Shown: in pieces, positions 1 to 64,000 of the stretch
Layout: each line of letters starts with the position of its first letter
How positions within the stretch are numbered: the stretch's first letter is position 1
Source of the DNA: Polyangiaceae bacterium
GTDB taxonomy: Bacteria > Myxococcota_A > Polyangia > Polyangiales > Polyangiaceae
Direction of reading: 5' to 3'
NCBI GenBank assembly: GCA_025353725.1
Contig: JANXOF010000044.1
Span: 1-64,000 of the forward strand
DNA length: 64,000 bases
Notes under the pieces: model-generated
Told to the model about the DNA's origin: nothing
What the model saw: the letters and a program-made list of their open reading frames with translations, nothing else
Database searches by the model: none
Made by a program: the position numbers and the translations under genes

Positions 1-528
1 CTCCGCCATGCCGATCGTGACGCCGCGGATGCCGACGCGGCAGTGCCGGTAGATCGAGGGCTGGAACTGCACGATTTCGATGTGCGCTTCCTTCGGGCCG
101 ACCTTCGTCACGCCCACGGCTGCCCCGATCCAGCTCTTTTCCCAGACACGTTGCAGCTGCGCGAGGAGCGCCCACGGTGTCGCGCCGGCGCCGCCGGCGA
201 GCGTGCGGAGGACGTTGACGACGCCGCTGTGCGCTGCGCGCGTCGCACTGACGCCCATCTCGAGCACCGAATTCACGGGTAGCTCGAGGCCGTCGCACGC
301 TTCGTAGTGCGCCATCGCTACGTCGACCGGGAGCCACACGCCCGCCGCGGTCGTGCGCACGGGATCGTGAAATGGCTCCGGCAACAGCGCGAAGTACGCA
401 TCGAGAAGATCGCGCTCGCGCAGCCCGCGGAGCGACGACGCGAGCCACGTGCTGCGGACGCTCGAAGCGCGTGCCACAGAGCTACGCGGCGACGGGAGGG
501 GGAGAATGACTTCGTCGAGCGCCCCCAT
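1..528 (-). CDS. Hypothetical protein, N-terminal part (runs off window start)
   Basis: An open frame of 176 codons runs from an ATG at 528-526 to the left edge without a stop, so the C-terminus lies outside the window. The protein starts MGALDEVILPLPS. It has a helical first half with the run DLLDAYFALLPEPFHD and a second half with GVWLPVDVAMAHYEACD and VWEKSWIGAAVGVTKVGPK. Codon third positions are GC-rich, as expected for a real gene here. The size and the late pattern (a paired-strand segment after VGPKEAHIEI) weakly recall the paralogous DUF2378/TIGR02265 proteins of myxobacteria, but I cannot confirm that. Its stop and any partner genes are unseen. It lies just downstream of, and co-directional with, the oxoamine synthase gene (15 bp gap), so the two may share a transcript. 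Confidence 0.65.
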   Translation of the reverse strand, partial: MGALDEVILPLPSPRSSVARASSVRSTWLASSLRGLRERDLLDAYFALLPEPFHDPVRTTAAGVWLPVDVAMAHYEACDGLELPVNSVLEMGVSATRAAHSGVVNVLRTLAGGAGATPWALLAQLQRVWEKSWIGAAVGVTKVGPKEAHIEIVQFQPSIYRHCRVGIRGVTIGMAE

Positions 529-542
529 CCCTGAAGTGTAGC

Positions 543-1772
543 TCAGTCCTCCAGCGGTCCGAGGTCTTCGCCGCTCAGCACGAAGAAGGCCTCGCCGTAG
601 CTCTTCACGAGCTCGAGGGCTTCGTCGAGATCCTGCTGCGTGTGACCGCGTGTCACGTTCACGCGCAAGCGTTCTTCGCCATGCTTCACCGCGGGGTACG
701 TGATCGGCACCATGAGCACCCCGCACTCGAGCAGCGCGACGTGCATGAAGAGCGTCTTGCGTTCGTCGCGGCACATGACGGGCATGATGTGCGTGTTGCT
801 CGCGCCGAGATCGAAGCCTGCCTCGATCAATTTGCCACGAAAGTAGGCAGCTTTCTGGTGAAGCTCTTTCACCATCGCGGGGCCGTCCTCCTCGAGCATG
901 TCGAGGATCGTCGACGCCGCGGCGACGATCGGCACAGGAAGCGATGCGCTAAAGAGAAAACTGCGCGCGTTGTGTTTTACGAGGTCGATGACCTCTTGGC
1001 TGCCGAAAAGTAGACCGCCAATCCCGCCAAACGTCTTTGAAAACGTCGAGACCACGACCGGACACTTCGACCGAAGGTTGGTCTCCTCCAAAATGCCCGT
1101 GCCGCGTTCACCGAGCGTGCCGGTTCCGTGCGCGTCGTCGACCATGAGAACGGCGTCGTAGCGCTCACAAATCTCCACGAACTCCGCGAGATGCGCCTTG
1201 TCACCGTCGAGCGAGTAAACGCCTTCGACACATACGAGTGCATTCTTGCGTTCGCGCGACTTCAGAATACGCTCTAAACTTTTCGCGGAGTTATGGTTGA
1301 AAAACCGGATCTCCGGCGCTCTCCCGGGCGTCCCGGCGGCGAGAAATGTCCCGTCTAGGATGCAAGCGTGGCTGTAGCTGTCAAGTACGAGCGTGGTGTC
1401 TTTGTCCGCGAGTGAAACAAGCGTGCCGAGCATCGCTTGGTAGCCAGTGGTGAAGATGAGACAGCTGTCATATCCGTACCACTTTGCCAGTCGGTCCTCG
1501 AGCTCGACGTGCTCCGTCGTTGTCGCCTGAACCCGCGAGCTCGAAAGGCCACAGCCGTACTTGTCGACCGCTTTCTTTGCAGCAGCTTTCACGCGCGGAT
1601 GATTGGTCAGTCCGAGGTAGTCGTTCGAGCTGAAGTTGATAATCGGCTGGCCACCGATGGTCGTGTGCAGGCCACCACTTTCGAAGACTCGAAAATACGG
1701 GTAAACCTGCTTCTCTTTCGCCTCCCGCACGCGGGAAAGCTCTGTGTGTGCCTTTTCGTCGATCCAGCTCAT
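543..1772 (-). CDS. Alpha-oxoamine synthase family PLP enzyme (serine palmitoyltransferase / AONS / KBL type)
   Basis: This enzyme class condenses an amino acid with an acyl thioester, with loss of CO2. I chose the ATG at 1772 (MSWIDEKAHTEL, 409 aa), since family homology begins there and the upstream in-frame ATG at 1952 adds 60 low-complexity residues. Visible family motifs are SSNDYLGLTNHP, the PLP-stacking His in DSYSHAC (about H135), DDAHGTGTLG (about 212-221) and the Schiff-base lysine in STFSKTFGG (about K246). The substrate cannot be read from sequence: 8-amino-7-oxononanoate, 2-amino-3-ketobutyrate and 3-ketosphinganine synthases share these motifs. Biotin genes are absent, while a ketosynthase pair, an acyl-AMP ligase and two ACPs lie nearby. 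That makes an ACP-dependent serine palmitoyltransferase-like or natural-product role more likely. This is inference. Confidence 0.9.
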   Translation of the reverse strand: MSWIDEKAHTELSRVREAKEKQVYPYFRVFESGGLHTTIGGQPIINFSSNDYLGLTNHPRVKAAAKKAVDKYGCGLSSSRVQATTTEHVELEDRLAKWYGYDSCLIFTTGYQAMLGTLVSLADKDTTLVLDSYSHACILDGTFLAAGTPGRAPEIRFFNHNSAKSLERILKSRERKNALVCVEGVYSLDGDKAHLAEFVEICERYDAVLMVDDAHGTGTLGERGTGILEETNLRSKCPVVVSTFSKTFGGIGGLLFGSQEVIDLVKHNARSFLFSASLPVPIVAAASTILDMLEEDGPAMVKELHQKAAYFRGKLIEAGFDLGASNTHIMPVMCRDERKTLFMHVALLECGVLMVPITYPAVKHGEERLRVNVTRGHTQQDLDEALELVKSYGEAFFVLSGEDLGPLED

Positions 1773-1928
1773 TGAAGGTAAGAGCTTTTTTGCACGAATC
1801 GGCGCAAGGTCCAAGTCGGATGGCGCGCGAACCGGAGTACGCGCCTCCCAAGGCGATGCGCACGACGCCTGCCGCGTACCCGCGTACCGGTTAGAATAAC
1901 GGCAAGAAGACGACCATGCTCGTGCGCG

Positions 1929-2666
1929 ATGCCAAGGCTTGCGCGCCAGCACAAGTGGGCACCCCTGCTCGCGGCAGGTGAAGGCGCTAAGGTTTTCGAG
2001 ACCAAACAGCTACAGTTTGGCGTGCAGATCTGCTTCGAGAGTGAATTTCCGGAATTCGAGTTTTTGCCCGTGATGCGCGCCCCCGGTCGTCCGCGATTTT
2101 GGGTGCAGATTGCAAATGACTGGGGGGGGGGCGACCGCAGCGACGCGGCTCTGCGGTCGTTTCGATTTAGTGTGTTTCGCGCCGTCGAAGCACGGGTCGG
2201 AATCGCGCGTTCGAGTAACGCAAGTGTGGCCGGCTTCATCTCGCCAACCGGCGAGCTTTACGATGTTGTGGGCGGAGCGCGCTCAGCCCAGATGCCCGCA
2301 CCGGGCCGTCCAGAGCGTGGGGCCGTTCGCAAGCTCGCGACGCTGCTCGCAGAGCGTGACGCACTGGACCAAGAAGCCGAATTTGCGCTAGACGCCGCGA
2401 AGCGGACGCAGCTCGCCGAACAGCGCCGTGGGCTTGTGGCCAACATTGAAAGGCTTCGGACCCAAGTTTGCGAAGCTGCAGCGCACGCGGCGGCGATCGG
2501 AACCTCTCTCGCGCGCGTAAGAACCGATTCGCGCAAGTCGACCTACGTCAACATGCGCGGAGCGTCGAACATACTACTCACGTGGGGCTGGTGGGGCGCG
2601 ATTGCGCTGTTAGCCGCCACTCGTCTGCGCACGCATTTTACATATTCACGACATCGACTGCCTTGA
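1929..2666 (+). pseudogene. Truncated Lnt-like nitrilase-domain fragment
   Basis: The frame opens at an ATG at 1929 and encodes 245 aa. Residues about 15-120 match the C-terminal half of an apolipoprotein N-acyltransferase-type nitrilase domain: GVQICFESEFPEF around the catalytic Cys, then IANDWGGG, FRAVEARVGIARSSNASVAGF and SPTGELYDVV. The eight-TM N-terminal region and the first part of the nitrilase domain (with the catalytic Glu) are missing, and an in-frame TAA at 1896 closes the frame upstream. Residues about 130-200 are a charged coiled-coil-like stretch, followed by one hydrophobic segment (WGWWGAIALLAA). A run of ten G at 2122-2131 lies inside the frame. I read it as a decayed remnant at a rearrangement boundary. 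A small diverged active protein is possible but unlikely. Confidence 0.55.
2122..2131. repeat. G10 homopolymer tract
   Basis: Ten consecutive G residues inside the Lnt-like fragment, at the codons for the glycines of NDWGGGDR. The reading frame stays homologous on both sides, so the present length keeps the frame. Such runs are prone to slippage and to sequencing error. Confidence 0.9.
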
Positions 2667-3190
2667 TGATTGCCAAGTCGCACTCGCCGCATCGAGCGCG
2701 CACGGCCCTGAGCAAACCGCTTACGCCGTGGGGAACGTTCACGATCCTCGCGCTGCTTGGCATTGCCTATGGGCTCGACGAACGCTTGCGCGTCGACCTG
2801 GGCATCGGGCCTATCGAGTTGCCAGAACTGTGGGTCTTAGCTGGCGAGCACGTGCGCCCTTGGCAATTGTTTAGCTATGCGTTTATCCACTCAGACCTCA
2901 ATCACCTGTTGGGCAATGCAGCGAGCCTTTTGGTTGGCGGTACCCTGCTTGAGCTCCGCATTGGCGTGGCGCGCGTAGTGCTCGTGTTTCTGGGCCTCGC
3001 CGCACTGGTTGGCCTCATCTTTCACTTCACCGACGCGAGCGACCTCTACGGATGTTCGGGCGCGGCCGCCGCCATGCTCGCGTACTACGCAGGTCGAACT
3101 GCCATGGCGCGCGACCTGGCGCGCGGCGCGCGGGCGCGTTGCCGGTCGTCGTATTTATGGTCGTGTCAGACGCGTGGCCGCGATGGGGGA
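2666..3190 (+). pseudogene. Rhomboid-family intramembrane protease, frameshifted and truncated
   Basis: The ATG at 2666 (MIAKSHSPHR) opens a membrane protein with a loop carrying HSDLNHLLGNA, the rhomboid HxxxN oxyanion motif. It is followed by hydrophobic helices and by GCSGAAAAM, the GxSG motif holding the nucleophilic Ser. After about residue 155 the frame turns into Arg-rich sequence. A different frame (about 3137-3190) reads LPVVVFMVVSDAWPRWG, which fits the next rhomboid helix, so a frameshift sits near 3130-3140. The last helix with the catalytic His is not found, and the disrupted frame ends at 3310. Without that His the protein should be inactive. It follows the Lnt-like fragment directly, so both belong to one degraded segment between biosynthetic genes. 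Confidence 0.65.
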
Positions 3191-3274
3191 GGCGGAGAGA
3201 ATACGCTCGATGAAGCGACTTCCTTCGGCGGAGTGCGTTCGAAGGCTCATCGCTCGATGGCTGACCCCCTGAAA

Positions 3275-4459
3275 TCACGTTCCGGGCGCGCGGCTTACGA
3301 CCACCGCTGAGGCATTTCCGTAGTAGCCCATCGAGGTCACCACGACGTGCTTTACGCGCGCTGGAGCCCCCCCCCGGACCAGAAGCGTCGGGGCGACCGG
3401 CGCGCCCCCGAGCCACGCGAGCGCGCAAGCCATCCCCATGGCGCCTCCCGCGCCAAGCGTCTCGCCAAGCGCGAGTTTGGGAGCGACGACGGCCACGTTG
3501 TCACCAAAGGCAGACGCGATGGCTTCGAGTTCCTCATCGTCAAAGCGCGGAAGTCCCGCGACGCTCGACACGACGAGATCAACGTCGCACGCGCGCACGC
3601 ACGCGTCGTCGAGCGCCATGTCGATGGCACGCCGCATCGCCTCGCGAGAGGCGAAAATCAGGGGGCTGTCGTGGGGTACGACGAACGCTGTCCCGTACCC
3701 GACAAGCCTGCCATAGACGCGTGCGTGTCGCTCGCGAGCAACGTCCGGATCTTCCACGAAAAGGAACGCCGCTCCCTCGCCTAAGCGCGTCTCGGAAGTC
3801 GAGGTCCCCAGCACGCCGAGTTTGTCAAACGCGAGGTAGAGAGCTTCGCTCATAGCCTCGCCGCCTCCCGTGAGAAGGGCATCCGCTCGCGCCGTTTCGA
3901 GAAACACATCGGCACACGAGACCGCATCGAGGCCTCCGCAATTGCCATCGGACAAGCTCACGTTTAGCGCGCGGAGCTCTTCCCAGATGCTCACATAGCC
4001 GCTTGCGCTGTTCGACACTGTGTTAGGAAATTTCGCGGGATTGATGTATCGCGCGTCTTCGAGCTTCGCGACCTTGTCGAGCTCCGTGATGGCCTCGAGG
4101 CTGCCGTAAGCGTTCGAGCAGACGACGCCGACGCGCTCGGGAGAAAGAGCGAACCACTGCCCATCTTTCTTGATGCCTGCATCATGCAGGCAGAGGCGCG
4201 CGGCAACCAGGAGCAGCTTGGTCAGCCGGTCGAGGGTTCGGAGCCCCTTGTCGCCGAGGATCGGCGTCGGGTCAAAGTCGGGGACCTCGACGACGCGGGC
4301 CTGCGAGTAGGAGCTCGCGTCGAAGCTCAAGATCGAAGGTGTGTCGCGCCTTGCTGTGAGCCGCTCGGCGCGCGCAAGACTATCGAAAAATGAGGAGCCA
4401 GAGGCGCTGATGCCGAGCGCCGAGGCGATGCCCACTCCAGTAACGTCACGAGGCGTCAT
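3275..4459 (-). CDS. Beta-ketoacyl synthase-like protein lacking the catalytic His pair (chain-length-factor-like)
   Basis: A 394-aa thiolase-fold protein of the ketosynthase superfamily. The segment LSDGNCGGLDAV aligns with the nucleophile elbow, and Cys is retained (C174). The two catalytic histidines are absent: where active enzymes have NAHGTGT this one reads SSVAGLP (about 298-304), and where they have GHxxGAAG it reads LGETLGAGGA (about 331-340). Loss of the His pair in the second member of a coupled ketosynthase pair is the usual signature of a chain-length-factor subunit, although classical ones also replace the Cys. Its ATG overlaps the upstream ketosynthase stop as ATGA (4456-4459), which supports translational coupling and a heterodimer. 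What it initiates or extends is unknown. Confidence 0.85.
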   Translation of the reverse strand: MTPRDVTGVGIASALGISASGSSFFDSLARAERLTARRDTPSILSFDASSYSQARVVEVPDFDPTPILGDKGLRTLDRLTKLLLVAARLCLHDAGIKKDGQWFALSPERVGVVCSNAYGSLEAITELDKVAKLEDARYINPAKFPNTVSNSASGYVSIWEELRALNVSLSDGNCGGLDAVSCADVFLETARADALLTGGGEAMSEALYLAFDKLGVLGTSTSETRLGEGAAFLFVEDPDVARERHARVYGRLVGYGTAFVVPHDSPLIFASREAMRRAIDMALDDACVRACDVDLVVSSVAGLPRFDDEELEAIASAFGDNVAVVAPKLALGETLGAGGAMGMACALAWLGGAPVAPTLLVRGGAPARVKHVVVTSMGYYGNASAVVVSRAPGT

Positions 4460-5736
4460 GGCTGCTGGCCTGCGCCCGCGCTCGCAAGCGTCACGGCGCG
4501 CCGAGAGAACGCGCCCGGAGCCGGAAGCGCGTACGGGGACGCGAGGCAGGTCACAGAGTTGTAGCCTCCGAACGCGAGCGAATTGTTGAGGACAATCTTG
4601 TGCGCGCCCTTTCGCGCAACGTTGGCGACGACGTCGAGATCACACTCGGGATCGGGCGTTTCGTACCCTATCGTCGGCGGGTAAAGGCCGGTCTCCAAAG
4701 TCATGATACAGCCGATGGCCTCGAGCGCGCTCGCCGCGCCCATGCAGTGCCCAAGCATACTTTTCATGCTGGAGATAGGCACCCGCCGGCGACCGAAAAT
4801 CTCTTTCATGACCTTCGATTCGGCGGCATCATTGTGCTTCGTCCCGGTACCGTGTGCGTTCACGAAATCTACCGAATCGACCGCGATTCCCGAGCGCGTA
4901 ATGGCTTGCTCCATGGCGCGGATGCTCCCGGCCGCGTCAGGGTGAGGCCGCGTAATGTGGTAAGCGTCGCAACTCATTCCATGGCCTCCGACTTCCGCCA
5001 GAAGCGTTGCCGCCTTTCGGCGTGTGGCGTACGCCTCGCTTTCGAGGATGAGAATGCCCGCTCCCTCACCCAAAATGAGGCCCTGACGATTCAGGTCAAA
5101 CGGCTGACATCGCTCCTGAGCCATCGCCGCAAGGCGAACGAACCCAATGTACTGAAGCTCTTGAAGAATTTCTGCCGCGCCCGTCACGACGACGTCGGCC
5201 TTTCCAGAGCGGAGCAGGTCGGCCGCGAATCCGATCGCGTAGTTTCCTGCGGCGCAAGCGGCCGGAAGCGTGATGACGGCGCCTTCGGAGCCGATAGCGC
5301 GCGCGACGTGAATGGGCAGCAACGTCGACCCGTACTTCGGTAACCACGCCCGCCGTACACCCGCCGCCCCCTTGTGAATCCACTGGTGGTCGAGATCTCC
5401 CAAGACGGCGGCCTCACCCATCGTGGTTCCCAGAACGACGCTCACGCGCGGACCTTTAAGCGCTTCCGCTTCGAGGCCAGCGTCAGCGACTGCCATCCGC
5501 GCGGCGGCAAGGGCCATCTGCGAGCAGCGCCCCATGCGCCTTATTTCGAGCGGCGTGAGGTGGTCTTTCGGCTCGAAGCCTTTGGCCTCGCCGCCGAATG
5601 TGCGGCCGAGGGTGGCGACGTCAAACGCCTCGACGCGCGAGATCCCGCTCGTGCCTTTCGCAAGCGCGTCGAAAAACGCTTTCTTGCCGAGGCCAATCGA
5701 GCTGACAACGCCGACACCCGTAATGAACACACGCAC
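4456..5736 (-). CDS. Beta-ketoacyl-ACP synthase II-type (FabF-like) ketosynthase
   Basis: Condenses an acyl-enzyme with malonyl-ACP. The 426-aa protein is full length for the FabF family, starting MRVFITGVGVVSSIG. The complete triad is visible: C161 in AACAAGNYA, H295 in NAHGTGTKHNDAAE and H330 in SMLGHCMGAASALE. It is the first gene of a minus-strand pair with the His-less ketosynthase partner (ATGA overlap). It is transcribed divergently from the fatty-acyl-AMP ligase across a 213-bp gap. No fabH, fabD or fabG flanks it, so this is probably a dedicated extra ketosynthase and not the housekeeping FabF. That is an inference from context. Confidence 0.93.
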   Translation of the reverse strand: MRVFITGVGVVSSIGLGKKAFFDALAKGTSGISRVEAFDVATLGRTFGGEAKGFEPKDHLTPLEIRRMGRCSQMALAAARMAVADAGLEAEALKGPRVSVVLGTTMGEAAVLGDLDHQWIHKGAAGVRRAWLPKYGSTLLPIHVARAIGSEGAVITLPAACAAGNYAIGFAADLLRSGKADVVVTGAAEILQELQYIGFVRLAAMAQERCQPFDLNRQGLILGEGAGILILESEAYATRRKAATLLAEVGGHGMSCDAYHITRPHPDAAGSIRAMEQAITRSGIAVDSVDFVNAHGTGTKHNDAAESKVMKEIFGRRRVPISSMKSMLGHCMGAASALEAIGCIMTLETGLYPPTIGYETPDPECDLDVVANVARKGAHKIVLNNSLAFGGYNSVTCLASPYALPAPGAFSRRAVTLASAGAGQQP

Positions 5737-5949
5737 AGGCGGTGTATACCGCGCGCGAAGTCAAAGGAGCAATGATGCGACCGCCGGACAAATGTTTGCC
5801 GTCGCCCTAAAAAGTCTGATTGATCACATGGTTGAACCACTTCGATTCATGCGTACCTACCTACGCGTGCGCGTCCATCTACGCATGGTCGATGCGTGGT
5901 TTGCTGACTTGCGCAAGGGGCGCCGACGCAGTAACTGACCGCGCCAACC
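5737..5949. promoter_or_regulatory. Divergent promoter region between ketosynthase pair and acyl-AMP ligase
   Basis: 213 bp without a convincing gene, between divergently transcribed genes, so it should hold promoters for both. It is relatively AT-rich at 5790-5850 (cctaaaaagtctgattgatc). I see no clear sigma-70 or sigma-54 boxes. Confidence 0.4.
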
Positions 5950-7812
5950 ATGAGCGATCCGAAGCACGTCGCGCCGACTTTGCCGGCAGCCATTCGCCAG
6001 CTCGCCGCGCTTGCTGAGTCGACTCGCCGAGCTTCGCACGCGCGCCGCGAGGGTTTGCAGTCCGCTCCCGCGAAGCCTGTGCGTGAGACCGGTCACGGCT
6101 CTGAAGTCACTGATGTCGCTGGTCTCACTGGTCTCAATGAGGTCGCTGAACGAGGCTTCGTTTTCGTTCGCCCCGACGGCACTGAGCGCTCCTGCTCGTT
6201 CGCCGAGTTGGCCTACCAAGCCGAGCGACGTGCCGCGAACCTTCACGCGTGCGGGCTGAAGAAAGGCGATCGCCTCGCAATCGTAGTCCCTGATCCGGAC
6301 GAATTTGTTCTTTCGTTTCTCGGTGCCGTGATGGGCGGCATCGTTCCGGTTCCTATTTTTCCGCAGCTTTCTTTCAAGAACGTCGACAGCTACCACGAGA
6401 CGGTCACCCACATCGCGAACGCTTCGGGATCGAAAATGCTGCTCACGACGGAAGCCACGAGGCCTTACGTGCAGCCCGTGCTTGCCCGGGTCGAATCGAT
6501 GACGCGCATCGCTACGGTCGACGAGCTGAACCTCCAAGACAACGGAATCGTCGACGTCGTCATCGAGCCGGAAGACACGGCGTTCTTGCAGTTTACATCA
6601 GGCTCCACGTCGAAGCCAAAGGGCGTAGTCGTCACGCACCGCAACCTCGCTTGGAACAGCGAGAGCTTCATGATCCACGGCCTCGAGAAGGATTCATCCT
6701 TCGACAAGGGCGTCAGTTGGCTCCCTCTCTTTCATGACATGGGGCTCATCGGCTTTGTCATCGGCCCACTTTTCACGAACATTCCGGTCGTGTTTTTACC
6801 GACCGCGAGCTTCGTCCGGAACCCGCGCATCTGGCTCGACAAGATTCACCAGCATCGCGGGACGATCACCTACGCCCCTAACTTCGCGTACTCGCTCGTC
6901 ACCAAGCGCGTAAAGGAGAAAGACGTCGCCGACCTCGACCTGTCGTGCCTCCGGCGCGCGGGATGCGGCGCTGAGCCGATTCAGTGGAAGACGCTCCACG
7001 AATTCGCCGACCGCTTGAAGACCGCAAAGTTTGACCCCCGCGCGTTTTTGCCGTCCTACGGAATGGCCGAATCTACCCTCGCAATTTCGTTCGTACCGGC
7101 CTTCTCCGGCGTGCGCGCGGACGTCGTGGAAAAGTCCGGGCTCGAGGTCGGCCAGGCCGTGCCGGCCCTTGAAGGCCTCCGGCTCGTCAATTGTGGGCGG
7201 ACCTTCCCAGAACACGAAATCGCAGTAGTGGACGAGAACGGCAACCGCCTCGCGGATCGCAAGGTGGGTCAAGTGTTGGCGCGCGGTCCGAGCATTGCGA
7301 GCGGCTACTACCAAGAGCCCGAGCTTACGGCCGAGGCGTTCAAGGCTGGGCCCGACGGCCATACCTGGCTCTACACGGGTGACCTTGGCTATCTCGTCGA
7401 CGGCGACATTTTCATCTGCGGCCGCCTGAAAGACATGATCATCGTTCGAGGCCGCAACTTCTATCCGAGCGATATCGAGTGGGTCGTGAGCGACCTGCCG
7501 GGTATTCGGCGGGGCAACGTCGTTGCTTTTTCCGCCGACGTTGCCGGCGAGGAACAGCTGGTCATCACCGCCGAGGGCCTGTCCGGCGAGGCCGAAGCGC
7601 TCAAGGCCGCCGTTGCCGTTCGCGTAGTCGCGGAATTTGCCCTCGCCGTACACGAGGTCGTGATCGTCCCGCAAGGCACGCTTCCACGCACTTCGAGCGG
7701 AAAACCGCAGCGGCGGAAGACTCGGCAGATGTACCTCGAAGGCACGTTAGTCCGCGCACGGTCCGTGCAAGGGCCTGAGGACCCTGTCGAGGAACCGGTA
7801 CTGAGCGCGTAG
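5950..7812 (+). CDS. Fatty-acyl-AMP ligase / acyl-ACP synthetase (ANL superfamily)
   Basis: Activates a fatty acid as acyl-adenylate and passes it to an ACP phosphopantetheine arm. The 620-aa protein has the adenylate-forming signatures: the phosphate loop FTSGSTSKPKG (about 215), SYGMAEST, the hinge-side GDLGYLVDGDIFICGR and the C-terminal lysine in PRTSSGKPQRRK (about residue 585). The length and the DMIIVRGRNFYPSDIEW segment fit fatty-acyl-AMP ligases better than acyl-CoA synthetases, and the two ACP genes immediately downstream fit acyl transfer to ACP. Start: the ATG at 5950 (MSDPKHVAP). About 50 N-terminal residues are low-complexity. The chain length specificity cannot be read. Confidence 0.92.
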   Translation: MSDPKHVAPTLPAAIRQLAALAESTRRASHARREGLQSAPAKPVRETGHGSEVTDVAGLTGLNEVAERGFVFVRPDGTERSCSFAELAYQAERRAANLHACGLKKGDRLAIVVPDPDEFVLSFLGAVMGGIVPVPIFPQLSFKNVDSYHETVTHIANASGSKMLLTTEATRPYVQPVLARVESMTRIATVDELNLQDNGIVDVVIEPEDTAFLQFTSGSTSKPKGVVVTHRNLAWNSESFMIHGLEKDSSFDKGVSWLPLFHDMGLIGFVIGPLFTNIPVVFLPTASFVRNPRIWLDKIHQHRGTITYAPNFAYSLVTKRVKEKDVADLDLSCLRRAGCGAEPIQWKTLHEFADRLKTAKFDPRAFLPSYGMAESTLAISFVPAFSGVRADVVEKSGLEVGQAVPALEGLRLVNCGRTFPEHEIAVVDENGNRLADRKVGQVLARGPSIASGYYQEPELTAEAFKAGPDGHTWLYTGDLGYLVDGDIFICGRLKDMIIVRGRNFYPSDIEWVVSDLPGIRRGNVVAFSADVAGEEQLVITAEGLSGEAEALKAAVAVRVVAEFALAVHEVVIVPQGTLPRTSSGKPQRRKTRQMYLEGTLVRARSVQGPEDPVEEPVLSA

Positions 7813-7855
7813 AAAATTTCGCGGTAGACGCGTCAAAGCACGACCCTGTCGACGA

Positions 7856-7888
<33 letters not shown>

Positions 7889-7921
7889 GTGGAGACGATG
7901 CAGGCAGTTCGAGGATTTTTG

Positions 7922-8164
7922 ATGGACCGGTTCGAGCTCCTGCAACTCTTCCAGCGGACGGCGTCCGAAATTGCGGAGAAGGAGATCCGGAACGTTGCCG
8001 AGACCACCAGCATTGGTGAGCTAGGCATCGACTCACTCGGAATGCTCGAGGTCATCGGTTCGCTTGAGCGCGAGCTAAAAATCCAAATTCCCGACGAATC
8101 ACTCGCGGGAATTTTGACCGTCAAAGACTTGCTCAACGCGGTTTTGTCGCGTCAAACGGTGTGA
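7922..8164 (+). CDS. Acyl carrier protein 1
   Basis: Small acidic carrier protein with the 4'-phosphopantetheine attachment motif ELGIDSLGMLEV, in which the Ser is the attachment site. I prefer the ATG at 7922 (MDRFELLQLF, 80 aa), preceded by GAGGA at 5-7 bp. A GTG at 7889 or an ATG at 7898 would add 8-11 residues that do not look like ACP. It follows the acyl-AMP ligase and overlaps the region just before the second ACP, so the three probably form one transcript. Likely partners are the ligase as loader, with the ketosynthase pair or the oxoamine synthase as acceptors. Confidence 0.9.
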   Translation: MDRFELLQLFQRTASEIAEKEIRNVAETTSIGELGIDSLGMLEVIGSLERELKIQIPDESLAGILTVKDLLNAVLSRQTV

Positions 8165-8178
8165 GGGAGATTGCGCCC

Positions 8179-8415
8179 ATGGCGAACATGAAAGAAGAGT
8201 TGAGGGCACTCATCGCTGAGATTGCCGAGAAGGACGAAATTCCGGACGATGTATCCTTCAAGGACCTCGGCATTGACTCGATGATGGGCGTCGAAATTGT
8301 CGCGGCGATCGAGCGCAAATACCACGTGAAAATCGACGACGGCGAGCTCGCTCAGATCACGACCCTCAACGCGTCGATGGCGTTGGTGCAGCGAAAGCTC
8401 GTCGTCGCCGCGTAG
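8179..8415 (+). CDS. Acyl carrier protein 2
   Basis: A second ACP, 78 aa from the ATG at 8179 (MANMKEELRALIAEI), with the attachment site in DLGIDSMMGVEI. A GTG at 8161 overlaps the stop of ACP 1 and would give 84 aa. It differs clearly from ACP 1, so this is not a recent duplication. Two unlike carriers beside one ligase suggest separate jobs, for example a starter carrier and an extender carrier, but this is inference. The sequence after 8415 shows no further cluster gene on this strand. Confidence 0.9.
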   Translation: MANMKEELRALIAEIAEKDEIPDDVSFKDLGIDSMMGVEIVAAIERKYHVKIDDGELAQITTLNASMALVQRKLVVAA

Positions 8416-8736
8416 AAGCTCGCGCTGCCCCTTTGGAACCGCGCTAGAGCTTGTAGCGGATATCGGTTCCTCCAAGGACATCGCAGAGGCCGAGGTGCAC
8501 GGTCTCAAGTCAACGGACCCAAGGGTAGTCAAAACCAGTGAGCCTCCTGTGAAGCCAACTTTCGTGCAGGTAGCAACTTCGCCCAGCGTCCAACGCTGAA
8601 CGTGCGCTTCTCAGCGGCTTACCCTAGGCCGTCGCCGATTCCGGACTCCGGCCACGAGACACCCGGTGCCGTCGGGGTGTCCTCGAACCTGCAACCTGTA
8701 TCGGGGACGCCCAAGCCCTGGTAAAACGCGCGCAGC
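8416..8736. other. Intergenic stretch before ileS, nothing recognised
   Basis: 321 bp with no convincing gene on either strand. No T-box-like leader or clear terminator is seen. It should contain the ileS promoter. Confidence 0.5.
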
Positions 8737-11700
8737 ATGACGGCCGCACGTTTCAACAAGGTCCAGACTGAGCTCGATTTCCCGAGGGACGAGCGCACGA
8801 CTTTAGCGTTTTGGAAAGAGCGAGGCATCTTCGCAAAATCTCTAGAGCTCACGAAAAACGGAACGCCGTTCGTGTTCTATGAGGGGCCGCCGACCGCCAA
8901 TGGCATGCCGCACAACGGCCACGTGCTGACGCGTGTCATCAAAGATGTCTTTCCGCGTTACAAGACGATGCAAGGATACTACGTCGCGCGTAAAGCCGGA
9001 TGGGACACGCACGGACTACCCGTCGAAGTCGAAGTCGAGAAGGAGCTTCGAATTCATGGGAAGGCTGCGATTGACGCCTTTGGCGTCGAGCCTTTCGTCA
9101 AGAAATGCATCGATTCGGTCTTTCGCTATACCAAAGAATGGGAAGACCTCACCGATCGTGTCGCGTTTTGGGTCGACTTGCCGAGCGCTTATGTGACTTA
9201 CCATAAGAGCTACGTCGAAAGCGTGTGGTGGGCACTTTCCGAGCTCTTCAAGAAAGGCCTCCTTTATCAAGGACACAAGGTCCTCTGGTGGTGGGCTCAA
9301 GGAGGCACCGCGCTCTCGTCGGCGGAGGTAGGGCTCGGCTACAAAGACGTCGATGACCCCTCGGTATTCGTCGCTTTCCCCTTGGTCAATGAGCCGGATA
9401 CCGCGCTCGCCGTGTGGACCACGACGCCGTGGACACTCCCCTCGAACATGTACGCGGCGGTCAACGCGAAGTTCGAATACGCCGTCGTCAAGGGTGATCC
9501 CGAAAAGGTAAAGTCACCCTGGGCGAAGAAGGCGCTGGAGACCAAGCTCATTGTCGCCAAAGACATGGTCGCGGGCCTCGAAAAAAAGCTGGGCACGACA
9601 CTGAAGGTCGAAAGAGTCGTCCGCGCAAGCGAGCTGATTGGCCAAGCGTACACGCCTCCTTTCGACGTTTTCGCGAAAGATGCCTTCGCGAACGACGCCG
9701 TGTGGAAGGTCATCGGCGCGGACTTCGTTTCGCTCGACGCTGGAACGGGCATCGTCCACATCGCTCCTGCCTTTGGCGAGGACGACTTTGCGGCACACCG
9801 GAAGGTGGCGAGCGGCGAGGCCTCGATCTTCTGTGCGGTAAAGCCCGACGGAACGTTCGTCGACGCGATGGGCAAGTACGCAGGAGTCTGGGTAAAAGAC
9901 GCCGACAAGGGCCTTATCGAGGACCTTAAGTCTAAGGGTATTCTAGTCCACTCTGAGCTCTATCGTCACTCTTATCCGTTCTGTTGGCGAGCCGAAAATG
10001 ATCCGCTCATTCAACTTGCGCGACCAGCCTGGTATATCAAAACCACCTCTGTCAAAGAGGCTGCAATTGCCAACAATCGCGCCGTCCGGTGGATTCCCGA
10101 ACATATCAAAGAAGGTCGTATGGGCGACTTTCTTGCGAACAACGTTGACTGGGCTGTTTCGAGAGAGCGCTACTGGGGAACGCCGCTCAACATTTGGATA
10201 AACGACGCGAGTGGGAAGATGGAGGCGCCTGCGTCGATGGCGGAGATCCTCGCAAAGAACGCGCGGGCGTTTGACCACTTCGATGAAGCCAAGAAGAACG
10301 ACCCGTCCTTGAGCGAACACTTGGTGCTCCACAAGCCGTGGATTGATCGCGTGACGTGGCAGAATCCGGGCGAAGAGGGAACGTACCGCCGCGTCCCCGA
10401 AGTCATCGATTGTTGGTTCGACGCCGGGAGTATGCCCTTTGCGCAATGGGGCTTCCCACATGCTCCAGGAAGCGTCGAGCAACTTCAAAAGAACTTTCCC
10501 GCAGACTTCGTGAGCGAGGCCATCGACCAAACGAGAGGGTGGTTTTACGGGTTGCTCATGATTTCCACGCTTCTCTTTGATAGCGAAACCCAAAAGCGGT
10601 TCGGTTTGGCTCCTGAGCGTGCGTACCCGCATCCGTACAAAGCGTGCATTGTCCTCGGTCACGTCTCGGACAAGGAGGGTAAGAAGGAGAGCAAGTCAAA
10701 AGGCAACTATACGCCCCCAGATCTCGTGCTGAGCCGAGTGTCCATGGCTTTCGCGGTGCTCGCAGAGGCCAAGGGCATCACGCCGGAAAAGGGTGTGGCC
10801 TTCGTAGCGAAGGAAGATCTCGAGGGAATGGATCTCCGCGAGGGAGGCGCCATCGACATTGAACCTTCGCCGCGTGAAGGAGAGGCGCAGCTCACCCCCC
10901 AACGCGCCATCGTCAAGGTCGGGAAAGGGCTTCCGCGACGCGTTGTTGTCCTTCATCAGGCCGAGCGCGAGACCCTATCGGTCGAGCCCACAAAGACTCC
11001 AGCCGTAAAGCCGGTTGAAGTGCCGTGGCTGCCGCCCAACGAACGTGTGACGCTGTTCGACCCGGCAGCGCCGGCTCCGGGCGCCGACGCCTTTCGCTGG
11101 TTCTTCTTCGCGTCGAGCCCGCCGTGGAGTTCCACACGGCATTCGCTCGCGAACGTTCGCGATATGCAGAAGGAAACCCTCGTCAAGCTTCGGAACGTGT
11201 ATTCGTTTTTTACGATCTACGCGAACATCGACGGGTTCGACCCCAGCCTCCCGATGTCAAAACCGGAGTTGCGGTCCGAAATCGATCGCTGGATCGTGAG
11301 CGAGCTGAATTTGCTTGTGCAGGGTGTAACTGCGGACCTTGACGCGTACGACGTCTACAGCGCCACGGCGCGGATCACCACGTTCGTCGACTCCCTGTCG
11401 AACTGGTACGTGCGTCGGTCGCGGGACAGATTCTGGCGCAGCGGCGCTGTCGGTTCGGCCGTCGCGAAGGAAGGCGCGAGTGACGACACCGATAAGCGAG
11501 CGGCTTACGAAACCTTGTACGAGGTGCTCACCACGCTCGCACGCGTCATGGCGCCGTTTACTCCCTATCAGTCCGAGGCCATTCATCAGAACCTCGTCGT
11601 GGTCGGCGCCGCGAACGCTGCCGTCGAAAGTGTGCATCTTGCATCTTTTCCGAAGCCCAACGCGGCGCTCATCGACGCCGTCCTGTCGCAGACGGTCAGG

Positions 11701-12444
11701 GCGGTGCGGGACGTCGTAAGCCTCGGTCTGCAAGTCCGCACGCAGGGCAAGCTGAAGGTACGGCAGCCACTTTCTATCGCGAGGGTGCTCATGGCGAAGC
11801 CGGCGCTCGCCGAGCAGCTCCACACCTACGTCGACATGATCAAGGACGAACTCAACGTCCTCGCCGTCGAAATCGTCACGAAGGGCGCGGAGGAGTACGT
11901 CGCCTACAAGGTCAAACCGAACTTTCGAACGCTCGGCCAGAAGGGCATGGGCGCGCAGGCCCAGCAGCTCAAATTGGGCATGGCGGCGATGTCGACGCAA
12001 GACGCGCAAGCGCTCGTCTCGGAGGTCCTCGCAAACGGCAAAGCCACGTGTTTCGGCATCGACATCGAGAGCGCAGACCTCGAAGTCGGATTCGATGCGA
12101 AGGAAGGGTATGCCGCGGCAGGTGACCGCATCGGCGTCGTCGTCCTCGACACACGTCTGACCGAGGCGCTGTCGGACCTCGGTTACCTTCGCGAGTTACA
12201 GAATCGAATTCAATCAGCGCGGAAAGAACTGGCGCTTGACTTTGTAGATCGCATTGAAATCCACATGACCGGAAGCGCGCGTGCGTTGCGGATTGCGGAG
12301 GCTAACGGGGAGGCTATTCGGCGTGAATGCCTCGCCACTTCGCTGATTTTCGGTGCGCCCGAGCCACGGGGCGCGGTCCCCAACGCGATGCGCGAGGTCG
12401 ACATTGAGGGAGACGCTGTCGAACTCTGGCTCGCGAAGGTCTAA
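8737..12444 (+). CDS. ileS: Isoleucyl-tRNA synthetase, eukaryotic-like type 2, with an extra insertion
   Basis: Charges tRNA-Ile in the cytoplasm. The 1235-aa protein has the class I signature as PHNGH (58-62), the IleRS editing domain (TTPWTLPSNMYAAV) and a KMSKS loop written KESKS (650-654). Anticodon-binding helices follow, then a C-terminal region of the type found in eukaryotic-like IleRS (VDRIEIHMTGSARAL near the end). The family is usually about 1050 aa. The excess is mostly one insert of about 115 residues between KESKS and the next conserved block GADAFRWFFF (about 781), where normally only some 15 residues intervene. The insert is Glu/Pro/Val-rich and resembles nothing I know. Type 2 enzymes are often mupirocin-insensitive. 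It stands alone between a gap and a hypothetical gene. Confidence 0.97.
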   Translation: MTAARFNKVQTELDFPRDERTTLAFWKERGIFAKSLELTKNGTPFVFYEGPPTANGMPHNGHVLTRVIKDVFPRYKTMQGYYVARKAGWDTHGLPVEVEVEKELRIHGKAAIDAFGVEPFVKKCIDSVFRYTKEWEDLTDRVAFWVDLPSAYVTYHKSYVESVWWALSELFKKGLLYQGHKVLWWWAQGGTALSSAEVGLGYKDVDDPSVFVAFPLVNEPDTALAVWTTTPWTLPSNMYAAVNAKFEYAVVKGDPEKVKSPWAKKALETKLIVAKDMVAGLEKKLGTTLKVERVVRASELIGQAYTPPFDVFAKDAFANDAVWKVIGADFVSLDAGTGIVHIAPAFGEDDFAAHRKVASGEASIFCAVKPDGTFVDAMGKYAGVWVKDADKGLIEDLKSKGILVHSELYRHSYPFCWRAENDPLIQLARPAWYIKTTSVKEAAIANNRAVRWIPEHIKEGRMGDFLANNVDWAVSRERYWGTPLNIWINDASGKMEAPASMAEILAKNARAFDHFDEAKKNDPSLSEHLVLHKPWIDRVTWQNPGEEGTYRRVPEVIDCWFDAGSMPFAQWGFPHAPGSVEQLQKNFPADFVSEAIDQTRGWFYGLLMISTLLFDSETQKRFGLAPERAYPHPYKACIVLGHVSDKEGKKESKSKGNYTPPDLVLSRVSMAFAVLAEAKGITPEKGVAFVAKEDLEGMDLREGGAIDIEPSPREGEAQLTPQRAIVKVGKGLPRRVVVLHQAERETLSVEPTKTPAVKPVEVPWLPPNERVTLFDPAAPAPGADAFRWFFFASSPPWSSTRHSLANVRDMQKETLVKLRNVYSFFTIYANIDGFDPSLPMSKPELRSEIDRWIVSELNLLVQGVTADLDAYDVYSATARITTFVDSLSNWYVRRSRDRFWRSGAVGSAVAKEGASDDTDKRAAYETLYEVLTTLARVMAPFTPYQSEAIHQNLVVVGAANAAVESVHLASFPKPNAALIDAVLSQTVRAVRDVVSLGLQVRTQGKLKVRQPLSIARVLMAKPALAEQLHTYVDMIKDELNVLAVEIVTKGAEEYVAYKVKPNFRTLGQKGMGAQAQQLKLGMAAMSTQDAQALVSEVLANGKATCFGIDIESADLEVGFDAKEGYAAAGDRIGVVVLDTRLTEALSDLGYLRELQNRIQSARKELALDFVDRIEIHMTGSARALRIAEANGEAIRRECLATSLIFGAPEPRGAVPNAMREVDIEGDAVELWLAKV

Positions 12445-12527
12445 ACTTTCGGAGGCCACCGAGGCGAACCGCTCCGACCTTGTAGTGGCGTCTGGTATAC
12501 GTTCGGTCCCAAGATCGAGCGGGGGGA

Positions 12528-13991
12528 ATGCCAAATCAAAACCTGAAAGCAAAACGGACCCAGGAGTCGCCGCCCCCGAGCGGCAGCTTACCTCCGTCGC
12601 GGAGCACGCTTCCAGGCAAGCCGTCCAAAACGAGGGCGCTAGGCTCTAGGCCAGCCGTGATGGCAGTCAAGCCCCCTTCGCCGAGCGTGAAGGTCCGTCC
12701 GCGGGCGGAGGCCCTCGACAAGGCGACGAAGGAAAGATTCGACGTCGAACTCGACGCTGCGTTGAAGCGCAAGCCTGCGAACGAGGTGAAGCTCGCGGGA
12801 GCCCTCCGCGCACTTGCAGAGCTAAGCCCCGCGCTTCGGGGCTCGCTTGTCGAAGCCGCGCAAACGATGGTGCGTCGAGGGTCGTATTCGCGCGAGATTT
12901 ACGGCGTTTGTTTGCGCAGCCTCGCCGAGGCTGGGGATCGAAACATCGGAGGTGTCCTCAAGACAGCGCTTGCCGGTGAAGATGCGGGCGGAACCGTGAC
13001 GATGAGCGCGGCTTGCTTCTGCAAAGACGCCTCGCTGACTGCGCCACTCGCGAAGCTCGCGTCGAGCAGGCAATCGCACCTCGCTTTCGGTGCCGAAACC
13101 GCGCGCGTCTGCCGGAGCGAGTCGAACGGTGCGCACCTCGCCTCGCTGGCTCCCATGATCAAGGAAAGCCATCGGATTTCGCTTTGCGCGGAGCTCTTTG
13201 TGCCCCTCGCGCGCGCCGCTCCGTCGTCGATTTATCTTGGAGCTGCGCTCGGCGTTTTGCGCGGGGCGGAGCGTCATCTGGGTCGCTGGCTGGTCCTCGC
13301 CGACGTCGCGGTGAAAGCAGGCGACCTTGGGCCTCTACAAGAAGCGACGGCAAAAGCATCGATTGGGCCGTCGAGTTCGCGCGTAGCTTGGTCGCTTGTG
13401 GCCTGGGCGCTTTCAGAGACGCGAAACGTCGTCGTAGCCGCCGGAAGGCCACCCTCAACGCCAGGTGGCGTGCACGGGATCGCGCGACTCGGTCTTCCCC
13501 CCATTCCCTTAGTGCGGCCAACGGTTGAGCTTGTTGCGAGGCTTTCGGATCGTCCGAGCGCCGATCGTGACACCACCTTTCTATTCCGGTTGGCTCGCGC
13601 GCGTTCCGTGAGTTGCAAGGCGATGCTCGAGGGACTCACGAAAGCGTTACCTTTGAGCGACGAAGTCGCCGTTCGTGCCGCGTCGTATCTCGCGCGCGAC
13701 CACGCTCGGGCAGACTTGGTCGACGCGCTCGCCGACTGTGCGCAGACCGCGACCCGCGAAGAATTGCGTGGTGTCGCTGTCGCGGCACTTTGGGATTCGG
13801 GAACGCTGGGGTCGCGCGAAAGGGCCCGCGCCCTAAGCGATGACCTCGTCGATTCGCCCTGCCTTTCGAACGTCGCCTGGGGCGCACTCGTGCGTGCCGC
13901 TCATGCGGGAGCGACGGGGAAAAACGATCCCGACTTCGTCATTCTGAGCGAATCCGCCTTTCGCTGGATTCACTGGGGCTGGCTCGAGTAG
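12528..13991 (+). CDS. Hypothetical protein, alpha-helical repeat-like
   Basis: 487 aa from an ATG at 12528 (MPNQNLKAKR) preceded directly by a G-run. An alternative ATG at 12658 (MAVKPPSPSV) would skip a Pro/Lys/Ser-rich leader. The body (residues about 65-480) is a string of amphipathic Ala/Leu/Arg helices such as KLAGALRALAEL, LAKLASSRQSHLAF and VAVRAASYLARDHARADLVDALADC, reminiscent of HEAT-like solenoids. There is no signal peptide, membrane segment or catalytic motif. I do not recognise the family. It lies 83 bp after ileS and 43 bp before an exported protein gene, so it may be co-transcribed with either. Confidence 0.8.
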   Translation: MPNQNLKAKRTQESPPPSGSLPPSRSTLPGKPSKTRALGSRPAVMAVKPPSPSVKVRPRAEALDKATKERFDVELDAALKRKPANEVKLAGALRALAELSPALRGSLVEAAQTMVRRGSYSREIYGVCLRSLAEAGDRNIGGVLKTALAGEDAGGTVTMSAACFCKDASLTAPLAKLASSRQSHLAFGAETARVCRSESNGAHLASLAPMIKESHRISLCAELFVPLARAAPSSIYLGAALGVLRGAERHLGRWLVLADVAVKAGDLGPLQEATAKASIGPSSSRVAWSLVAWALSETRNVVVAAGRPPSTPGGVHGIARLGLPPIPLVRPTVELVARLSDRPSADRDTTFLFRLARARSVSCKAMLEGLTKALPLSDEVAVRAASYLARDHARADLVDALADCAQTATREELRGVAVAALWDSGTLGSRERARALSDDLVDSPCLSNVAWGALVRAAHAGATGKNDPDFVILSESAFRWIHWGWLE

Positions 13992-14034
13992 CGGCTTCGC
14001 TTTTTCGGCGACGGCGTTCGAAGACAATCCGTCT

Positions 14035-15963
14035 TTGGATGCTAAGATTAGCGTATTGCGGTTTCGCTCTTCGCGTCTGGTTACATGGTGTTTTGGTGTT
14101 CTTGTCGGCACAGGTGTGTTCCCGGACGGCCGCGCGTCCGCGGAGCCGCTCTCGGTCGGTGCCCACGACGCAAAAGCCGGCGTCGCCTCTGAGCCACCGC
14201 GTTGGGCGCCCACGGAGCGACTCTTACTCATCGCCGACCGCGACGACGACGATGTGGACGGAACGCCCGACGGTGAGGATGCAAACGTCGTGGCCAACGC
14301 GCGGGTAGACCTCCAGACGCTCGACGCGCGCTACGTGGGAGCGACTCTTACGCCCCAATCGGGTAGCGAAAGCACCCGGGTTTTGGTTCGTGGAAAGCCT
14401 CTTTCGTGGGGCGCGCGTATCCCCGCTGGCGCACAGATCCAAGGCGTCGTTCCCGGGCATAGCTCACTTCTCGCGACGTTAGGCCTGCGCGTATGGACGC
14501 TCGCGGTCGATGTCCACGGCGTGGGAATGCGCGACGGAAGTGGGAACGCCGTCGACATGGCGCGTCAGAATGCCTCCCTGCAGCGGACGCCTCCCGCGCG
14601 TCTCGAGAGCGACGACGCTAACAGCGCGTTCGACGATCCTGACGCGTTGCGCATCACGACAAGCTCGCCCGAGGGAAGCTCGCTGGGAACGGTCTCGGTG
14701 GACTCGCTCGCGGCCGACGGAACGTCGCTCGACACGCTGCGCGACATCAAACTAACGTCCGTTGCGTGCGACCCGGGCGTGGCAACGTCGGCGACATGCG
14801 CCGCAAGTATGCCGCTCCGCTTCGTGAGCGATGACGTCGACCGCTCCCATCCGCTCGTCGCGATGCGATCGGTGCGCGCCGAAGTCGGAGGCGCTGTCGT
14901 CGTACGCGATGCGTCGGGGAAGAAGCTCCAGGCCATCCGTGTGGCAGGCCCGCGTAAGTCAAGTGTGGGCCCTCTCGGGAGACACCGGCTGACCCTTCAT
15001 CCAGTGGTCATGCGGCTCACGCCGGGGGGAGGCCCAGCGGTCGGAGGAACCGATGCCGGCGCCGTAGACACGCTTCGACAGGAGCTCGCGTTAGCTTCGG
15101 CTGTGTGGGGTCAATGCGGAATCACGCTCGGGCCCCCCGCTCAGCTGGAGGTAAAACTGGTCAATCCGCCCCCCCCTTACCTTGTTGCCATAGGTAACGA
15201 CGTCGGTCTGCCGGCAAGTGGCGGTTCCGTTCGATTGAAAATAGACGGAGCACCCCTGACGGTGGTGACAAAAAAGGGATGGTCGACGCGTCAGGTGGCG
15301 ATCGAACTGCAGCGTGCCGTGCAGCGTGCAGGCTTTGCGGCGACGCTCTCCGAGAACGCGCGTATCGCCCCGGGGGCCACGCCAAGCGTCGATGTCGCGG
15401 TGAGACGGCGCGACGGCTTATTCGCGACGGTCGACTTGGTCTCTTCGTCGGATGCGACGCTGAGCGTGGCCGTCGGCGCGGTCGACCTCACGGACGGACT
15501 CCAGCACTTCGGCGATTCGGATTCAGTCGCAGGAACACTCGAAGAGCGCGCACTGGTCAAGGCCATCGACGACGGCGACCCGAGCACCATCGAGCTCATC
15601 GTCATTCCCTTCTTCGCCGGCGGGGGCCGCATTGGAGAATCGTTCATTGCGAGCGACGGTTCAAGCATGCGAAACGTCGTCATCATCGACCGCGCCGGCG
15701 TGCGCGCGCGACGAACGAGCCTCACGCTCGCGCACGAGTTGGGTCACGTCATCTTGGACGAACCGGGGCACCCCGACGACTACGGCATCGACACGCCCAC
15801 GCTGCTCATGGACTCGGACGCAGCCGATGCTTCACCGTTTGGGCCGCGCCGCATTTCTGTCGATGAGTGCGGCCGCGCTATTCGCCAATCAGGCCCGAAC
15901 GCGCGTATGCCCCTATTAAGCGAGTGGAAACTCACGGCCATGCGCTACCCGCCCCGAAACTAA
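14035..15963 (+). CDS. Exported protein with C-terminal HExxH zinc-metallopeptidase motif
   Basis: 642 aa if started at the TTG at 14035. The N-terminus holds a hydrophobic signal segment (VTWCFGVLVGTGVF) and a probable cleavage site ASA-EP near residue 36. Just after it, an acidic run DRDDDDVDGTPDGED resembles a thrombospondin-type-3 or dockerin calcium loop. The middle has beta-rich segments of unknown family. Near the end, AHELGHVILDEPGHPDD (about 566-582) gives an HExxH zinc site with a third His eight residues later, followed by a Met-turn-like TLLMDSD. This pattern fits a metallopeptidase of the gluzincin/metzincin group, and peptidase activity is inference. No propeptide boundary is visible. 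It lies downstream of the helical hypothetical gene on the same strand. Confidence 0.8.
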   Translation: MDAKISVLRFRSSRLVTWCFGVLVGTGVFPDGRASAEPLSVGAHDAKAGVASEPPRWAPTERLLLIADRDDDDVDGTPDGEDANVVANARVDLQTLDARYVGATLTPQSGSESTRVLVRGKPLSWGARIPAGAQIQGVVPGHSSLLATLGLRVWTLAVDVHGVGMRDGSGNAVDMARQNASLQRTPPARLESDDANSAFDDPDALRITTSSPEGSSLGTVSVDSLAADGTSLDTLRDIKLTSVACDPGVATSATCAASMPLRFVSDDVDRSHPLVAMRSVRAEVGGAVVVRDASGKKLQAIRVAGPRKSSVGPLGRHRLTLHPVVMRLTPGGGPAVGGTDAGAVDTLRQELALASAVWGQCGITLGPPAQLEVKLVNPPPPYLVAIGNDVGLPASGGSVRLKIDGAPLTVVTKKGWSTRQVAIELQRAVQRAGFAATLSENARIAPGATPSVDVAVRRRDGLFATVDLVSSSDATLSVAVGAVDLTDGLQHFGDSDSVAGTLEERALVKAIDDGDPSTIELIVIPFFAGGGRIGESFIASDGSSMRNVVIIDRAGVRARRTSLTLAHELGHVILDEPGHPDDYGIDTPTLLMDSDAADASPFGPRRISVDECGRAIRQSGPNARMPLLSEWKLTAMRYPPRN

Positions 15964-16204
15964 GACGACGGGTGGGTCCAGCCGGCTGCGTCACTCCAAT
16001 GCCCTGCGCGCTACTTTGCCGTCGGCGTGACGGCAGAGCGATCCGCCGACTTGCCCTCGCAGGCGAGACGGCGCGCCTGCGGCGGGCTCAGTTCCATGCT
16101 CGCCTGGCCTCCCCAATCGACCGCTTCACCATGGAGCAAAATTATGAACTGCCACTGCTCAAAACAATGGCTACTCATTGCTCAAAATAATACGGTTGTG
16201 GGGC

Positions 16205-17484
16205 GTGAAAACCGCGCTCGTTGAACGGCGCCTTCAGCCACACATCGAGCGCCTGTTGGGCACCGTGCCTGTCGTCATTCTGGAAGGGGCTCGGGCGGCG
16301 GGGAGAACGTCGATCGGTCTTTCCCTGCTTGCGCGCGGCTGCCTTGGTTCGATGGTTGCCCTCAGCGATCCCACGACGTTCGCGACCGCGGAAGCACCAC
16401 CGACATCGTTTGTCGCCGAGCTCGAGACTCCTGCGCTCATTGATGAGGCGCAACTCTTACCGGCGCTCGCACTTGCCGTGAAGAGGCGCGTCGATCGTGA
16501 AGCCATGAATGGCATGTTTATGCTCACGGGATCTTCGCGTCTGGGTCGCACGCAGTTAGGCGGCTCGGATCCGCTTGCGGGCCGCGCCGTGCGTTTGCGC
16601 CTTTGTCCAATGACGTAAGGGGAGCTCGCGGGCACGCCCGTAAACCTCGTCGAGACACTAAGCCTCGCGCAGCCGGGGAATGCGCACCCGAACGCGGGAC
16701 TTACGCGTCAGAACTTGATCACGCGCATTCGTAAGGCGGGCTACCTTTACTTGCAGGGCTTCGCGGGCCCCTTGATCCTCGCATACGAGAGCAACTTGCG
16801 TAGGAATACGTTGAAGCTGTGACCTACCACGAAGTCGGCGCACGGCATGATCGCGCCGAGTTGCTCAGACTCTTTCGCTACCTGGCCGCGAGTACCGCTC
16901 GCCTCGCAAACGTGAGCACCATCGGAAGCGAACTCGGCGCGACGCGTTCGACCGTGACCGCGCGGCTCGCATCGCTTGACGCGAGCTTTTTGCTTCATGC
17001 CGTTGCAGGGCGTCGTCCCGCAGAACATCGCACTCTCACCGCACATCCGAAGATTCACGCCGCGGATACGGGCCTCGCGGCGTGAGCCGCACGCATGGAT
17101 GATGCGCCATCGGCTGCACTGTTCGTGTCAATGCTAGAGACGTTGGTGGTCAATGAACTGGCCGCGCAATCCGGATGGCTTCCCAATGGTCCGGTGGTCC
17201 GCCACTGGAGGGACATGGCGAAGAAGCTTGAGGTCGATGCCGTGCTCTTGCAAAGCGACGGGCAATCGCTGGCCGTTGAAGTCAAAGCGGGCGCAGACGT
17301 TCGGCCTGAGGACCTCAAGGGTATGCGTGGGTATCTCGCTTCGGTGCCGGGAGCGACACTAGGCCTTGTATTTTACACTGGAGAGAGGACGTTTCAACTC
17401 GATGAAAGAATTTGGGCAGTGCCGATTTCCGCCTTGTGGGCGGGCCTTCTGCAAGCGCCAGCACGGAAACGTGGATCGGCATGA
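16205..17484 (+). pseudogene. AAA+ ATPase with DUF4143 C-terminus, broken by nonsense and frameshift mutations
   Basis: Family proteins are about 400 aa. Here the first part starts at GTG 16205 (KTALVERRLQPHIERLL), and its P-loop reads EGARAAGRTS, with Arg where the Walker lysine belongs. It stops at a TAA at 16616-16618. The context LCPMT-stop-GELAGTP against the usual L-P-T-Q-G-E-L indicates a CAA to TAA change. The frame continues (TRQNLITRIRKAGYL) to about 16818. Homology then resumes in another frame from 16819 (a winged-helix-like segment, VTARLASLDASFLL) and meets a TGA at 17083-17085. It ends with a nuclease-like tail (VDAVLLQSDGQSLAVEVKAG) at 17484. Three lesions plus the altered Walker A mean no functional product. 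Such ATPases are common accessory genes of unclear role. Confidence 0.85.
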
Positions 17485-17601
17485 AGGCGGTCACCTAACC
17501 CCCGCTGGACGCGTGAAACGTCACGCCGTGCCGAAACATAAGGCCTACCTTCACAAAGGTAACGAACAAAAGCCGCGAAGGCCTTCCGCTGCTCGAAGTG
17601 G

Positions 17602-18519
17602 CTAGTCGCCGAGGATCGCCGAGAGCTTGATGGTCTGTTTGCATATGCGCTCGAGCGTCGCGAGGGGAGTCCCGCACGGTGGTCGCACATACGCAGCGTT
17701 TTGATGGTCGTCGGACGATGACGTCCAGTATTTTCGTTTGGATTCGGCGAACTCTCGGTAATAGGCCGCGACTTCTGCCTTGTGCCGAGACGTGTAGACC
17801 TCGATGCCCCGGGCGTATTCCAACACTTGCATCGTGCGATCCTTGTCGCGGTAGCGCGTCGGGTGCGCGACGACATCGACCGCGCCGTCGTCGCGAATCA
17901 ACTCGATGAGCTCCTCCGGTCGCCATCCGAAGAGATCGCGATTGGGGCCACGGCTCGACCAGAAATCAATGTGATGTTGACGAAAAAGCTCAAAGATCGC
18001 GACGCGTCGATCCTCGGATAGCGCCGCCCCCGGACCTTCACCGGAGCGGTTGACGATGCGCAAGATCGTCGCCTGCAACGCAGGAAAAAGGGGAGCCGGG
18101 CAAGCCTCTAGCTCAGAGGTGGGGTCGAGGGCTTCACGCTCGTCCGTAGCGAGCGTTCGCATCCATTCGAGGACAAACGCCTTCCAGCGATCTTGCATAA
18201 GAAGGCCTCGTCGGTAGAGCCCTTTTTGTTCGAGTTCAAAGTTCTCCAGCACGTCGTGCGGATAATAGGCAAGGACGTGAAACTGCTCCTCGCCGCTGTC
18301 TCCGTAGTTGAGGTGTGACGTGACCTCGAGCGCCGGAATGAACAGCATGTTCGTGCGCGAAGCCGCCACGGCTCCGGCGCGCACGCCCGTGAGCACGTCG
18401 TGGTCGGCTATTGCGATGGCCTTCATGCCAAGTGAGCGCCGAAATTCAACGTACTCATCGGGGGTAGCTCGCCCGTCGGAGTGATACGTATGTCCGTGTA
18501 GGTCAGTTGAGACGAACAT
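17602..18519 (-). CDS. PHP-domain metal-dependent phosphoesterase
   Basis: 305 aa from the ATG at 18519 (MFVSTDLHGHTYHSDG). An in-frame start about 100 codons further upstream would overlap the divergent gene and adds low-complexity sequence. PHP metal-ligand motifs are visible: DLHGHTYHSDG (HxH), IAIADHDVLTG (DHD), a Glu in PALEVTSH, a His in VDVVAHPTRYR, and SSSDDHQ near the C-terminus. PHP proteins hydrolyse phosphoesters such as histidinol phosphate or nucleotide monophosphates, and the substrate here is not readable. It is divergent from the amylase-radical SAM gene, with about 190 bp between the preferred starts, and a joint regulatory region is likely. Confidence 0.88.
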   Translation of the reverse strand: MFVSTDLHGHTYHSDGRATPDEYVEFRRSLGMKAIAIADHDVLTGVRAGAVAASRTNMLFIPALEVTSHLNYGDSGEEQFHVLAYYPHDVLENFELEQKGLYRRGLLMQDRWKAFVLEWMRTLATDEREALDPTSELEACPAPLFPALQATILRIVNRSGEGPGAALSEDRRVAIFELFRQHHIDFWSSRGPNRDLFGWRPEELIELIRDDGAVDVVAHPTRYRDKDRTMQVLEYARGIEVYTSRHKAEVAAYYREFAESKRKYWTSSSDDHQNAAYVRPPCGTPLATLERICKQTIKLSAILGD

Positions 18520-18707
18520 GCCTTTGGCTCCAACGCGAGGGTTCTGCCACGAGTCTATGGGCAAACCTCGGGGCGCGATAGGAAGAGTGTAGTTTGGCCA
18601 GCCTTTGTTACCTCCTTTCGACGCAACCTGCGGTCGTCGCTTCGGTGTAACAGCCGCGCCATGAGGAGCGCACGATCCGCGTCTCCGTTCGTGCTCGAAC
18701 GAGGCCG

Positions 18708-21700
18708 GTGAGGTACGCTTTTCCCGTGTCGACGCTGCTTCGATGTGAAGGTTTCCACGCGAGCCAACGCGTGGACGTGCTCGGCGAGATATGCGACTGG
18801 CGAAATGCCATAGCGCTGACAAAGCATGCGGACGGCTCGTTCAGCGCTACGCTCGACTTGCCTACGGGCGTGTATCAGTACAAGTGGCTCGTCGACGGCG
18901 CCTCTTGGGAGCTCGACTCCCGCAATCCGCGGACGCGAAGCTTTCTCGGTCAACGCAATAGCGTAGTCGTCGTGGACGGCGCTCCGGAACCGCTTCTTTT
19001 TGCCGCGGCCCCGCCCTGGGTCGAAGAGCTCTCACGCGGAGGTATCCGAGCGCTGGTCGGGGTTCGCAGGGATTCGAGCGGGCGCGCGGAGCTCCCTCGC
19101 ATCGCTTACCGCGAGCAGACGGATGCCGAGTGGTCAGAAGCGACGGTCGAGAAAGCCTTTGAAGAGGATGAACACGTCTTTTTTACAGCGAGAGCGCCGA
19201 CGTCCGCGCCGCGGCTCGGGCTGCGTGTTTCCGCAGGGTCTGTCAGCTTTCAGACCTCCTGGGCGCGCGGGCCCAACCACACGCGAACGCCGGCGTGGTG
19301 GAAGAGAGCCGCACTCTACACCGTGTTCGTGGACCGCTTTCGGCCTGCGCACGATCGCGGCGAAGGCGAGACACCATGGGAAGTCGATCCAGGAAAGTTG
19401 GGAGTTTCCGGAGGACACCTTGACGGAATAAGGCGCTCGCTTTCGGCACTCGAAGACCTCGGAATCACTACGCTCTATCTCACACCCGTGCATATCGGCG
19501 CGAGCGTGCATCGCTACGACATCGTCGACCCGCTCACCGTCGACCCGGCGCTCGGAGGTGAAGCGTCCTACGATGCGCTGGTGCGCGAGGCCGCCGCTTA
19601 CGGGATGTGCATTGTACAAGACATCTCGTTCGCACACGTCGGGTTCGATTTTCCGCCTTATCGTGACGTTCGCGAGCATGGCCTCGCGTCGCGCTTTGCG
19701 TCTTGGTTCGTCTGGAAAGACGGAAGGCTCGTTCACTACGGCGAGCGCACGGACGCGCCGCTCCTCAACCTCGCTCATCCCGAGGTCGAGGCGCTCACTC
19801 TTTCGGGCGTCGAGTACTGGGCAAAGCGAGGCGCAAAAGGTCTTCGTTTAGATATGACTGCCGAAGTTCCATTGAGCCTCGGACGCCGCATGCGCCGTCG
19901 GTTTCGAGACCTCGTGCCTGACGGCGTGGTGTTCGGCGAGATCGTTCCCGAGCACGCGTGGCGCTGGCAGAAAGAGGGCGTCGTCGACGCCGCAACCGAT
20001 TTCGGCTTTCACGAAGTTATCTCGCAGTTGGTGTGCAGTCCAGAGCCCGCCGCCGACGCGGCTTGGGCGCGTCTCGAGCGGAGTCGCCTTTTGCGCGGGG
20101 GCGACACGCACCGCGCCTCCGTGCGCTTCGCGTCGACGCATGATCACCCGCGCCTCGCCACGCGCGCCTTCGCAGCGGGCACTCTTTGTCGCCTCCCCGC
20201 CGCGTACGTGATGCTCGCCACAATGCCCGGCGTGCCCATGCTGCTCTACGGAGAAGAGGCCGGCATGCGATCCAACGCGGCACATTTTGACGTTGAAGAC
20301 GTATGGCCCGACCGCGCACCGTTACCTTGGCCCGCGCCAGGCGAAAGCGCGTCCATCCGTGCCCTCATTCGCGACCTTCTACGTGCCCGAAGGACGTCGC
20401 CCGCGCTTGTCGAAGGTGAAGCGACACTTCTCTTTTCGGACGCCTGCACGCTTGTCTACCGTCGCGAAGCAGACGGCGACGTGGTGGATGTCGTGCTCAA
20501 CTTCTCTTCCGAAGCGGTGACCCTTGCCCTCGACGACGACGAGCTTCCCGGACTGGTTCCGATCGCCGCGGCAGGCGCTTGCGAAGTGACGCTTCAGAAC
20601 GTCCGAATCCCCCCCTTTGGGGCTCTGGTTGCGAGGCGAGAGGGGCCGTTCGGTCGCGCGGTCGTGCCCGCCCGTGCGCGCTTCAATCTTGTCCTTCGGG
20701 ATCGCGAGTTCGTCGACAGCCGAATCGGACTCGCCGCACGACCTTCGCGGTTTTTCTTCTCCGTCACGGAGCGCTGCAATCTTCGATGCGAACACTGCAT
20801 TACAAACGCGCCGGAACTGACGAAAAGTGGAGCGGCGCGCACGATGACCCCGCGTCTACTCGATGCGCTCCGAGACGACTTCGGATTTGCAAATTATTTT
20901 GCGTTCGTTCACGGTGGCGAATCGCTCACTGCTCCTATTTTGTTTGATGTTTTGAAAGCCATTAAAGAGCGGCGCGGCCTGGAGCCTTACGCCGCGCACT
21001 TGCTATCGAACGGGGTCCTTCTCTCTGCGAGCATGGCTGAGCGCCTCGTCGAGAGCGGAATCTCGTCCATTTCGGTGTCGCTCGATGGCGCAACGGCGAG
21101 AACAAACGACAGGATCCGCACCGGAGGTCGTTTCGAAACCATTGTGAAAAACGTCGCCGACGTCATGGCGTTCCGACGCCGAGCATCCGCCGATTTACGC
21201 TTCGGCCTTTCCTATGTGGTGCTTGCGCAAAACGTCACGGAACTCAGCGCGTTCGTTGATCTCGCGGCCTCACTCGGTGTCGACTGGGTCAAGATCGAAG
21301 AGGGCGTTCCGGCGACGGCGTTCGCAAAGAACTCGCTCGTGGCGTGCTCGCTTCCGGATATCCGACTCGCCATTGACGCAGCGATTGCCCGTGGCCGAAC
21401 CCATGGCCTTGTCATGGTCGACCACACCACAGACAGCAAGGTATGGCGTTGCCGGCTCAACGTCGACGAACCCGCGCGAAGCTTCCTCGAAGCGGACGAA
21501 TACGCCAACCGCTGTGAAATTCACCCGTGCCGCACGCCGTGGGAGACGGTGTGCGTAGAGCCCAACGGCGACGTCCGCGCGCAGGACTTTTACGGCCCCA
21601 TTTTAGGGAATATCACCACATCAAAGCTCGCGGTCCTTTGGAACGAGCCAGCCGCCCGCGACATCCGCCAGTGTGCCATTCGCGAGCGCCTCTGCGGCGA

Positions 21701-21722
21701 AGGAGCCGTCGTCTGCCTCTAA
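18708..21722 (+). CDS. Alpha-amylase (GH13) fused to a radical SAM/SPASM-like domain
   Basis: One uninterrupted frame of 1004 aa starting at GTG 18708 (or GTG 18726). Residues 10-95 look like a glycogen-binding/CBM48-type beta domain (PTGVYQYKWLVDG). Residues about 195-560 are a GH13 barrel: YTVFVDRF, DISFAHVGF (region I), GLRLDMTAEV with the nucleophile D382, GEIVPEHAW with the acid/base E411, and STHDHPRLATR with D479. A short beta domain follows to about 645. Residues about 680-1004 are a radical SAM domain with CNLRCEHC (C690, C694, C697), VHGGES, LLSNG and ISVSLDGA. A Cys-rich tail (C936, C941, C949, C989, C996, C1003) could bind auxiliary clusters. The catalytic residues of both halves are present. 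The reaction of the radical SAM part is unknown, and no precursor peptide is seen nearby. Confidence 0.9.
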   Translation: MRYAFPVSTLLRCEGFHASQRVDVLGEICDWRNAIALTKHADGSFSATLDLPTGVYQYKWLVDGASWELDSRNPRTRSFLGQRNSVVVVDGAPEPLLFAAAPPWVEELSRGGIRALVGVRRDSSGRAELPRIAYREQTDAEWSEATVEKAFEEDEHVFFTARAPTSAPRLGLRVSAGSVSFQTSWARGPNHTRTPAWWKRAALYTVFVDRFRPAHDRGEGETPWEVDPGKLGVSGGHLDGIRRSLSALEDLGITTLYLTPVHIGASVHRYDIVDPLTVDPALGGEASYDALVREAAAYGMCIVQDISFAHVGFDFPPYRDVREHGLASRFASWFVWKDGRLVHYGERTDAPLLNLAHPEVEALTLSGVEYWAKRGAKGLRLDMTAEVPLSLGRRMRRRFRDLVPDGVVFGEIVPEHAWRWQKEGVVDAATDFGFHEVISQLVCSPEPAADAAWARLERSRLLRGGDTHRASVRFASTHDHPRLATRAFAAGTLCRLPAAYVMLATMPGVPMLLYGEEAGMRSNAAHFDVEDVWPDRAPLPWPAPGESASIRALIRDLLRARRTSPALVEGEATLLFSDACTLVYRREADGDVVDVVLNFSSEAVTLALDDDELPGLVPIAAAGACEVTLQNVRIPPFGALVARREGPFGRAVVPARARFNLVLRDREFVDSRIGLAARPSRFFFSVTERCNLRCEHCITNAPELTKSGAARTMTPRLLDALRDDFGFANYFAFVHGGESLTAPILFDVLKAIKERRGLEPYAAHLLSNGVLLSASMAERLVESGISSISVSLDGATARTNDRIRTGGRFETIVKNVADVMAFRRRASADLRFGLSYVVLAQNVTELSAFVDLAASLGVDWVKIEEGVPATAFAKNSLVACSLPDIRLAIDAAIARGRTHGLVMVDHTTDSKVWRCRLNVDEPARSFLEADEYANRCEIHPCRTPWETVCVEPNGDVRAQDFYGPILGNITTSKLAVLWNEPAARDIRQCAIRERLCGEGAVVCL

Positions 21723-21800
21723 TTCAAGGGCAATCTCGACGACGGACCGAGCGTGCGTCCTTGACAGCGAGCCGCGTTACAGTCTTGACGCTCTCTAACA

Positions 21801-21815
21801 TTAGACCTAGTCTAA
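21801..21815. promoter_or_regulatory. Candidate Fur/PerR-type operator
   Basis: The perfect palindrome TTAGAC-CTA-GTCTAA ends five bases before the GTG start of the Fur-family gene. A TTGACG at 21785-21790 could be a -35 box, with the palindrome covering the -10 region at 17 bp spacing. That geometry would allow autorepression. Assignment to the adjacent regulator is inference. Confidence 0.6.
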
Positions 21816-21819
21816 ATTT

Positions 21820-22230
21820 GTGGCGGAAAACGTGGCTGACAAACTCGCGCGAAGCGGCATCCGGCCGTCCGCGCAACGCGTCGCTATCGCCGAGCACGTC
21901 CTTGTCAGTTCCTTGCATCCATCGGCCGAACAGGTGTTCGCCTCCGTGCGCTTGATGTTCCCACAGGTCTCACGGGCGACAGTTTACAACACGCTGAACT
22001 TGCTCGTTGAAAAGGGGTTGCTCCGCTCGCTGGCGCTAAGCGAGGGAAACGTGGTTTTCGACCCTAAAGTCGAGGCCCACCACCACTTGGTCGACGAGTC
22101 CACTGGGGAAATCCACGATATCCCGTGGGATGATTTAGTCGTCCAAAATGTGGAGTCACTCAAAGGTTTTGACGTGAGCGAATACCAAGTCGTGATGCGT
22201 GGACGCAGCCGCGAGAACCCGAAACCCTAA
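21820..22230 (+). CDS. Fur-family (PerR-like) transcriptional regulator
   Basis: 136 aa from GTG 21820. The winged-helix half is clear: SGIRPSAQRVAIAEHV, SAEQVFASVR and the recognition segment VSRATVYNTLNLLVEKGLL. The C-terminal dimerisation half keeps AHHHLVDESTGEIHD, the metal-site block of Fur/PerR proteins. The structural zinc CxxC pairs are absent, as in some PerR/Irr-type members. It sits under the palindrome at 21801 and 126 bp upstream of a catalase-peroxidase gene on the same strand. This is the common PerR-katG arrangement and suggests peroxide-responsive control. Whether it senses metal, haem or peroxide is not decidable from sequence. Confidence 0.9.
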   Translation: MAENVADKLARSGIRPSAQRVAIAEHVLVSSLHPSAEQVFASVRLMFPQVSRATVYNTLNLLVEKGLLRSLALSEGNVVFDPKVEAHHHLVDESTGEIHDIPWDDLVVQNVESLKGFDVSEYQVVMRGRSRENPKP

Positions 22231-22244
22231 ACCCTCGAGATCAG

Positions 22245-22290
22245 GAACCCTCGGGTTCAGCGTCTCGACTCTACCGAGCGCTACGCGCTC
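22245..22290. other. Two small hairpins between the Fur-family gene and katG
   Basis: GAACCC-TC-GGGTTC (22245-22258) and GAGCGC-TAC-GCGCTC (22276-22290) are perfect inverted repeats with 2-3 base loops. No T-tract follows, so they are not convincing terminators. They could be mRNA structure ahead of katG. Confidence 0.3.
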
Positions 22291-22356
22291 AGCATTCCGT
22301 GAATCGCCTTACGCCGCTCGCGTTGGACTGTTTCCCCTTTCACCTGGGATAGTCGT

Positions 22357-24654
22357 ATGAAGATTAGATTATTAAAGTCACTCATTGCTCTAACCGTTGC
22401 GACAAATGCCGTGGGGTGCGGAAAGCCGCCGTCGGTGGGGCGTCCGCCTCAGACTCCGACCACCAAGTCCGAGGTTCCGCCGCAGCCTGCCGCAAGCACT
22501 CAGGATGCGCCAAGAAGAAACCAGTTTTGGTGGCCCGAACAACTCGATCTTTCGCCGCTCAGGCAGCATGCCGCCGCGTCGAGTCCGCTCGGCGAGGAAT
22601 TCGACTACGCCAAAGAATTCGCCACGCTCGACATCAAAGCCGTAAAGCAGGAGCTGAAGAAGGTCCTCACGACCTCGCAGGACTGGTGGCCGGCGGATTA
22701 CGGCAGCTACGGTCCCTTCTTCATCCGGCTGGCCTGGCACGGCGCGGGGACGTACCGAACGACGGACGGGCGCGGAGGTGCGGGCGGAGCTCAACAGCGA
22801 TTTGAACCTCTCAACAGCTGGCCAGACAATGGCAACCTCGATAAGGCGCGCAGACTGCTTTGGCCCCTGAAACAGAAGTACGGCCGCAAGATCTCTTGGG
22901 GCGACCTTATGGTCCTAAGCGGGAATGTAGCGATGGAATCGATGGGGTTCCAAACGTTCGGTTTTGGCGGAGGCCGCAAAGACGATTGGGAACCTGATCT
23001 CGTGTACTGGGGTCCTGAAAAAAAGTTTCTTGCCGATGAGCGATACACGAGTGACCACAAGCTGCAGCGACCGCTCGCGGCCGTCCAAATGGGCCTCATT
23101 TACGTCAATCCTGAGGGGCCCAACGGAAATCCCGATCCGCAGGCGGCCGCGAACGATATCCGCGAGACGTTCGGACGTATGGCCATGAACGACGAAGAGA
23201 CGGCGGCGCTGATTGTCGGCGGTCACACCTTCGGCAAAGCGCACGGCGCCCATGATCCGTCGAAGTGCTTGGGACCCGCGCCCGCCGCCGCAGGGGTCGA
23301 ACAGCAAGGCATGGGTTGGCACAACAAGTGCGGCAAGGGAAATGCAGGCGATACCATCACGAGTGGACTCGAGGGCGCGTGGTCGGCCACTCCCGTCGCG
23401 TGGAGCCACCAATACCTCGACAACCTGTACGGTTTCGAGTGGGTGAAGACCAAAAGCCCAGCCGGGGCGACGCAGTGGATTCCAGCGAACGGGCAAGCCG
23501 CAGGCCTCGTACCGGACGCGCACGACCCGTCGAAATCGCACGCCCCCATCATGTTTACGACCGACCTCGCGCTCAAGGTCGACCCAAGTTACAAAGCCAT
23601 TACGACCCGCTTCCACGACAAGCCGGAGGAGCTTCAACTCGCCTTTGCGAAGGCATGGTTCAAGCTGACTCATCGAGATATGGGCCCGCGTTCGCGTTAC
23701 CTCGGCGCGGAGGTGCCCCGCGAGGACCAGATATGGCAAGATCCGGTCCCTCGGGTCGACCATCCGCTCGTTGACGTAAAAGATGTTGCGGAGCTTAAGT
23801 CGAAGGTTCTAGCCTCTGGAGCGACGTTGTCCGAATTGGTGCGAACGACATGGGCCTCGGCGGCGACGTTCCGCGGCACGGACAAGCGTGGCGGCGCAAA
23901 TGGCGCGCGCCTTCGCCTCGCACCTCAGAAAGATTGGGAAGTCAACGGCCCGCACGAGTTGACCAAGACACTCGAGCGTCTCGAGGGAATTCAAAAGGGC
24001 TTCAACCGCGCTCAGTCTGGCGGCAAAAAGGTCTCCCTTGCCGACGTCATTGTGCTCGCAGGCGGAGCCGCCATCGAACAGGCCGCGAAGCTAGGTGGGT
24101 ACAACGTACAAGTGCCCTTCACGCCAGGACGCTCGGACGCGTCGCAGGAGCAGACGGACGTAAATTCGTTCGCCGCCCTCGAACCGACCGCGGACGGCTT
24201 TCGAAACTACTTCGGCGGGGCTCAGCGTCGGTCCCCGGCGGAAATGCTGGTGGACCGAGCGAATCAGCTGACCTTGACGGTTCCTGAATTGACGGCGTTG
24301 GTCGGTGGAATGCGAGCAATGAATGCCAATGCCGGACAATCGACGTTAGGCGTCTTTACTGAACGCCCTGGCACTTTGACGAACGATTTCTTCGTGAACC
24401 TCCTCGACATGTCCACCAAGTGGAGCAAGTCCGCCAAAGCGAAAGAAGACGGGGTCTACGAGGGATACGACCGCAAATCCGGGAAGCTCCGATGGACGGC
24501 TAGTCCGGTTGACTTGCTCTTCGGGTCCAACTCCGAGCTTCGCGCCGTGGCAGAATTCTATGCCTCGGCCGACGGAAAGCAGAAGTTCGTGCAAGACTTT
24601 GTAAAGGCCTGGACGAAGGTAACGATGCTCGACCGCTTCGACGTACACCGCTAA
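22357..24654 (+). CDS. katG: Catalase-peroxidase KatG with a lipoprotein signal peptide
   Basis: Bifunctional haem enzyme that removes hydrogen peroxide. 765 aa with both KatG halves. The N-terminal haem half has R124-W127-H128 in [12 protein letters not shown]249 in GLIYVNPEG and M275 in GRMAMND. These give the W-Y-M crosslink needed for catalase activity, and the proximal His is H290 in [10 protein letters not shown]. The C-terminal half is complete to the end. The N-terminus is unusual: [21 protein letters not shown] is a type II signal with the lipobox AVGC (C21), followed by a Pro-rich linker of about 30 residues. That predicts a membrane-anchored extracytoplasmic enzyme, whereas most KatG are cytoplasmic. 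It lies downstream of the Fur-family gene and is probably controlled by it. Confidence 0.97.
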
Positions 24655-24803
24655 GACACGCCACGAAACGACGCGGCCAACGGCGTCGCGTCGAAAAGTG
24701 ACGCGGGCCGTTTGCGCGAACACCGTTCGTCGCCTACATACGGGCTGGTTCGTCACTCATCCGTGAGTGACGCCAGGTTCGAGTCGACGGAGGAGTTCCG
24801 AGT

Positions 24804-25976
24804 ATGGCAATCAACGTTCGTATCTTGCGCGGTGTTCAGACGGGTCTCACTGGTATGTCAGGGCTCGTGGCGCTGTCGGGCGGTGCGGCAGCCTGTACGG
24901 GTGAGGCTCCTCCTCGGGGAGAATCACTGGGATGCACGTCGAGTGCCGTCACCGTCCAAGACGCCGGTACAGGTGTCTTTTCGCTCGCTATGGCTTACGG
25001 CTACCAAGTCGCGTTTCATTGGGAGTTTTCAGCGAAAAACTCGACTGACGAGTACGTGCGCGTCGGTGAAAAGATGTCGTTTGACCTCCCCGCGAACCTC
25101 CTTTGGGAGGTGATTCATCACGCGGACGCCACGCCGCGCCCCGACGTCGCGCGACTGAAGCAGCTCTCGGCCGTCGTCACGGTTTTCTTTGTCGATTCGG
25201 CTGGGGTGAGCTCGCAAGCATCGGTCGCGACCAATGGCTCGTTTTCGGGCTCGCAAACGTACGACCTCACGCTTCCGACAAGCGCCTTCGTGATCCCCGC
25301 TAAGACCTCGGGCCTACGATTCGAGATTCGGGTAAATGATGCCCAAGATTCCGAACGAGTCGGCCGCAAACCGTCGTCCGAATTTAACGAGGTTCGGGTA
25401 GTCGGCGGAAATGTTCCGACGAAAACGCTGCTTTTCGATACGGACTATGCGCGGTTCCGCCAGCGCATTCTTGAGGGCGGCAAGCCCGTCTCTGGAGCCG
25501 AACTAGCGATCGCCTACACGGATTGGCGCGCCAAAGCCCTGGTGGACAGCAGCTCGATCGACGCTGTCATTGGCACTCAAACCAGCTACGGTCGATTCGG
25601 CAGCTTCCAGCGGCCTATTCAAGGAGACCTCGTCTATGAGATTACCTACGCGGCAGGCGTTGACGGCGCGTGGCAGGCCGAGCGCCCGCTGACGGCCAAT
25701 GGGCAGTCGCCATGGCTCCCGTCGAGCGGCCCGAGCGGCCAGGTGCCGCACTCCGAACGTACCGCTTACGAGGGGCTCCTTCAACTTCCGGCAGGCGCTT
25801 CGCGGCTTGAGCTTTACTTTCACGTAAAGACGTATCTTGACGTGAACTACGACAAATTTACCGACGTGAACTCTCGTCGCTACGAAAACGGGGCGCGTTT
25901 CCTTGTGCGCGAAAAGTGGGACAACGAAAATGGCGCCTACGCCGACAACTACGGTTTTGGTATTGAGGTTCCCTGA
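24804..25976 (+). CDS. Hypothetical lipoprotein
   Basis: 390 aa. The ATG at 24804 is preceded by AGGAG at 8 bp. The N-terminus MAINVRILRG leads a hydrophobic stretch ending GGAAAC, a plausible lipobox. The mature part is rich in beta-strand-like segments with two related-looking halves: FSLAMAYGYQVAFHWEFSAK early and LVYEITYAAGVDGAW later, each followed by polar loops. This pattern suggests two beta-sandwich modules. There is no catalytic motif, and I do not recognise the family. It is convergent with the IgGFc-binding-type gene. Confidence 0.78.
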   Translation: MAINVRILRGVQTGLTGMSGLVALSGGAAACTGEAPPRGESLGCTSSAVTVQDAGTGVFSLAMAYGYQVAFHWEFSAKNSTDEYVRVGEKMSFDLPANLLWEVIHHADATPRPDVARLKQLSAVVTVFFVDSAGVSSQASVATNGSFSGSQTYDLTLPTSAFVIPAKTSGLRFEIRVNDAQDSERVGRKPSSEFNEVRVVGGNVPTKTLLFDTDYARFRQRILEGGKPVSGAELAIAYTDWRAKALVDSSSIDAVIGTQTSYGRFGSFQRPIQGDLVYEITYAAGVDGAWQAERPLTANGQSPWLPSSGPSGQVPHSERTAYEGLLQLPAGASRLELYFHVKTYLDVNYDKFTDVNSRRYENGARFLVREKWDNENGAYADNYGFGIEVP

Positions 25977-25997
25977 ATCCCAACTTAAGTCTTCTCA

Positions 25998-27947
25998 CTA
26001 GTTGACGCTAATGTCTCTTAGCTGCGTGCCACCGGCGTAAGCGTAAGAGACAAACGCGTCAAAGCCGTAGACGAGGACGCCCACGGGGTAATCCGATTGA
26101 ACACGGTGAACCCCATCGTTTTGACGGCCCGTGTTGCCGTACCCGTCAAAGGGCGCGGGCTTGGATGAGTCGACGGTGGGGAACGAGAGCTGGCACCGGT
26201 AGACGACGAACGGCGCGTCTTTTCCGTTTCGGCTCTTTTCGGTGAGGCCGTCCGCAGGGGCGAGTTCGCACACAGACCCATCGATTTTTTGGCCGTCGAC
26301 AAAGACCTGCGCGTCGAATTTCGCAGTGAGTACCAAGAAGTCGAACGCGTATTTGTCGGGCGTGAGCAGCACGTAATCGTTCCGCCATTGCTCGAGAGGC
26401 GAGGCGAACGTGAGGCTCGGGTCGCCTCCTGGGAGTCCCCGCGCGATGCCTGCGGCCTCTTGGCTTGCCTGTACGTCCGCAACGACGACCGGCTCTGACG
26501 CCGTTAATGTGAAGTCTTGGTACGCCGTAAGCACACGGCTCGCCCCCTGGCCGTCGAGCTCGATGGCATCAAGAGGCGGCGGCAGCGTCGTCACGATTTT
26601 TGTAAGGCCCGTGCGCGTCGCGACCACACGATAGAATTCGGGCTCGTCGAACGGCGAAATCAATGCGCCCGCGGCTGCGAGCGCGCGCGACCGATTCGGC
26701 GCGCGCCCAAGGACATAACGCTTGCCCGTCGCCCGCCGCGGAATGGCTTGCTCCTCAAGGTGGTCCGCGCAGCAAGAGCGGGCCGCAAGCGTCGAGAAGA
26801 AAGGCGCGTCACTCGCTTCGCTGCCCACATGCACGGCGACAGGCTCGCTCGAGTCGACAACCGTTCCCGTGAAATCGGCGTTGAAATCGCCGGTTTCGAG
26901 GTTCAGCACTTCAAACGGTTGAAGCATGACATCGAACTCTCCGCCTTTTGTGACGCCTAACGGCACCGGGCCTCCACCGACAATGCGGGCGGTCGACTTC
27001 ACGTGTACCCGCGTATCCCGCGTGGTCCCAACAATCGCGAGGAACGCTCGCAAATCATAGCCGAAGCTTTGCGAAGGGTTATCGCTCGTCGCTATCGTTT
27101 GCGGCCACCCGGCGATGACGTAGCCGCCCCCTCCGCTCAGCGCCGAAGTCGGGAGTAACAGCGAGGCGTCATTCGAAAAGACGTTTGCGTTTTCGAGCGG
27201 ATTGAATTGATAGGCCACGATCGGCACATCCGACCGCACACGGTAGGCGCCGCGGGAGAGGGCCGTGTGCGTTCCCGTATTGAATGTCCCGGGCGCTGAA
27301 CCATCGACTTCTTTCGGACCGAGCTTGAACACTTCGAGGCTCCGCGGGCCGATGCGCGCGGTCGCGACCACGCGAAGCGACGGCGGGGCGCCGACTTCTG
27401 CAGTGTCTTCTTCGACGGTCACCGTCGCGGCGAGATCGACCTCCGCGTTCGAGACCACAACGGCAAATTGCTGCGCCGCGGCGTTCCCTTGAGCCGTGAC
27501 CGCGTTGTCGAGGTCGACCGCCCAGTATTCGCAACCGACGTTGGAGCGCTCGCGTGAAGCCGAATCGCATAGGTTTTTGCACCCGCCCTGCCGGCACGCC
27601 ATTCCGTTGGAGGCGTCACACGTCTCCACGCGCGCCTGCGTTTGACCGTCGGCTGCGCAACTCAACACGTCGAAGCCGTCGCATGCCGTGCTCGCCGGTA
27701 GGCACGGCGTACAGCGAAGAAACTCCGGGGTGCACGCGAATCCCTGGGACCCGCAGTCCTCGACCGTGACGCGGGTTCCGCTCTGGCAGCGGGTAAGCGT
27801 GTCCCCGGCGCATGTGAATTGCCCCTCGGTGCACGATGGTGCGCTCGCCCCCGGAAGGTCTCGGTAGGAAGGGTCGAAGTGGCAGGAGGCCACAAGCGCG
27901 GTCAGCACGCCGAAGCGCGCGACCCGACGAATATCCAGCGCGTTCAT
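25998..27947 (-). CDS. IgGFc-binding-domain-like surface lipoprotein
   Basis: 649 aa from the ATG at 27947 (MNALDIRRVARFG). The signal ends at TALVASC, a lipobox. Residues about 35-140 are Cys-rich with repeated C-x(5-8)-C units (CTEGQFTCAGDTLTRC, CDGFDVLSCAADGQT), as in metazoan-like EB or trypsin-inhibitor-like modules. The rest matches the bacterial IgGFc-binding region: GCEYWAVDLDNA, SNAEVDLAATVTV, GAYRVRSDVPIVAYQFNP, and HRVQSDYPVGVLVYGFDAFVSYAY near the end. In Myxococcota such proteins are abundant, surface-exposed and of unknown ligand, and true IgG binding should not be assumed. Its ATG overlaps the stop of the upstream TIG-domain lipoprotein gene as ATGA, so the two are translated together. 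Confidence 0.88.
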   Translation of the reverse strand: MNALDIRRVARFGVLTALVASCHFDPSYRDLPGASAPSCTEGQFTCAGDTLTRCQSGTRVTVEDCGSQGFACTPEFLRCTPCLPASTACDGFDVLSCAADGQTQARVETCDASNGMACRQGGCKNLCDSASRERSNVGCEYWAVDLDNAVTAQGNAAAQQFAVVVSNAEVDLAATVTVEEDTAEVGAPPSLRVVATARIGPRSLEVFKLGPKEVDGSAPGTFNTGTHTALSRGAYRVRSDVPIVAYQFNPLENANVFSNDASLLLPTSALSGGGGYVIAGWPQTIATSDNPSQSFGYDLRAFLAIVGTTRDTRVHVKSTARIVGGGPVPLGVTKGGEFDVMLQPFEVLNLETGDFNADFTGTVVDSSEPVAVHVGSEASDAPFFSTLAARSCCADHLEEQAIPRRATGKRYVLGRAPNRSRALAAAGALISPFDEPEFYRVVATRTGLTKIVTTLPPPLDAIELDGQGASRVLTAYQDFTLTASEPVVVADVQASQEAAGIARGLPGGDPSLTFASPLEQWRNDYVLLTPDKYAFDFLVLTAKFDAQVFVDGQKIDGSVCELAPADGLTEKSRNGKDAPFVVYRCQLSFPTVDSSKPAPFDGYGNTGRQNDGVHRVQSDYPVGVLVYGFDAFVSYAYAGGTQLRDISVN

Positions 27948-30058
27948 GGTCGTGCGTGGACACCCACAAGGCTGTCGAAGGCGTGCGCGTTCCACGATCC
28001 GGGATTGAGCTGTCCTTGACGCATTCGGCCGTAGGAAAAGCCCTCGATACGCCCTACGCGCACGGTCGATTCGATCGCCGTTTCGAGCAGGCCGAGGTTA
28101 TCGGGACCGGGAAGCGCGTGCAGATCGGGCAAGTCGAACGAACGAAGGGCGCCCGGCGCCGCAATAGTCCACGCGACAAGGCCGTGGCCCGAAACCACCT
28201 GCGTGACGGACAAATCGCTCGGACCGCTTGCCCCTGTGAACGTTAACCTCGTCCCCAACCACCGCCCGCTTGCAGGCTCGGAAAGGACCGGAACGCCGAG
28301 AAAGCCGCCGAGTAAAACGGGGTCGTTGGCATTGGTCGTGCGAATGCGCGTGACGAGGCTAGCCGGCTGCTGAAGATTAGCTCCCGAGGCTACAAGACCA
28401 CCGAGCACGTACTGTTCACCCGAGAGGCCGTGGTCGAGAGAGGGGACCCCGACAAATGGGAGTGTCGCCGGCACCGGGTAAAGCACGCTCTGTCGCCCTT
28501 GCGGGAAAATAATGTACGCGAGCGCGCCAAACGTCAGCGCGACGGAGGTCGCGAATCGGTCGGGGCCGCGGGGGCCTGCCTCGGGCGTTTGAGGCGCGAC
28601 CGTGACACGGTGGTCGAAAAGGATATCCATCGGGATGTCGACGCCGGTGACGCGCGTTTGTGCGGGCACGGAGACGCCTCGCGCGACGCCCATCACGTAC
28701 GGAACAAAGCGTGGCGGCACCTCGCTCCGATCCTCGAGACCGGCGACAACATACAGGGAGGCGCTCCCCGGATAGACCACAGCACGATAGGCGTAGCCAT
28801 TTTTCCCTGGCGCCTCGACCGTGAGAGCCTCGCTCGCGGCGGGGAGCTGAAACGCATCGTTCGGCGACCTCGCCGCTTCAAAAACGTACGCCGCGCGTCG
28901 CTCTGTTTTACGCAGTGGCGCGGGCACGTTGGTCCACCCCGCGCGCTCGAACTCTCCCGCGCCTGGAAAGACGAGCTCGCCTTCGACAACGCCGCCAAGT
29001 TTCCCGCCGCGACCCCCCGTCGACGGTGGGTCGCCATCGAGACTCACGCACGAGAGGTCGAGCACGACGGGAAGGTAAACGGTCACAGTGTCGACGGGTA
29101 CGTCCACGTAAGTAAGGGGTTGGTGGCACGTTGCGGTCACCGTGATCGTGGCTGTTTTACCGGCGAGGCCATTGAACTCCGTCACCCCGCTCGCTGAGGT
29201 TCGCTGCACGACCGTGCCGCTGCGCGCGCTGCCCGCGACGGCGTAAGCGCCTTCAATCGGAGCTCCGGTCGCCGCGTCGAACGCGAGGACGCGCATTCGG
29301 CCTACAAATGCTCCCCCCGCGAGACCGCCGCGGTAGCCGTCGGGCGAGTCGCTGTACGTAAATGCATCGCGTGCTTGCGTCCTCGTACCTAGAGAATCAA
29401 CGACCGTCACGTCCTTCGCGCCGGGCTCACCTGCGGGGGTTTCGCACTCGGCGCCCGTGTCCGACACGGTAACGTTTGCGCACGCCGTTGAGCCTATCGA
29501 GATCGTGAGCGGCGACTTCCAGACGGCACCGCTGCCGTTTGTAAGCTTGATGCGCGTGCCTCCACTCGTGGCCCCACTGTCGGGTGAGACGACGAACGCA
29601 TCGTAAGAAAATCCACTCCGAAGGACGCGTTCCTTGGCCGTAGCATCCTCTCGAATCCGAACATCCACGGCGCCCGGGGACCCCGGCGGCATGACGACAA
29701 CGGCGCGTGTCGGATCCCCCGCGAGAGCAGACACTTCTCGGTCGCCGACGAAGACGCGAAGTTTCGGAGTAAACCCGCGACCTGTCAGACGCACGGTGGT
29801 CCCTCCGGAAAATGGTCCGTGCGACGGGCTTAGCCCATAGATCGCAAACGGATCACCGAGGTCGACATCGCGACGAGCAACAGAAGCGTCCGCGCCAAGG
29901 TCGAGCGAAGGCCCGCGGTCCGCGTTGTCCGCGTCGAGGAGCGCGGGCCCCGCCCCTGGGAGGCATGCGCCGGCAGTCATTATGAGGAGACTGCCCGCGC
30001 GAAGGCCAAGGCGCGCACGCCCACGAAACGAGCGAGGCGATGAGACGGGCCGATGCAC
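27944..30058 (-). CDS. IPT/TIG-domain lipoprotein
   Basis: 704 aa from GTG 30058. The lipobox TAGAC (C32) follows a hydrophobic segment. Residues about 73-155 and 157-240 are two IPT/TIG immunoglobulin-like domains: GLSPSHGPFSGGTTVRLTGRGF, with RVFVGDREV, then VVSPDSGATSGGTRIKLTNGSG. A carboxypeptidase-regulatory-like segment follows (MRVLAFDAATGAPIEGAYA, with SGVTEFNGLAG). The C-terminal 350 residues are beta-rich and of unknown family. It probably sits on the cell surface and is coupled by ATGA overlap to the IgGFc-binding-type gene. The pair may form one surface complex, which is inference. It is 73 bp downstream of another lipoprotein gene on the same strand, so all three may form one operon. 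Confidence 0.85.
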   Translation of the reverse strand: MHRPVSSPRSFRGRARLGLRAGSLLIMTAGACLPGAGPALLDADNADRGPSLDLGADASVARRDVDLGDPFAIYGLSPSHGPFSGGTTVRLTGRGFTPKLRVFVGDREVSALAGDPTRAVVVMPPGSPGAVDVRIREDATAKERVLRSGFSYDAFVVSPDSGATSGGTRIKLTNGSGAVWKSPLTISIGSTACANVTVSDTGAECETPAGEPGAKDVTVVDSLGTRTQARDAFTYSDSPDGYRGGLAGGAFVGRMRVLAFDAATGAPIEGAYAVAGSARSGTVVQRTSASGVTEFNGLAGKTATITVTATCHQPLTYVDVPVDTVTVYLPVVLDLSCVSLDGDPPSTGGRGGKLGGVVEGELVFPGAGEFERAGWTNVPAPLRKTERRAAYVFEAARSPNDAFQLPAASEALTVEAPGKNGYAYRAVVYPGSASLYVVAGLEDRSEVPPRFVPYVMGVARGVSVPAQTRVTGVDIPMDILFDHRVTVAPQTPEAGPRGPDRFATSVALTFGALAYIIFPQGRQSVLYPVPATLPFVGVPSLDHGLSGEQYVLGGLVASGANLQQPASLVTRIRTTNANDPVLLGGFLGVPVLSEPASGRWLGTRLTFTGASGPSDLSVTQVVSGHGLVAWTIAAPGALRSFDLPDLHALPGPDNLGLLETAIESTVRVGRIEGFSYGRMRQGQLNPGSWNAHAFDSLVGVHARP

Positions 30059-30130
30059 TCGGCGAGATTACGCGTTTACGGCGAATTGCGCTACCCGCGG
30101 CCGGGGAAGCCGCTCGTACGGGCAAAGCGG

Positions 30131-30739
30131 TTACTCGATGGTAATGGTGAGTTCGTACGTCGGATGGAAGACGGCTGCGCCCGAAGTCGGCCGGATCTGC
30201 ACAGTGTACGTGGTGCCAGGAATCGTATCGAGAAAGCCGTCGTCAACCTCTTGCACCGGAGTGCCTAGAATAGAAAACGCATAACTCAACCGCCCGCCCA
30301 CTTCGCGATGCCTCCAGGCAATGCTTTTCGCATTCGGCGGAACCGTGAAAGACCCAAAGTCAGTATCGGCGGCGCCATCTATCGTTCCGCAAAGACCTGT
30401 CCTGAACGACGTTGCCGTGAGCAAGCTGTTGTTCGGTTCAGCCTCTTGAGTACACACTGCGGGTTGGAGTGGGGGAAGGGGGAGGGGTAGCGGAATTCCC
30501 GCGTCCGGAATCGCTAGTGGCGGCGGCGTAGCGGCCGACACAGGTGTCTCGGGAGTTCCCGCTCCAGGGCTGGCGGGCGACAGCGGAGAAACGGGTTTCG
30601 ACACATCTTTTTGCGGTGCCAACGCAGCAAACAACTCTTGGTCTCGGTCTCCAGCCCCCGAGCACGCCGTCACACCAGAGATAAAAATGGACGTGACTCC
30701 CACGGCGAAGATTGCCGTGAGGACGGAAAAGCGCGTCAT
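30131..30739 (-). CDS. Lipoprotein with pre-peptidase C-terminal-like domain
   Basis: 202 aa from the ATG at 30739 (MTRFSVLTAIFAVGV). The lipobox is GVTAC. A Pro/Ala-rich linker (SPLSPASPGAGTPETP, then LPLPLPPLQP) spans about residues 45-95. The C-terminal domain begins EAEPNNSLLTAT, a typical opening of the bacterial pre-peptidase C-terminal (PPC) beta-sandwich, with DTDFGSFTVPP and YTVQIRPT following. PPC domains accompany secreted enzymes, but here the domain stands alone on a lipid anchor. The gene is upstream of, and co-directional with, the TIG and IgGFc-type lipoprotein genes. Confidence 0.8.
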   Translation of the reverse strand: MTRFSVLTAIFAVGVTSIFISGVTACSGAGDRDQELFAALAPQKDVSKPVSPLSPASPGAGTPETPVSAATPPPLAIPDAGIPLPLPLPPLQPAVCTQEAEPNNSLLTATSFRTGLCGTIDGAADTDFGSFTVPPNAKSIAWRHREVGGRLSYAFSILGTPVQEVDDGFLDTIPGTTYTVQIRPTSGAAVFHPTYELTITIE

Positions 30740-30839
30740 ATTAAGAACAGATGCACGCTGAATGCCAATGACGTTTAGACCTCGCACCGCCAAAAAGTGC
30801 GCGATTTCTCGTGAGCCGGCACGCGAGCGCGCCTCGTCC

Positions 30840-31065
30840 GGATCACCCAGACGCCACCAGTCTTCCGCTCACCCGAATCCGATCGTCGGATGATACGAAC
30901 GCCCAAACGTGATTGCGAGTCGCCAGCGTGCCGCCGCGTAAACCTCGTCGCCGAGATGCGGGTGGCCCAGCTTTCACCCAGACCTACATACCTCCCACCG
31001 CTGCTTCCAAGTAGCGGATAGCAAGACATAAATTGAACGGAAGAGCGACTCACAGGACGCGTCAA
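30840..31065 (-). pseudogene. Possible C-terminal remnant of an FGE/SUMF1-like protein
   Basis: The 410-bp gap 30794-31203 has no convincing intact gene. The minus frame reads GLGESWATRISATRFTRR then SRLGVRIIRR. This loosely follows the end of formylglycine-generating-enzyme-like domains (GGSW...R...R...GFR) with the first motif degraded. The remainder of the gap should hold promoters for the flanking divergent lipoprotein genes. Confidence 0.25.
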
Positions 31066-31203
31066 GCCAGTCGTTAGCTGGATCTCGGGCAGGTCAGAGC
31101 AAATGTCCGAACGTTCAGATCACGCGTGATTCGCGCTTGGCTCGTCCGTTGCACCCATGTCTGACACGTGCTCACCCGTCGGTGGGTCTAAGAAAAGAGA
31201 AGT

Positions 31204-31854
31204 ATGATGTCTACAAACATTCGAGCGACGCGCCTTACGAACTTCAAAATGCTTGCCTGCGCGCTCGCACTTGCAGTCCCTGGATGTGCGGCACCTGAGG
31301 ATGCAGCCGACAACAATGAAAGCTCGGCAGCAGAAATTAAGGACATCGAACGCAAGCCGGAGTCGCTCGAACTCGAGTGCACAATGGAGGCTGGGAAAGT
31401 CAACAAGGCGGATCCCGCGTCGCCTCAAGAAACCGAGGTCGCACAAGCAAATGAAGCGGCGGCGACGTTGATTAACGGCTCAAACGTGACTGCCTGGGTA
31501 CTCTTCGAGGGACGCAGACTTCGCGTCGTCGAGAAGCTTAATGTCGACTCGGACGGCAAACGATATAGCGTGCAGATGAAGCCGTTCGCCAGGAAGTACC
31601 TTGGCTCTGATAGCTTCATGCTGGCTGCGGGGGCCGACAACGCGGCGAGGCTTCACCTAAAACCGGTCATTTCCGTCCACCAGGTCGTCTCAGGAGTGTT
31701 CGACGGAAGGCTTAACGCGATCACGAGCGACGGCAAGTTCGTCGCGACGGCAACCACGTGCATCCATCGACCGACCGCAACGAGCGCAGCGTTCGACTAC
31801 TACGATGAGCAGGTCAAGTCGCACAAGGCGTCAGGTGGCGGTCCTGTTCCCTAG
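31204..31854 (+). CDS. Hypothetical lipoprotein
   Basis: 216 aa from tandem ATG codons at 31204, preceded by AGAGAAG. The signal peptide MMSTNIRATRLTNFKMLACALALAVPGC is cut here to its key part: the lipobox AVPGC after ACALAL. The mature protein starts with an acidic Ala/Asp/Glu-rich linker, then a beta-rich domain (VTAWVLFEGRRLRVVEKL, YSVQMKPFARKYLG) ending GGGPVP. No homologous family is recognised. Its stop codon TAG is the first triplet of the 240-bp inverted-repeat element. Confidence 0.75.
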   Translation: MMSTNIRATRLTNFKMLACALALAVPGCAAPEDAADNNESSAAEIKDIERKPESLELECTMEAGKVNKADPASPQETEVAQANEAAATLINGSNVTAWVLFEGRRLRVVEKLNVDSDGKRYSVQMKPFARKYLGSDSFMLAAGADNAARLHLKPVISVHQVVSGVFDGRLNAITSDGKFVATATTCIHRPTATSAAFDYYDEQVKSHKASGGGPVP

Positions 31855-32090
31855 CACTACTGCGAGAGGTCGGCGTCAGACTCGCCACTGTTGGCAGTGG
31901 AAATGCGGCAGCGAGACGAAACCGGCGGGACCGGTGGAATGTGTGCCGCGCACGAGATTGACGCACGACGTCTCGCGCCTCTCCCAACGGGCGACGGGCA
32001 ATCCGCCGGTCTCGCCGGTTTCGTCCCGCTGCCGCTTCTCGAACGCTACGAATCGCGAGACTTCAACGTGACCTCCCGCAGTAGTGCTAG
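31851..32090. repeat. 240-bp imperfect inverted-repeat element (MITE- or hairpin-like)
   Basis: The outer ends are near-perfect inverted repeats: TAGCACTACTGCG at 31852 matches CGCAGTAGTGCTA ending at 32089, and 19 of the outer 20 bases pair. The complementarity continues with gaps over about 86 bp per arm (31852-31937 against 32003-32089). An inner well-kept block, GCGGCAGCG(A/G)GACGAAACCGGCG, differs between arms at only a few places. The about 65-bp centre is not complementary. No gene fits inside and no clear target-site duplication flanks it. It begins exactly at the stop codon of the lipoprotein gene. It could be a non-autonomous mobile element, or a long RNA hairpin acting as a terminator or stabiliser. 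Confidence 0.75.
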
Positions 32091-32193
32091 CCCCGCAGTG
32101 CAGTGCAGTGAGGAGCGACAAAAAAGGAGAGTCGGCCAGATTGACGCTCCTTCTTGCGTTTGAGGTCAAAGCATAGCGGTCGTCGATTCGTCG

Positions 32194-34749
32194 TCACGCC
32201 GTTCGGGTCGCGCGTTGGAGGAGGTCGAGGGCGATAGCCTTTCGGTCAAACGTTGATACCGGGCCGACACATGCAGGGCACCCGGTGGTGCACGGACAAC
32301 CCTCGACGAGTCGCCGCGCGTGGCCGAGCAGCTCGTCGCGGCGAGCAAAGATGCGTTCTGCGAGTCCGATTCCCCCGGGCGTGTGCTCGTACAAGAAGAG
32401 TGTCGGGCTGTACCCCGGTAGCGAACACGAGCGACCACGCACTTTGCGAGGAATCGGCGAGGCGACGGACCTATCATTCGGGTCGCCGTTAGGGTCGCTC
32501 TCTTCGTCGTCCAGGGCGACGTCACCTAGCGTGCAGCCGAGATCGCGTGGATCACACATGAGCGCCAGCGTCGCGACGGTCTCGAGAGCGATACCCGCGC
32601 CGCGTAAGCCGTCGATAGCGGCCGCGCGCCCTTGTGGAATTTGCAGGCACTGTTCTTCGGGTACGGTGAGCCAGAAAGCCGTCGTGTGCATTTGCATCGA
32701 GGGCAGCCGGACGTCTCCGTAGCCCGCATTTTCGTGCGTATAGAACTTGATCTTCTTATACCCAACAACTTTTTCGACGACAGAAACCTCACCCCACCCC
32801 GTCGGCCATGCCTCGGACTTCGTTCCGTTCATGACCTCCATCACGTTCGCGCCGTTCGCGCCGTTCGCGCCGTCGCACGACTCAACGATGAGAGCTTCCA
32901 CCCGACCGGTCCCGAACTCTTCGAGCACGCTGACTGTTGTATAGGTCATCGCGTCCGTCCAGTAGTCTGGTTTTACTTTACGAACGAACGCTTTATGATT
33001 CTCGTAGTCGAATTTTTCGACTTGCCAGCATTCGCCGTCGTGTTGGTAGATAGCCTGTTCGTGGAGCATCGTGTGAGCGCCGCGCCAGTCGATTTCAGCA
33101 ATCGTGACATCGTGCTCCGCGTCAATGATGACGACGTTGTCCCAGCCGACCGAGCGAAGGGAGACGCTGTTCGCGGGATAGGCGTCCGCAGCCCAGTGAA
33201 ACGTGTCGTTCGTTTCGTGCAAGACCTTGTGCTGAACAAGGAACTCGAGTGCAGAGGCCGTATCCTCGGCGTCGAGCGTGCCATACGGCTCGCCGCGCCG
33301 GAATGGGAGCTCGAACGCTCCGCACTTGAGGTGTTGAATGAGAATTTCGGGATTACCCGCGTCAATTCGAGCTTCTTCGATGGCGGCCCCCCCGCCCTTG
33401 CCGAGCCCCAGCACATACGACGGCTCGCGCGCGAGGAACTGGTCGAGCGGTGCGCTTGACGTGACGAGTACGCAGATACTTCGGTCTCCTCGGCGCCCCG
33501 CACGACCAAAGCGCTGCCATGTCGCCGCAACGGAGCCCGGGTAGCCCGCGCAGACGACGGCATCGAGACCGCCAATGTCAATGCCAAGTTCGAGGGCGTT
33601 CGTGGAGATTACGCAAAGCACCTTTCCGTCGCGAAGGCTTTGCTCGATCGCACGTCGTTGCTCGGGCAGGTATCCGCCCCGGTATCCCATGATCCGTGAG
33701 GCGTCGATCGCAGGGGAGAGCTCGTCGCGGAGGTACCGCAGCATGACCTCGACGTTGTTGCGCGACTGCCCGAAAACAATCGTGGGCACGTGCGCGCGCA
33801 CGAGGTCGGCGGCGAGCATCACTGCCTGCTTGACATAGCTTGCGCGGATCCCAAGCTCGGCATTGACGACCGGCGGGTTGAACATAAAAACGCGCCGCTC
33901 GCCCTGTGGAGCGCCGTTTTCAGTCATGGATACGAGCTCGTGCTCGGCGTCGGGGTCAATACCAAAAATGCGCGCGGCGTGCTCCCGTGGATTTCCAATC
34001 GTGGCCGTCGCACCTATGAGCACAGGATTGGACCCGTGAAAGCGAGCCACGCGCATCAGCCGTCGCAGGACGTTGGCGACGTGAGATCCGAACACCCCCT
34101 TGTAGGTGTGAAGCTCGTCGACAACGACGTACTTGAGGTTTTGAAAGGTGCGCGCCCAGGCCGTGTGATGCGGAAGAATGCCTGAGTGAAGCATGTCGGG
34201 ATTCGTGAGAACGATGCCGGTTCGTTCCCGTGCGGCTCGCCGCGCGTCACCCGGGGTGTCGCCGTCGTAGACGACCGCACCACTCGTGAGTCCACTTGCC
34301 CGCATGATTTCACGCAAGCCGGCCTCTTGGTCGCGGGCAAGTGCCTTGGTCGGGTATAAGTAGAGCGCGCGCGCATCGGGGTCCTCGAGCATCGTCGCAA
34401 GAACAGGGAGGTGAAAGCAGTAGCTCTTCCCGCTTGCGGTCGGCGTGGCCACGACGAGCCCACGTGTGCGCGGATCGCGTGCGGCGACAAACGCGCGCGC
34501 CTGGTGCTCGTAAAGCTCCGTCACCCCTCGTCCTCGCAGCGCAAACGCGATGGCCGTCGGCAGCCCGTTAGGGAAGGGGGCGGTCTTCGCAGGGCGGCTT
34601 GGAACCGTTTCGTCGGCGGTGAGGCAAGGCTTGACGATTCGACTTTCGAGCCAACCCTCGAGGACCGAATCGACTCCACGTGCGGCCTTCCACGGTGTTC
34701 GACTCATCGAAGGGGGACTGAAAACGCGCAGGTTACTCACGCTGAACAT
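32194..34749 (-). CDS. MrfA/YprA-type DEAD/DEAH-box DNA helicase with C-terminal Cys-rich DUF1998
   Basis: 851 aa from the ATG at 34749; the ATG at 34707 (MSRTPWKAARG) is equally possible. Superfamily 2 motifs are in order: TPTASGKS (Walker A, about 102-109), PTKALARDQ, TNPDMLH, VVDELHTY (DEVH-like box), GATATIGNP, then the second RecA domain with TNALELGIDIG and QRFGRAGRRGD. The C-terminus is DUF1998 with the zinc-binding cluster EGCPCTTGCPACVGP. In Bacillus, MrfA acts with the MrfB exonuclease in repair of mitomycin C damage, but no MrfB-like DEDDh exonuclease lies here. An internal GANGANGAN tract reflects a 9-bp repeat. Convergence with unrelated genes gives no operon clue. Confidence 0.93.
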   Translation of the reverse strand: MFSVSNLRVFSPPSMSRTPWKAARGVDSVLEGWLESRIVKPCLTADETVPSRPAKTAPFPNGLPTAIAFALRGRGVTELYEHQARAFVAARDPRTRGLVVATPTASGKSYCFHLPVLATMLEDPDARALYLYPTKALARDQEAGLREIMRASGLTSGAVVYDGDTPGDARRAARERTGIVLTNPDMLHSGILPHHTAWARTFQNLKYVVVDELHTYKGVFGSHVANVLRRLMRVARFHGSNPVLIGATATIGNPREHAARIFGIDPDAEHELVSMTENGAPQGERRVFMFNPPVVNAELGIRASYVKQAVMLAADLVRAHVPTIVFGQSRNNVEVMLRYLRDELSPAIDASRIMGYRGGYLPEQRRAIEQSLRDGKVLCVISTNALELGIDIGGLDAVVCAGYPGSVAATWQRFGRAGRRGDRSICVLVTSSAPLDQFLAREPSYVLGLGKGGGAAIEEARIDAGNPEILIQHLKCGAFELPFRRGEPYGTLDAEDTASALEFLVQHKVLHETNDTFHWAADAYPANSVSLRSVGWDNVVIIDAEHDVTIAEIDWRGAHTMLHEQAIYQHDGECWQVEKFDYENHKAFVRKVKPDYWTDAMTYTTVSVLEEFGTGRVEALIVESCDGANGANGANVMEVMNGTKSEAWPTGWGEVSVVEKVVGYKKIKFYTHENAGYGDVRLPSMQMHTTAFWLTVPEEQCLQIPQGRAAAIDGLRGAGIALETVATLALMCDPRDLGCTLGDVALDDEESDPNGDPNDRSVASPIPRKVRGRSCSLPGYSPTLFLYEHTPGGIGLAERIFARRDELLGHARRLVEGCPCTTGCPACVGPVSTFDRKAIALDLLQRATRTA

Positions 34750-34927
34750 CCAAGCAGTCTTTCGGCCGTGGGTAAAGCGGGTGACACCGACAGACCAATT
34801 GAGTACGGTTCTAAGCGCATACGCTGCATTGTTTAAGCGTTACTGAACACTTGCGCTCTGGTTTACGCTCTCTTTGGCGCTCTCTTTGGCGCTCCACCTT
34901 GCGACCGCTTTGGACCCCGTCGAACCG

Positions 34928-35830
34928 ATGACCGACCCGACCTCTGATCCGACGTCCTCAGGACACGAGCGTCAAGAAACGCAAGAGCCTGCCGTCCTCC
35001 CTGAACCTTCCGCAATATTTGCGCCCGCGGCCCCCCCGGAGCTTCCACCGCTCGGGGCCCCCGATCCGCGAATCGCACCGGACGTTCCACGCATCGAGCG
35101 ACCGATGGGGACCGCGCTCACGATTCCCGAGACCATCCTTGGACCTCGACCCTCGCCTTCATTTCTTGCCGTCGTAGCGCTTGTTTCGCTTGCGTCCGAC
35201 ATTGTCACGAAACTTTGGGCAGAGAAGAAGCTCGAAGGATATCCCGGCTACATCAACGTGATGGACGGACATCTGATGTTCGTCCTCGCGAAAAATAAAG
35301 GCGGCGCTTGGGGATTGCTCCAAGGACAAAGCGAAAACGTTCGCCGTCCTTTCTTTCTCCTCGTGTCAGTCGCTGCCATTGCGTTTATCGTCACGCTCTA
35401 CGCGCGGCTTCAACCCAAGCAACACGCCCTGAAGTGGGGTCTTCCACTGGTCCTCGGCGGTGCTCTCGGAAACGTGTTTGACCGAATCCGCTATGGGTTT
35501 GTTATTGACTTTATCGACTACCGCAGTGACTGGATAAAGAAGTTGAATGAAGGCGTCCAAAAGATCGACGAACTCATTCAAAAGAAGCCGTCGACGCACA
35601 TCGTCACGGACCATTGGCCAACCTTCAACATTGCGGACGTAGCCATCTGCGTCGGAGTGGGCCTTATGGCTGTTGACATGCTGACTGCGCGCCGTGGCAA
35701 AGCGCCCGTCGCGACGACCCCGGACGTCCCGGTCGAACCAGAAGTTCTCCCTGCCGTCACGCTGGAAAAAATCGATCCCGAAGCGCGAAACGCGAGAGCG
35801 GCGGCGGACAGCGGACCCACATCGGTATAA
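34928..35830 (+). CDS. lspA: Lipoprotein signal peptidase LspA, with N-terminal extension
   Basis: Inner-membrane aspartyl protease that cleaves prolipoproteins, consistent with the many lipoproteins in this window. I take the ATG at 34928 (300 aa). A TTG at 34874 would add 18 residues that partly encode a 12-bp tandem repeat (TCTCTTTGGCGC twice, 34869-34892). Family motifs are AKNKGGAWGLLQ, GALGNVFDRIRYGFVIDFID (catalytic Asp in NVFDR) and FNIADVAI (second Asp). LspA is usually 160-220 aa. The excess is a Pro-rich cytoplasmic N-terminus of about 75 residues, an extra about 25-residue charged loop before the last helix (WIKKLNEGVQKIDELIQKK), and a Pro/Ala tail. Confidence 0.95.
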   Translation: MTDPTSDPTSSGHERQETQEPAVLPEPSAIFAPAAPPELPPLGAPDPRIAPDVPRIERPMGTALTIPETILGPRPSPSFLAVVALVSLASDIVTKLWAEKKLEGYPGYINVMDGHLMFVLAKNKGGAWGLLQGQSENVRRPFFLLVSVAAIAFIVTLYARLQPKQHALKWGLPLVLGGALGNVFDRIRYGFVIDFIDYRSDWIKKLNEGVQKIDELIQKKPSTHIVTDHWPTFNIADVAICVGVGLMAVDMLTARRGKAPVATTPDVPVEPEVLPAVTLEKIDPEARNARAAADSGPTSV

Positions 35831-35878
35831 GCGTTCGTCCTGCGAAGAGGGATGAACGGATGATCCTTACAACCCGAG

Positions 35879-35923
35879 CTGCTCTGGAAGAGCAGAGCAG
35901 TTCAGCGGCTTGCAGTTCAGCGG
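35879..35923. other. Hairpin and 12-bp direct repeat between convergent lspA and gmk
   Basis: CTGCTCT-GGA-AGAGCAG (35879-35895) is a perfect seven-pair hairpin in the convergent spacer. It is followed by two copies of GCAGTTCAGCGG (35897-35908 and 35912-35923). No U-tract is present. It may mark the shared 3' end of the two genes. Confidence 0.4.
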
Positions 35924-35968
35924 ATTATCGAGAACGATGGGCGCTCGCTCGAAGGTCGTTGGGAGCGA

Positions 35969-36607
35969 CTAAAGTTTGCCGGCTCGAAGCAGCCGCTCGG
36001 CCAAGTCGGCACGGCGAACACGACGCGAGCGTTCGGCAAGAATGATCCCCTCGAGGTGTCGAAAGGCACTCTCGATGTCATCGTTTACGACGAGATAGTC
36101 AAAGAAGCCGTAGTGCTCAATTTCGACCTTAGCCGCCTCGAATCGGCGCTTGACGACCTCCTCACTGTCACTCGCGCGCCCTCGAAGGCGGCGCTCAAGC
36201 TCAATCATCGACGGTGGCAGAATAAAGACCGCTACGGCATCGGGTTGTTTCGCCCGAATCTGCCGCGCACCTTGATAGTCGATGTCGAAAATCATACCGG
36301 CGCAGCCGGGGTCTGACCGCGCACTCTCTATTTCCGCGTGTGACGTCCCATAGCAGTTGCCATGTACTTCAGCCCACTCGACGAAAGCATCGCGCTCGAC
36401 AAGTGAGTCAAAGTCATTTCGCTCGATAAAGTGGTAATCGCGACCGTCCGACTCATTGGTGCGCGGGCGGCGCGTCGTGTGGGACACACTGAAACGCAGC
36501 GCAGGAAAGCGCTCCTGGAGCTTTCGCGTAAGCGTGGTCTTACCGGCACCGCTTGGCGACGACAAAATGAGCAGCAGAAACGGATCGACCATCGCCGGGC
36601 GTATCAT
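35969..36607 (-). CDS. gmk: Guanylate kinase
   Basis: Phosphorylates GMP to GDP in the cytoplasm. 212 aa from the ATG at 36607, or 207 aa from the ATG at 36592 (MVDPFLLL). The P-loop is LSSPSGAGKTTL, and the GMP-binding part has RFSVSHTTRRPRTNESDGRDYHF. The family signature continues through FVEWAEVHGNCYGTS, FDIDYQGARQI and the lid-side RLRGRASDSEEVVKRR. Length is normal. The downstream direction is convergent with lspA. The DUF507 gene lies just upstream on the same strand, so transcription from there may reach gmk. Confidence 0.96.
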   Translation of the reverse strand: MIRPAMVDPFLLLILSSPSGAGKTTLTRKLQERFPALRFSVSHTTRRPRTNESDGRDYHFIERNDFDSLVERDAFVEWAEVHGNCYGTSHAEIESARSDPGCAGMIFDIDYQGARQIRAKQPDAVAVFILPPSMIELERRLRGRASDSEEVVKRRFEAAKVEIEHYGFFDYLVVNDDIESAFRHLEGIILAERSRRVRRADLAERLLRAGKL

Positions 36608-36630
36608 AACCGACGTCTAACCCGTGCGCC

Positions 36631-37152
36631 TCAGCCGAGGCCGCGCTTACGCTTTACGCCTTCGAGGACGCGCGTGTATTCAATGTCCCACTGCGACGTG
36701 CCCTCTTTGACATGCTTCATCTGCGCGCGGACTTCGGTGTCTACGTCAGCATCGACTTGCATGTGCTTCTTGAAAATCGGTGCCATTCGGCGGCGTAGCG
36801 CAACGTCTTCGGCGTACACCTCCTCAACATGCGAGGAATGCATCAACATCGCAACAACCTGGTCAAGGAGGTGGTCGAGTGTCTCGTCACCGACCTTGAT
36901 GCCTTGGTTCTCTGCAAGCTGTTGACGAACCTTCCCAAATTCGTTCGTCCCGCGGCCTGTACGCTGAAGTAAGTCGCGGGTCTTTTCGTCAACGATACGC
37001 TCAATCTCGAGGTAGCTGCGGAGAACCGACTCGACGTCTGCGACGACCTCCTTTTGAGCCCCCGCGTCTTCGAGATCAATGTCCTTCGAGGACAGAAGTG
37101 AGCGAACCACCTCCTGGGCTATCGACGGGACCTTGGCACTGTAGAGTCGCAT
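36631..37152 (-). CDS. DUF507 family protein
   Basis: 173 aa from the ATG at 37152 (MRLYSAKVPSIAQEVV). The all-helical sequence is charged and shows a coiled-coil-like middle. Characteristic segments are VRSLLSSKDIDLED, VLRSYLEIERIVDEKTRDLL and DQVVAMLMHSSHVEEVYAEDVALRRRM, close to the pattern of DUF507, a conserved family of unknown function in delta-proteobacteria and relatives. No signal or membrane segment is present. It sits 23 bp upstream of gmk in the same direction and is probably co-transcribed with it. Confidence 0.88.
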   Translation of the reverse strand: MRLYSAKVPSIAQEVVRSLLSSKDIDLEDAGAQKEVVADVESVLRSYLEIERIVDEKTRDLLQRTGRGTNEFGKVRQQLAENQGIKVGDETLDHLLDQVVAMLMHSSHVEEVYAEDVALRRRMAPIFKKHMQVDADVDTEVRAQMKHVKEGTSQWDIEYTRVLEGVKRKRGLG

Positions 37153-37293
37153 GTGTGGACACCGACCACCGTAGCCCAAGCTCGACGTAAAGCGAAGCCA
37201 TCCCCACTCAAATCGCTATCGTTTTAATCGCTGCACCGAAACACGTTCGATCGTAGAAAGCTGCGAATGCCCAGGCAGAGCTCGAGGTCGACT

Positions 37294-38475
37294 TCAGCCT
37301 CGGCGGCTGCGCGGACCGCTCTGACGCGGGTTGTCGGGGTCGACCGGAACACGTCGAAGGCTCGGGGGCGGAGCCTCGTCACGCGGTGGCTTCGAGAGGG
37401 GAACCTGTGGCCGCGGCGGCGCCGTTTTCATCTCGCGCATGCCTAACTGAAGACGACGAATAACGGCCTTCTTCTGCCGCTCCTTGTACTTTGCGTGCGA
37501 AGCCTCTCCCTGCTCATTGGCAGCTTCGGTTTCCCGGTCGATGATCTGAAACTCACAGACAACGAAGACCACGGGACCGAGGGACCAAGCACTCGAGGGC
37601 GCGCGTTCGAGTAGCTTACGAGGGAGCCGTACCGGCATATCGATAACGAAGTGGATGACCCGGTAGTTATCCGCGGAGAACACATTGTCACTCGGTGTGT
37701 AGTCTTCGTCCGCGCCGGCTTGCATCTCGTCGAGATAAGTCTTCAAATGATTCTGCTCGAGACAGTACCTTTTAAAGTGAAAAATTGAATTAATGCTCTG
37801 GCTCGGGATAACGTAGTTAAACGGAAAGAGCTTCTTCTGTAAAAACTGTATGACAGGAAAGATGTCAGACTGCTCTCGAGTGACAATTCGAAAACGCAGC
37901 TTGTCATAAATTTGTGCAGAAACAGCCTCTCTTTTCGAGAGAAGCTTCGTGTACAGCGAGTCTTTGTTCTTTCGGCCACCGACGAATTCCGTAATCGGGA
38001 ATCCCTCGGCGAGCATGCTGCCGATGACTCGATAAACCTTCTCCTCGACGAGATGAAAAATCTCCTGGTCGGACATCGGAAGCATGAAAAGAAGCTCGCG
38101 TCCGTCGAGATGATGAATGATGTGCATGCACTTCAAAATGGTGCACGCACACGTTTGCCGATGTCCGCTACGCGTCGCGAGCTCAAAGAGCGCCTCCACC
38201 GAGGCTTGCTCCACCGGCTTCGGAATCGGATACTCGAAGTGACGTCGCAGATAGCTAATGGCTTCGCCCTTGAGGGCATTCATTCGCGCGCGATCAGCGG
38301 GTTCATCAGGCCTGAACTCTTGTGCGATAAGGAATTCAGTAATCTCCTTCGCATCGCTGAAATTTAGTCGATGCCAATCGATGACGGAATCACCGCGGAG
38401 GAGCAGGCGCACGGCCTCCAGGTCCGCGAGGGTAAACTCATCGAGCGTCTTCAGGCGTTCGCGCGGAACCGTCAT
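37294..38475 (-). CDS. Conserved hypothetical protein, TIGR04552-like
   Basis: 393 aa from the ATG at 38475 (MTVPRERLKTLDEFTL). The sequence is soluble and mixed alpha/beta. Distinct segments are LLRGDSVIDWHRLNF, RRHFEYPIPKPVEQ, TCACTILKCMHIIHHLDGRELLFMLP, DKLRFRIVTREQSDIFPVI and YRVIHFVIDMPVR. The order DKLRFRIVT...YRVIHF resembles the catalytic core of RelA/SpoT-type nucleotidyltransferases (D-x-G-x-R, then Y-x-x-x-H). It also fits my recollection of the delta-proteobacterial family TIGR04552, function unknown. The C-terminal 60 residues are Pro/Arg-rich and probably disordered. No operon partner is clear. Confidence 0.85.
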   Translation of the reverse strand: MTVPRERLKTLDEFTLADLEAVRLLLRGDSVIDWHRLNFSDAKEITEFLIAQEFRPDEPADRARMNALKGEAISYLRRHFEYPIPKPVEQASVEALFELATRSGHRQTCACTILKCMHIIHHLDGRELLFMLPMSDQEIFHLVEEKVYRVIGSMLAEGFPITEFVGGRKNKDSLYTKLLSKREAVSAQIYDKLRFRIVTREQSDIFPVIQFLQKKLFPFNYVIPSQSINSIFHFKRYCLEQNHLKTYLDEMQAGADEDYTPSDNVFSADNYRVIHFVIDMPVRLPRKLLERAPSSAWSLGPVVFVVCEFQIIDRETEAANEQGEASHAKYKERQKKAVIRRLQLGMREMKTAPPRPQVPLSKPPRDEAPPPSLRRVPVDPDNPRQSGPRSRRG

Positions 38476-38507
38476 CGAAGTTCGATTATCGCAGACTTAT
38501 CGCCGAT

Positions 38508-38825
38508 TTAGAGCGGGGGAGGAGGAGGGGGGGGCAGCGGATACGGAGATGGCGCGGGAGCGTAGGACGGCACGGCACTTGGCGACGCGCTCGTTCCAGT
38601 TGCCGTCCCGCGCGGTTTAGTCGGCGTCGGATGGGGTAGTGCCGGAGACTTCTCAGGTTTTGGCGGAACGACGCGAGGTGCCGGAAGCGCTGGAACGCGG
38701 CGTTGAGTGAAACCTGGACTCGAGCAGCTCGCCGATCCAACGAGCAGCGGCGCGAGGGCGAGCAGCGCGGCGGCGAGCGGCAGCGACACGTCTCGCGCGA
38801 CTCTCAAGCCGCTTCGTTGGGGCAC
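38508..38825 (-). CDS. Proline-rich small lipoprotein
   Basis: 105 aa from GTG 38825, or TTG 38807, which would overlap the upstream stop as TTGA. The signal segment LPLAAALLALAPLLV ends in the lipobox GSASC. The mature part is almost wholly Pro/Ser/Thr/Ala (PAPSPYPLPPPPPPPL at the end), likely an extended wall- or envelope-spanning tether. The low complexity limits confidence that this is the right frame, but the signal peptide and lipobox are convincing. It overlaps or abuts the upstream two-helix membrane protein gene. Confidence 0.55.
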   Translation of the reverse strand: MPQRSGLRVARDVSLPLAAALLALAPLLVGSASCSSPGFTQRRVPALPAPRVVPPKPEKSPALPHPTPTKPRGTATGTSASPSAVPSYAPAPSPYPLPPPPPPPL

Positions 38826-39106
38826 AAAACCAGAGGCGCATGCGTGGTGCTCGCCGCCACAGATTCCGTCGCCGACGTTCGACCCGTGCTGGCTTGGCCT
38901 TCCTCAACCGAGCTATCGAGACGTACCAGTTGCGTGGCCACGGCGCGTGTCGCGGGGTCGGCCGCAGTGGTTTTCCCGAGGGAGAGCGTGCCCACGAAGA
39001 TACCGATCGTCACGGCGAGCACCGCTACGTGACCCATCAAGGCACCTGACCAGCCGGCAACGGCGAGTGGGGCGAGTGCGACGAGGTACCACGGGGTAAG
39101 CTTCAT
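38804..39106 (-). CDS. Small membrane protein
   Basis: 100 aa from the ATG at 39106 (MKLTPWYLVALAPLAV), preceded by GGAG at 8 bp. Two closely spaced hydrophobic helices (YLVALAPLAVAGWSGALM and VAVLAVTIGIFVGTLSLG) form the first half. The second half is a polar, Ser/Thr/Ala-rich tail (TRAVATQLVRLDSSVEEG). No family is recognised. The 3' end overlaps the start of the Pro-rich lipoprotein gene, so the two are probably co-expressed. Confidence 0.6.
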   Translation of the reverse strand: MKLTPWYLVALAPLAVAGWSGALMGHVAVLAVTIGIFVGTLSLGKTTAADPATRAVATQLVRLDSSVEEGQASTGRTSATESVAASTTHAPLVLCPNEAA

Positions 39107-39460
39107 TGAGAGTCTCCGACGATTTTGCACGACAACCCGGTGCGGGTTCGTAGTTCCGGCCTGCCCCACATGTCGCTCAAGATACGATACCCCACAGGCA
39201 CGGAAAAGTTTCTATAGGTAGTGACCGCCCTTGAGCAACGCATTTCGTAGGAAAGCCTTCGCATGGAACGTTCCAGGTGAGTAGCCATCCCCCCGAGAAC
39301 ACAAACGAAAGCGAATCCCTTAGTTTCGTTCCGTAAGAGGCCAATCCAGCCTTCTCGGCGGCACGAAACGGTAGCGCCGCAGCCACGGCGGGTGCGGCCC
39401 GTGAGACACACAACCGTTCGGTGCTCGACCGTGGCGACCCTGACGGTTTAGTCTTGCGAG
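39107..39460. other. Divergent intergenic region with a possible FGE-like remnant
   Basis: 354 bp between divergent genes, expected to contain both promoters. On the minus strand (39177-39300) two frames together give SGGW and MRCSRAVTTYRNF-SVPVGYRIL. This loosely follows the C-terminal pattern of formylglycine-enzyme-like domains but is broken. I see no other gene. Confidence 0.3.
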
Positions 39461-39985
39461 GTGTTCGTTGCGCCGCAGGTCCGCCGCTTTGCGAAAGCGA
39501 TCGCTCGCAGGGCGCGGCCCCGTCGGCGGTGCCTCGCGGCACTGCGGCTGGTGCTCTTGGTAGGGTTGACGAACTTGGGTTGTGTCACCGTCGACCCCGG
39601 CGCCAATTTCGTCGTTCCGGACGAACAGTTTGACGCGGACTTTTTCTTCTGCCGCGTCGAGCCTGAGCTTCTCGTGGCAAAAAAGTGTGGCTCCGGCGAA
39701 CCTGGCGACAACGGCTCTTGCCACAACAATGCGGCTGCGGTCAGCGGGATGGCGCTTGCGCCTCACACCCCGGTCGAGTGCTCTTCAGGCAGGCCCGTGA
39801 CCCGCGCGCAGGTCGGTGCGGGGAGTGCGGCACAAGGCAATCTTCAGTCGACCTCGCTCGAGATGAGCCGCGATTATCTCACGGCTCCGCTCTTTTTACG
39901 TCCGTCCGGCGCCAATCATCCGCGCGCCATCTTCGGAAAAGAAGACGCCGTTGTTGAGGTGATTCGGCAGTGGGCCCAACGGTGA
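39461..39985 (+). CDS. Lipoprotein with a cytochrome-c-like Cys-His segment
   Basis: 174 aa from an ATG at 39461. The very basic N-terminus (RRFAKAIARRARPRRR) precedes a hydrophobic stretch with the lipobox TNLGC (C41). The mature protein has FFFCRVEPELLVAKKCGSG, then DNGSCHNNAAAVSGMAL. SCH gives a possible haem-like or zinc site, but no full CxxCH is present (the two nearest Cys are about ten residues apart), so haem binding is doubtful. The later segment TSLEMSRDYLTAPLFLRP is well ordered and likely conserved. It is first in a plus-strand operon; the next gene starts at GTG 39982, overlapping this stop as GTGA. Confidence 0.8.
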   Translation: MFVAPQVRRFAKAIARRARPRRRCLAALRLVLLVGLTNLGCVTVDPGANFVVPDEQFDADFFFCRVEPELLVAKKCGSGEPGDNGSCHNNAAAVSGMALAPHTPVECSSGRPVTRAQVGAGSAAQGNLQSTSLEMSRDYLTAPLFLRPSGANHPRAIFGKEDAVVEVIRQWAQR

Positions 39986-40791
39986 GGGCGAAAGCCGTGC
40001 GCGCGGCGCTGAGGCTAGGCTTCGTGACCGGTGCCGTGCTCGGCGTAGCGCGTCCGCACCCGGCGCATGCGGCGGAGGAGCCGAATACGTTCGCGCGCGT
40101 GATTGTCGATTTCGTGGAACTGCGGTCGGGACCTGGAATTTCGTACCGTGTTATCGAGCGTGCTCCGCGTGGAGAAACCCTCGCGATCGACGGACGCCAG
40201 GGCAGCGGCTTTTGGCTCCGTGTCACTCTTTCGGACGGTCGAACAGCGTACGCGCTCGGTGACGAAGTGCAGACCTTCGACGTGAAGCCCGGTGAGGTCG
40301 GTGAGCCCAAGAGGCCAGGCCTCTTCGCGCCTCTACCGCTCGAAAACGCGCTCGCAGGATTTGCTATCGTCGGCGGCGTACTCCGAATCCCGATAGCCGA
40401 CGGTTCGGCCAAGACGTTTGGCTACCTCGAGCTTCGGCCTTCGCTTGTGGTGCACCGCACCGTCACCCTCGACGCGTTCCTCGCCGATGCACTCACCGCC
40501 GACGGCTCACAGATTCTTTACGGGGCGGGCGCGACGGTACACTTCGCGCCAAGCTGGCCGATTTGCCCATTTTTAGGCATTGGAGGCGGCGGTCTCGCTG
40601 TGCGACCGAACGCCGATTCATTCGTGCTCGCCAAACAGGACCTCTACGTGGCGCGCGCGGGTGGGGGCGTTCTGATGTCACTCCGCGGCCGTATTCTCGT
40701 ACGGCTCGAGGCTACGAACCTTTCGCTCGTCGGCCCTGAAAGCGTGAAAAATGCACAAACGTACTCCGGCGGCTTCGGCGCCTACTTTTGA
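39982..40791 (+). CDS. SH3-domain plus beta-barrel-like exported protein
   Basis: 269 aa from GTG 39982 (GTGA overlap with the upstream stop); GTG 39970 is an alternative. The signal peptide ends AHA-AEE. Residues about 35-90 are a bacterial SH3 domain: VIVDFVELRSGPGISYRVIERAPRGE, then GFWLRVTLSDGRTAYA. The rest (about 110-269) is strand-rich with Gly and aromatic alternation (LRPSLVVHRTVTLDAFL, FLGIGGGGLAVRP) and ends with an aromatic, SGGFGAYF, as outer-membrane barrels do. It is likely an envelope protein binding peptidoglycan or a partner. The stop TGA at 40789-40791 precedes the DUF4266 gene by 11 bp. Confidence 0.85.
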   Translation: MRAKAVRAALRLGFVTGAVLGVARPHPAHAAEEPNTFARVIVDFVELRSGPGISYRVIERAPRGETLAIDGRQGSGFWLRVTLSDGRTAYALGDEVQTFDVKPGEVGEPKRPGLFAPLPLENALAGFAIVGGVLRIPIADGSAKTFGYLELRPSLVVHRTVTLDAFLADALTADGSQILYGAGATVHFAPSWPICPFLGIGGGGLAVRPNADSFVLAKQDLYVARAGGGVLMSLRGRILVRLEATNLSLVGPESVKNAQTYSGGFGAYF

Positions 40792-40802
40792 GGAGATGCA
40801 AA

Positions 40803-41054
40803 GTGCATACGCTCCATCCACGTTTAGCCATCTTGCCGCGCACCGCTTGCCTCATCCTCGGAACGATTCTCGCGGTGCGCTTCCTCGCGGCGTGCGCGAC
40901 CGTGAAGCCGCAGCAGCGCGCAGTCCTCGCGGACCCCATCATGCAGTTCGAGGGAGATCCGCAAGCGGCGGCGCAAATGAGGCACGCCGTGGACAATCGT
41001 GAAGGCTCGTACGGCGGCGGCGGCGTCTCGGGTGGGGGATGCGGCTGCAACTAA
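40803..41054 (+). CDS. DUF4266-family lipoprotein with C-terminal Gly/Cys tail
   Basis: 83 aa from GTG 40803, with AGGAG at 40791-40795. The hydrophobic signal ends with the lipobox LAAC. The mature protein matches DUF4266: CATVKPQQRAVLADPIMQFEGDP, with the second part MRHAVDNREGSYGG, and terminates GGGVSGGGCGCN. The conserved tail with paired Cys after a Gly run looks like a metal-binding, redox or modifiable site. In other bacteria this family sits next to DUF3570 genes, and often near ApbE-type flavin transferases or thioredoxin-like genes. Here the DUF3570 gene overlaps its 3' end by 16 bp. Confidence 0.9.
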   Translation: MHTLHPRLAILPRTACLILGTILAVRFLAACATVKPQQRAVLADPIMQFEGDPQAAAQMRHAVDNREGSYGGGGVSGGGCGCN

Positions 41055-42385
41055 TTCCTCTCGCGCACCTCGGGCCGGATTCGAGCCCGCGAAAGGCATC
41101 GCAGGACCGTCGCGGCTCATGCGGCTCATGCGTTCGAACTGCGCCTCGCGCCTTTGTGATGGTCGGGATGTCGCTCGTCAGCGCGGCTTCGGCGGCGCGT
41201 GCCAGCGCACAAGTCGCCGTCGTCGACACAGCGCATACGCTCTACCACGAAGCCCCGACGCGGACGAACATGACGGTCTATACGCCCGGCGTCGACGTGG
41301 CGGTCACGCCTGCGTCATGGCTCACCGTGCGCGGAGGGTATGAAGCGGATGTCGTTTCGGGCGCGAGCGTCGGCGTCAAAGCGGGCCCGGCCTACGCGGC
41401 GGTGAACCCTGGCGCAGACGTTATCAGTACGGCGAGCGTGCGCGATTACAGGCACGCCCCTCGCGCGGGAGTGACCCTTCGCCACGGCGACGTCGCCTAC
41501 ACGGCTCAATATACGTACGGAACTGAAAACGATTACAAGTCGCATTCCTTTTTCGTCTCCGCTCGGACCGAGGCGTACGATCACAATACCCAACTCGAAC
41601 TGTCTTATTCGCGGAACGCAGACCTCGTGTGCGACCGGACGCAAGCCGTGAACGACAAGCCGCCGCGGTTTCGCGCGCTGGAGGATTCGCGCGGCTGCTT
41701 CGGCTCGAGCGATCCGCTCCGCACGCGGCACACGGTTTCCATTGATGCGCTGCAAGCCACGTGGACGCAGGCGTGGACCCCAACCGTCGCCACCCAGCTC
41801 GCGTATACGGCGCAGATTCTAGACGGGTTCCAGTCGAACCCCTACCGAAGCGTCATTCTCGCGCAGGGCCTCAAGGCCCAGGAGCACAGCCCGGACCACC
41901 GCGCGCGCCACTCGATCGCCGCGCGCGCGAACGTCTATGTCCGCCCCCTCAAGGTGGCCGTTCGACTGGCCGCACGAGGCTACCGCGATACGTGGGACCT
42001 TTGGAGCGCTACCTTCGAACTCGAGGCAGAACGCTATTTTTTCGAGGGATTTCGCATTGCGGCGCGCGCCAGGTACTACGCGCAGACCGGAACGTCTTTC
42101 TGGAGCGATGATTATACAGGCGGCAACAAACCCCTCGGGCCAAAAGGCCAATATTTCACGGGTGACCGCGAGCTCTCGCCTTTTCACAGCCTCGCGTTGG
42201 GACTGAGAATGACCTACACCGTAGAGAGCGCGAACGGACACCTCGCGGGCCTGATGCGGAGCCTCAAAATCGGAGCGTCCGCCGAGGTCGTCAACTTCTC
42301 CTATGACGAGTACACGCTCGGTGGAATACCGATTACCAACGCGCGGGCGTACGTCCTAGGACTGAACGCCAGCGCATCGTTTTAG
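41039..42385 (+). CDS. DUF3570 outer-membrane beta-barrel protein
   Basis: 448 aa from the ATG at 41039; a later ATG at 41159 (MVGMSLVSAASAARASAQ) would give a cleaner signal peptide. After ASAQ the sequence is a long series of alternating strands with aromatic girdles: MTVYTPGVDVAVTPASWLTV, GYEADVVSGASVGVKAGP, YTAQYTYGTENDYKSHSF and AQTGTSFWSDDYTG. It ends LGLNASASF with a C-terminal Phe, the barrel-assembly signal. This fits DUF3570, always paired with DUF4266. The role of the pair is unknown; transport or assembly of a modified lipoprotein across the outer membrane is a guess. The stop codon lies in a 13-bp tandem duplication. Confidence 0.85.
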   Translation: MRLQLIPLAHLGPDSSPRKASQDRRGSCGSCVRTAPRAFVMVGMSLVSAASAARASAQVAVVDTAHTLYHEAPTRTNMTVYTPGVDVAVTPASWLTVRGGYEADVVSGASVGVKAGPAYAAVNPGADVISTASVRDYRHAPRAGVTLRHGDVAYTAQYTYGTENDYKSHSFFVSARTEAYDHNTQLELSYSRNADLVCDRTQAVNDKPPRFRALEDSRGCFGSSDPLRTRHTVSIDALQATWTQAWTPTVATQLAYTAQILDGFQSNPYRSVILAQGLKAQEHSPDHRARHSIAARANVYVRPLKVAVRLAARGYRDTWDLWSATFELEAERYFFEGFRIAARARYYAQTGTSFWSDDYTGGNKPLGPKGQYFTGDRELSPFHSLALGLRMTYTVESANGHLAGLMRSLKIGASAEVVNFSYDEYTLGGIPITNARAYVLGLNASASF

Positions 42386-42406
42386 GTGGTTAGTTTAGGT
42401 GGTTAG
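42381..42406. repeat. 13-bp tandem duplication at the DUF3570 stop codon
   Basis: TTTAGGTGGTTAG occurs twice in direct succession. The first copy contains the TAG stop of the DUF3570 gene (42383-42385). Confidence 0.9.
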
Positions 42407-42412
42407 AAAACC

Positions 42413-42626
42413 TCAGTTCGAGCTGAGTTCGGAGGCTATCCAAGCGAGGTCGAACGCGACATCCTTGACGACACGCGGCGACACCGAAAACCCATGTTCA
42501 AACGAGGCCTTCGGGCTTGCGTTGTCACGTTGGTCGCCGAAGCTAACGTTGAGGTCCCGGTGCTGAGGCGCAAGCGGCGATGCCGCACAAAGTCGCGACG
42601 ACCACGGAAGATGAGTAAGCCTTCAT
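42413..42626 (-). pseudogene. Small lipoprotein gene split by a frameshift
   Basis: From an ATG at 42626 the minus strand reads MKAYSSSVVVATLCGIAAC, a good signal with the lipobox IAAC, then ASAPGPQR and a stop at 42545-42543. A different frame over 42413-42560 is coding-like with GC-rich third positions: DLNVSFGDQRDNASPKASF, GFSVSPRVVKDVAFDLAWI and ASELSSN, ending at a TGA at 42415-42413. Joining the frames near 42560 would give a lipoprotein of about 70 aa. Either the gene carries a real frameshift or the assembly has an indel there. The family is unknown. It is convergent with the DUF3570 gene. Confidence 0.45.
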
Positions 42627-42812
42627 GAGCAGCAGTTCGACGGAAGCTTGAGTTTGGATTTAGGTACCGCGCCGATTTTCCCGCGGCGCTCGATTTTCTG
42701 CGCTGGTCTCTGTCAACGGAGCCGATCACATGGCGATGCTCGAAGGCGCTCACGCGTACGCTAGGAGTTGACGCTAGCCAGTGCCTTTTCTAGGGCACGA
42801 GCGCAGGCGCTT

Positions 42813-43025
42813 CTACGGGATCCTGGCGCATCGGAATCCGATGCCACTTCCTCTAACCGCTGGCGGGAAGCCATAGCGCGACGAGGTCAGCGCCCACGAT
42901 GTCGCATCGTACCAACTCCCTCCCCGGAGCACCCTAGCGACTTTACCCGGCGAACGGTCACTCTTCCGCCGTAGGCCCGAGCTTCCAACGCGAGTCGCCG
43001 CATCTCTTTCACCCGGTGGACTCAC
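42813..43025 (-). pseudogene. C-terminal fragment of an FGE/SUMF1 (formylglycine-generating-enzyme-like) domain
   Basis: The minus frame reads ARVLRGGSWYDATSWALTSS then RYGFPPAVRGSGIGFRCAR, the well-known end of the FGE-sulfatase domain (RGGSW ... R ... GFR). Only about 45 residues of the roughly 230-residue domain are present, and no start or upstream part exists, because the kinase gene begins at 43037. It is a remnant. In Myxococcota FGE-like genes often neighbour Ser/Thr kinase genes, which fits its position. Confidence 0.65.
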
Positions 43026-43036
43026 GCTGGTAGGCT

Positions 43037-44683
43037 GTGAAGGTGGCAGATCGCGAGTCGCTCGAATCTCTGCCGACGGACACCCTGGGGCAGTACCGCG
43101 TCGTCGCTCGCATCGGTTCAGGCGGGATGGGCGACGTGTTCGACGCCGTTCACATCTCGCTCGATAAGCGTGTGGCCATCAAAACGCTGCGGCGTCGCTA
43201 TCTCGATGACCCGACCGTCGTAGCTCGATTTCTGCGGGAGGGACAGCTCGCATCGCGGATAAGACACCCCAATATCGTGGATGTCACGGATGTCGGCGTC
43301 ATGGATGGACTTCCGTGTCTCGTCATGGAGCTTCTCGAAGGCGAGACGCTAAGCCAAACGATCCGGCGCGACGGCGCCCTCACACTTGATAGTCTCGTCG
43401 ACGCTCTCTTACCCATTATCGCGGCGGTCGACTTTGCGCACGACCATGGCGTGCTCCATCGCGATCTCAAGCCGTCGAACATCTTTCTCACGCGCTCGTG
43501 GAACGGCGAGGTTCATCCGAAAGTGTTGGACTTCGGAATCTCAAAGCTCGTTCACGAGCCGACGGAGGCCGCCCTCACGACGGATTCCGCGTTTGTCGGT
43601 ACACCTCACTACGCATCTCCAGAGAGCGTCCGCGCAGACAAACCCGTCGACGGTCGCGCGGACCAGTACTCGATGGGCGTGATTCTTTACGAGGGAGCTA
43701 CGGGAGTACGCCCGTTTGCCTCGAAAGGCGGGAGCTTCGTGACGATGGCGATGGCCATTTGCGACGGCGATTTTCCTTCCCCGCGGTCGCACAACGCTAA
43801 CCTCTCGGAGGCTTTCGAGCGCGTGATTTTGAGGGCCATGGCTCTGCGTGTCGATGATCGATTTCTCGGCATGCGGCATCTCGGGACGGCGCTCTTACCG
43901 TTTGCGACCGAGCGCGCACGTCTTATCTGGACGCCCACATTTGGTGGCGCGACCGCGGCGCCAGGCGCGCCAGGCCCGCTTGCGCGTTCTCAAGCGCAGG
44001 TGACGAGCCGTGGCGAGCTACCCGCGGCCGCGGGGTCGTCGGCCACTGAGGTGGGCCCGCCTGGCGGACCGACTGCGGGATTACCGCCGAGCGGACCGAT
44101 TCAAGACTCGACGCCGAGCTTTGGTGACGGCACGAATCGGTCGATTCCGGCCCCCACGTCACGAACGTTTTCGTGGTCGCGGGCGATCGTTGCCGCAGCC
44201 GTTGGATTACCTTTGCTTTTCGTCCTCGGATTCGTCGCCTCATGGTGGTCGAAGGCATCCGTGGTGAGCGGGCTATCCGTCCCGCCGGAGGTGTCGGCCG
44301 CGACGACGTTTTCCATCGACGTTCGCTGCATTCCCGAGTCCGCCACGATCGAGCTCGACGGCGTGCCCGTCGGCGCCGAGCGCCTGACGCGCGTGTTCAA
44401 CCAAGACGGTCAGAAACATGAGCTACGCGTCTCGGCCCCTATCCACGAGGCCGTCGTGATCGCTTTTGACAGTGCAAATCCGCCGCCGAACGTCATCGCG
44501 CTGCCGGCCTCGATCGTCCGGGCGGTTCCGAGCGCGTCAGCGGGAAGAAAGCCGCCTCCGATAGCTACGGGGAGGCCACCCGGCGCGGTCTTAAGCACGG
44601 GAACATCGGTTGGGCGCCCCTCGGGAAGCGTGAAAGCAAAACCCGACCGGCCAAGGACCGATAACATCGACCCGTGGGAATGA
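43037..44683 (+). CDS. Ser/Thr protein kinase (Hanks type) with one transmembrane segment
   Basis: 548 aa from GTG 43037. The kinase domain (about 20-290) is complete: Gly loop RIGSGGMGDVFDA, VAIK lysine K49, HRDLKPSN with D143, DFG at 165-167, and activation-segment VGTPHYASPE. A Pro/Gly-rich linker leads to a single membrane helix (IVAAAVGLPLLFVLGFVASWW, about 380-400). The outer tail has a PEGA-like beta segment (SIDVRCIPESATIELDGVPVG) and ends in a Pro/Ser-rich region. It likely senses something outside and phosphorylates cytoplasmic targets. The next gene overlaps the stop as ATGA (44680-44683), so this kinase and the TPR protein are translationally coupled. Confidence 0.93.
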   Translation: MKVADRESLESLPTDTLGQYRVVARIGSGGMGDVFDAVHISLDKRVAIKTLRRRYLDDPTVVARFLREGQLASRIRHPNIVDVTDVGVMDGLPCLVMELLEGETLSQTIRRDGALTLDSLVDALLPIIAAVDFAHDHGVLHRDLKPSNIFLTRSWNGEVHPKVLDFGISKLVHEPTEAALTTDSAFVGTPHYASPESVRADKPVDGRADQYSMGVILYEGATGVRPFASKGGSFVTMAMAICDGDFPSPRSHNANLSEAFERVILRAMALRVDDRFLGMRHLGTALLPFATERARLIWTPTFGGATAAPGAPGPLARSQAQVTSRGELPAAAGSSATEVGPPGGPTAGLPPSGPIQDSTPSFGDGTNRSIPAPTSRTFSWSRAIVAAAVGLPLLFVLGFVASWWSKASVVSGLSVPPEVSAATTFSIDVRCIPESATIELDGVPVGAERLTRVFNQDGQKHELRVSAPIHEAVVIAFDSANPPPNVIALPASIVRAVPSASAGRKPPPIATGRPPGAVLSTGTSVGRPSGSVKAKPDRPRTDNIDPWE

Positions 44684-45633
44684 GAGTGAGGCGATTCGGA
44701 AGGGGCGTCATCTTCGTTTTGAGCTCGCTTGGCACCTTCCTATCCGGGAACATGACGCTGTGCGTTATCGGAGCGTTACCCGAGGCGCTCGCACAGTCGA
44801 AAGGCGACAAGCCCTCGTCGGCCTCGGGAGCCTCCGGGTCGGCGGCAGACCTTCGTGCACGGGAGCTCTTTGCGAGCGGTGACGCAGCCTATGCCGAAGG
44901 CCGCTACGAAGAGGCGCTCGCGGCGTTTGAAGAGGCCTATGCCCTAAGCAACCGTCCCCAACTTCTCTTCAACATTTCAAACGCACTCGAGCGCGCGGGT
45001 CGCTATGCCGAGGCCGCAAGCGCGCTTGAAAAGTACCTCGCAAGCGCGAAGGCAAAAGACCGCGACCTCATCCAAAAGCGCCTTGCGAACTTGAAGAAGC
45101 GCGAAGGCGATCAAAAGAAAGACTTAGCGCACGCGCCAAAGGAGAAGGAGGATGACGGTCGGCGCCCGGTACCGGAAGAACATACGACCGTCGAGCCCGA
45201 GGTCGTTCGTTTGGGGTCAGCTCCGACGTGGCTCTGGCAACGAGCGCCTTCGCCGGCGGTCACCCCTGCGCCGCCTCGATCGGACTGGGTGCCGATTCTG
45301 CTCTTCGGGACGGGCAGCGCAGCCCTCGCAGCGGCCGGTATCTTTGGGATGCTTACGGCGTCGGCGCGCGCAGAAGCCGCGAAAGAATGCCGCGAAGGGA
45401 GCGCAGGAACGATATGCTCGAGCGACGCGCGCGCGGCCATCGACCGCGATAAGACATTTAGCATCGTCACCGATGTGGCTCTCTTGTCGGGGATAGTCAC
45501 CGTCGCGTTGGGGGTTTACGCACTCGCGAGCGCACGCAGAGGAGATGCCGCTCGGAAGGCTTCCTCGGCCCAACCTTGGCACGTTGTCGGGAAAGCGAAT
45601 CAAGGAGGAGTCACGTTTGCCGGCGCGTTCTGA
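44680..45633 (+). CDS. TPR-domain membrane/exported protein
   Basis: 317 aa from ATG 44680 (MRVRRFGRGVIFVLSS), which overlaps the kinase stop. A signal or anchor segment with ALAQS cleavage-like end covers residues 10-42. Two to three TPR units follow: LFASGDAAYAEGRYEEALAAFEEAY, LFNISNALERAGRYAEAASALEKYL. A Lys/Asp/Glu-rich linker leads to two C-terminal hydrophobic helices (ILLFGTGSAALAAAGIFGML and DVALLSGIVTVALGVYALAS). This TPR plus C-terminal two-helix layout beside a Hanks kinase is common in myxobacteria; the binding partner is unknown. The substrate-binding lipoprotein gene starts inside its 3' end. Confidence 0.85.
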   Translation: MRVRRFGRGVIFVLSSLGTFLSGNMTLCVIGALPEALAQSKGDKPSSASGASGSAADLRARELFASGDAAYAEGRYEEALAAFEEAYALSNRPQLLFNISNALERAGRYAEAASALEKYLASAKAKDRDLIQKRLANLKKREGDQKKDLAHAPKEKEDDGRRPVPEEHTTVEPEVVRLGSAPTWLWQRAPSPAVTPAPPRSDWVPILLFGTGSAALAAAGIFGMLTASARAEAAKECREGSAGTICSSDARAAIDRDKTFSIVTDVALLSGIVTVALGVYALASARRGDAARKASSAQPWHVVGKANQGGVTFAGAF

Positions 45634-47092
45634 CGTACAGAAGAGAAGCGCGCGGGGTGGTATGGCCACGGCGGCACTCGGTCTCTTGCTGTCGCTCACG
45701 CCCTGTTGCTCGCTGACGCGAAACGACGTCCGCTTGTGCGAAACCAACGCCGACTGCCGGGAAGTCTTCGGCACTGCACGAATCTGCGCCTCCGATGGCC
45801 TATGCGGCCTCGCGCCTCCGAGCCCTCGCTGCGCGACAACGTTTCCGGCCGACGTGCTTACGCGGAGCGAGAGCTATCCCGGCGTGCTTCTCCTAGGGTC
45901 GGTCATGGACCGCTCAGTCGAAAGTCAGCGCGCGCGCGAAAATGCAATCCGTCTCGCGGTGATGCAAGTCAACGAGGAACGCGGCGTCGATGACCGCCTT
46001 TTCGGTATCGTCTTTTGCGATATCGCAGAGAGTGCCATCTACGACTCGCGGAAGCGGGGAGAAGCCGCGGTTGCGAGTGCCCGTTACCTCGCGGACGTCG
46101 TTGGCGTTCCCGTGATCGTCGGCCCGTCGGCTTCCACTGACACGCTCGCCGTGTTCGACGCATTGAAGGGACTCGACGTCGCGGTGATTTCTCCGGCAGC
46201 GACAAGCCCAGAGCTCACGACGGCGGACGTAGAGGAGCCTACCGACGAAGCACCAGGGCTCCTTTGGCGGACGGCGCCGCCCGATACGCTCCAGGGCGCG
46301 GCTATCGTGCGGCACCTGCTCGCTGCCTATCCGGTGGTGAAGCGCGTCGCCCTGGTGAGCGAAAAAGGCCCGTACGGCAATGCGCTTGCCTCCGTGTTTA
46401 CCGCGGGGTTTGCCCAGCAGGGAAGAACGGTATCCTTGTTTCCTTACGCGAGCAGCAGCGAACGTGATGCCGCGATCGTCGCGGCCGGAGTGACAGACGC
46501 AAAAGTCGTCTTGTTTGTTTCTTCACAGACATCGGATGGCATCGCGTTCCTCAATGCCGCGCAGCTCTTGCCGAGCTTCGACGCGAAGACACTTTTTCTC
46601 ACGGATAGCGCCGCGAACAGCGATCTCTTGAAGGGGGCAAGCTCCGCTTCGGCCGTGTTTCCGAGGGTCGTAGGAAGCCGTCCAGCGGTACCGACAGGGC
46701 CGACGTTTGAGCTTTTTCGAGCGAGCTTTAGCGCAGCTTTCAGACAAGACCCGAAGGCGTTCTCGTTCGTTCCCCACAGCTACGATGCCGCGTGGCTCGC
46801 CTTCTACGGGACAGCCCATGCGCTGCGGTACGACAAAAAGGTGACGGGGCTCGGGATCGCTCGCGGTCTGCGCGCGATAAGCCACGTAGGTCGCGAAATC
46901 CCCGTGAGCCCCGCAAATTGGAACGCTATCGCCGACGCGCTGGGCTCGGGCGACTCCGTAAACCTGGTCGGAGCCTCGGGCTCGCTTGACTTCGACGCTG
47001 CCACGGAGGAGACGACGGGCCTGGTCGAGATATGGAAAATAGCAACAGACGCGAAATCGATTGAGACCGTTTCAACCCTCGATCCACGTTGA
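45617..47092 (+). CDS. Periplasmic-binding-protein type I (Leu/Ile/Val-binding-like) lipoprotein
   Basis: 491 aa from TTG 45617, chosen because AAGGAGGAG precedes it by about 8 bp; the start overlaps the TPR gene by 17 bp. The signal (MATAALGLLLSLTPCC) ends in a lipobox-like TPCC. A Cys-rich patch follows (CETNADCREVFG, ICASDGLCG, about 40-75), then a receptor-ligand-binding fold: GVLLLGSVMDRS, ENAIRLAVMQVNEERGV, VVGVPVIVGPSAS, VAVISPAATSPELT, RVALVSEKGPYG and DAKTLFLTDSAAN. It resembles branched-chain amino-acid binding proteins, but no transporter genes lie nearby, so a sensory role with the upstream kinase is possible. Confidence 0.88.
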   Translation: MPARSDVQKRSARGGMATAALGLLLSLTPCCSLTRNDVRLCETNADCREVFGTARICASDGLCGLAPPSPRCATTFPADVLTRSESYPGVLLLGSVMDRSVESQRARENAIRLAVMQVNEERGVDDRLFGIVFCDIAESAIYDSRKRGEAAVASARYLADVVGVPVIVGPSASTDTLAVFDALKGLDVAVISPAATSPELTTADVEEPTDEAPGLLWRTAPPDTLQGAAIVRHLLAAYPVVKRVALVSEKGPYGNALASVFTAGFAQQGRTVSLFPYASSSERDAAIVAAGVTDAKVVLFVSSQTSDGIAFLNAAQLLPSFDAKTLFLTDSAANSDLLKGASSASAVFPRVVGSRPAVPTGPTFELFRASFSAAFRQDPKAFSFVPHSYDAAWLAFYGTAHALRYDKKVTGLGIARGLRAISHVGREIPVSPANWNAIADALGSGDSVNLVGASGSLDFDAATEETTGLVEIWKIATDAKSIETVSTLDPR

Positions 47093-47119
47093 CCACGTTG
47101 ACCACGTTGACCACGTTGA
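47084..47119. repeat. 9-bp tandem repeat CCACGTTGA x4
   Basis: Four perfect copies in the 52-bp gap between convergent genes. The first copy encodes the last residues and the TGA stop of the binding-protein gene. Confidence 0.95.
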
Positions 47120-47144
47120 GTTTGCTGCGGTCGCCGACAGCCCT

Positions 47145-48527
47145 TTAGGTGTCGTCAGACTCCTGACCGCGAAGGCCATGCTTTTTTGCCATATCGTGCA
47201 GGTGCTTACGGTCCATTTTGGCTTCGCGCGCCGCTGCGCTTATGTTGCCCGAGTGGCGCCCCAGCAGCCACTTGACGTAGCGCCTCTCGAATTCGCCATC
47301 ATACTTCGCGCGCGTCTCGCGGTACGTTTTATCCAACTCGAAATGGAAAGCCGCGTCCGCAGGCGCATGACCCGTGGGCAGTGTAACTACGCCGATTTCC
47401 TTCGAGCCTGTCGCTTGCGCCATGTACACAGCACGCTCGAGGACGTTGCGAAGTTCTCGCACATTGCCCGGCCAATCGTGCGCGGCTAACGCCTGCATGG
47501 TGTCGGGTAGAATCGACATTTCGGGGCCGCCCGCGGCTTTGAGTAAGTGCAAGACAATGGCCGGAATATCGTCGCGGCGCGCGCGCAGCGGCGGCACGGT
47601 CAGCGGGACCACGGCAAGCCGAAAGTAGAGGTCCTCACGAAACTTGCCTACGGCCACCTCGCGATTGAGGTCGCGTTTCGTCGCCGCAACCACGCGGACG
47701 TTGGTGTGCAGAGTCTTATTCCCTCCGACGCGCCGAAACTCTCTGGTTTCGAGGACACGCAGAAGCTTAGGCTGGATGTCGAGCGGAAGCTCGCCAATCT
47801 CGTCGAGGAATACGGTTCCACCGTCGGCGAGCTCAAACGCGCCGTGGCGCGTAGCGACGGCGCCCGTAAACGATCCGCGCTCGTGGCCAAAGAGCTCGCT
47901 CTCAATCAGCGAGTACGTAACCGCACCGCAATCGACGACCAGGAATGGCTTGTGGGCACGGGGACTGTTGGAAGCGATAGCGCGCGCGAGCACATCTTTT
48001 CCGGTTCCGGTTTCGCCTTCAAGAAGGACCGTCGCATCGGTCGGGGCGATGCGTTCGAGCACGCCGAAGATCGTGCGCATGGCAAGGCTTTGTCCGATGG
48101 CGGGGCCGAAGCTCGTTTGATCGCTTGGGAGCACCTCCACGCGATGCAACGTCGGCTTGAATTGAATATCAACCTCACCGACCTTGAGGACGCTTCCCGG
48201 CTGAACCATGGCCTCGCGAATGCGCGTCGAATCGATTTTCGTGCCGTTCGTGGACTCGAGGTCGCGCACGTGCAGGCCATCCGGAGCCCGTACGACCTCG
48301 CAATGGTGCCGAGAGACTGTGTCGTCGGACAGGACGAGGTCGTTATCGGCGGCTTTCCCAATCGTAAGGCGACCCCCGACAACCTTCGACAGTCCTTTGT
48401 GCAAGCCCGTGAGCACAATCGCTTGGAGCCCTGCGGGCGCCCCGAGCACATTCACCGCCGCACGCGTCGAGACCTCATGATGCACTTGCGAGGATCTACT
48501 GACGGCTTCGTCCGAGGGCTTGGTCAA
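47145..48527 (-). CDS. Sigma-54-dependent transcriptional activator with N-terminal FHA domain
   Basis: 460 aa from ATG 48527. Residues about 33-125 are an FHA phosphothreonine-binding domain ([30 protein letters not shown]). The AAA+ domain has the Walker A GETGTGKD (171-178), the sigma-54-contact loop as GSFTGA (218-223, Ser for the usual Ala), [13 protein letters not shown] and [10 protein letters not shown] Fis-type helix-turn-helix closes the protein ([24 protein letters not shown]). The FHA input means control by a Ser/Thr kinase, plausibly the one at 43037. Its start overlaps the stop of the upstream membrane-protein gene as ATGA. Confidence 0.95.
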
Positions 48528-49036
48528 GGTTTCGTCCGGGGGTCAGAAGGGAGCTTCGCGGCGGAGTCTGAGTCCGAGTCGGAGTGTGCGTCGTCCGGGT
48601 TGGGGGACACCACGCCGTCGAGGTCCACCTGGATCGTACCGCCTCCAAGAGTAACTCGCCTTTGAACGGAACGGCGACCTTCACGCGTTTCGAGGTCAAT
48701 GCGGAGGTGGTAGTCACCATTGGCGAGCTCTGGCGCGTGTGCCACGACACGTGGAGCTTTGCCCTCCGCGAACTTCATACGCACATCTCGCACAACGTCA
48801 CCGTCTTCGCCGACATACTGAAGTCCGATACCGACGACGCGTGTTGACGCAGAAGCCAGAAGAAGTCTGAGGTGCTGCTCTCGCGGCGCGCGTCCTGCCA
48901 GGTAAGCGGCGAAGACCCCGCCGACGACAAGCACGGCGAGCTGGACAAGCCGCTTTCGTGGCCGGCTAAGCCGAGGCTCATCCCCTGCGGGCTGCAGGTT
49001 GGAGGTGGGGGTCGCCGGTTGTGAATTACTGGCCAC
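48524..49036 (-). CDS. Single-pass membrane protein of unknown function
   Basis: 170 aa from GTG 49036; GTG 49066 is an alternative with a 41-bp overlap with cytochrome c. A short basic cytoplasmic part (RLSRPRKRL) precedes one helix (VQLAVLVVGGVFAAYLAG). The outer part is a beta-rich domain (HLRLLLASASTRVVGIGL, GDYHLRIDLETREGRRSV) and ends in an acidic SDSDSDSAA tail. No family is recognised. It sits between cytochrome c and the FHA/sigma-54 activator, overlapping both, so it may be a co-regulator or an anti-activator. That is speculation. Confidence 0.75.
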   Translation of the reverse strand: MASNSQPATPTSNLQPAGDEPRLSRPRKRLVQLAVLVVGGVFAAYLAGRAPREQHLRLLLASASTRVVGIGLQYVGEDGDVVRDVRMKFAEGKAPRVVAHAPELANGDYHLRIDLETREGRRSVQRRVTLGGGTIQVDLDGVVSPNPDDAHSDSDSDSAAKLPSDPRTKP

Positions 49037-49559
49037 GGAATCCGCGAACACGCGCGACAAGTCCACGGACCACGTCCGCGGGCAATTCGAACTTAGGCAT
49101 CTTGCCCTTGCCGTTTAAGATAACCGAAGCGATTTCCTCGTCCTTCACGTTCGACTGCCAATCGTCGCGGCTTAAATCTTGAGCCTTTACCATCGCGCCT
49201 TGCGGGCCATCGCCGTGCCCCGTCGGTCCGTGGCACGAGACGCACTGCGCACGCCACGTGGCCTCGACGACGGCGACCGCGCCGCCGGCACCTTTCGGTC
49301 CTTGCTTTCCGCTCGTCGTCGCTTTTTCGGAGGCGTTCCAGTCGTGGTCCGCCGCCGTCCACTCTTTTAGACCATCGGCGGAGGGAGCGCGGTCGCATCC
49401 GACGGTGCCCCCCACGAGTACGAGCGAAAGCAGGACGAGTGCGAGACGCGACTTCGCTGAGAAGCCGTCCAATGAGAGTGAGAAGCCGTCCAATGAAAGT
49501 GAGAAGCCGTCCAGACCCTTGAAACATCGCATTCGTGCTGCTTTCGCCAACAGTTTCAC
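49026..49559 (-). CDS. Class I cytochrome c lipoprotein
   Basis: 177 aa from GTG 49559 (a GAGGAAAG lies upstream), or 168 aa from ATG 49532. The haem-binding motif is CVSCHGPTGHGDGP, with a later Met ligand candidate in NGKGKMPKF. The signal ends in the lipobox GTVGC, so it is membrane-anchored and extracytoplasmic, and a small electron carrier. The oddity is the segment before the signal helix: three near-identical heptads LDGFSLS (about residues 16-34), encoded by a 21-bp tandem repeat. The repeats precede the hydrophobic core and are removed with the signal peptide if the predicted cleavage is right. Confidence 0.88.
   Translation of the reverse strand: MKLLAKAARMRCFKGLDGFSLSLDGFSLSLDGFSAKSRLALVLLSLVLVGGTVGCDRAPSADGLKEWTAADHDWNASEKATTSGKQGPKGAGGAVAVVEATWRAQCVSCHGPTGHGDGPQGAMVKAQDLSRDDWQSNVKDEEIASVILNGKGKMPKFELPADVVRGLVARVRGFRGQ
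49458..49514. repeat. 21-bp tandem repeat within the cytochrome c leader
   Basis: TGAGAAGCCGTCCAATGA(G/A)AG occurs twice (49458-49478, 49479-49499), then a partial third copy follows to 49514. On the minus strand each unit encodes SLDGFSL, so the repeat number changes the leader length without shifting the frame. Confidence 0.95.
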
Positions 49560-49679
49560 CCTCGGTCTTTCCTCGAAGAAACGATACGCTAGCGACTCTA
49601 GACGCGAAAAGGGTGCACCTTATCGTCGCAAGCTCCTTGTCGCGAGGGATAGTCAGGGGTAGTTTCTAGGTAGAAAGGC

Positions 49680-50708
49680 GTGGACCCCAACATCGGGGCC
49701 GCGACCACTCCAATGTACAGTCCGAACCTCATCAAGAAGGTGACCGCTCCCGACTTACGAGCGCGCAAGGGACGTAGCTTCCGCGAACGCGGCTCAAGCG
49801 TGTCGCATCAGCCGCGCGCGCCGTCAGAACCGCTCTCGACAGCCGACGCTCGCGAGGAACGCGAGAAAATCACCATGGTCACTGCGTACGATTACACAAT
49901 GGCCCGGCTCGTCGACGAGGCGGGAGTCGACATGGTGCTCGTCGGCGATTCGCTAGGCATGGTGGTTCAGGGGCTATCGACAACACTTCCTGTCACCCTT
50001 GACGAGATGGCCTATCACTGTCGCGCTGTCGCACGCGGACTTGCGCGTGCTCATCTCGTCGGTGATTTGCCGTTTATGAGCTACCAGGTGTCTCCCCAGC
50101 AAGCCGTCGAGAGCGCGGGAAAGCTGATAAAGGAGGGCGCTTGCGAAAGCATCAAACTCGAGGGCGGCCAAGAGGTGGCCGAACACGTTCACCGGATTGT
50201 GAGAGCCGGTATTCCTGTGGTCGGTCACATTGGCCTGACGCCGCAAAGCGTGCATGCTTTCGGCGGGTTCAGAGTCCAGGGAAGGGGCACTTTTGGGTCT
50301 GAGAAGGTCCTCGCAGACGCCATCGCGCTCGAGCAAGCGGGCGTGTTTGCTATCGTCCTCGAGGCGATTCCCCCGGACCTCGCGGCGCAGGTCACGGGCC
50401 TCGTTTCCGTCCCGACGATCGGAATCGGCGCAGGGCCTGACTGCGACGGTCAAGTGTTGGTTTGCACCGATCTCCTGGGACTCTCTCGCGCCCATCAGCC
50501 GAAGTTCGCAAAGCGGTTCGCCAACCTCGGTGACGCCGCGGTCGAAGCATTCAAAGATTACATTAGGGAGGTTTGCTCGGGGTCGTTTCCGGCCGCAGCG
50601 CAGACCTACCGGCCCAACGCTGCGGTGGCGATCCGCGCCTTGGGAGAGTCTTCGAGCGGGACGGCAGAGGAGCTCGACGCCCCCCTGGCTCTCGATCTGT
50701 GGCACTGA
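49680..50708 (+). CDS. panB: 3-methyl-2-oxobutanoate hydroxymethyltransferase
   Basis: First committed enzyme of pantothenate synthesis, moving a hydroxymethyl group from methylene-tetrahydrofolate to 2-oxoisovalerate. 342 aa from GTG 49680, or 330 aa from ATG 49716. Family blocks are clear: [34 protein letters not shown] (metal Asp), [45 protein letters not shown] and [17 protein letters not shown]. The family is usually about 265 aa. The excess is a basic N-terminal extension of about 55 residues and a 25-residue tail. panC is not in the window. Confidence 0.96.
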
Positions 50709-50788
50709 CTCTGGCATGAAGGGTTACGGGGCTCGCGATGACGCCCCCGTACTCCCTGAAAAACTAGGTCAACACACAGCCGTAGCTT

Positions 50789-52144
50789 TCAGGGTTCGCT
50801 CTCGCGAATGCCACCGGATATCTTGTCGCGCCCGGCGCGTACGCGATCGTTCCACGTCTCTTTGGGTCCTTTGCGCCGCTCGACCATCGTAATGCAGCCG
50901 GCAACCGGACATACAAGTTGGCAAAGGTTGCAACCGACACACTCGGGCTCGTCAATCCACGGAACGCGGTCCCCCGCGACGAGACCGAGACGAGGCGGCT
51001 TCGGAGCCGTCGCCAGTCCCAACGAGTGGGCGTGTGGCGGCCGCGGGCGGTCGTCCGCACCTGTAAAAATACACTGGTGCGCCCCGTCGTGACACGCCGT
51101 CACGCACAGCTGACATCCAATGCACACAGTCGGATCGATGGCCGCAACGAGTTCGTAGTTTAGGTCGAGGTCCCCCCACTCCTGATAGCCCGAAATGGCT
51201 CTTCCGCGCAGCTCGCCGACGCTCTTCATTCCTTTAGAGTCGAGATAGCCATTGAGGCCTTCAAGGAGGTCTTCAACAATGCGATAGCCGTAGTGCATCA
51301 CGGCTGTACACACCTGCACGCTCGTCGACCCGAGCGCGATGAACTCGGCGGCATCTCGCCACGTTTCGATTCCGCCGATCCCGGAGATTGGAATCGTGAT
51401 TCCACGTTCGCGAGCGAGAGCCGCGACCATGTGTAAAGCGATAGGCTTTACGGCTGGCCCGCAGTAGCCTCCGTTGGTCGAGCCATTTGCGACGCGGGGG
51501 AGGGGAATCAGCCTTTCCAGGTCGACGCCGATGATGCTTTTGACCGTGTTGATGAGTGAAAGGCCGTCCGCGCCCCCTGCGACGCCGGCGAGTCCTGGCT
51601 CCACGATATCGCCCGTGTTGGGCGTCAGCTTGACGAGAACGGGCGTCCTTGCGAACGCTTTCGCCCAGCTCGTGATTTCCTGAAGGAGCTTGGGCTCCTG
51701 GCCGACGGACGAGCCCATGCCGCGCTCACACATTCCGTGCGGGCAACCGAAGTTCAATTCAAGGCCGTCGACGCCTGCGTCCTCGCACTTCTGTATGAGA
51801 ACTTGCCAATCTCGCTTCGACTCGGTCATGAGTGAGGCGATGATGATGTGCTTCGGATAGCGCTTTTTGACTTCGCGAATTTCGCGAAGATTCACGTCGA
51901 GCGGGCGGTCCGTGATGAGCTCGATGTTGTTTAGCCCCATCATCTTTTTTCCGCCGTAGTCGATGCCGCCGAAGCGACTCGTCACGTTTACCACGGGGTC
52001 GCCGAGCGTCTTCCACACCGCGCCCCCCCAGCCTGCGTCAAAGGCGCGCATGATTTGCTCCCCCGTGTTCGATGGCGGCGCGGAGGCAAGCCAGAACGGG
52101 TTGAGACTCTTAATCCCTGCGAAATCGATACTTAAATCGGCCAT
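50789..52144 (-). CDS. preA: NAD-dependent dihydropyrimidine dehydrogenase, catalytic subunit PreA
   Basis: Reduces uracil and thymine to the dihydro forms, together with PreT. 451 aa from ATG 52144 (MADLSIDFAGIKSLNPF). The FMN-binding TIM barrel shows ASAPPSNTGEQIMRAFDAGW, LELNFGCPHGMCERGMG with the catalytic Cys region, and PVLVKLTPN. The C-terminus has two 4Fe-4S clusters: CIGCQLCVTACHDGAHQC and CVGCNLCQLVCPVAGC. It is the last gene of a five-gene operon, 9 bp after preT. No second function is evident. Confidence 0.95.
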   Translation of the reverse strand: MADLSIDFAGIKSLNPFWLASAPPSNTGEQIMRAFDAGWGGAVWKTLGDPVVNVTSRFGGIDYGGKKMMGLNNIELITDRPLDVNLREIREVKKRYPKHIIIASLMTESKRDWQVLIQKCEDAGVDGLELNFGCPHGMCERGMGSSVGQEPKLLQEITSWAKAFARTPVLVKLTPNTGDIVEPGLAGVAGGADGLSLINTVKSIIGVDLERLIPLPRVANGSTNGGYCGPAVKPIALHMVAALARERGITIPISGIGGIETWRDAAEFIALGSTSVQVCTAVMHYGYRIVEDLLEGLNGYLDSKGMKSVGELRGRAISGYQEWGDLDLNYELVAAIDPTVCIGCQLCVTACHDGAHQCIFTGADDRPRPPHAHSLGLATAPKPPRLGLVAGDRVPWIDEPECVGCNLCQLVCPVAGCITMVERRKGPKETWNDRVRAGRDKISGGIRESEP

Positions 52145-52153
52145 CGTAGACCC

Positions 52154-53581
52154 TTAGGCGCCGGCAGCCTGCCCGCCGGACGACGGAGACACGCGGGCAA
52201 ATTTCAGAGACCAGCGTTCGAGCAAAGTACGCGCGGCATCTCGACCGTTGGCGACGGCGTTGACGACCTCTTTGCCTCCGTTGACACAGTCGCCGCCGGC
52301 AAAAACTTTCGCGTGGCCCGTTTGGCCGGTCGTCGGATCGCACGCGATACATCCTCGGTCATCGAGCTCGACACCGGGGAAGTAGGTCGCGACTTCGCGA
52401 AGTTTGGATTGGCCGATGGCCACGGCGACGAGATCGCATGGCAGATCGTAATCGGAGACGTCGGACGGCGTTCCGCTCACGCGCGGACCGCTGACGCGCA
52501 GCGCAGTGACAGCGCCCGAAACGTTACGGACGACGGCGACTGGCCTCGCGTGAGCCACGAATTCGACGCCGTCCACGCGCGCCGCATCCATCTCGTGCGC
52601 GTAGCCGCTCATGGAAGAGGCGCCGCGTCGATAAACCATCACCACGCGCGCCGCGCCCAATTGGGCGCACTCACGCGCGACGTCGATCGCCGTGTTACCG
52701 CCCCCCACGACGACGATCGTTTTGCCTTCGATCTCGAACCGCTGCTCGCGATTCATCGAGAGCTTCATGCGTTCAATCCACGCGGTAGCGCCAACGACTC
52801 CCGCGCCACTTTCGCCGGGGATCCCGAGCGTTGTATCCACCCCGAGGCCCAGGCCTAGAAACACGGCGTCATAGGTGTCTAGGAGCTTTTTTGCCGAGAT
52901 GCGACCGGGAGCGTCACTCGCGTCGAGGGCGATGCCCGTGACGACTTCGACCCCAAGCGACGCGACAAACTCAACTTCGCGCTGGGCGTCTTCGGCGTGC
53001 AGCTTGTACGGCGCTATGCCCGTCGCGTTCAGGCCGCCAGCGATAGCGCCCTTCTCGAAGATCACCGCCTCGTGACCCTCGCGAGCCATCGTCCCCGCGA
53101 AGGCGAGCGACGCGGGACCCGCGCCGACACACGCGACGCGCATTGCCGAAGCGGCGGCGCCGCGCCTCCGCGGAAGAAGCGCTGAAAAGGACGCTGAGCC
53201 GCTCATTGCGGTCTCCGTGGCGTAGCGTTGGAGGCGCCCTATGGGAATCGGCTCCCGACCCCATGCGGTATACACGCAGTCACCCACACATAGGACCTCG
53301 ACCGGGCAGACGCGCGCGCACGAGTAGCCGAGGAGGTTTTGCTCGAGAATCGTCGTCGCGCTCCCACGAAGGTTACCCGAGGCAATTTTCTTGATGAACG
53401 TCGGGATATCAATCTGCGTTGGACACGCCTTGATACACGGGGCGTCCACGCAGTAGAGACACCTGTCTGCCTCGGCACGCGCCTCGGCTTCTGTGTAAAG
53501 GGGCTTCTTGTCGAGAAGCTCGTTTTCGAGTCGGTCCGCATCGCGCACGGCGTGCGCCCGCGAGGGGCCGTCGCAGTTCAC
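52154..53581 (-). CDS. preT: NAD-dependent dihydropyrimidine dehydrogenase, electron-transfer subunit PreT
   Basis: Flavoprotein that passes NADH electrons to PreA. 475 aa from GTG 53581, whose GTGA overlaps the aminotransferase stop. The N-terminal Fe-S region has CLYCVDAPCIKACPTQIDIP and CARVCPVEVLCVGDC. The FAD fold reads VACVGAGPASLAFAGTMA, the NAD fold reads IVVVGGGNTAIDVAREC, and the final FAD motif is KVFAGGDCVNGG. The domain order is that of the glutamate-synthase small-subunit family, and pairing with preA fixes the identity. Confidence 0.95.
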   Translation of the reverse strand: MNCDGPSRAHAVRDADRLENELLDKKPLYTEAEARAEADRCLYCVDAPCIKACPTQIDIPTFIKKIASGNLRGSATTILEQNLLGYSCARVCPVEVLCVGDCVYTAWGREPIPIGRLQRYATETAMSGSASFSALLPRRRGAAASAMRVACVGAGPASLAFAGTMAREGHEAVIFEKGAIAGGLNATGIAPYKLHAEDAQREVEFVASLGVEVVTGIALDASDAPGRISAKKLLDTYDAVFLGLGLGVDTTLGIPGESGAGVVGATAWIERMKLSMNREQRFEIEGKTIVVVGGGNTAIDVARECAQLGAARVVMVYRRGASSMSGYAHEMDAARVDGVEFVAHARPVAVVRNVSGAVTALRVSGPRVSGTPSDVSDYDLPCDLVAVAIGQSKLREVATYFPGVELDDRGCIACDPTTGQTGHAKVFAGGDCVNGGKEVVNAVANGRDAARTLLERWSLKFARVSPSSGGQAAGA

Positions 53582-54945
53582 GACGTGGTCTCGGCGAAAG
53601 CGGCAAACGACGCGTCGAGCGCTCGGACGCCTTCTTCAATCTCGGAGCGCGTCACATTGAGCGGTGGTGCGATACGGACCACGTTGCCCCAAAGGCCGCC
53701 GCGGCCGATCAGGAGCCCGTGCTTTTTCGTCTCCTCGAAGAGGCGAGACGTGGCGCTCGCGTCGGGCGTGCGATCCTTGGCGGCTTCGTCTTTCACGAGC
53801 TCGATAGCCTGCATGAGGCCCTTCCCGCGCACGTCGCCAATCACTTTCCCGTACTTCGCTTTGAGCGAAGTGAGGCCGTCGCGAAGTAGCTTGCCCATGT
53901 GCGTTGCGTTGTCCGCGAGGCGTTCGTCGACAATGACATCGAGCGTGGCACTCGCTGCGGCCGTCGTGATCGGATTGCCGCCAAAGGTAGAGATATTACC
54001 GCCTCGCCACGAGTCAGCGACCGCGACGGTGGCGAGACAAGCGGCGATAGGCATTCCGTTAGCGATACCTTTCGCCATCGTCATGATGTCGGGCTCAACG
54101 CCTTCGTGGTGCTCGATGCCCCACATCTTATCGCCCGTCCGCCCGAACCCGGTTTGGACCTCGTCGCAGATAAAAAGTCCTCCGTACTTTTTTACGATAT
54201 CTACGGCGGTCTTGAAGTATCCGTCCGGCGCCACGATAAACCCGCCGACGCCTTGAATGGGCTCGGCCAGGAACCCTGCAATCTGACCCGTTGTCGTGGT
54301 CTGAATCAGTTCCTCGATGTCTTGGGCACATCGAATGCCGCAGTGCTCGATGGTCGCGCCATAGGGGCAGCGATAGCAGTAGGGCGCGTGGGCGTGCTTG
54401 ATAGCGGCGATTTGGGTGGGCACTGCACGGTACTTCGCGTGCGCGGTGAGCGTTTGGCCGAGCATCGAGCGCCCGTGATAGCCGTGCCTCAAAGCAATGA
54501 TCTCTTGCCGCCCGGTCGCCAGCTGCGCGAGCGTTACAGCCGTCTCGTCGGCCTCGGTTCCGCTCGCCGTGAAGAACGCCTTTCCACTCTGCCCGATCTT
54601 GCCTGGGGCGAGCTTGATAAGCTTCTCCGCGAGCTCGACGATCCCCACGGTCGGGTAGAGCGTCGAGACGTGGCCGAGGCGGTCGATTTGAGCATGAAGC
54701 GCGGCGTTGACCTTCGGGTGCGCCTGCCCGAGCGAAACCGTGAGGATGCCGCCGAAGAAGTCGAGGTACTCGCGCCCGTCGAGATCCTTCAGCCGCGCGC
54801 CCTTGCCGCTGTCGAGGCAAAGTGGCTCCTCGTAAAACGTCCCGACACTGGGAAAGAGGTATTGCTTGTGCTTCGCGCGGACTTCCGCACTCGTCCACGT
54901 TTTGTGGGACTTTCCGGTCTTCTCGTTCGCTCCCGATTCGCTCAT
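53578..54945 (-). CDS. Class III aminotransferase, probably beta-alanine/beta-aminoisobutyrate-specific
   Basis: 455 aa from ATG 54945 (MSESGANEKTGKSH). An upstream start would add 47 residues of Arg-rich sequence. PLP motifs are visible: EPLCLDSGKGARLKDLDGRE, SGTEADETAV, HGYHGRSMLGQTL, ICDEVQTGFGRTG and the lysine in MAKGIANG. Class III enzymes move omega-amino groups. In this operon the natural substrate is beta-alanine (from uracil) or 3-aminoisobutyrate (from thymine), giving malonate or methylmalonate semialdehyde for the dehydrogenase two genes upstream. The substrate is inferred from context; alanine-glyoxylate aminotransferases look alike. Confidence 0.9.
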   Translation of the reverse strand: MSESGANEKTGKSHKTWTSAEVRAKHKQYLFPSVGTFYEEPLCLDSGKGARLKDLDGREYLDFFGGILTVSLGQAHPKVNAALHAQIDRLGHVSTLYPTVGIVELAEKLIKLAPGKIGQSGKAFFTASGTEADETAVTLAQLATGRQEIIALRHGYHGRSMLGQTLTAHAKYRAVPTQIAAIKHAHAPYCYRCPYGATIEHCGIRCAQDIEELIQTTTTGQIAGFLAEPIQGVGGFIVAPDGYFKTAVDIVKKYGGLFICDEVQTGFGRTGDKMWGIEHHEGVEPDIMTMAKGIANGMPIAACLATVAVADSWRGGNISTFGGNPITTAAASATLDVIVDERLADNATHMGKLLRDGLTSLKAKYGKVIGDVRGKGLMQAIELVKDEAAKDRTPDASATSRLFEETKKHGLLIGRGGLWGNVVRIAPPLNVTRSEIEEGVRALDASFAAFAETTS

Positions 54946-55125
54946 CTCGGACTGCCTCCCGCCGCGTACGACTGCCGCTTTTTCCTTTTGAAGCACGCGA
55001 TGCCTCGCGAGGAAAAGCTGAGAATGGCGAGCAATGCGGCGACCTGTCAAGCACCTCGGCCGACAAGCGCTTCGAGGCGGCGCCAAGCCCCAAAGGCCTC
55101 CGCGCCTCCGCGGGCGAAAGCGCGC

Positions 55126-55989
55126 CTAAGGCTTCACGAGATCGCCGTACGCCTCGGGGCGCCTATCGCGGTAAAACTGCCATGTTTTACGCACTTCTTC
55201 GATCAGGTCGAGGTCGCACATCGCCGACACGAGTTCGGTCTTATCCTCCGACGCCGTCACGAGAAACTCGCCACGCGGATTCACGATGTAACTCGTGCCG
55301 TAGAACTTGCCGATGTTCCAAGGCGCCTCCGTTCCGACGCGGTTCGACGCGGCAACGAAGTAGCCATTGGCAACCGCATGCGCCGGCTGCTCGAGCTTCC
55401 ACAAGTACTGCGATAGCCCCGCGACCGTCGCCGACGGGTTGAACACAACTTCGGCGCCGTTAAGGCCAAGCGCGCGCGCTCCCTCCGGGAAATGGCGGTC
55501 GTAACAGATGTAGACGCCGACCTTGCCGTACCGCGTTTGAAAGACGGGGAATCCAGTATTCCCGGGGCGAAAAAAGAACTTCTCCCAGAACTGATTCGTG
55601 TGCGGAATATGATGTTTGCGGTACTTACCGAGATACGCGCCGTCGGCGTCGATGACGGCTGCGGTGTTGTAGTAAACGCCCGGTTGCTCGCGCTCGTAGA
55701 CCGGAACCACCATCGCCATTTGGTACTTCTTGGCGAACGTCTGCATCCGCTCGGTCGTCGGACCCGGAACGGCCTCCGTCGCGTCGTACCAAAAGGGATC
55801 CTGGCTTGGGCAGAAGTAAGGGCCGTTGAAGATCTCCTGCAACCCTAAAATCTGAACCCCACGCTTTCCCGCCTCTTCAATAAGCGGCACGTGCACGTCG
55901 AGCGAGGCCTGCTGCGTCTGCTTATGGCTCCACCCTACCTGGTAGGGAGTCGCCGCTTGGATTAAACCAATGTGCACGTTGCGGGGCAT
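55126..55989 (-). CDS. Nitrilase-superfamily amidohydrolase, probable beta-ureidopropionase
   Basis: 287 aa from ATG 55989 (MPRNVHIGLIQAATPY). The catalytic triad is Glu52 in GLQEIFNGPYFC, Lys125 in KYRKHHIP and Cys162 in YICYDRHFPEG. In pyrimidine catabolism the family hydrolyses N-carbamoyl-beta-alanine to beta-alanine, CO2 and ammonia, and the motif HIPHTNQFWEKFFFRPGNTG suits that group. N-carbamoylputrescine amidases are close relatives, so the name relies on the operon. It is 53 bp downstream of the dehydrogenase gene and 180 bp upstream of the aminotransferase gene. Confidence 0.9.
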   Translation of the reverse strand: MPRNVHIGLIQAATPYQVGWSHKQTQQASLDVHVPLIEEAGKRGVQILGLQEIFNGPYFCPSQDPFWYDATEAVPGPTTERMQTFAKKYQMAMVVPVYEREQPGVYYNTAAVIDADGAYLGKYRKHHIPHTNQFWEKFFFRPGNTGFPVFQTRYGKVGVYICYDRHFPEGARALGLNGAEVVFNPSATVAGLSQYLWKLEQPAHAVANGYFVAASNRVGTEAPWNIGKFYGTSYIVNPRGEFLVTASEDKTELVSAMCDLDLIEEVRKTWQFYRDRRPEAYGDLVKP

Positions 55990-56042
55990 GTCTTTTCGTC
56001 TCTCGTCTTCTAGCGAACGCGTTCGGGTTCTCGGGACTCAGC

Positions 56043-57512
56043 TCACCACCAGCGTTGAATGGCCGTCTTGCTTTGCGTGTAAAAGCCAACCGAATCTTTG
56101 CCGTGTGCTTTCAGGTCGCCGAAGAACGACCCTTTGGAGCCTCCGAACGTGAAGTAGGCCATCGGTGCGGCGACGCCGATGTTCACGCCGACCATCGCCG
56201 CGCCTATCTCGTGCGTAAACCTTCGCGCGGCCGCACCGTTCGACGTGTAGATACTCGCCGCGTTGGCGAGGGGATGCGCATTCGCCATAGCGAGTGCGCT
56301 TTCGAGGTCCGGGGACTTCGAAAGGCATAGAACAGGGCCGAATATTTCCTCGCGGCCGATCGTCATCAAGGGAGTGACGTCGCCAAACACCGTCGGTCCG
56401 ACGAAGTGGCCGCGCGGGTAGCCATCAACCTTACAGCCACGCCCATCGAGCAAAAGCTTCGCGCCTTCTTTGATTCCTAGTTCGATGTACGCGAGCACGC
56501 GCTCCTTGTGCGTGGCGCTAATGAGAGGCCCCATCGTCACGCCAGCTTGGTGTCCCTCACCGACCGTGATTCGGCTCGCGCGCGCGACGATTTGTTCGGC
56601 CAGCTTCGCGTAGGCAGGACCCACACCGACCGCGATGGCGGTCGCGAGACAACGCTGCCCCGCACAGCCGAAGGCGCTGTCCGCAATGTTGGCGACGGAC
56701 TTTTCCCAGTCACAGTCGTCCATCACCAGCGTATAATTTTTTGCGCCACCGAGAGCCTGAAAGCGCTTCCCCGTAGCGCCGCAGCGGGCTGCAACGTGCT
56801 GTGCAACGGGGCTCGAACCGACGAACGAGACGCCTTTGACGTCGCGATGTTCGAGGATCCCGTTCACGACGTCGCGGCCGCCGTGAACCATATTGACGAC
56901 ACCGGGCGGGAGCTTCAACTCGTGAAGGAGTTCAAAGATTCGGTACTGCGAAAAGGGAACTTGTTCGCTCGGCTTCACGACGACGGTGTTGCCCGTGGCG
57001 ATCGCATAAGGCAAAAACCAGAGGGGCACCATCGACGGGAAGTTGTAGGGCGCAATGATTCCGAACACGCCCAACGGTTGGCGGTAGGAGGCGCAATCGA
57101 TGCCTGCCGCCACTTGCTCGAGCGTGTCGCCGAGCATCAACGAGGGGATGCCTGCGGCGGTCTCGACATTGTCGATGCCTCGGCGCACGTCACCTCGTGA
57201 CTCCTCGACGGTCTTCCCGTGCTCCTGCGTGCAGATCGAGAGAAGTTCGTCGTAGTTCTTCTCCATCAGGTTACGGAGGTCGAACATGTACCGCGCGCGA
57301 ACGGGAGCGGGGGTCTCGCGCCATGACGGAAACGCCTTGCTCGCGGCGGCGACGGCCGCATCGACATCGGCCGCATTGCCCATCGGTACCTTGCCGAGCG
57401 CGTCGCCCGTGGCCGGGTTTACAACCTCGTTCCACTCCGCCTCGGAACTCGAAGAGAGACACCACGCGCCGCCGATGTAGTTGCGAACCTTTTCGACGTA
57501 GTACTTCTGCAT
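56043..57512 (-). CDS. mmsA: CoA-acylating methylmalonate-semialdehyde dehydrogenase
   Basis: 489 aa from ATG 57512 (MQKYYVEKVRNYIGGAW). The ATG at 57569 would add 19 residues. Aldehyde dehydrogenase motifs: IIAPYNFPSMVPLWF, VVKPSEQVPFS, SFVGSSPVAQHV, the catalytic Cys in GCAGQRCLATAIA, and FGPVLCLSK. It converts malonate or methylmalonate semialdehyde to acetyl-CoA or propionyl-CoA with NAD. This is the end step of uracil/thymine reductive catabolism and is also used in valine degradation. It is the first gene of the minus-strand operon, and a 61-bp gap separates it from the lipoprotein gene on the same strand upstream. Confidence 0.95.
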   Translation of the reverse strand: MQKYYVEKVRNYIGGAWCLSSSSEAEWNEVVNPATGDALGKVPMGNAADVDAAVAAASKAFPSWRETPAPVRARYMFDLRNLMEKNYDELLSICTQEHGKTVEESRGDVRRGIDNVETAAGIPSLMLGDTLEQVAAGIDCASYRQPLGVFGIIAPYNFPSMVPLWFLPYAIATGNTVVVKPSEQVPFSQYRIFELLHELKLPPGVVNMVHGGRDVVNGILEHRDVKGVSFVGSSPVAQHVAARCGATGKRFQALGGAKNYTLVMDDCDWEKSVANIADSAFGCAGQRCLATAIAVGVGPAYAKLAEQIVARASRITVGEGHQAGVTMGPLISATHKERVLAYIELGIKEGAKLLLDGRGCKVDGYPRGHFVGPTVFGDVTPLMTIGREEIFGPVLCLSKSPDLESALAMANAHPLANAASIYTSNGAAARRFTHEIGAAMVGVNIGVAAPMAYFTFGGSKGSFFGDLKAHGKDSVGFYTQSKTAIQRWW

Positions 57513-57592
57513 TTGGCCGGCGAGCCTTTCACCACGTGCACGCTTGGTCAAGAGGGATGGCTCGACCAAGCGAGACGCGCGCTTTCAGCCGA

Positions 57593-59152
57593 TCACGGGA
57601 TGTCCATCGCGTAGAGGCCACCACCGGCGGCAACCGGCTTCGTGTAAACGAAAGTTGTACCGTAAGAGCCGTAGTCGCCTCGAACACCGGAAACCAGTGG
57701 CAGCGGTGCGGATGGCGCGGCGGCATCAAAGATTTTTATGTCAAAAAGATCTTCACTCCCTCCCGTTTTCACCTCAATGACAATCGCCTTGGTGCCGGCG
57801 GCTAGCGGCGCCGCAAATTGAACGCCCGACGCTACGTCCTGGGACGTGGCAGCTCCGCTCACTGCACGCGATTTGAGATTTCCCACCGCCGTTTTTCCAG
57901 GCGGCACATCGCTTAAAAAGAGCAGATGTGTACCTGACGCGGTAAACCCGACACCAAGTCCGGTCGGCGTCGTCAGCAACTCAACGGGCGTTTGATTCGC
58001 GTTCGTTGTATCTCCGAGCTTGAGATCAATGAGTGTCGTGTCGCCGGCCGCGGGCGTAGACACTTTCGAGTGGAAGAGAACGCGACTTCTGTCGCGTGAC
58101 AACGCAACGCGGCCTGCGAATTGAGGAGTCGCAACGAGCGTCGTCGCCGTGCCCCCCGCGCTGGGTATGCGCTTCAGGGCATTGCTTTCCGTCTCGTAAA
58201 TAAGGCTCAACCCATCCTCTGAAAAGAATCCCGTTCGAACGTTACTTTCAACGTCCTTGACCCCACTCCCGGCCACCGCGACTAACTTCGCCTTGCCGCT
58301 GTTCGTTGCTCGTACGAAGGCATTGTCTCCCGCTTTGTCGACGGCAAGCTGGTTTGAATCGAGTGCCGTTTGAGCCCCATTGATCACGGTGGTGGGCGTC
58401 GGCGACGCGCTGGCGGCCACCACGACGAGACTCGCCGCCGTAAGGCCGTTGCCATTGCCGTTGCACCAAACTCCGAAAAACGCGTTTCCTCCGAAAACAT
58501 AGTTTGGTTTACATTTCGCAGCGATAAGGTTCACGTTTGGTATGACCGCCGTTGTCGCAGTCGCGACCGTGGAGGGAACACCTGGCGTCGTAACCGCAAT
58601 CGTTGCCGTGTCGGCGGGTGAGTTGAACGTGAAGGCCACCCGGGAGCCGTCAAGACTCGAGTCGAACTGGCCTACGACGGACTGGGTGGCGACGTTCACC
58701 TTCAGCCCGCCTGCCTTCGTCCACAGGTTAATCTTTCCGGCCTCACTCGCCGCGTCTACGTCGGTCCAAAACGCGACCGTCACGCCTGCAATGGCAAGAT
58801 TACCGTCGCTCGCAACGGTGCCGAGCTTCACCGGTTCTCCGCCGGTCAGCGCGACGACCTCGATATCGCGCGTGTCGGCGACGGCGCCGTCAATAGTATA
58901 AACGACTTGGTCGTCCGAGGTCTTCGCCACGAAGTGAACGGCGCCCGTTTTGAGCGTCACCGTTTGCGGCTTCGGAACACCACCGCCGTCTATTCCATCG
59001 TCGGGTAACCCGCCGCCATCGCGCTTTCCTATCGTACCCCCCGCGTCCGGGGCGGCCGTGGCAGGAGACGTGCTGCTGCATGCAGGCGCGGCGGCGACGA
59101 GTAGAAGGCCGCCGACCACACCGGCGCCGCCAAGACATAGGCGAATACGCAT
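57593..59152 (-). CDS. Lipoprotein with WD40/TolB-like beta-propeller repeats
   Basis: 519 aa from ATG 59152 (MRIRLCLGGAGVVGG). The lipobox is APAC, followed by a Gly/Asp-rich linker. The rest is regularly spaced strands in blocks of about 45 residues with hydrophobic-x-x-hydrophobic alternation, for example NLAIAGVTVAFWTDVDAAS, LSLIYETESNALKRIPSAGG and RSRVLFHSKVST, which suggest a six- or seven-bladed propeller. No catalytic motif is seen. Its start is 98 bp from the divergent HerA-like gene, and mmsA lies just downstream on the same strand. Confidence 0.8.
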   Translation of the reverse strand: MRIRLCLGGAGVVGGLLLVAAAPACSSTSPATAAPDAGGTIGKRDGGGLPDDGIDGGGVPKPQTVTLKTGAVHFVAKTSDDQVVYTIDGAVADTRDIEVVALTGGEPVKLGTVASDGNLAIAGVTVAFWTDVDAASEAGKINLWTKAGGLKVNVATQSVVGQFDSSLDGSRVAFTFNSPADTATIAVTTPGVPSTVATATTAVIPNVNLIAAKCKPNYVFGGNAFFGVWCNGNGNGLTAASLVVVAASASPTPTTVINGAQTALDSNQLAVDKAGDNAFVRATNSGKAKLVAVAGSGVKDVESNVRTGFFSEDGLSLIYETESNALKRIPSAGGTATTLVATPQFAGRVALSRDRSRVLFHSKVSTPAAGDTTLIDLKLGDTTNANQTPVELLTTPTGLGVGFTASGTHLLFLSDVPPGKTAVGNLKSRAVSGAATSQDVASGVQFAAPLAAGTKAIVIEVKTGGSEDLFDIKIFDAAAPSAPLPLVSGVRGDYGSYGTTFVYTKPVAAGGGLYAMDIP

Positions 59153-59250
59153 TCAAAGCTTCTTCGATACCGCGCGCGTGCGGCTATCGAAGTCGTATCA
59201 CGAGGCAACGCGTCGGGCTGGACCCGAACCGTGATATCGACGTGCCGAAC

Positions 59251-61620
59251 ATGCCGACTGCGCCCGACATCCAAGACTTCGAAAAGCTCGGTGCCTTTTA
59301 TCTAGGTCGCACCAACGCACCTGATGAGGCCCCATCACCGTACTTGTACGACGCTCGTGATCTGACCACCCACGCCGTCGTCATCGGGATGACAGGAAGC
59401 GGCAAAACCGGCTTGTCTATCGCGCTTCTCGAAGAAGCCGCGATCGACGGCATTCCCGCGATCGTCGTCGACCCCAAGGGCGATCTCGGAAATCTTCTCC
59501 TTACGTTTCCCGAGCTCCGTAACGAGGACTTTGAGCGCTGGGCGCCTTCCGGGGTAGAGGCTGCGGTCGAGGCCTCGAAGTGGCGCGCGGGCCTCGCCGA
59601 GTGGGGACAAGACGCCGCGCGCATTCAGCGGCTCCGCGCGGCCGCCGACATTACGCTCTACACGCCCGGCAGTCGGGCTGGACGGCCTCTCTCGATCACG
59701 GGTTCGCTCGCCGTGCCCCCGCTCGCGATCCGCGGCGACGCCGAACTCGTCAACGAGCGCGTCACGCAAGTCGCCACGAGTCTCCTCGGGCTCGTCGGCG
59801 TCACCGCAGAGCCTGGAAAAAGCCGCGAACACGTGCTTGTCGCGACAATTCTCCAGCGTGCGTGGGCTGCGGGCGAAAGCCTTACGCTCTCTGATCTCGT
59901 GGTTCGCATCCAAGACCCGCCCTTCGATCGCATCGGCGTGCTCGATATCGAATCATTTTTCTCGACCAAGGAGCGATTCAGCCTCGCGGTCGCCTACAAC
60001 AGTATGCTCGCCTCGCCAGGGTTCGACGCATGGCTCGAGGGCGACCCGCTTGACGTTGGCAAGTTGCTTTGGACGAGCGAGGGCAAACCGCGCGTCTCGA
60101 TTCTCTCGATTGCGCATCTCGACGACGCGCAGCGGATGTTCTTCGTATCGCTGCTTCTCGGGCAAATGGTCTCGTGGATGCGCATGCAGCATGGTACGCC
60201 GAGCCTGCGCGCCCTCTTTTTTATGGACGAGGTGCTTGGGTATTTTCCGCCCGTCGCGATGCCGCCGTCCAAACCGCCGCTGCTCGTGCTTTTGAAACAA
60301 GCGCGCGCGTTCGGTCTTGGCCTTGTCCTCGCGACGCAAAACCCCGTCGACCTGGATTACAAAGGATTATCGAACGCCGGAACGTGGCTTATCGGGCGCC
60401 TCCAAACCGCGCGTGACAAGGCGCGTGTCATCGACGGCCTCGAAGGCGCAGCGGTGGGGGAGGCAGGGGAGGCGTTCGATCGCGCGACGGTCGAGCGCAT
60501 TCTTTCAGGTCTCAAAAAGAGGCATTTCTACGTTCACAACGTGCACGCGGCGGGACCTGTCGTCATCGAATCACGGTGGACGATGTCGTACCTTCGCGGC
60601 CCCCTGACGCGAGAAGAGGTCCGTGGGCTATCGGGCGGTGGCTCCAAAACAGAGGCGTCGCCGGCTGACGCAGGTTCCATCCGCGAATCCGCACATGCGA
60701 CGGTGGTGATGCAAGAGTCTGGAACAGCGCGACCCGTGGTCCCTCCCGGAGTGGTCGAGGTGTTCTTCCCGACGACCACGCGGCGGCCTCTGTACCGTGC
60801 GTGGGCGGTGGGCGCGGCTCGAATCGCATTTGTCGACGCGAAAACGGGACTCGACTTCGCGCGCGAGGTGATGTTCCTCGCGCCCGTCGGGGAGGGGCCT
60901 ATCGCGGTGCATTGGGAAGACGCGAAGTGGGCGGGTGCGCTCCAGGTTCGGGAGCTCGTGAGTGAGCCGGCGGCGGGCGCGCGCTTCGAGCAGGTCCCGC
61001 CTCCGCTTCTCTCGGCGAAGAACTACGCGGCGTGGTCGAAGTCGTTCGCGGCGTGGCTCGTGAACACCCAAGGCGTGGCGCGCTGGAGGAGCGCCTCACT
61101 CAAGGCTTTCTCGGCGCCGAACGAGGATGAGGGTGCATTTCGCGCGCGCCTTGGGCAGACAGCGCGTGAAGCGCGCGACCGCGCAGCTTCCGAGTTGAGG
61201 GAAAAGGCGACTCCGCGCTTCGTGCAACTCGAAGAGCGTATCCGTGCCGCGCAAAACGCGGTGGCACGCGAAGAGGCGCAAGTCAGTGCGCAGCGCGTGG
61301 AGGCGGCGTTGTCGTTGGGCGGGGGGCTGCTCGGATCGTTCCTCAGTGGCCGCGCGGGTCGGGCGGTCACCGGCGCCTCGCGCGCGGCGAAGAGTGCCAG
61401 TCGCGCGGTGAAAGAATCGCGAGACGCCGCGCGCGAACAGGAAAACCTCACGACGCTCCTCGACCGGTACCGCACGGCACAAGAGGACTTGACCGCTCAA
61501 TTAAAGGACATCGCGAGCGCGCTCGACCCGACGACGGCTCCTCTTGAGAGTGTCGTGGTGAAGCCGAAAAAAGCTGGTGTTACCGTACATCTGGTGGCGC
61601 TGGCGTGGCGCGCTACCTAA
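59251..61620 (+). CDS. HerA-like ATPase (FtsK/HerA superfamily, DUF853-type)
   Basis: 789 aa from ATG 59251 (MPTAPDIQDFEKLG). Starts further upstream would overlap the divergent lipoprotein gene. The Walker A is GMTGSGKT (46-53), and DPKGDLGNLLLTFPELRN follows the strand beyond it. Walker B is LFFMDEVLGY (about D326), then LATQNPVDLDYKGLSNAGTWLIGRL, the sensor region typical of HerA-like ATPases. The last 170 residues are charged coiled coil (QLEERIRAAQNAVAREEAQ, AAREQENLTTLLDRYRTAQ). HerA works with the NurA nuclease in DNA end resection, and related proteins act in defence. No nuclease gene neighbours it, so its role is open. Confidence 0.9.
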   Translation: MPTAPDIQDFEKLGAFYLGRTNAPDEAPSPYLYDARDLTTHAVVIGMTGSGKTGLSIALLEEAAIDGIPAIVVDPKGDLGNLLLTFPELRNEDFERWAPSGVEAAVEASKWRAGLAEWGQDAARIQRLRAAADITLYTPGSRAGRPLSITGSLAVPPLAIRGDAELVNERVTQVATSLLGLVGVTAEPGKSREHVLVATILQRAWAAGESLTLSDLVVRIQDPPFDRIGVLDIESFFSTKERFSLAVAYNSMLASPGFDAWLEGDPLDVGKLLWTSEGKPRVSILSIAHLDDAQRMFFVSLLLGQMVSWMRMQHGTPSLRALFFMDEVLGYFPPVAMPPSKPPLLVLLKQARAFGLGLVLATQNPVDLDYKGLSNAGTWLIGRLQTARDKARVIDGLEGAAVGEAGEAFDRATVERILSGLKKRHFYVHNVHAAGPVVIESRWTMSYLRGPLTREEVRGLSGGGSKTEASPADAGSIRESAHATVVMQESGTARPVVPPGVVEVFFPTTTRRPLYRAWAVGAARIAFVDAKTGLDFAREVMFLAPVGEGPIAVHWEDAKWAGALQVRELVSEPAAGARFEQVPPPLLSAKNYAAWSKSFAAWLVNTQGVARWRSASLKAFSAPNEDEGAFRARLGQTAREARDRAASELREKATPRFVQLEERIRAAQNAVAREEAQVSAQRVEAALSLGGGLLGSFLSGRAGRAVTGASRAAKSASRAVKESRDAAREQENLTTLLDRYRTAQEDLTAQLKDIASALDPTTAPLESVVVKPKKAGVTVHLVALAWRAT

Positions 61621-61636
61621 CCGTAAGGTTTTGGAC

Positions 61637-62213
61637 CTAGCCAGGGTTTTGGCGGTCGTTCATATTGTTATCGCCATCTTGGTACGAAGACTGCGCCGTG
61701 CCGCTCAGGTACTCAGTCTTGCGAGTGGCGTCGCCGCACGCCCAAAGTTTGATGCAGGCTTGCTGTTCGGCCTCCGTGATGGCCGTGCTCGTCGTGTTGT
61801 TACACGCCGTGATGTGTGCGTTGTATTGCTCGATGAACACGGCGTTTCCGGCTTCGGTGAGCGCACACGTGTGAAGGCTGCCCGCGGAGATCGACTTTAC
61901 GTCGCTGACGTCCTGCCCATCCACTGGAGCGTGCGAGCTCGTTTGGGAAGCGTTTCCGAGCTTAACGTCGAGATTCGAGCCCCAGCACTGGACGGTGCCG
62001 CCAACCTTGATGGCGCAGGCGTGGAATTGGCCGACCGCGAGCGAGAGCTGCGGCGTCGGCATCGCGAGAGCTTGGCGGAGGCGTGTCGCTCGGTCGGTGT
62101 CGGACGCTACGTTGCCTCACGAATAAGCTGAAGGGTCCGATAGCGCTTCACCACCGCCGACGCCCGAATTATGCTCCACAAGCTGTATCGTTCCATTCCA
62201 CAGATCTAGAGCA
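61637..62213 (-). pseudogene. RCC1-repeat protein, truncated and interrupted by a stop
   Basis: An open minus frame reads LWNGTIQLVEHNSGVGGGE to a TGA at 62119-62117, then GNVASDTDRATRLRQALA and, from ATG 62062, the RCC1 blocks VGQFHACAIKVGGTVQCWGSN and SISAGSLHTCALTEAG. It ends with a Cys-rich tail (IKLWACGDATRKTEYL) at 61637. The CxxGxxxVxCWG pattern marks RCC1. The upstream part of the gene is missing because the hydrolase gene ends at 62214. The in-frame TGA and missing N-terminus make a functional product unlikely. Confidence 0.6.
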
Positions 62214-63212
62214 CTAGGGAAGCGGCACGTCGCCTTCGTGCGCGAGGACAAAGGCGAACGCTTCTCTCATGAGAGCCTCCATGTCACTCGGATAGCGGTG
62301 AGCCACGCCGCGCATCACGAGGAGCTTTGCGGGGAACCTTTCGCGCTCGAGCGCGTCTTGGGTTTTTGCCATTCCCGCGAGCTCGGTGCCCAACTCGCCG
62401 GCGAGAAGCGCAACGGCGCGAACGCCGGCCCTGCGCAAAGCGGTTGCGTCAAGCGGTGCGTTAGCCTCGATGATGACGAGGTACGGCCAGCGCGACGGGT
62501 GCATCCTGGCAAGTACGGGTACCGCGAACCCTCCGCGCGACCATCCCGTAAGCACGGCTCCGTCGCGGCGAATCACCCCTGCGTGCTTGACGGAGACCTT
62601 GGCAATCGAGCGCTCGAGATCGGCGTCCATGATCGTGACGAGCTCGCCCCAGGTCGGAGCCTCCCACGACGGAGGACCGACCTCGGCATCGCCGCATCGT
62701 GCGTTGCCCGACGGCGCGACAAGAACGCCTACGTCAGCCGCCGCTTGAAGCCACGTGCCCGACGAGTAGGAAGGCGGATGGCAGATGCCGTGAAGGTGAG
62801 CGATAAGACGGAACGGTCGCGTCAGGCCGCTCTTTGCGTCGCCAGGTAGGGCATAGTACGCGGTCCGGCCCGGGCTAAGCGGCACAGCGTGAGGCCCATT
62901 CGCTTTAGAATGGTCGGTGCCCGCTGAAACAGAAAGATTTTCGGGCCAAGAGCGAGGCTCCGGAGGTCCGACCGATGCGCTCACCGATGCGCTGACCGCT
63001 TCGCTGACCGATGCGCCGGCTGTGGGTAACGGTCGCCGCGTTTCGACGCGAGCAGGAGCGACCACGCGGGCAGAAACGGCGATGCTGGCCGCACCACGCG
63101 GAGATGCGAGCGTATCCGTGGACCGGCTACATCCACACGCGAGCGCACCGGCAAGCACAAGCTGTACGAAGAGCGTCGCGGCTGTGACGCGTTTGGGGAT
63201 TGCCCGGAGCAC
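62214..63212 (-). CDS. Alpha/beta-hydrolase-fold lipoprotein
   Basis: 332 aa from ATG 63212. A signal segment ends with the lipobox ALACGC. A Ser/Ala/Val-rich stretch with repeated SVSEAVSASVSASVG (about residues 66-82) makes a flexible linker. The hydrolase domain starts at about 105: LIAHLHGICHPP (oxyanion strand), the nucleophile elbow LTGWSRGGFAVP (GxSxG), VALLAGELGT and the likely catalytic His in MRGVAHRYPSDM. Predicted to be an exported esterase or peptidase; the substrate is unknown. It is divergent from the tail-anchored protein gene with only 45 bp between starts. Confidence 0.85.
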   Translation of the reverse strand: MLRAIPKRVTAATLFVQLVLAGALACGCSRSTDTLASPRGAASIAVSARVVAPARVETRRPLPTAGASVSEAVSASVSASVGPPEPRSWPENLSVSAGTDHSKANGPHAVPLSPGRTAYYALPGDAKSGLTRPFRLIAHLHGICHPPSYSSGTWLQAAADVGVLVAPSGNARCGDAEVGPPSWEAPTWGELVTIMDADLERSIAKVSVKHAGVIRRDGAVLTGWSRGGFAVPVLARMHPSRWPYLVIIEANAPLDATALRRAGVRAVALLAGELGTELAGMAKTQDALERERFPAKLLVMRGVAHRYPSDMEALMREAFAFVLAHEGDVPLP

Positions 63213-63257
63213 GCGTCGTCTATAAACCTAGAACTCGTCGCTGACGCGACGCCCCGC

Positions 63258-63710
63258 ATGCCCGACAACGAATCGAAGCCACCGAAACGAGTTGCCTTCT
63301 CAACGCTTCCGCCCCCGGAAAGCGACGACGACATGTACAGCGCCTCCACGAAGGTCGGACAGGCCTCCGAAGAGCTGCTCGCTCTCGTGCGCGCGTCGGA
63401 GGAAGAACGGTTACTCCAAAGTCAGGCTCTGTCGGTCGACGACGAGGCCACCATCGTCGGTTCGAAGGACGTCGCTGCGTTTACGGCGCGACCGCGCGAA
63501 GTAGCGCGGGCGAGCGCCTTACCTTCGGCTCCGCCGTCACGGGGCTCATCGAAGCACGTCACGATCTCCACCCGAGTCTCCTCTCCTGCTGCTCGCCGCG
63601 AGACGAGCGCGACGAGCGCGACGAGCAGCACGGAAGGCCTTCCACCGGCGACCTCTATTGTGCTCTTGTTCGCGGTCGTCACGCTGGTGCTCGCGGCGCT
63701 CGTTCGTTGA
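63258..63710 (+). CDS. Hypothetical tail-anchored membrane protein
   Basis: 150 aa from ATG 63258. The first 120 residues are polar, Ser/Ala/Pro/Arg-rich and probably disordered (MPDNESKPPKRVAF, then ELLALVRASEEERLLQSQAL). The C-terminus is one hydrophobic helix (TSIVLLFAVVTLVLAALVR) with an Arg as the last residue, a tail-anchor layout. A family is not recognised. The next gene starts 39 bp downstream. Confidence 0.7.
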   Translation: MPDNESKPPKRVAFSTLPPPESDDDMYSASTKVGQASEELLALVRASEEERLLQSQALSVDDEATIVGSKDVAAFTARPREVARASALPSAPPSRGSSKHVTISTRVSSPAARRETSATSATSSTEGLPPATSIVLLFAVVTLVLAALVR

Positions 63711-63749
63711 GCGTGGAACTCCAGCGGCTCTTTAGCCTGGAGATTACCT

Positions 63750-64000
63750 ATGTCGAACCGAATCCTGGGCGCCGCGTGCGGCGTCTTCGTGCTCACGCTT
63801 GCGGCGTGTCCGAAAAAGACGGAGTCCGTGCCGGACGCGGCCGTCGAGCCCATCGTTCCCGTTGCGGTAGCCCCCACCACGCCCGCGCCCGTCGTGGACG
63901 CCGCGACCCCGCTCGTCGGCGCTGCAAGCACGGCGGCCGCGGCAAAATCAGCCACCTCGCCGACCGTGGTCGATGCGAGTGTCGCGAGCCCCGACGCTGC
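63750..64000 (+). CDS. Lipoprotein, N-terminal part (runs off window end)
   Basis: ATG 63750 with GGAG at 63739-63742 opens a frame that is still open at 64000 (about 83 codons). It reads MSNRILGAACGVFVLTLAAC, a signal with the lipobox LAAC, then PKKTESVPDAAVEPIVPVAV and an Ala/Pro/Val/Thr-rich linker. The mature domain lies outside the window, so function cannot be inferred. Confidence 0.75.
   Translation, partial: MSNRILGAACGVFVLTLAACPKKTESVPDAAVEPIVPVAVAPTTPAPVVDAATPLVGAASTAAAAKSATSPTVVDASVASPDA

Follow-up and report, generated by a model that had tools for sequence, protein, structure and literature searches.

A Conserved Amylase-Radical SAM Fusion of Myxococcota and Its Two Partner Proteins Point to an Undescribed Alteration of Starch-Like Sugars or of the Proteins That Hold Them

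A gene of a Polyangiaceae bacterium joins a glycoside hydrolase of family GH13 to a radical SAM enzyme in one reading frame, and genome comparison indicates a system of three genes, in which the fusion is central and is accompanied by a subfamily of PHP phosphoesterases and a putatively exported lipoprotein. Each domain of the fusion can be assigned to a known family, while the combination with its partners is apparently undescribed, as no description of it was found in the literature searched. The conservation of the enzyme and its partners points to an undescribed chemical alteration of starch-like sugars or of the proteins that hold them. An earlier note on this DNA had already linked the fusion to the PHP gene, and this part of its reading of the system stands, but the exported lipoprotein and a genus with reciprocal loss of the two halves had been missed. 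The window referred to below is the whole stretch of 64,000 nucleotides that was analysed.

The reading frame and translation of the fusion gene are uninterrupted and without an internal stop (Table 1), and the gene is present in a single copy in its own genome. Judging from the gene model and the start of the relatives, translation probably begins at the GTG at position 18726 rather than at 18708. All five Pfam domains (CBM48, Alpha-amylase, DUF3459, Radical_SAM, and SPASM) exceed their gathering scores. The predicted structure, which with a mean pLDDT of 70 and a pTM of 0.59 is usable for the fold only, indicated an additional amylase N-domain between CBM48 and the barrel when it was compared with neopullulanase-type enzymes (residues 96-646, Z about 37), and Alpha-amylase_N matches weakly in relatives of the fusion. 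The protein carries no signal peptide, and the enzyme seems to be cytosolic.

Table 1. Positions in the window of the fusion gene, its domains, and its two partner genes
Feature	Positions	Strand	Basis or remark
Divergent PHP phosphoesterase, conserved partner	17602..18519	-	Start at 18519 by homology
CBM48 - amylase N-domain - GH13 - C-domain - radical SAM - SPASM/twitch fusion gene	18708..21722	+	1004 aa frame
CBM48 (AMPK1_CBM), residues 19-90	18762..18977	+	Pfam E 5.6e-11
Amylase N-terminal (CBM34-like) domain, residues about 96-192	18993..19283	+	Structure alignment with the N-domain of TVA II
GH13 catalytic barrel, residues 206-522, D382/E411/D479	19323..20273	+	Pfam Alpha-amylase E 1.1e-28
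GH13 C-terminal beta domain (DUF3459), residues 553-640	20364..20627	+	Pfam E 1.2e-7
Radical SAM core, residues 685-819, CNLRCEHC 690-697 (20775-20798)	20760..21164	+	Pfam E 1.3e-14
SPASM/twitch-like C-terminal region, C915, C941, C1003 (C949 in most)	21450..21719	+	Pfam SPASM 941-990 E 1.4e-5
A1-family lipoprotein, putatively exported, two predicted Ig-like beta-sandwich domains	24804..25976	+	Sequence and predicted structure

The GH13 half scores 101.1 bits with PF00128 against a gathering score of 22, and the nucleophile Asp, the acid/base Glu, and the stabilizer Asp are all present along with the R, H, and H of the conserved regions. The set D305, H310, R380, D382, E411, H478, and D479 was kept in all 33 of the GH13 sequences compared. 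Its closest matches were neopullulanase, cyclomaltodextrinase, and cyclic maltosyl-maltose hydrolase (Z 37.6), and by these it is not a plain alpha-amylase but neopullulanase/cyclomaltodextrinase-like; the earlier label of alpha-amylase is right as to GH13 but not as to the plain alpha-amylase. The catalytic set, the barrel, and the N- and C-domains are those of the neopullulanase, cyclomaltodextrinase, and maltogenic amylase group (TVA II, 1jf6, 1bvz), and TVA II (1vfm_A) aligned with residues 96-646 of the fusion model at Z 37.5 over 527 residues with about 24% identity. In contrast to that group, the fusion has a CBM48 added ahead of these domains and a radical SAM-SPASM half following them, and it stays far below the NCBIfam equivalog cut-offs for neopullulanase and cyclomaltodextrinase (146.6 versus 540 bits for the latter).

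The other half belongs to the radical SAM family (PF04055, 55.1 bits against 29.5) and to the SPASM family (PF13186, 25.7 bits against a gathering score of 21.5). C690, C694, and C697 of the CxxxCxxC motif were kept in 36 of 37 radical SAM sequences and, together with D382, E411, and D479, were invariant in an alignment of eight sequences, so that both halves keep their catalytic residues as the earlier note wrote. Its count of six further C-terminal cysteines needs correction: eight follow the motif in the fusion, and only C915 and C941 (each in 37/37 sequences), C1003 (33/37), and C949 (27/37) are widely conserved. The seven-cysteine pattern for two auxiliary clusters is absent from the fusion. 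Since there are fewer conserved auxiliary cysteines than in canonical SPASM domains, a single auxiliary cluster is suggested, and the C-terminal domain is likely of the one-cluster twitch/SPASM type rather than a full two-cluster SPASM domain.

Peptides or proteins are the substrates of most known SPASM enzymes. Among the SPASM/twitch enzymes that share the CxxxCxxC core, the radical SAM profile, and C-terminal auxiliary cysteines with the fusion, the substrates of BlsE, BtrN, and DesII are sugars or resemble them, and those of SkfB, PqqE, and anSME are peptides or proteins. Unlike these enzymes, the fusion is joined to a glycoside hydrolase, has fewer auxiliary cysteines, and reaches no subfamily cut-off, the best being TIGR04311 (94.7/400 bits), which like TIGR04317 (77.6/380 bits) describes radical SAM metalloenzyme maturases. 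When the radical SAM profile was compared with solved structures, BlsE came out on top and SkfB, PqqE, BtrN, DesII, and a sulfatase maturase were also listed, all of them relatives at the superfamily level only (best E 1.3e-9). BlsE is a radical SAM sugar-acid decarboxylase with a sugar-type substrate (PMC3715490).

The whole fusion was found in a single frame at 27 loci (12 of subfamily I and 15 of subfamily II) in 26 Myxococcota genomes, at 33 to 64% identity. Within a set of 58 genomes made up of the genome itself and its relatives, full-length single-frame homologues had identities of 64, 54, 48, 48, 46, and 48%, and a second fusion paralogue had 40%. Matches at E < 1e-60 were present in 29 of 184 genomes of the order, some of which (e.g., G181, G037, and G057) match the GH13 part only, and 16 of 379 genomes across the phylum had matches at E < 1e-80. 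A GTDB-wide alignment scan gave long matches from Myxococcota and deltaproteobacterial MAGs only, Labilithrix, Polyangiaceae, and Sandaracinus among them; the other four matches were short radical SAM matches in unrelated organisms, and no full-length fusion homologue was found outside Myxococcota. A single-sequence scan of genome contigs returned no match, probably through over-specific patterns, and it was the alignment scan that gave matches. Contig ends truncate the fusion loci of G113, G055, and G490. In G071 (L091/L109), the fusion gene is broken inside the radical SAM domain (near model position 773) and reads as two overlapping frames.

Frame, Pfam domains, and homologues together confirm the one-frame fusion of amylase and radical SAM domains first noticed in the earlier note. 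Its statement that no stop or frameshift lies between the halves agrees with the open frame, and an assembly join or frameshift is excluded by the independent full-length homologues in 26 genomes. The search that it proposed for orthologues of the same layout with conserved neighbours found most orthologues fused and the context conserved; orthologues that are always split and lie in an unrelated context, which the note named as evidence against its reading, were not what we saw, as one genus only is split. Two other readings were considered and rejected. No plasmid record covers 80% of the fusion protein, which speaks against a plasmid origin, and PADLOC matched only a generic GH13 and a viperin-like radical SAM enzyme, which gives no defence system.

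Trees of the GH13 and radical SAM domains both separate subfamily I from subfamily II, disregarding six GH13-less proteins that the GH13 tree held on a long outside branch, and the pairwise distances of the two halves correlate with r = 0.94 over 28 proteins. Such congruent trees and correlated distances are as expected for one old fusion. A recent local fusion was rejected on the same congruence and on the occurrence of the fusion in several families and, within Myxococcota, also outside the order. The split genus, g14, has two loci in all six of its species, each encoding one half. The first locus encodes CBM48-GH13 without radical SAM, lies beside genes for the PHP protein and for a lipoprotein of the family termed A1 here, and groups with subfamily I; the second lacks the GH13 barrel, its product consisting of CBM48, the amylase N-domain, and radical SAM-SPASM, and groups within subfamily II. 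These complementary losses are as expected if both halves serve one pathway, and we read the reciprocal loss as a sign that both activities are needed in that pathway and that the radical SAM half needs CBM48 too. At the g14 loci L103, L104, L106, and L042, the CBM48-radical SAM gene and a gene for a CAP-domain (PF00188) lipoprotein overlap by a few bases.

The idea that the divergent PHP gene belongs with the fusion is supported by adjacency at many loci and by the distribution of this PHP subfamily, which none of the order's 184 genomes has without the fusion or its GH13 half. The protein scores 32.9 bits with PF02811 against a threshold of 26.4, and the metal-ligand motifs HxH, DHD, E, H, AHP, and DDH are invariant in 11 sequences. 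This His/Asp/Glu metal-binding set is shared with PHP enzymes of the 3',5'-nucleoside bisphosphate phosphatase type, of which NF041577 is the best NCBIfam model, but at 64.3/400 bits the partner falls outside that equivalog, from which its linkage to the fusion also sets it apart. At L130 (G143, 5234-6586), a second PHP gene adjoins a shortened A1 gene, with no fusion in the 12 kb read.

The lipoprotein partners, whose export is inferred from a hydrophobic N-terminus and an invariant Cys, are of two families: subfamily I fusions pair with A1 lipoproteins and subfamily II fusions with CBM21 lipoproteins, the CBM21 domains being apparently in tandem. In the window, a Fur-family gene and katG separate the fusion from the A1 gene. 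The predicted fold of A1 is a pair of Ig-like sandwiches, and membership in a known family was rejected for A1, as there was no match in Pfam, NCBIfam, or a PDB sequence search and the structure searches (Foldseek and VIA-align) gave only common Ig-like sandwiches among the matches listed, with a best Z of 5.8. CBM21 chains did not appear in that list, which does not count against a kinship with them. Profile comparisons between A1 and CBM21 were weak, with a similar C-terminal WDN..G..NY motif. The A1 N-terminus M-x-K-V-R-V lies ahead of the invariant Cys and, in the genome itself, is found in two A1 paralogues only. The second of these (L123, 7799-8896 on contig C13) has no fusion or PHP gene nearby, precedes a protein kinase-TPR gene, and ends in WDNNGGANY, which resembles the tail of the CBM21 lipoproteins. 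A domain with no Pfam name and a length of about 200 aa (GQDMFIRGGIDH...DWTTNxWP) is C-terminal in the long A1 lipoproteins of L036, L038, L039, and L040 and is also present in a galactose-oxidase-like kelch protein (L129, 3672-6098).

Ten of 11 CBM21 partners match CBM_21 (PF03370) at E up to 0.01 (best 1.6e-12), and the L037 copy reaches 32.7 bits versus 28.9. Their nearest solved relatives are glycogen-targeting PP1 subunits (3B/3C structures), and the subfamily II lipoproteins are predicted to bind starch or glycogen through tandem CBM21 domains. They resemble the known CBM21 proteins, such as the PP1 glycogen-targeting subunits and the starch-binding domain of Rhizopus glucoamylase, in matching CBM_21 and PP1 3B/3C, but appear as exported lipoproteins without an enzyme on the same chain, and the window's own partner is of the A1 family, not CBM21. 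Many have a conserved N-terminal T-F-x-E-A-x-E-x-x-L ahead of the invariant Cys. At six loci (L084, L086, L087, L088, L090, and L094), the genes follow the order CBM21 lipoprotein, PHP, fusion on one strand, and the first two mostly overlap by a few bases. The second fusion paralogue (L037, G033:C21, 11156-13104) has two further proteins beside it, one CBM21-like and lacking a signal peptide, the other a separate radical SAM/SPASM protein.

The association holds beyond gene neighbourhoods. In the 184 genomes of the order, the lipoprotein cores and the PHP subfamily occur only with the fusion or its halves. The A1 core is present in 20 genomes, all with a subfamily I gene (Fisher p 7.5e-26), and the one subfamily I genome without A1 (G004) is 72% complete. 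Full tandem-CBM21 lipoproteins are present in 6 genomes, exactly those with full subfamily II fusions (p 2e-11), and the PHP subfamily in 14, all with subfamily I (p 3e-16). These Fisher values treat related genomes as independent; collapsing to genera, which handles kinship partly, gave tables of 12/0/0/72 for A1, 4/0/0/80 for CBM21, and 8/0/4/72 for PHP (p 9e-15, 5e-7, and 1e-8). In G136 the fusion, A1, and PHP genes are all present on three different contigs, and linkage alone can therefore not account for the co-occurrence.

The reading that we tentatively rank first is that the fusion is a bifunctional Myxococcota enzyme at the core of a three-component system acting on an alpha-glucan (glycogen, starch, or maltodextrin), with the radical SAM half altering a glucosyl unit. 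CBM48 would hold the alpha-glucan and the GH13 site would cut or transfer it in the manner of neopullulanases, while the adjoining radical SAM site, with a 5'-deoxyadenosyl radical and one auxiliary iron-sulphur cluster, would alter a glucosyl unit by oxidation, epimerisation, or elimination, as BtrN, NeoN, DesII, and BlsE do on small sugars. The PHP enzyme, to go by its family, might remove or open a phosphate ester in the same pathway, and at the cell envelope the lipoprotein would bind the glucan or what is made from it. The involvement of a carbohydrate, which the earlier note had considered, gains weight from the CBM48, the neopullulanase-like GH13 half, the CBM21 partner, and the GH13-less variant that keeps CBM48. 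It is the glucan theme common to CBM48, GH13, and CBM21, along with the sugar-acting radical SAM relatives, that places alpha-glucan modification first and maturation of the lipoprotein second. Weighing against the glucan are the peptide or protein enzymes (SkfB, PqqE, and the sulfatase maturase) among the remote solved relatives, the peptide or protein substrates of most known SPASM enzymes, the lack of a Pfam match for A1 and its weak profile comparisons with CBM21, and the overlapping CAP-domain lipoprotein gene of g14, which fits protein modification too. In addition, the lipoprotein seems exported and the enzyme cytosolic, and the two need not meet the same glucan.

In the second-ranked explanation, which is possible, the radical SAM half is a protein maturase that acts in the cytosol on its co-encoded lipoprotein and modifies it ahead of export, with CBM48-GH13 positioning the maturase on a glucan or trimming a lipoprotein glycan. 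The close pairing of the two fusion subfamilies with one lipoprotein family each fits this, as do the conserved lipoprotein N-termini ahead of the invariant Cys, the overlap of the GH13-less radical SAM gene with the CAP-domain lipoprotein gene in g14, and the frequency of peptide maturases among the weak profile relatives, including TIGR04133, which is named for a lipoprotein neighbour. However, A1 and PHP in g14 stay beside the GH13-only protein that lacks radical SAM, which links the lipoprotein no less closely to GH13 than to radical SAM; in the same genus the GH13-less radical SAM protein persists without a CBM21 partner and keeps CBM48, and no common target motif was demonstrable between the A1 and CBM21 families. 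That the radical SAM half modifies the GH13 half itself would suit their physical fusion, but it is very improbable, as the GH13-only proteins of g14 have no radical SAM domain fused to them and yet retain the entire catalytic set, which excludes a role solely in cis there.

The same genus shows that the halves can exist apart, as they could if the fusion were a mere tether of two independent cytosolic activities, GH13 for ordinary maltodextrin use and radical SAM for an unrelated metabolite. We consider this unlikely in view of the retention of both halves in all six g14 species despite reciprocal loss, the CBM48 kept by the GH13-less protein, the congruent trees, and the specific co-occurrence of partners. 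An assembly chimera or frameshift artefact would be conceivable in genomes that are mostly MAGs, with one relative (G071/L091) broken within the radical SAM domain, but with 27 full-length loci and congruent domain trees the chimera was rejected and its probability is negligible.

Known radical SAM substrates are small molecules, peptides, proteins, and nucleic acids, and we know of no radical SAM enzyme shown to act on a storage polysaccharide. A bolder form of alpha-glucan modification, which we regard as rather doubtful, is that this would be the first radical SAM enzyme on a polysaccharide, putting oxidised, epimerised, or dehydrated glucosyl units into an alpha-glucan that its own GH13 half cuts or transfers, with the modified glucan handled by the dedicated PHP enzyme and the glucan-binding lipoprotein. 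With a radical SAM site and a complete glucan-active site in the same protein, a pair of dedicated partners, and a split genus, the question is directly testable, and one would expect to find either a modified alpha-glucan that is new or modified lipoproteins of a new class. The fusion and its partners also form a concrete set of genes for knock-out in myxobacteria.

In the literature that could be searched here (titles, abstracts, and term counts, covering few subscription papers), we found no published description of the three-gene system or of radical SAM fused to GH13, CBM48, or CBM21, and within that scope the earlier remark that no enzyme of such architecture is described holds. A survey of the amylases of Sandaracinus amylolyticus does not mention radical SAM (PMC5010890). 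Elsewhere in the window (16178-17484, + strand), an AAA_14/DUF4143 ATPase gene is seemingly broken, its AAA_14 part (16178-16618) and its DUF4143 part (17095-17484) lying in different frames.
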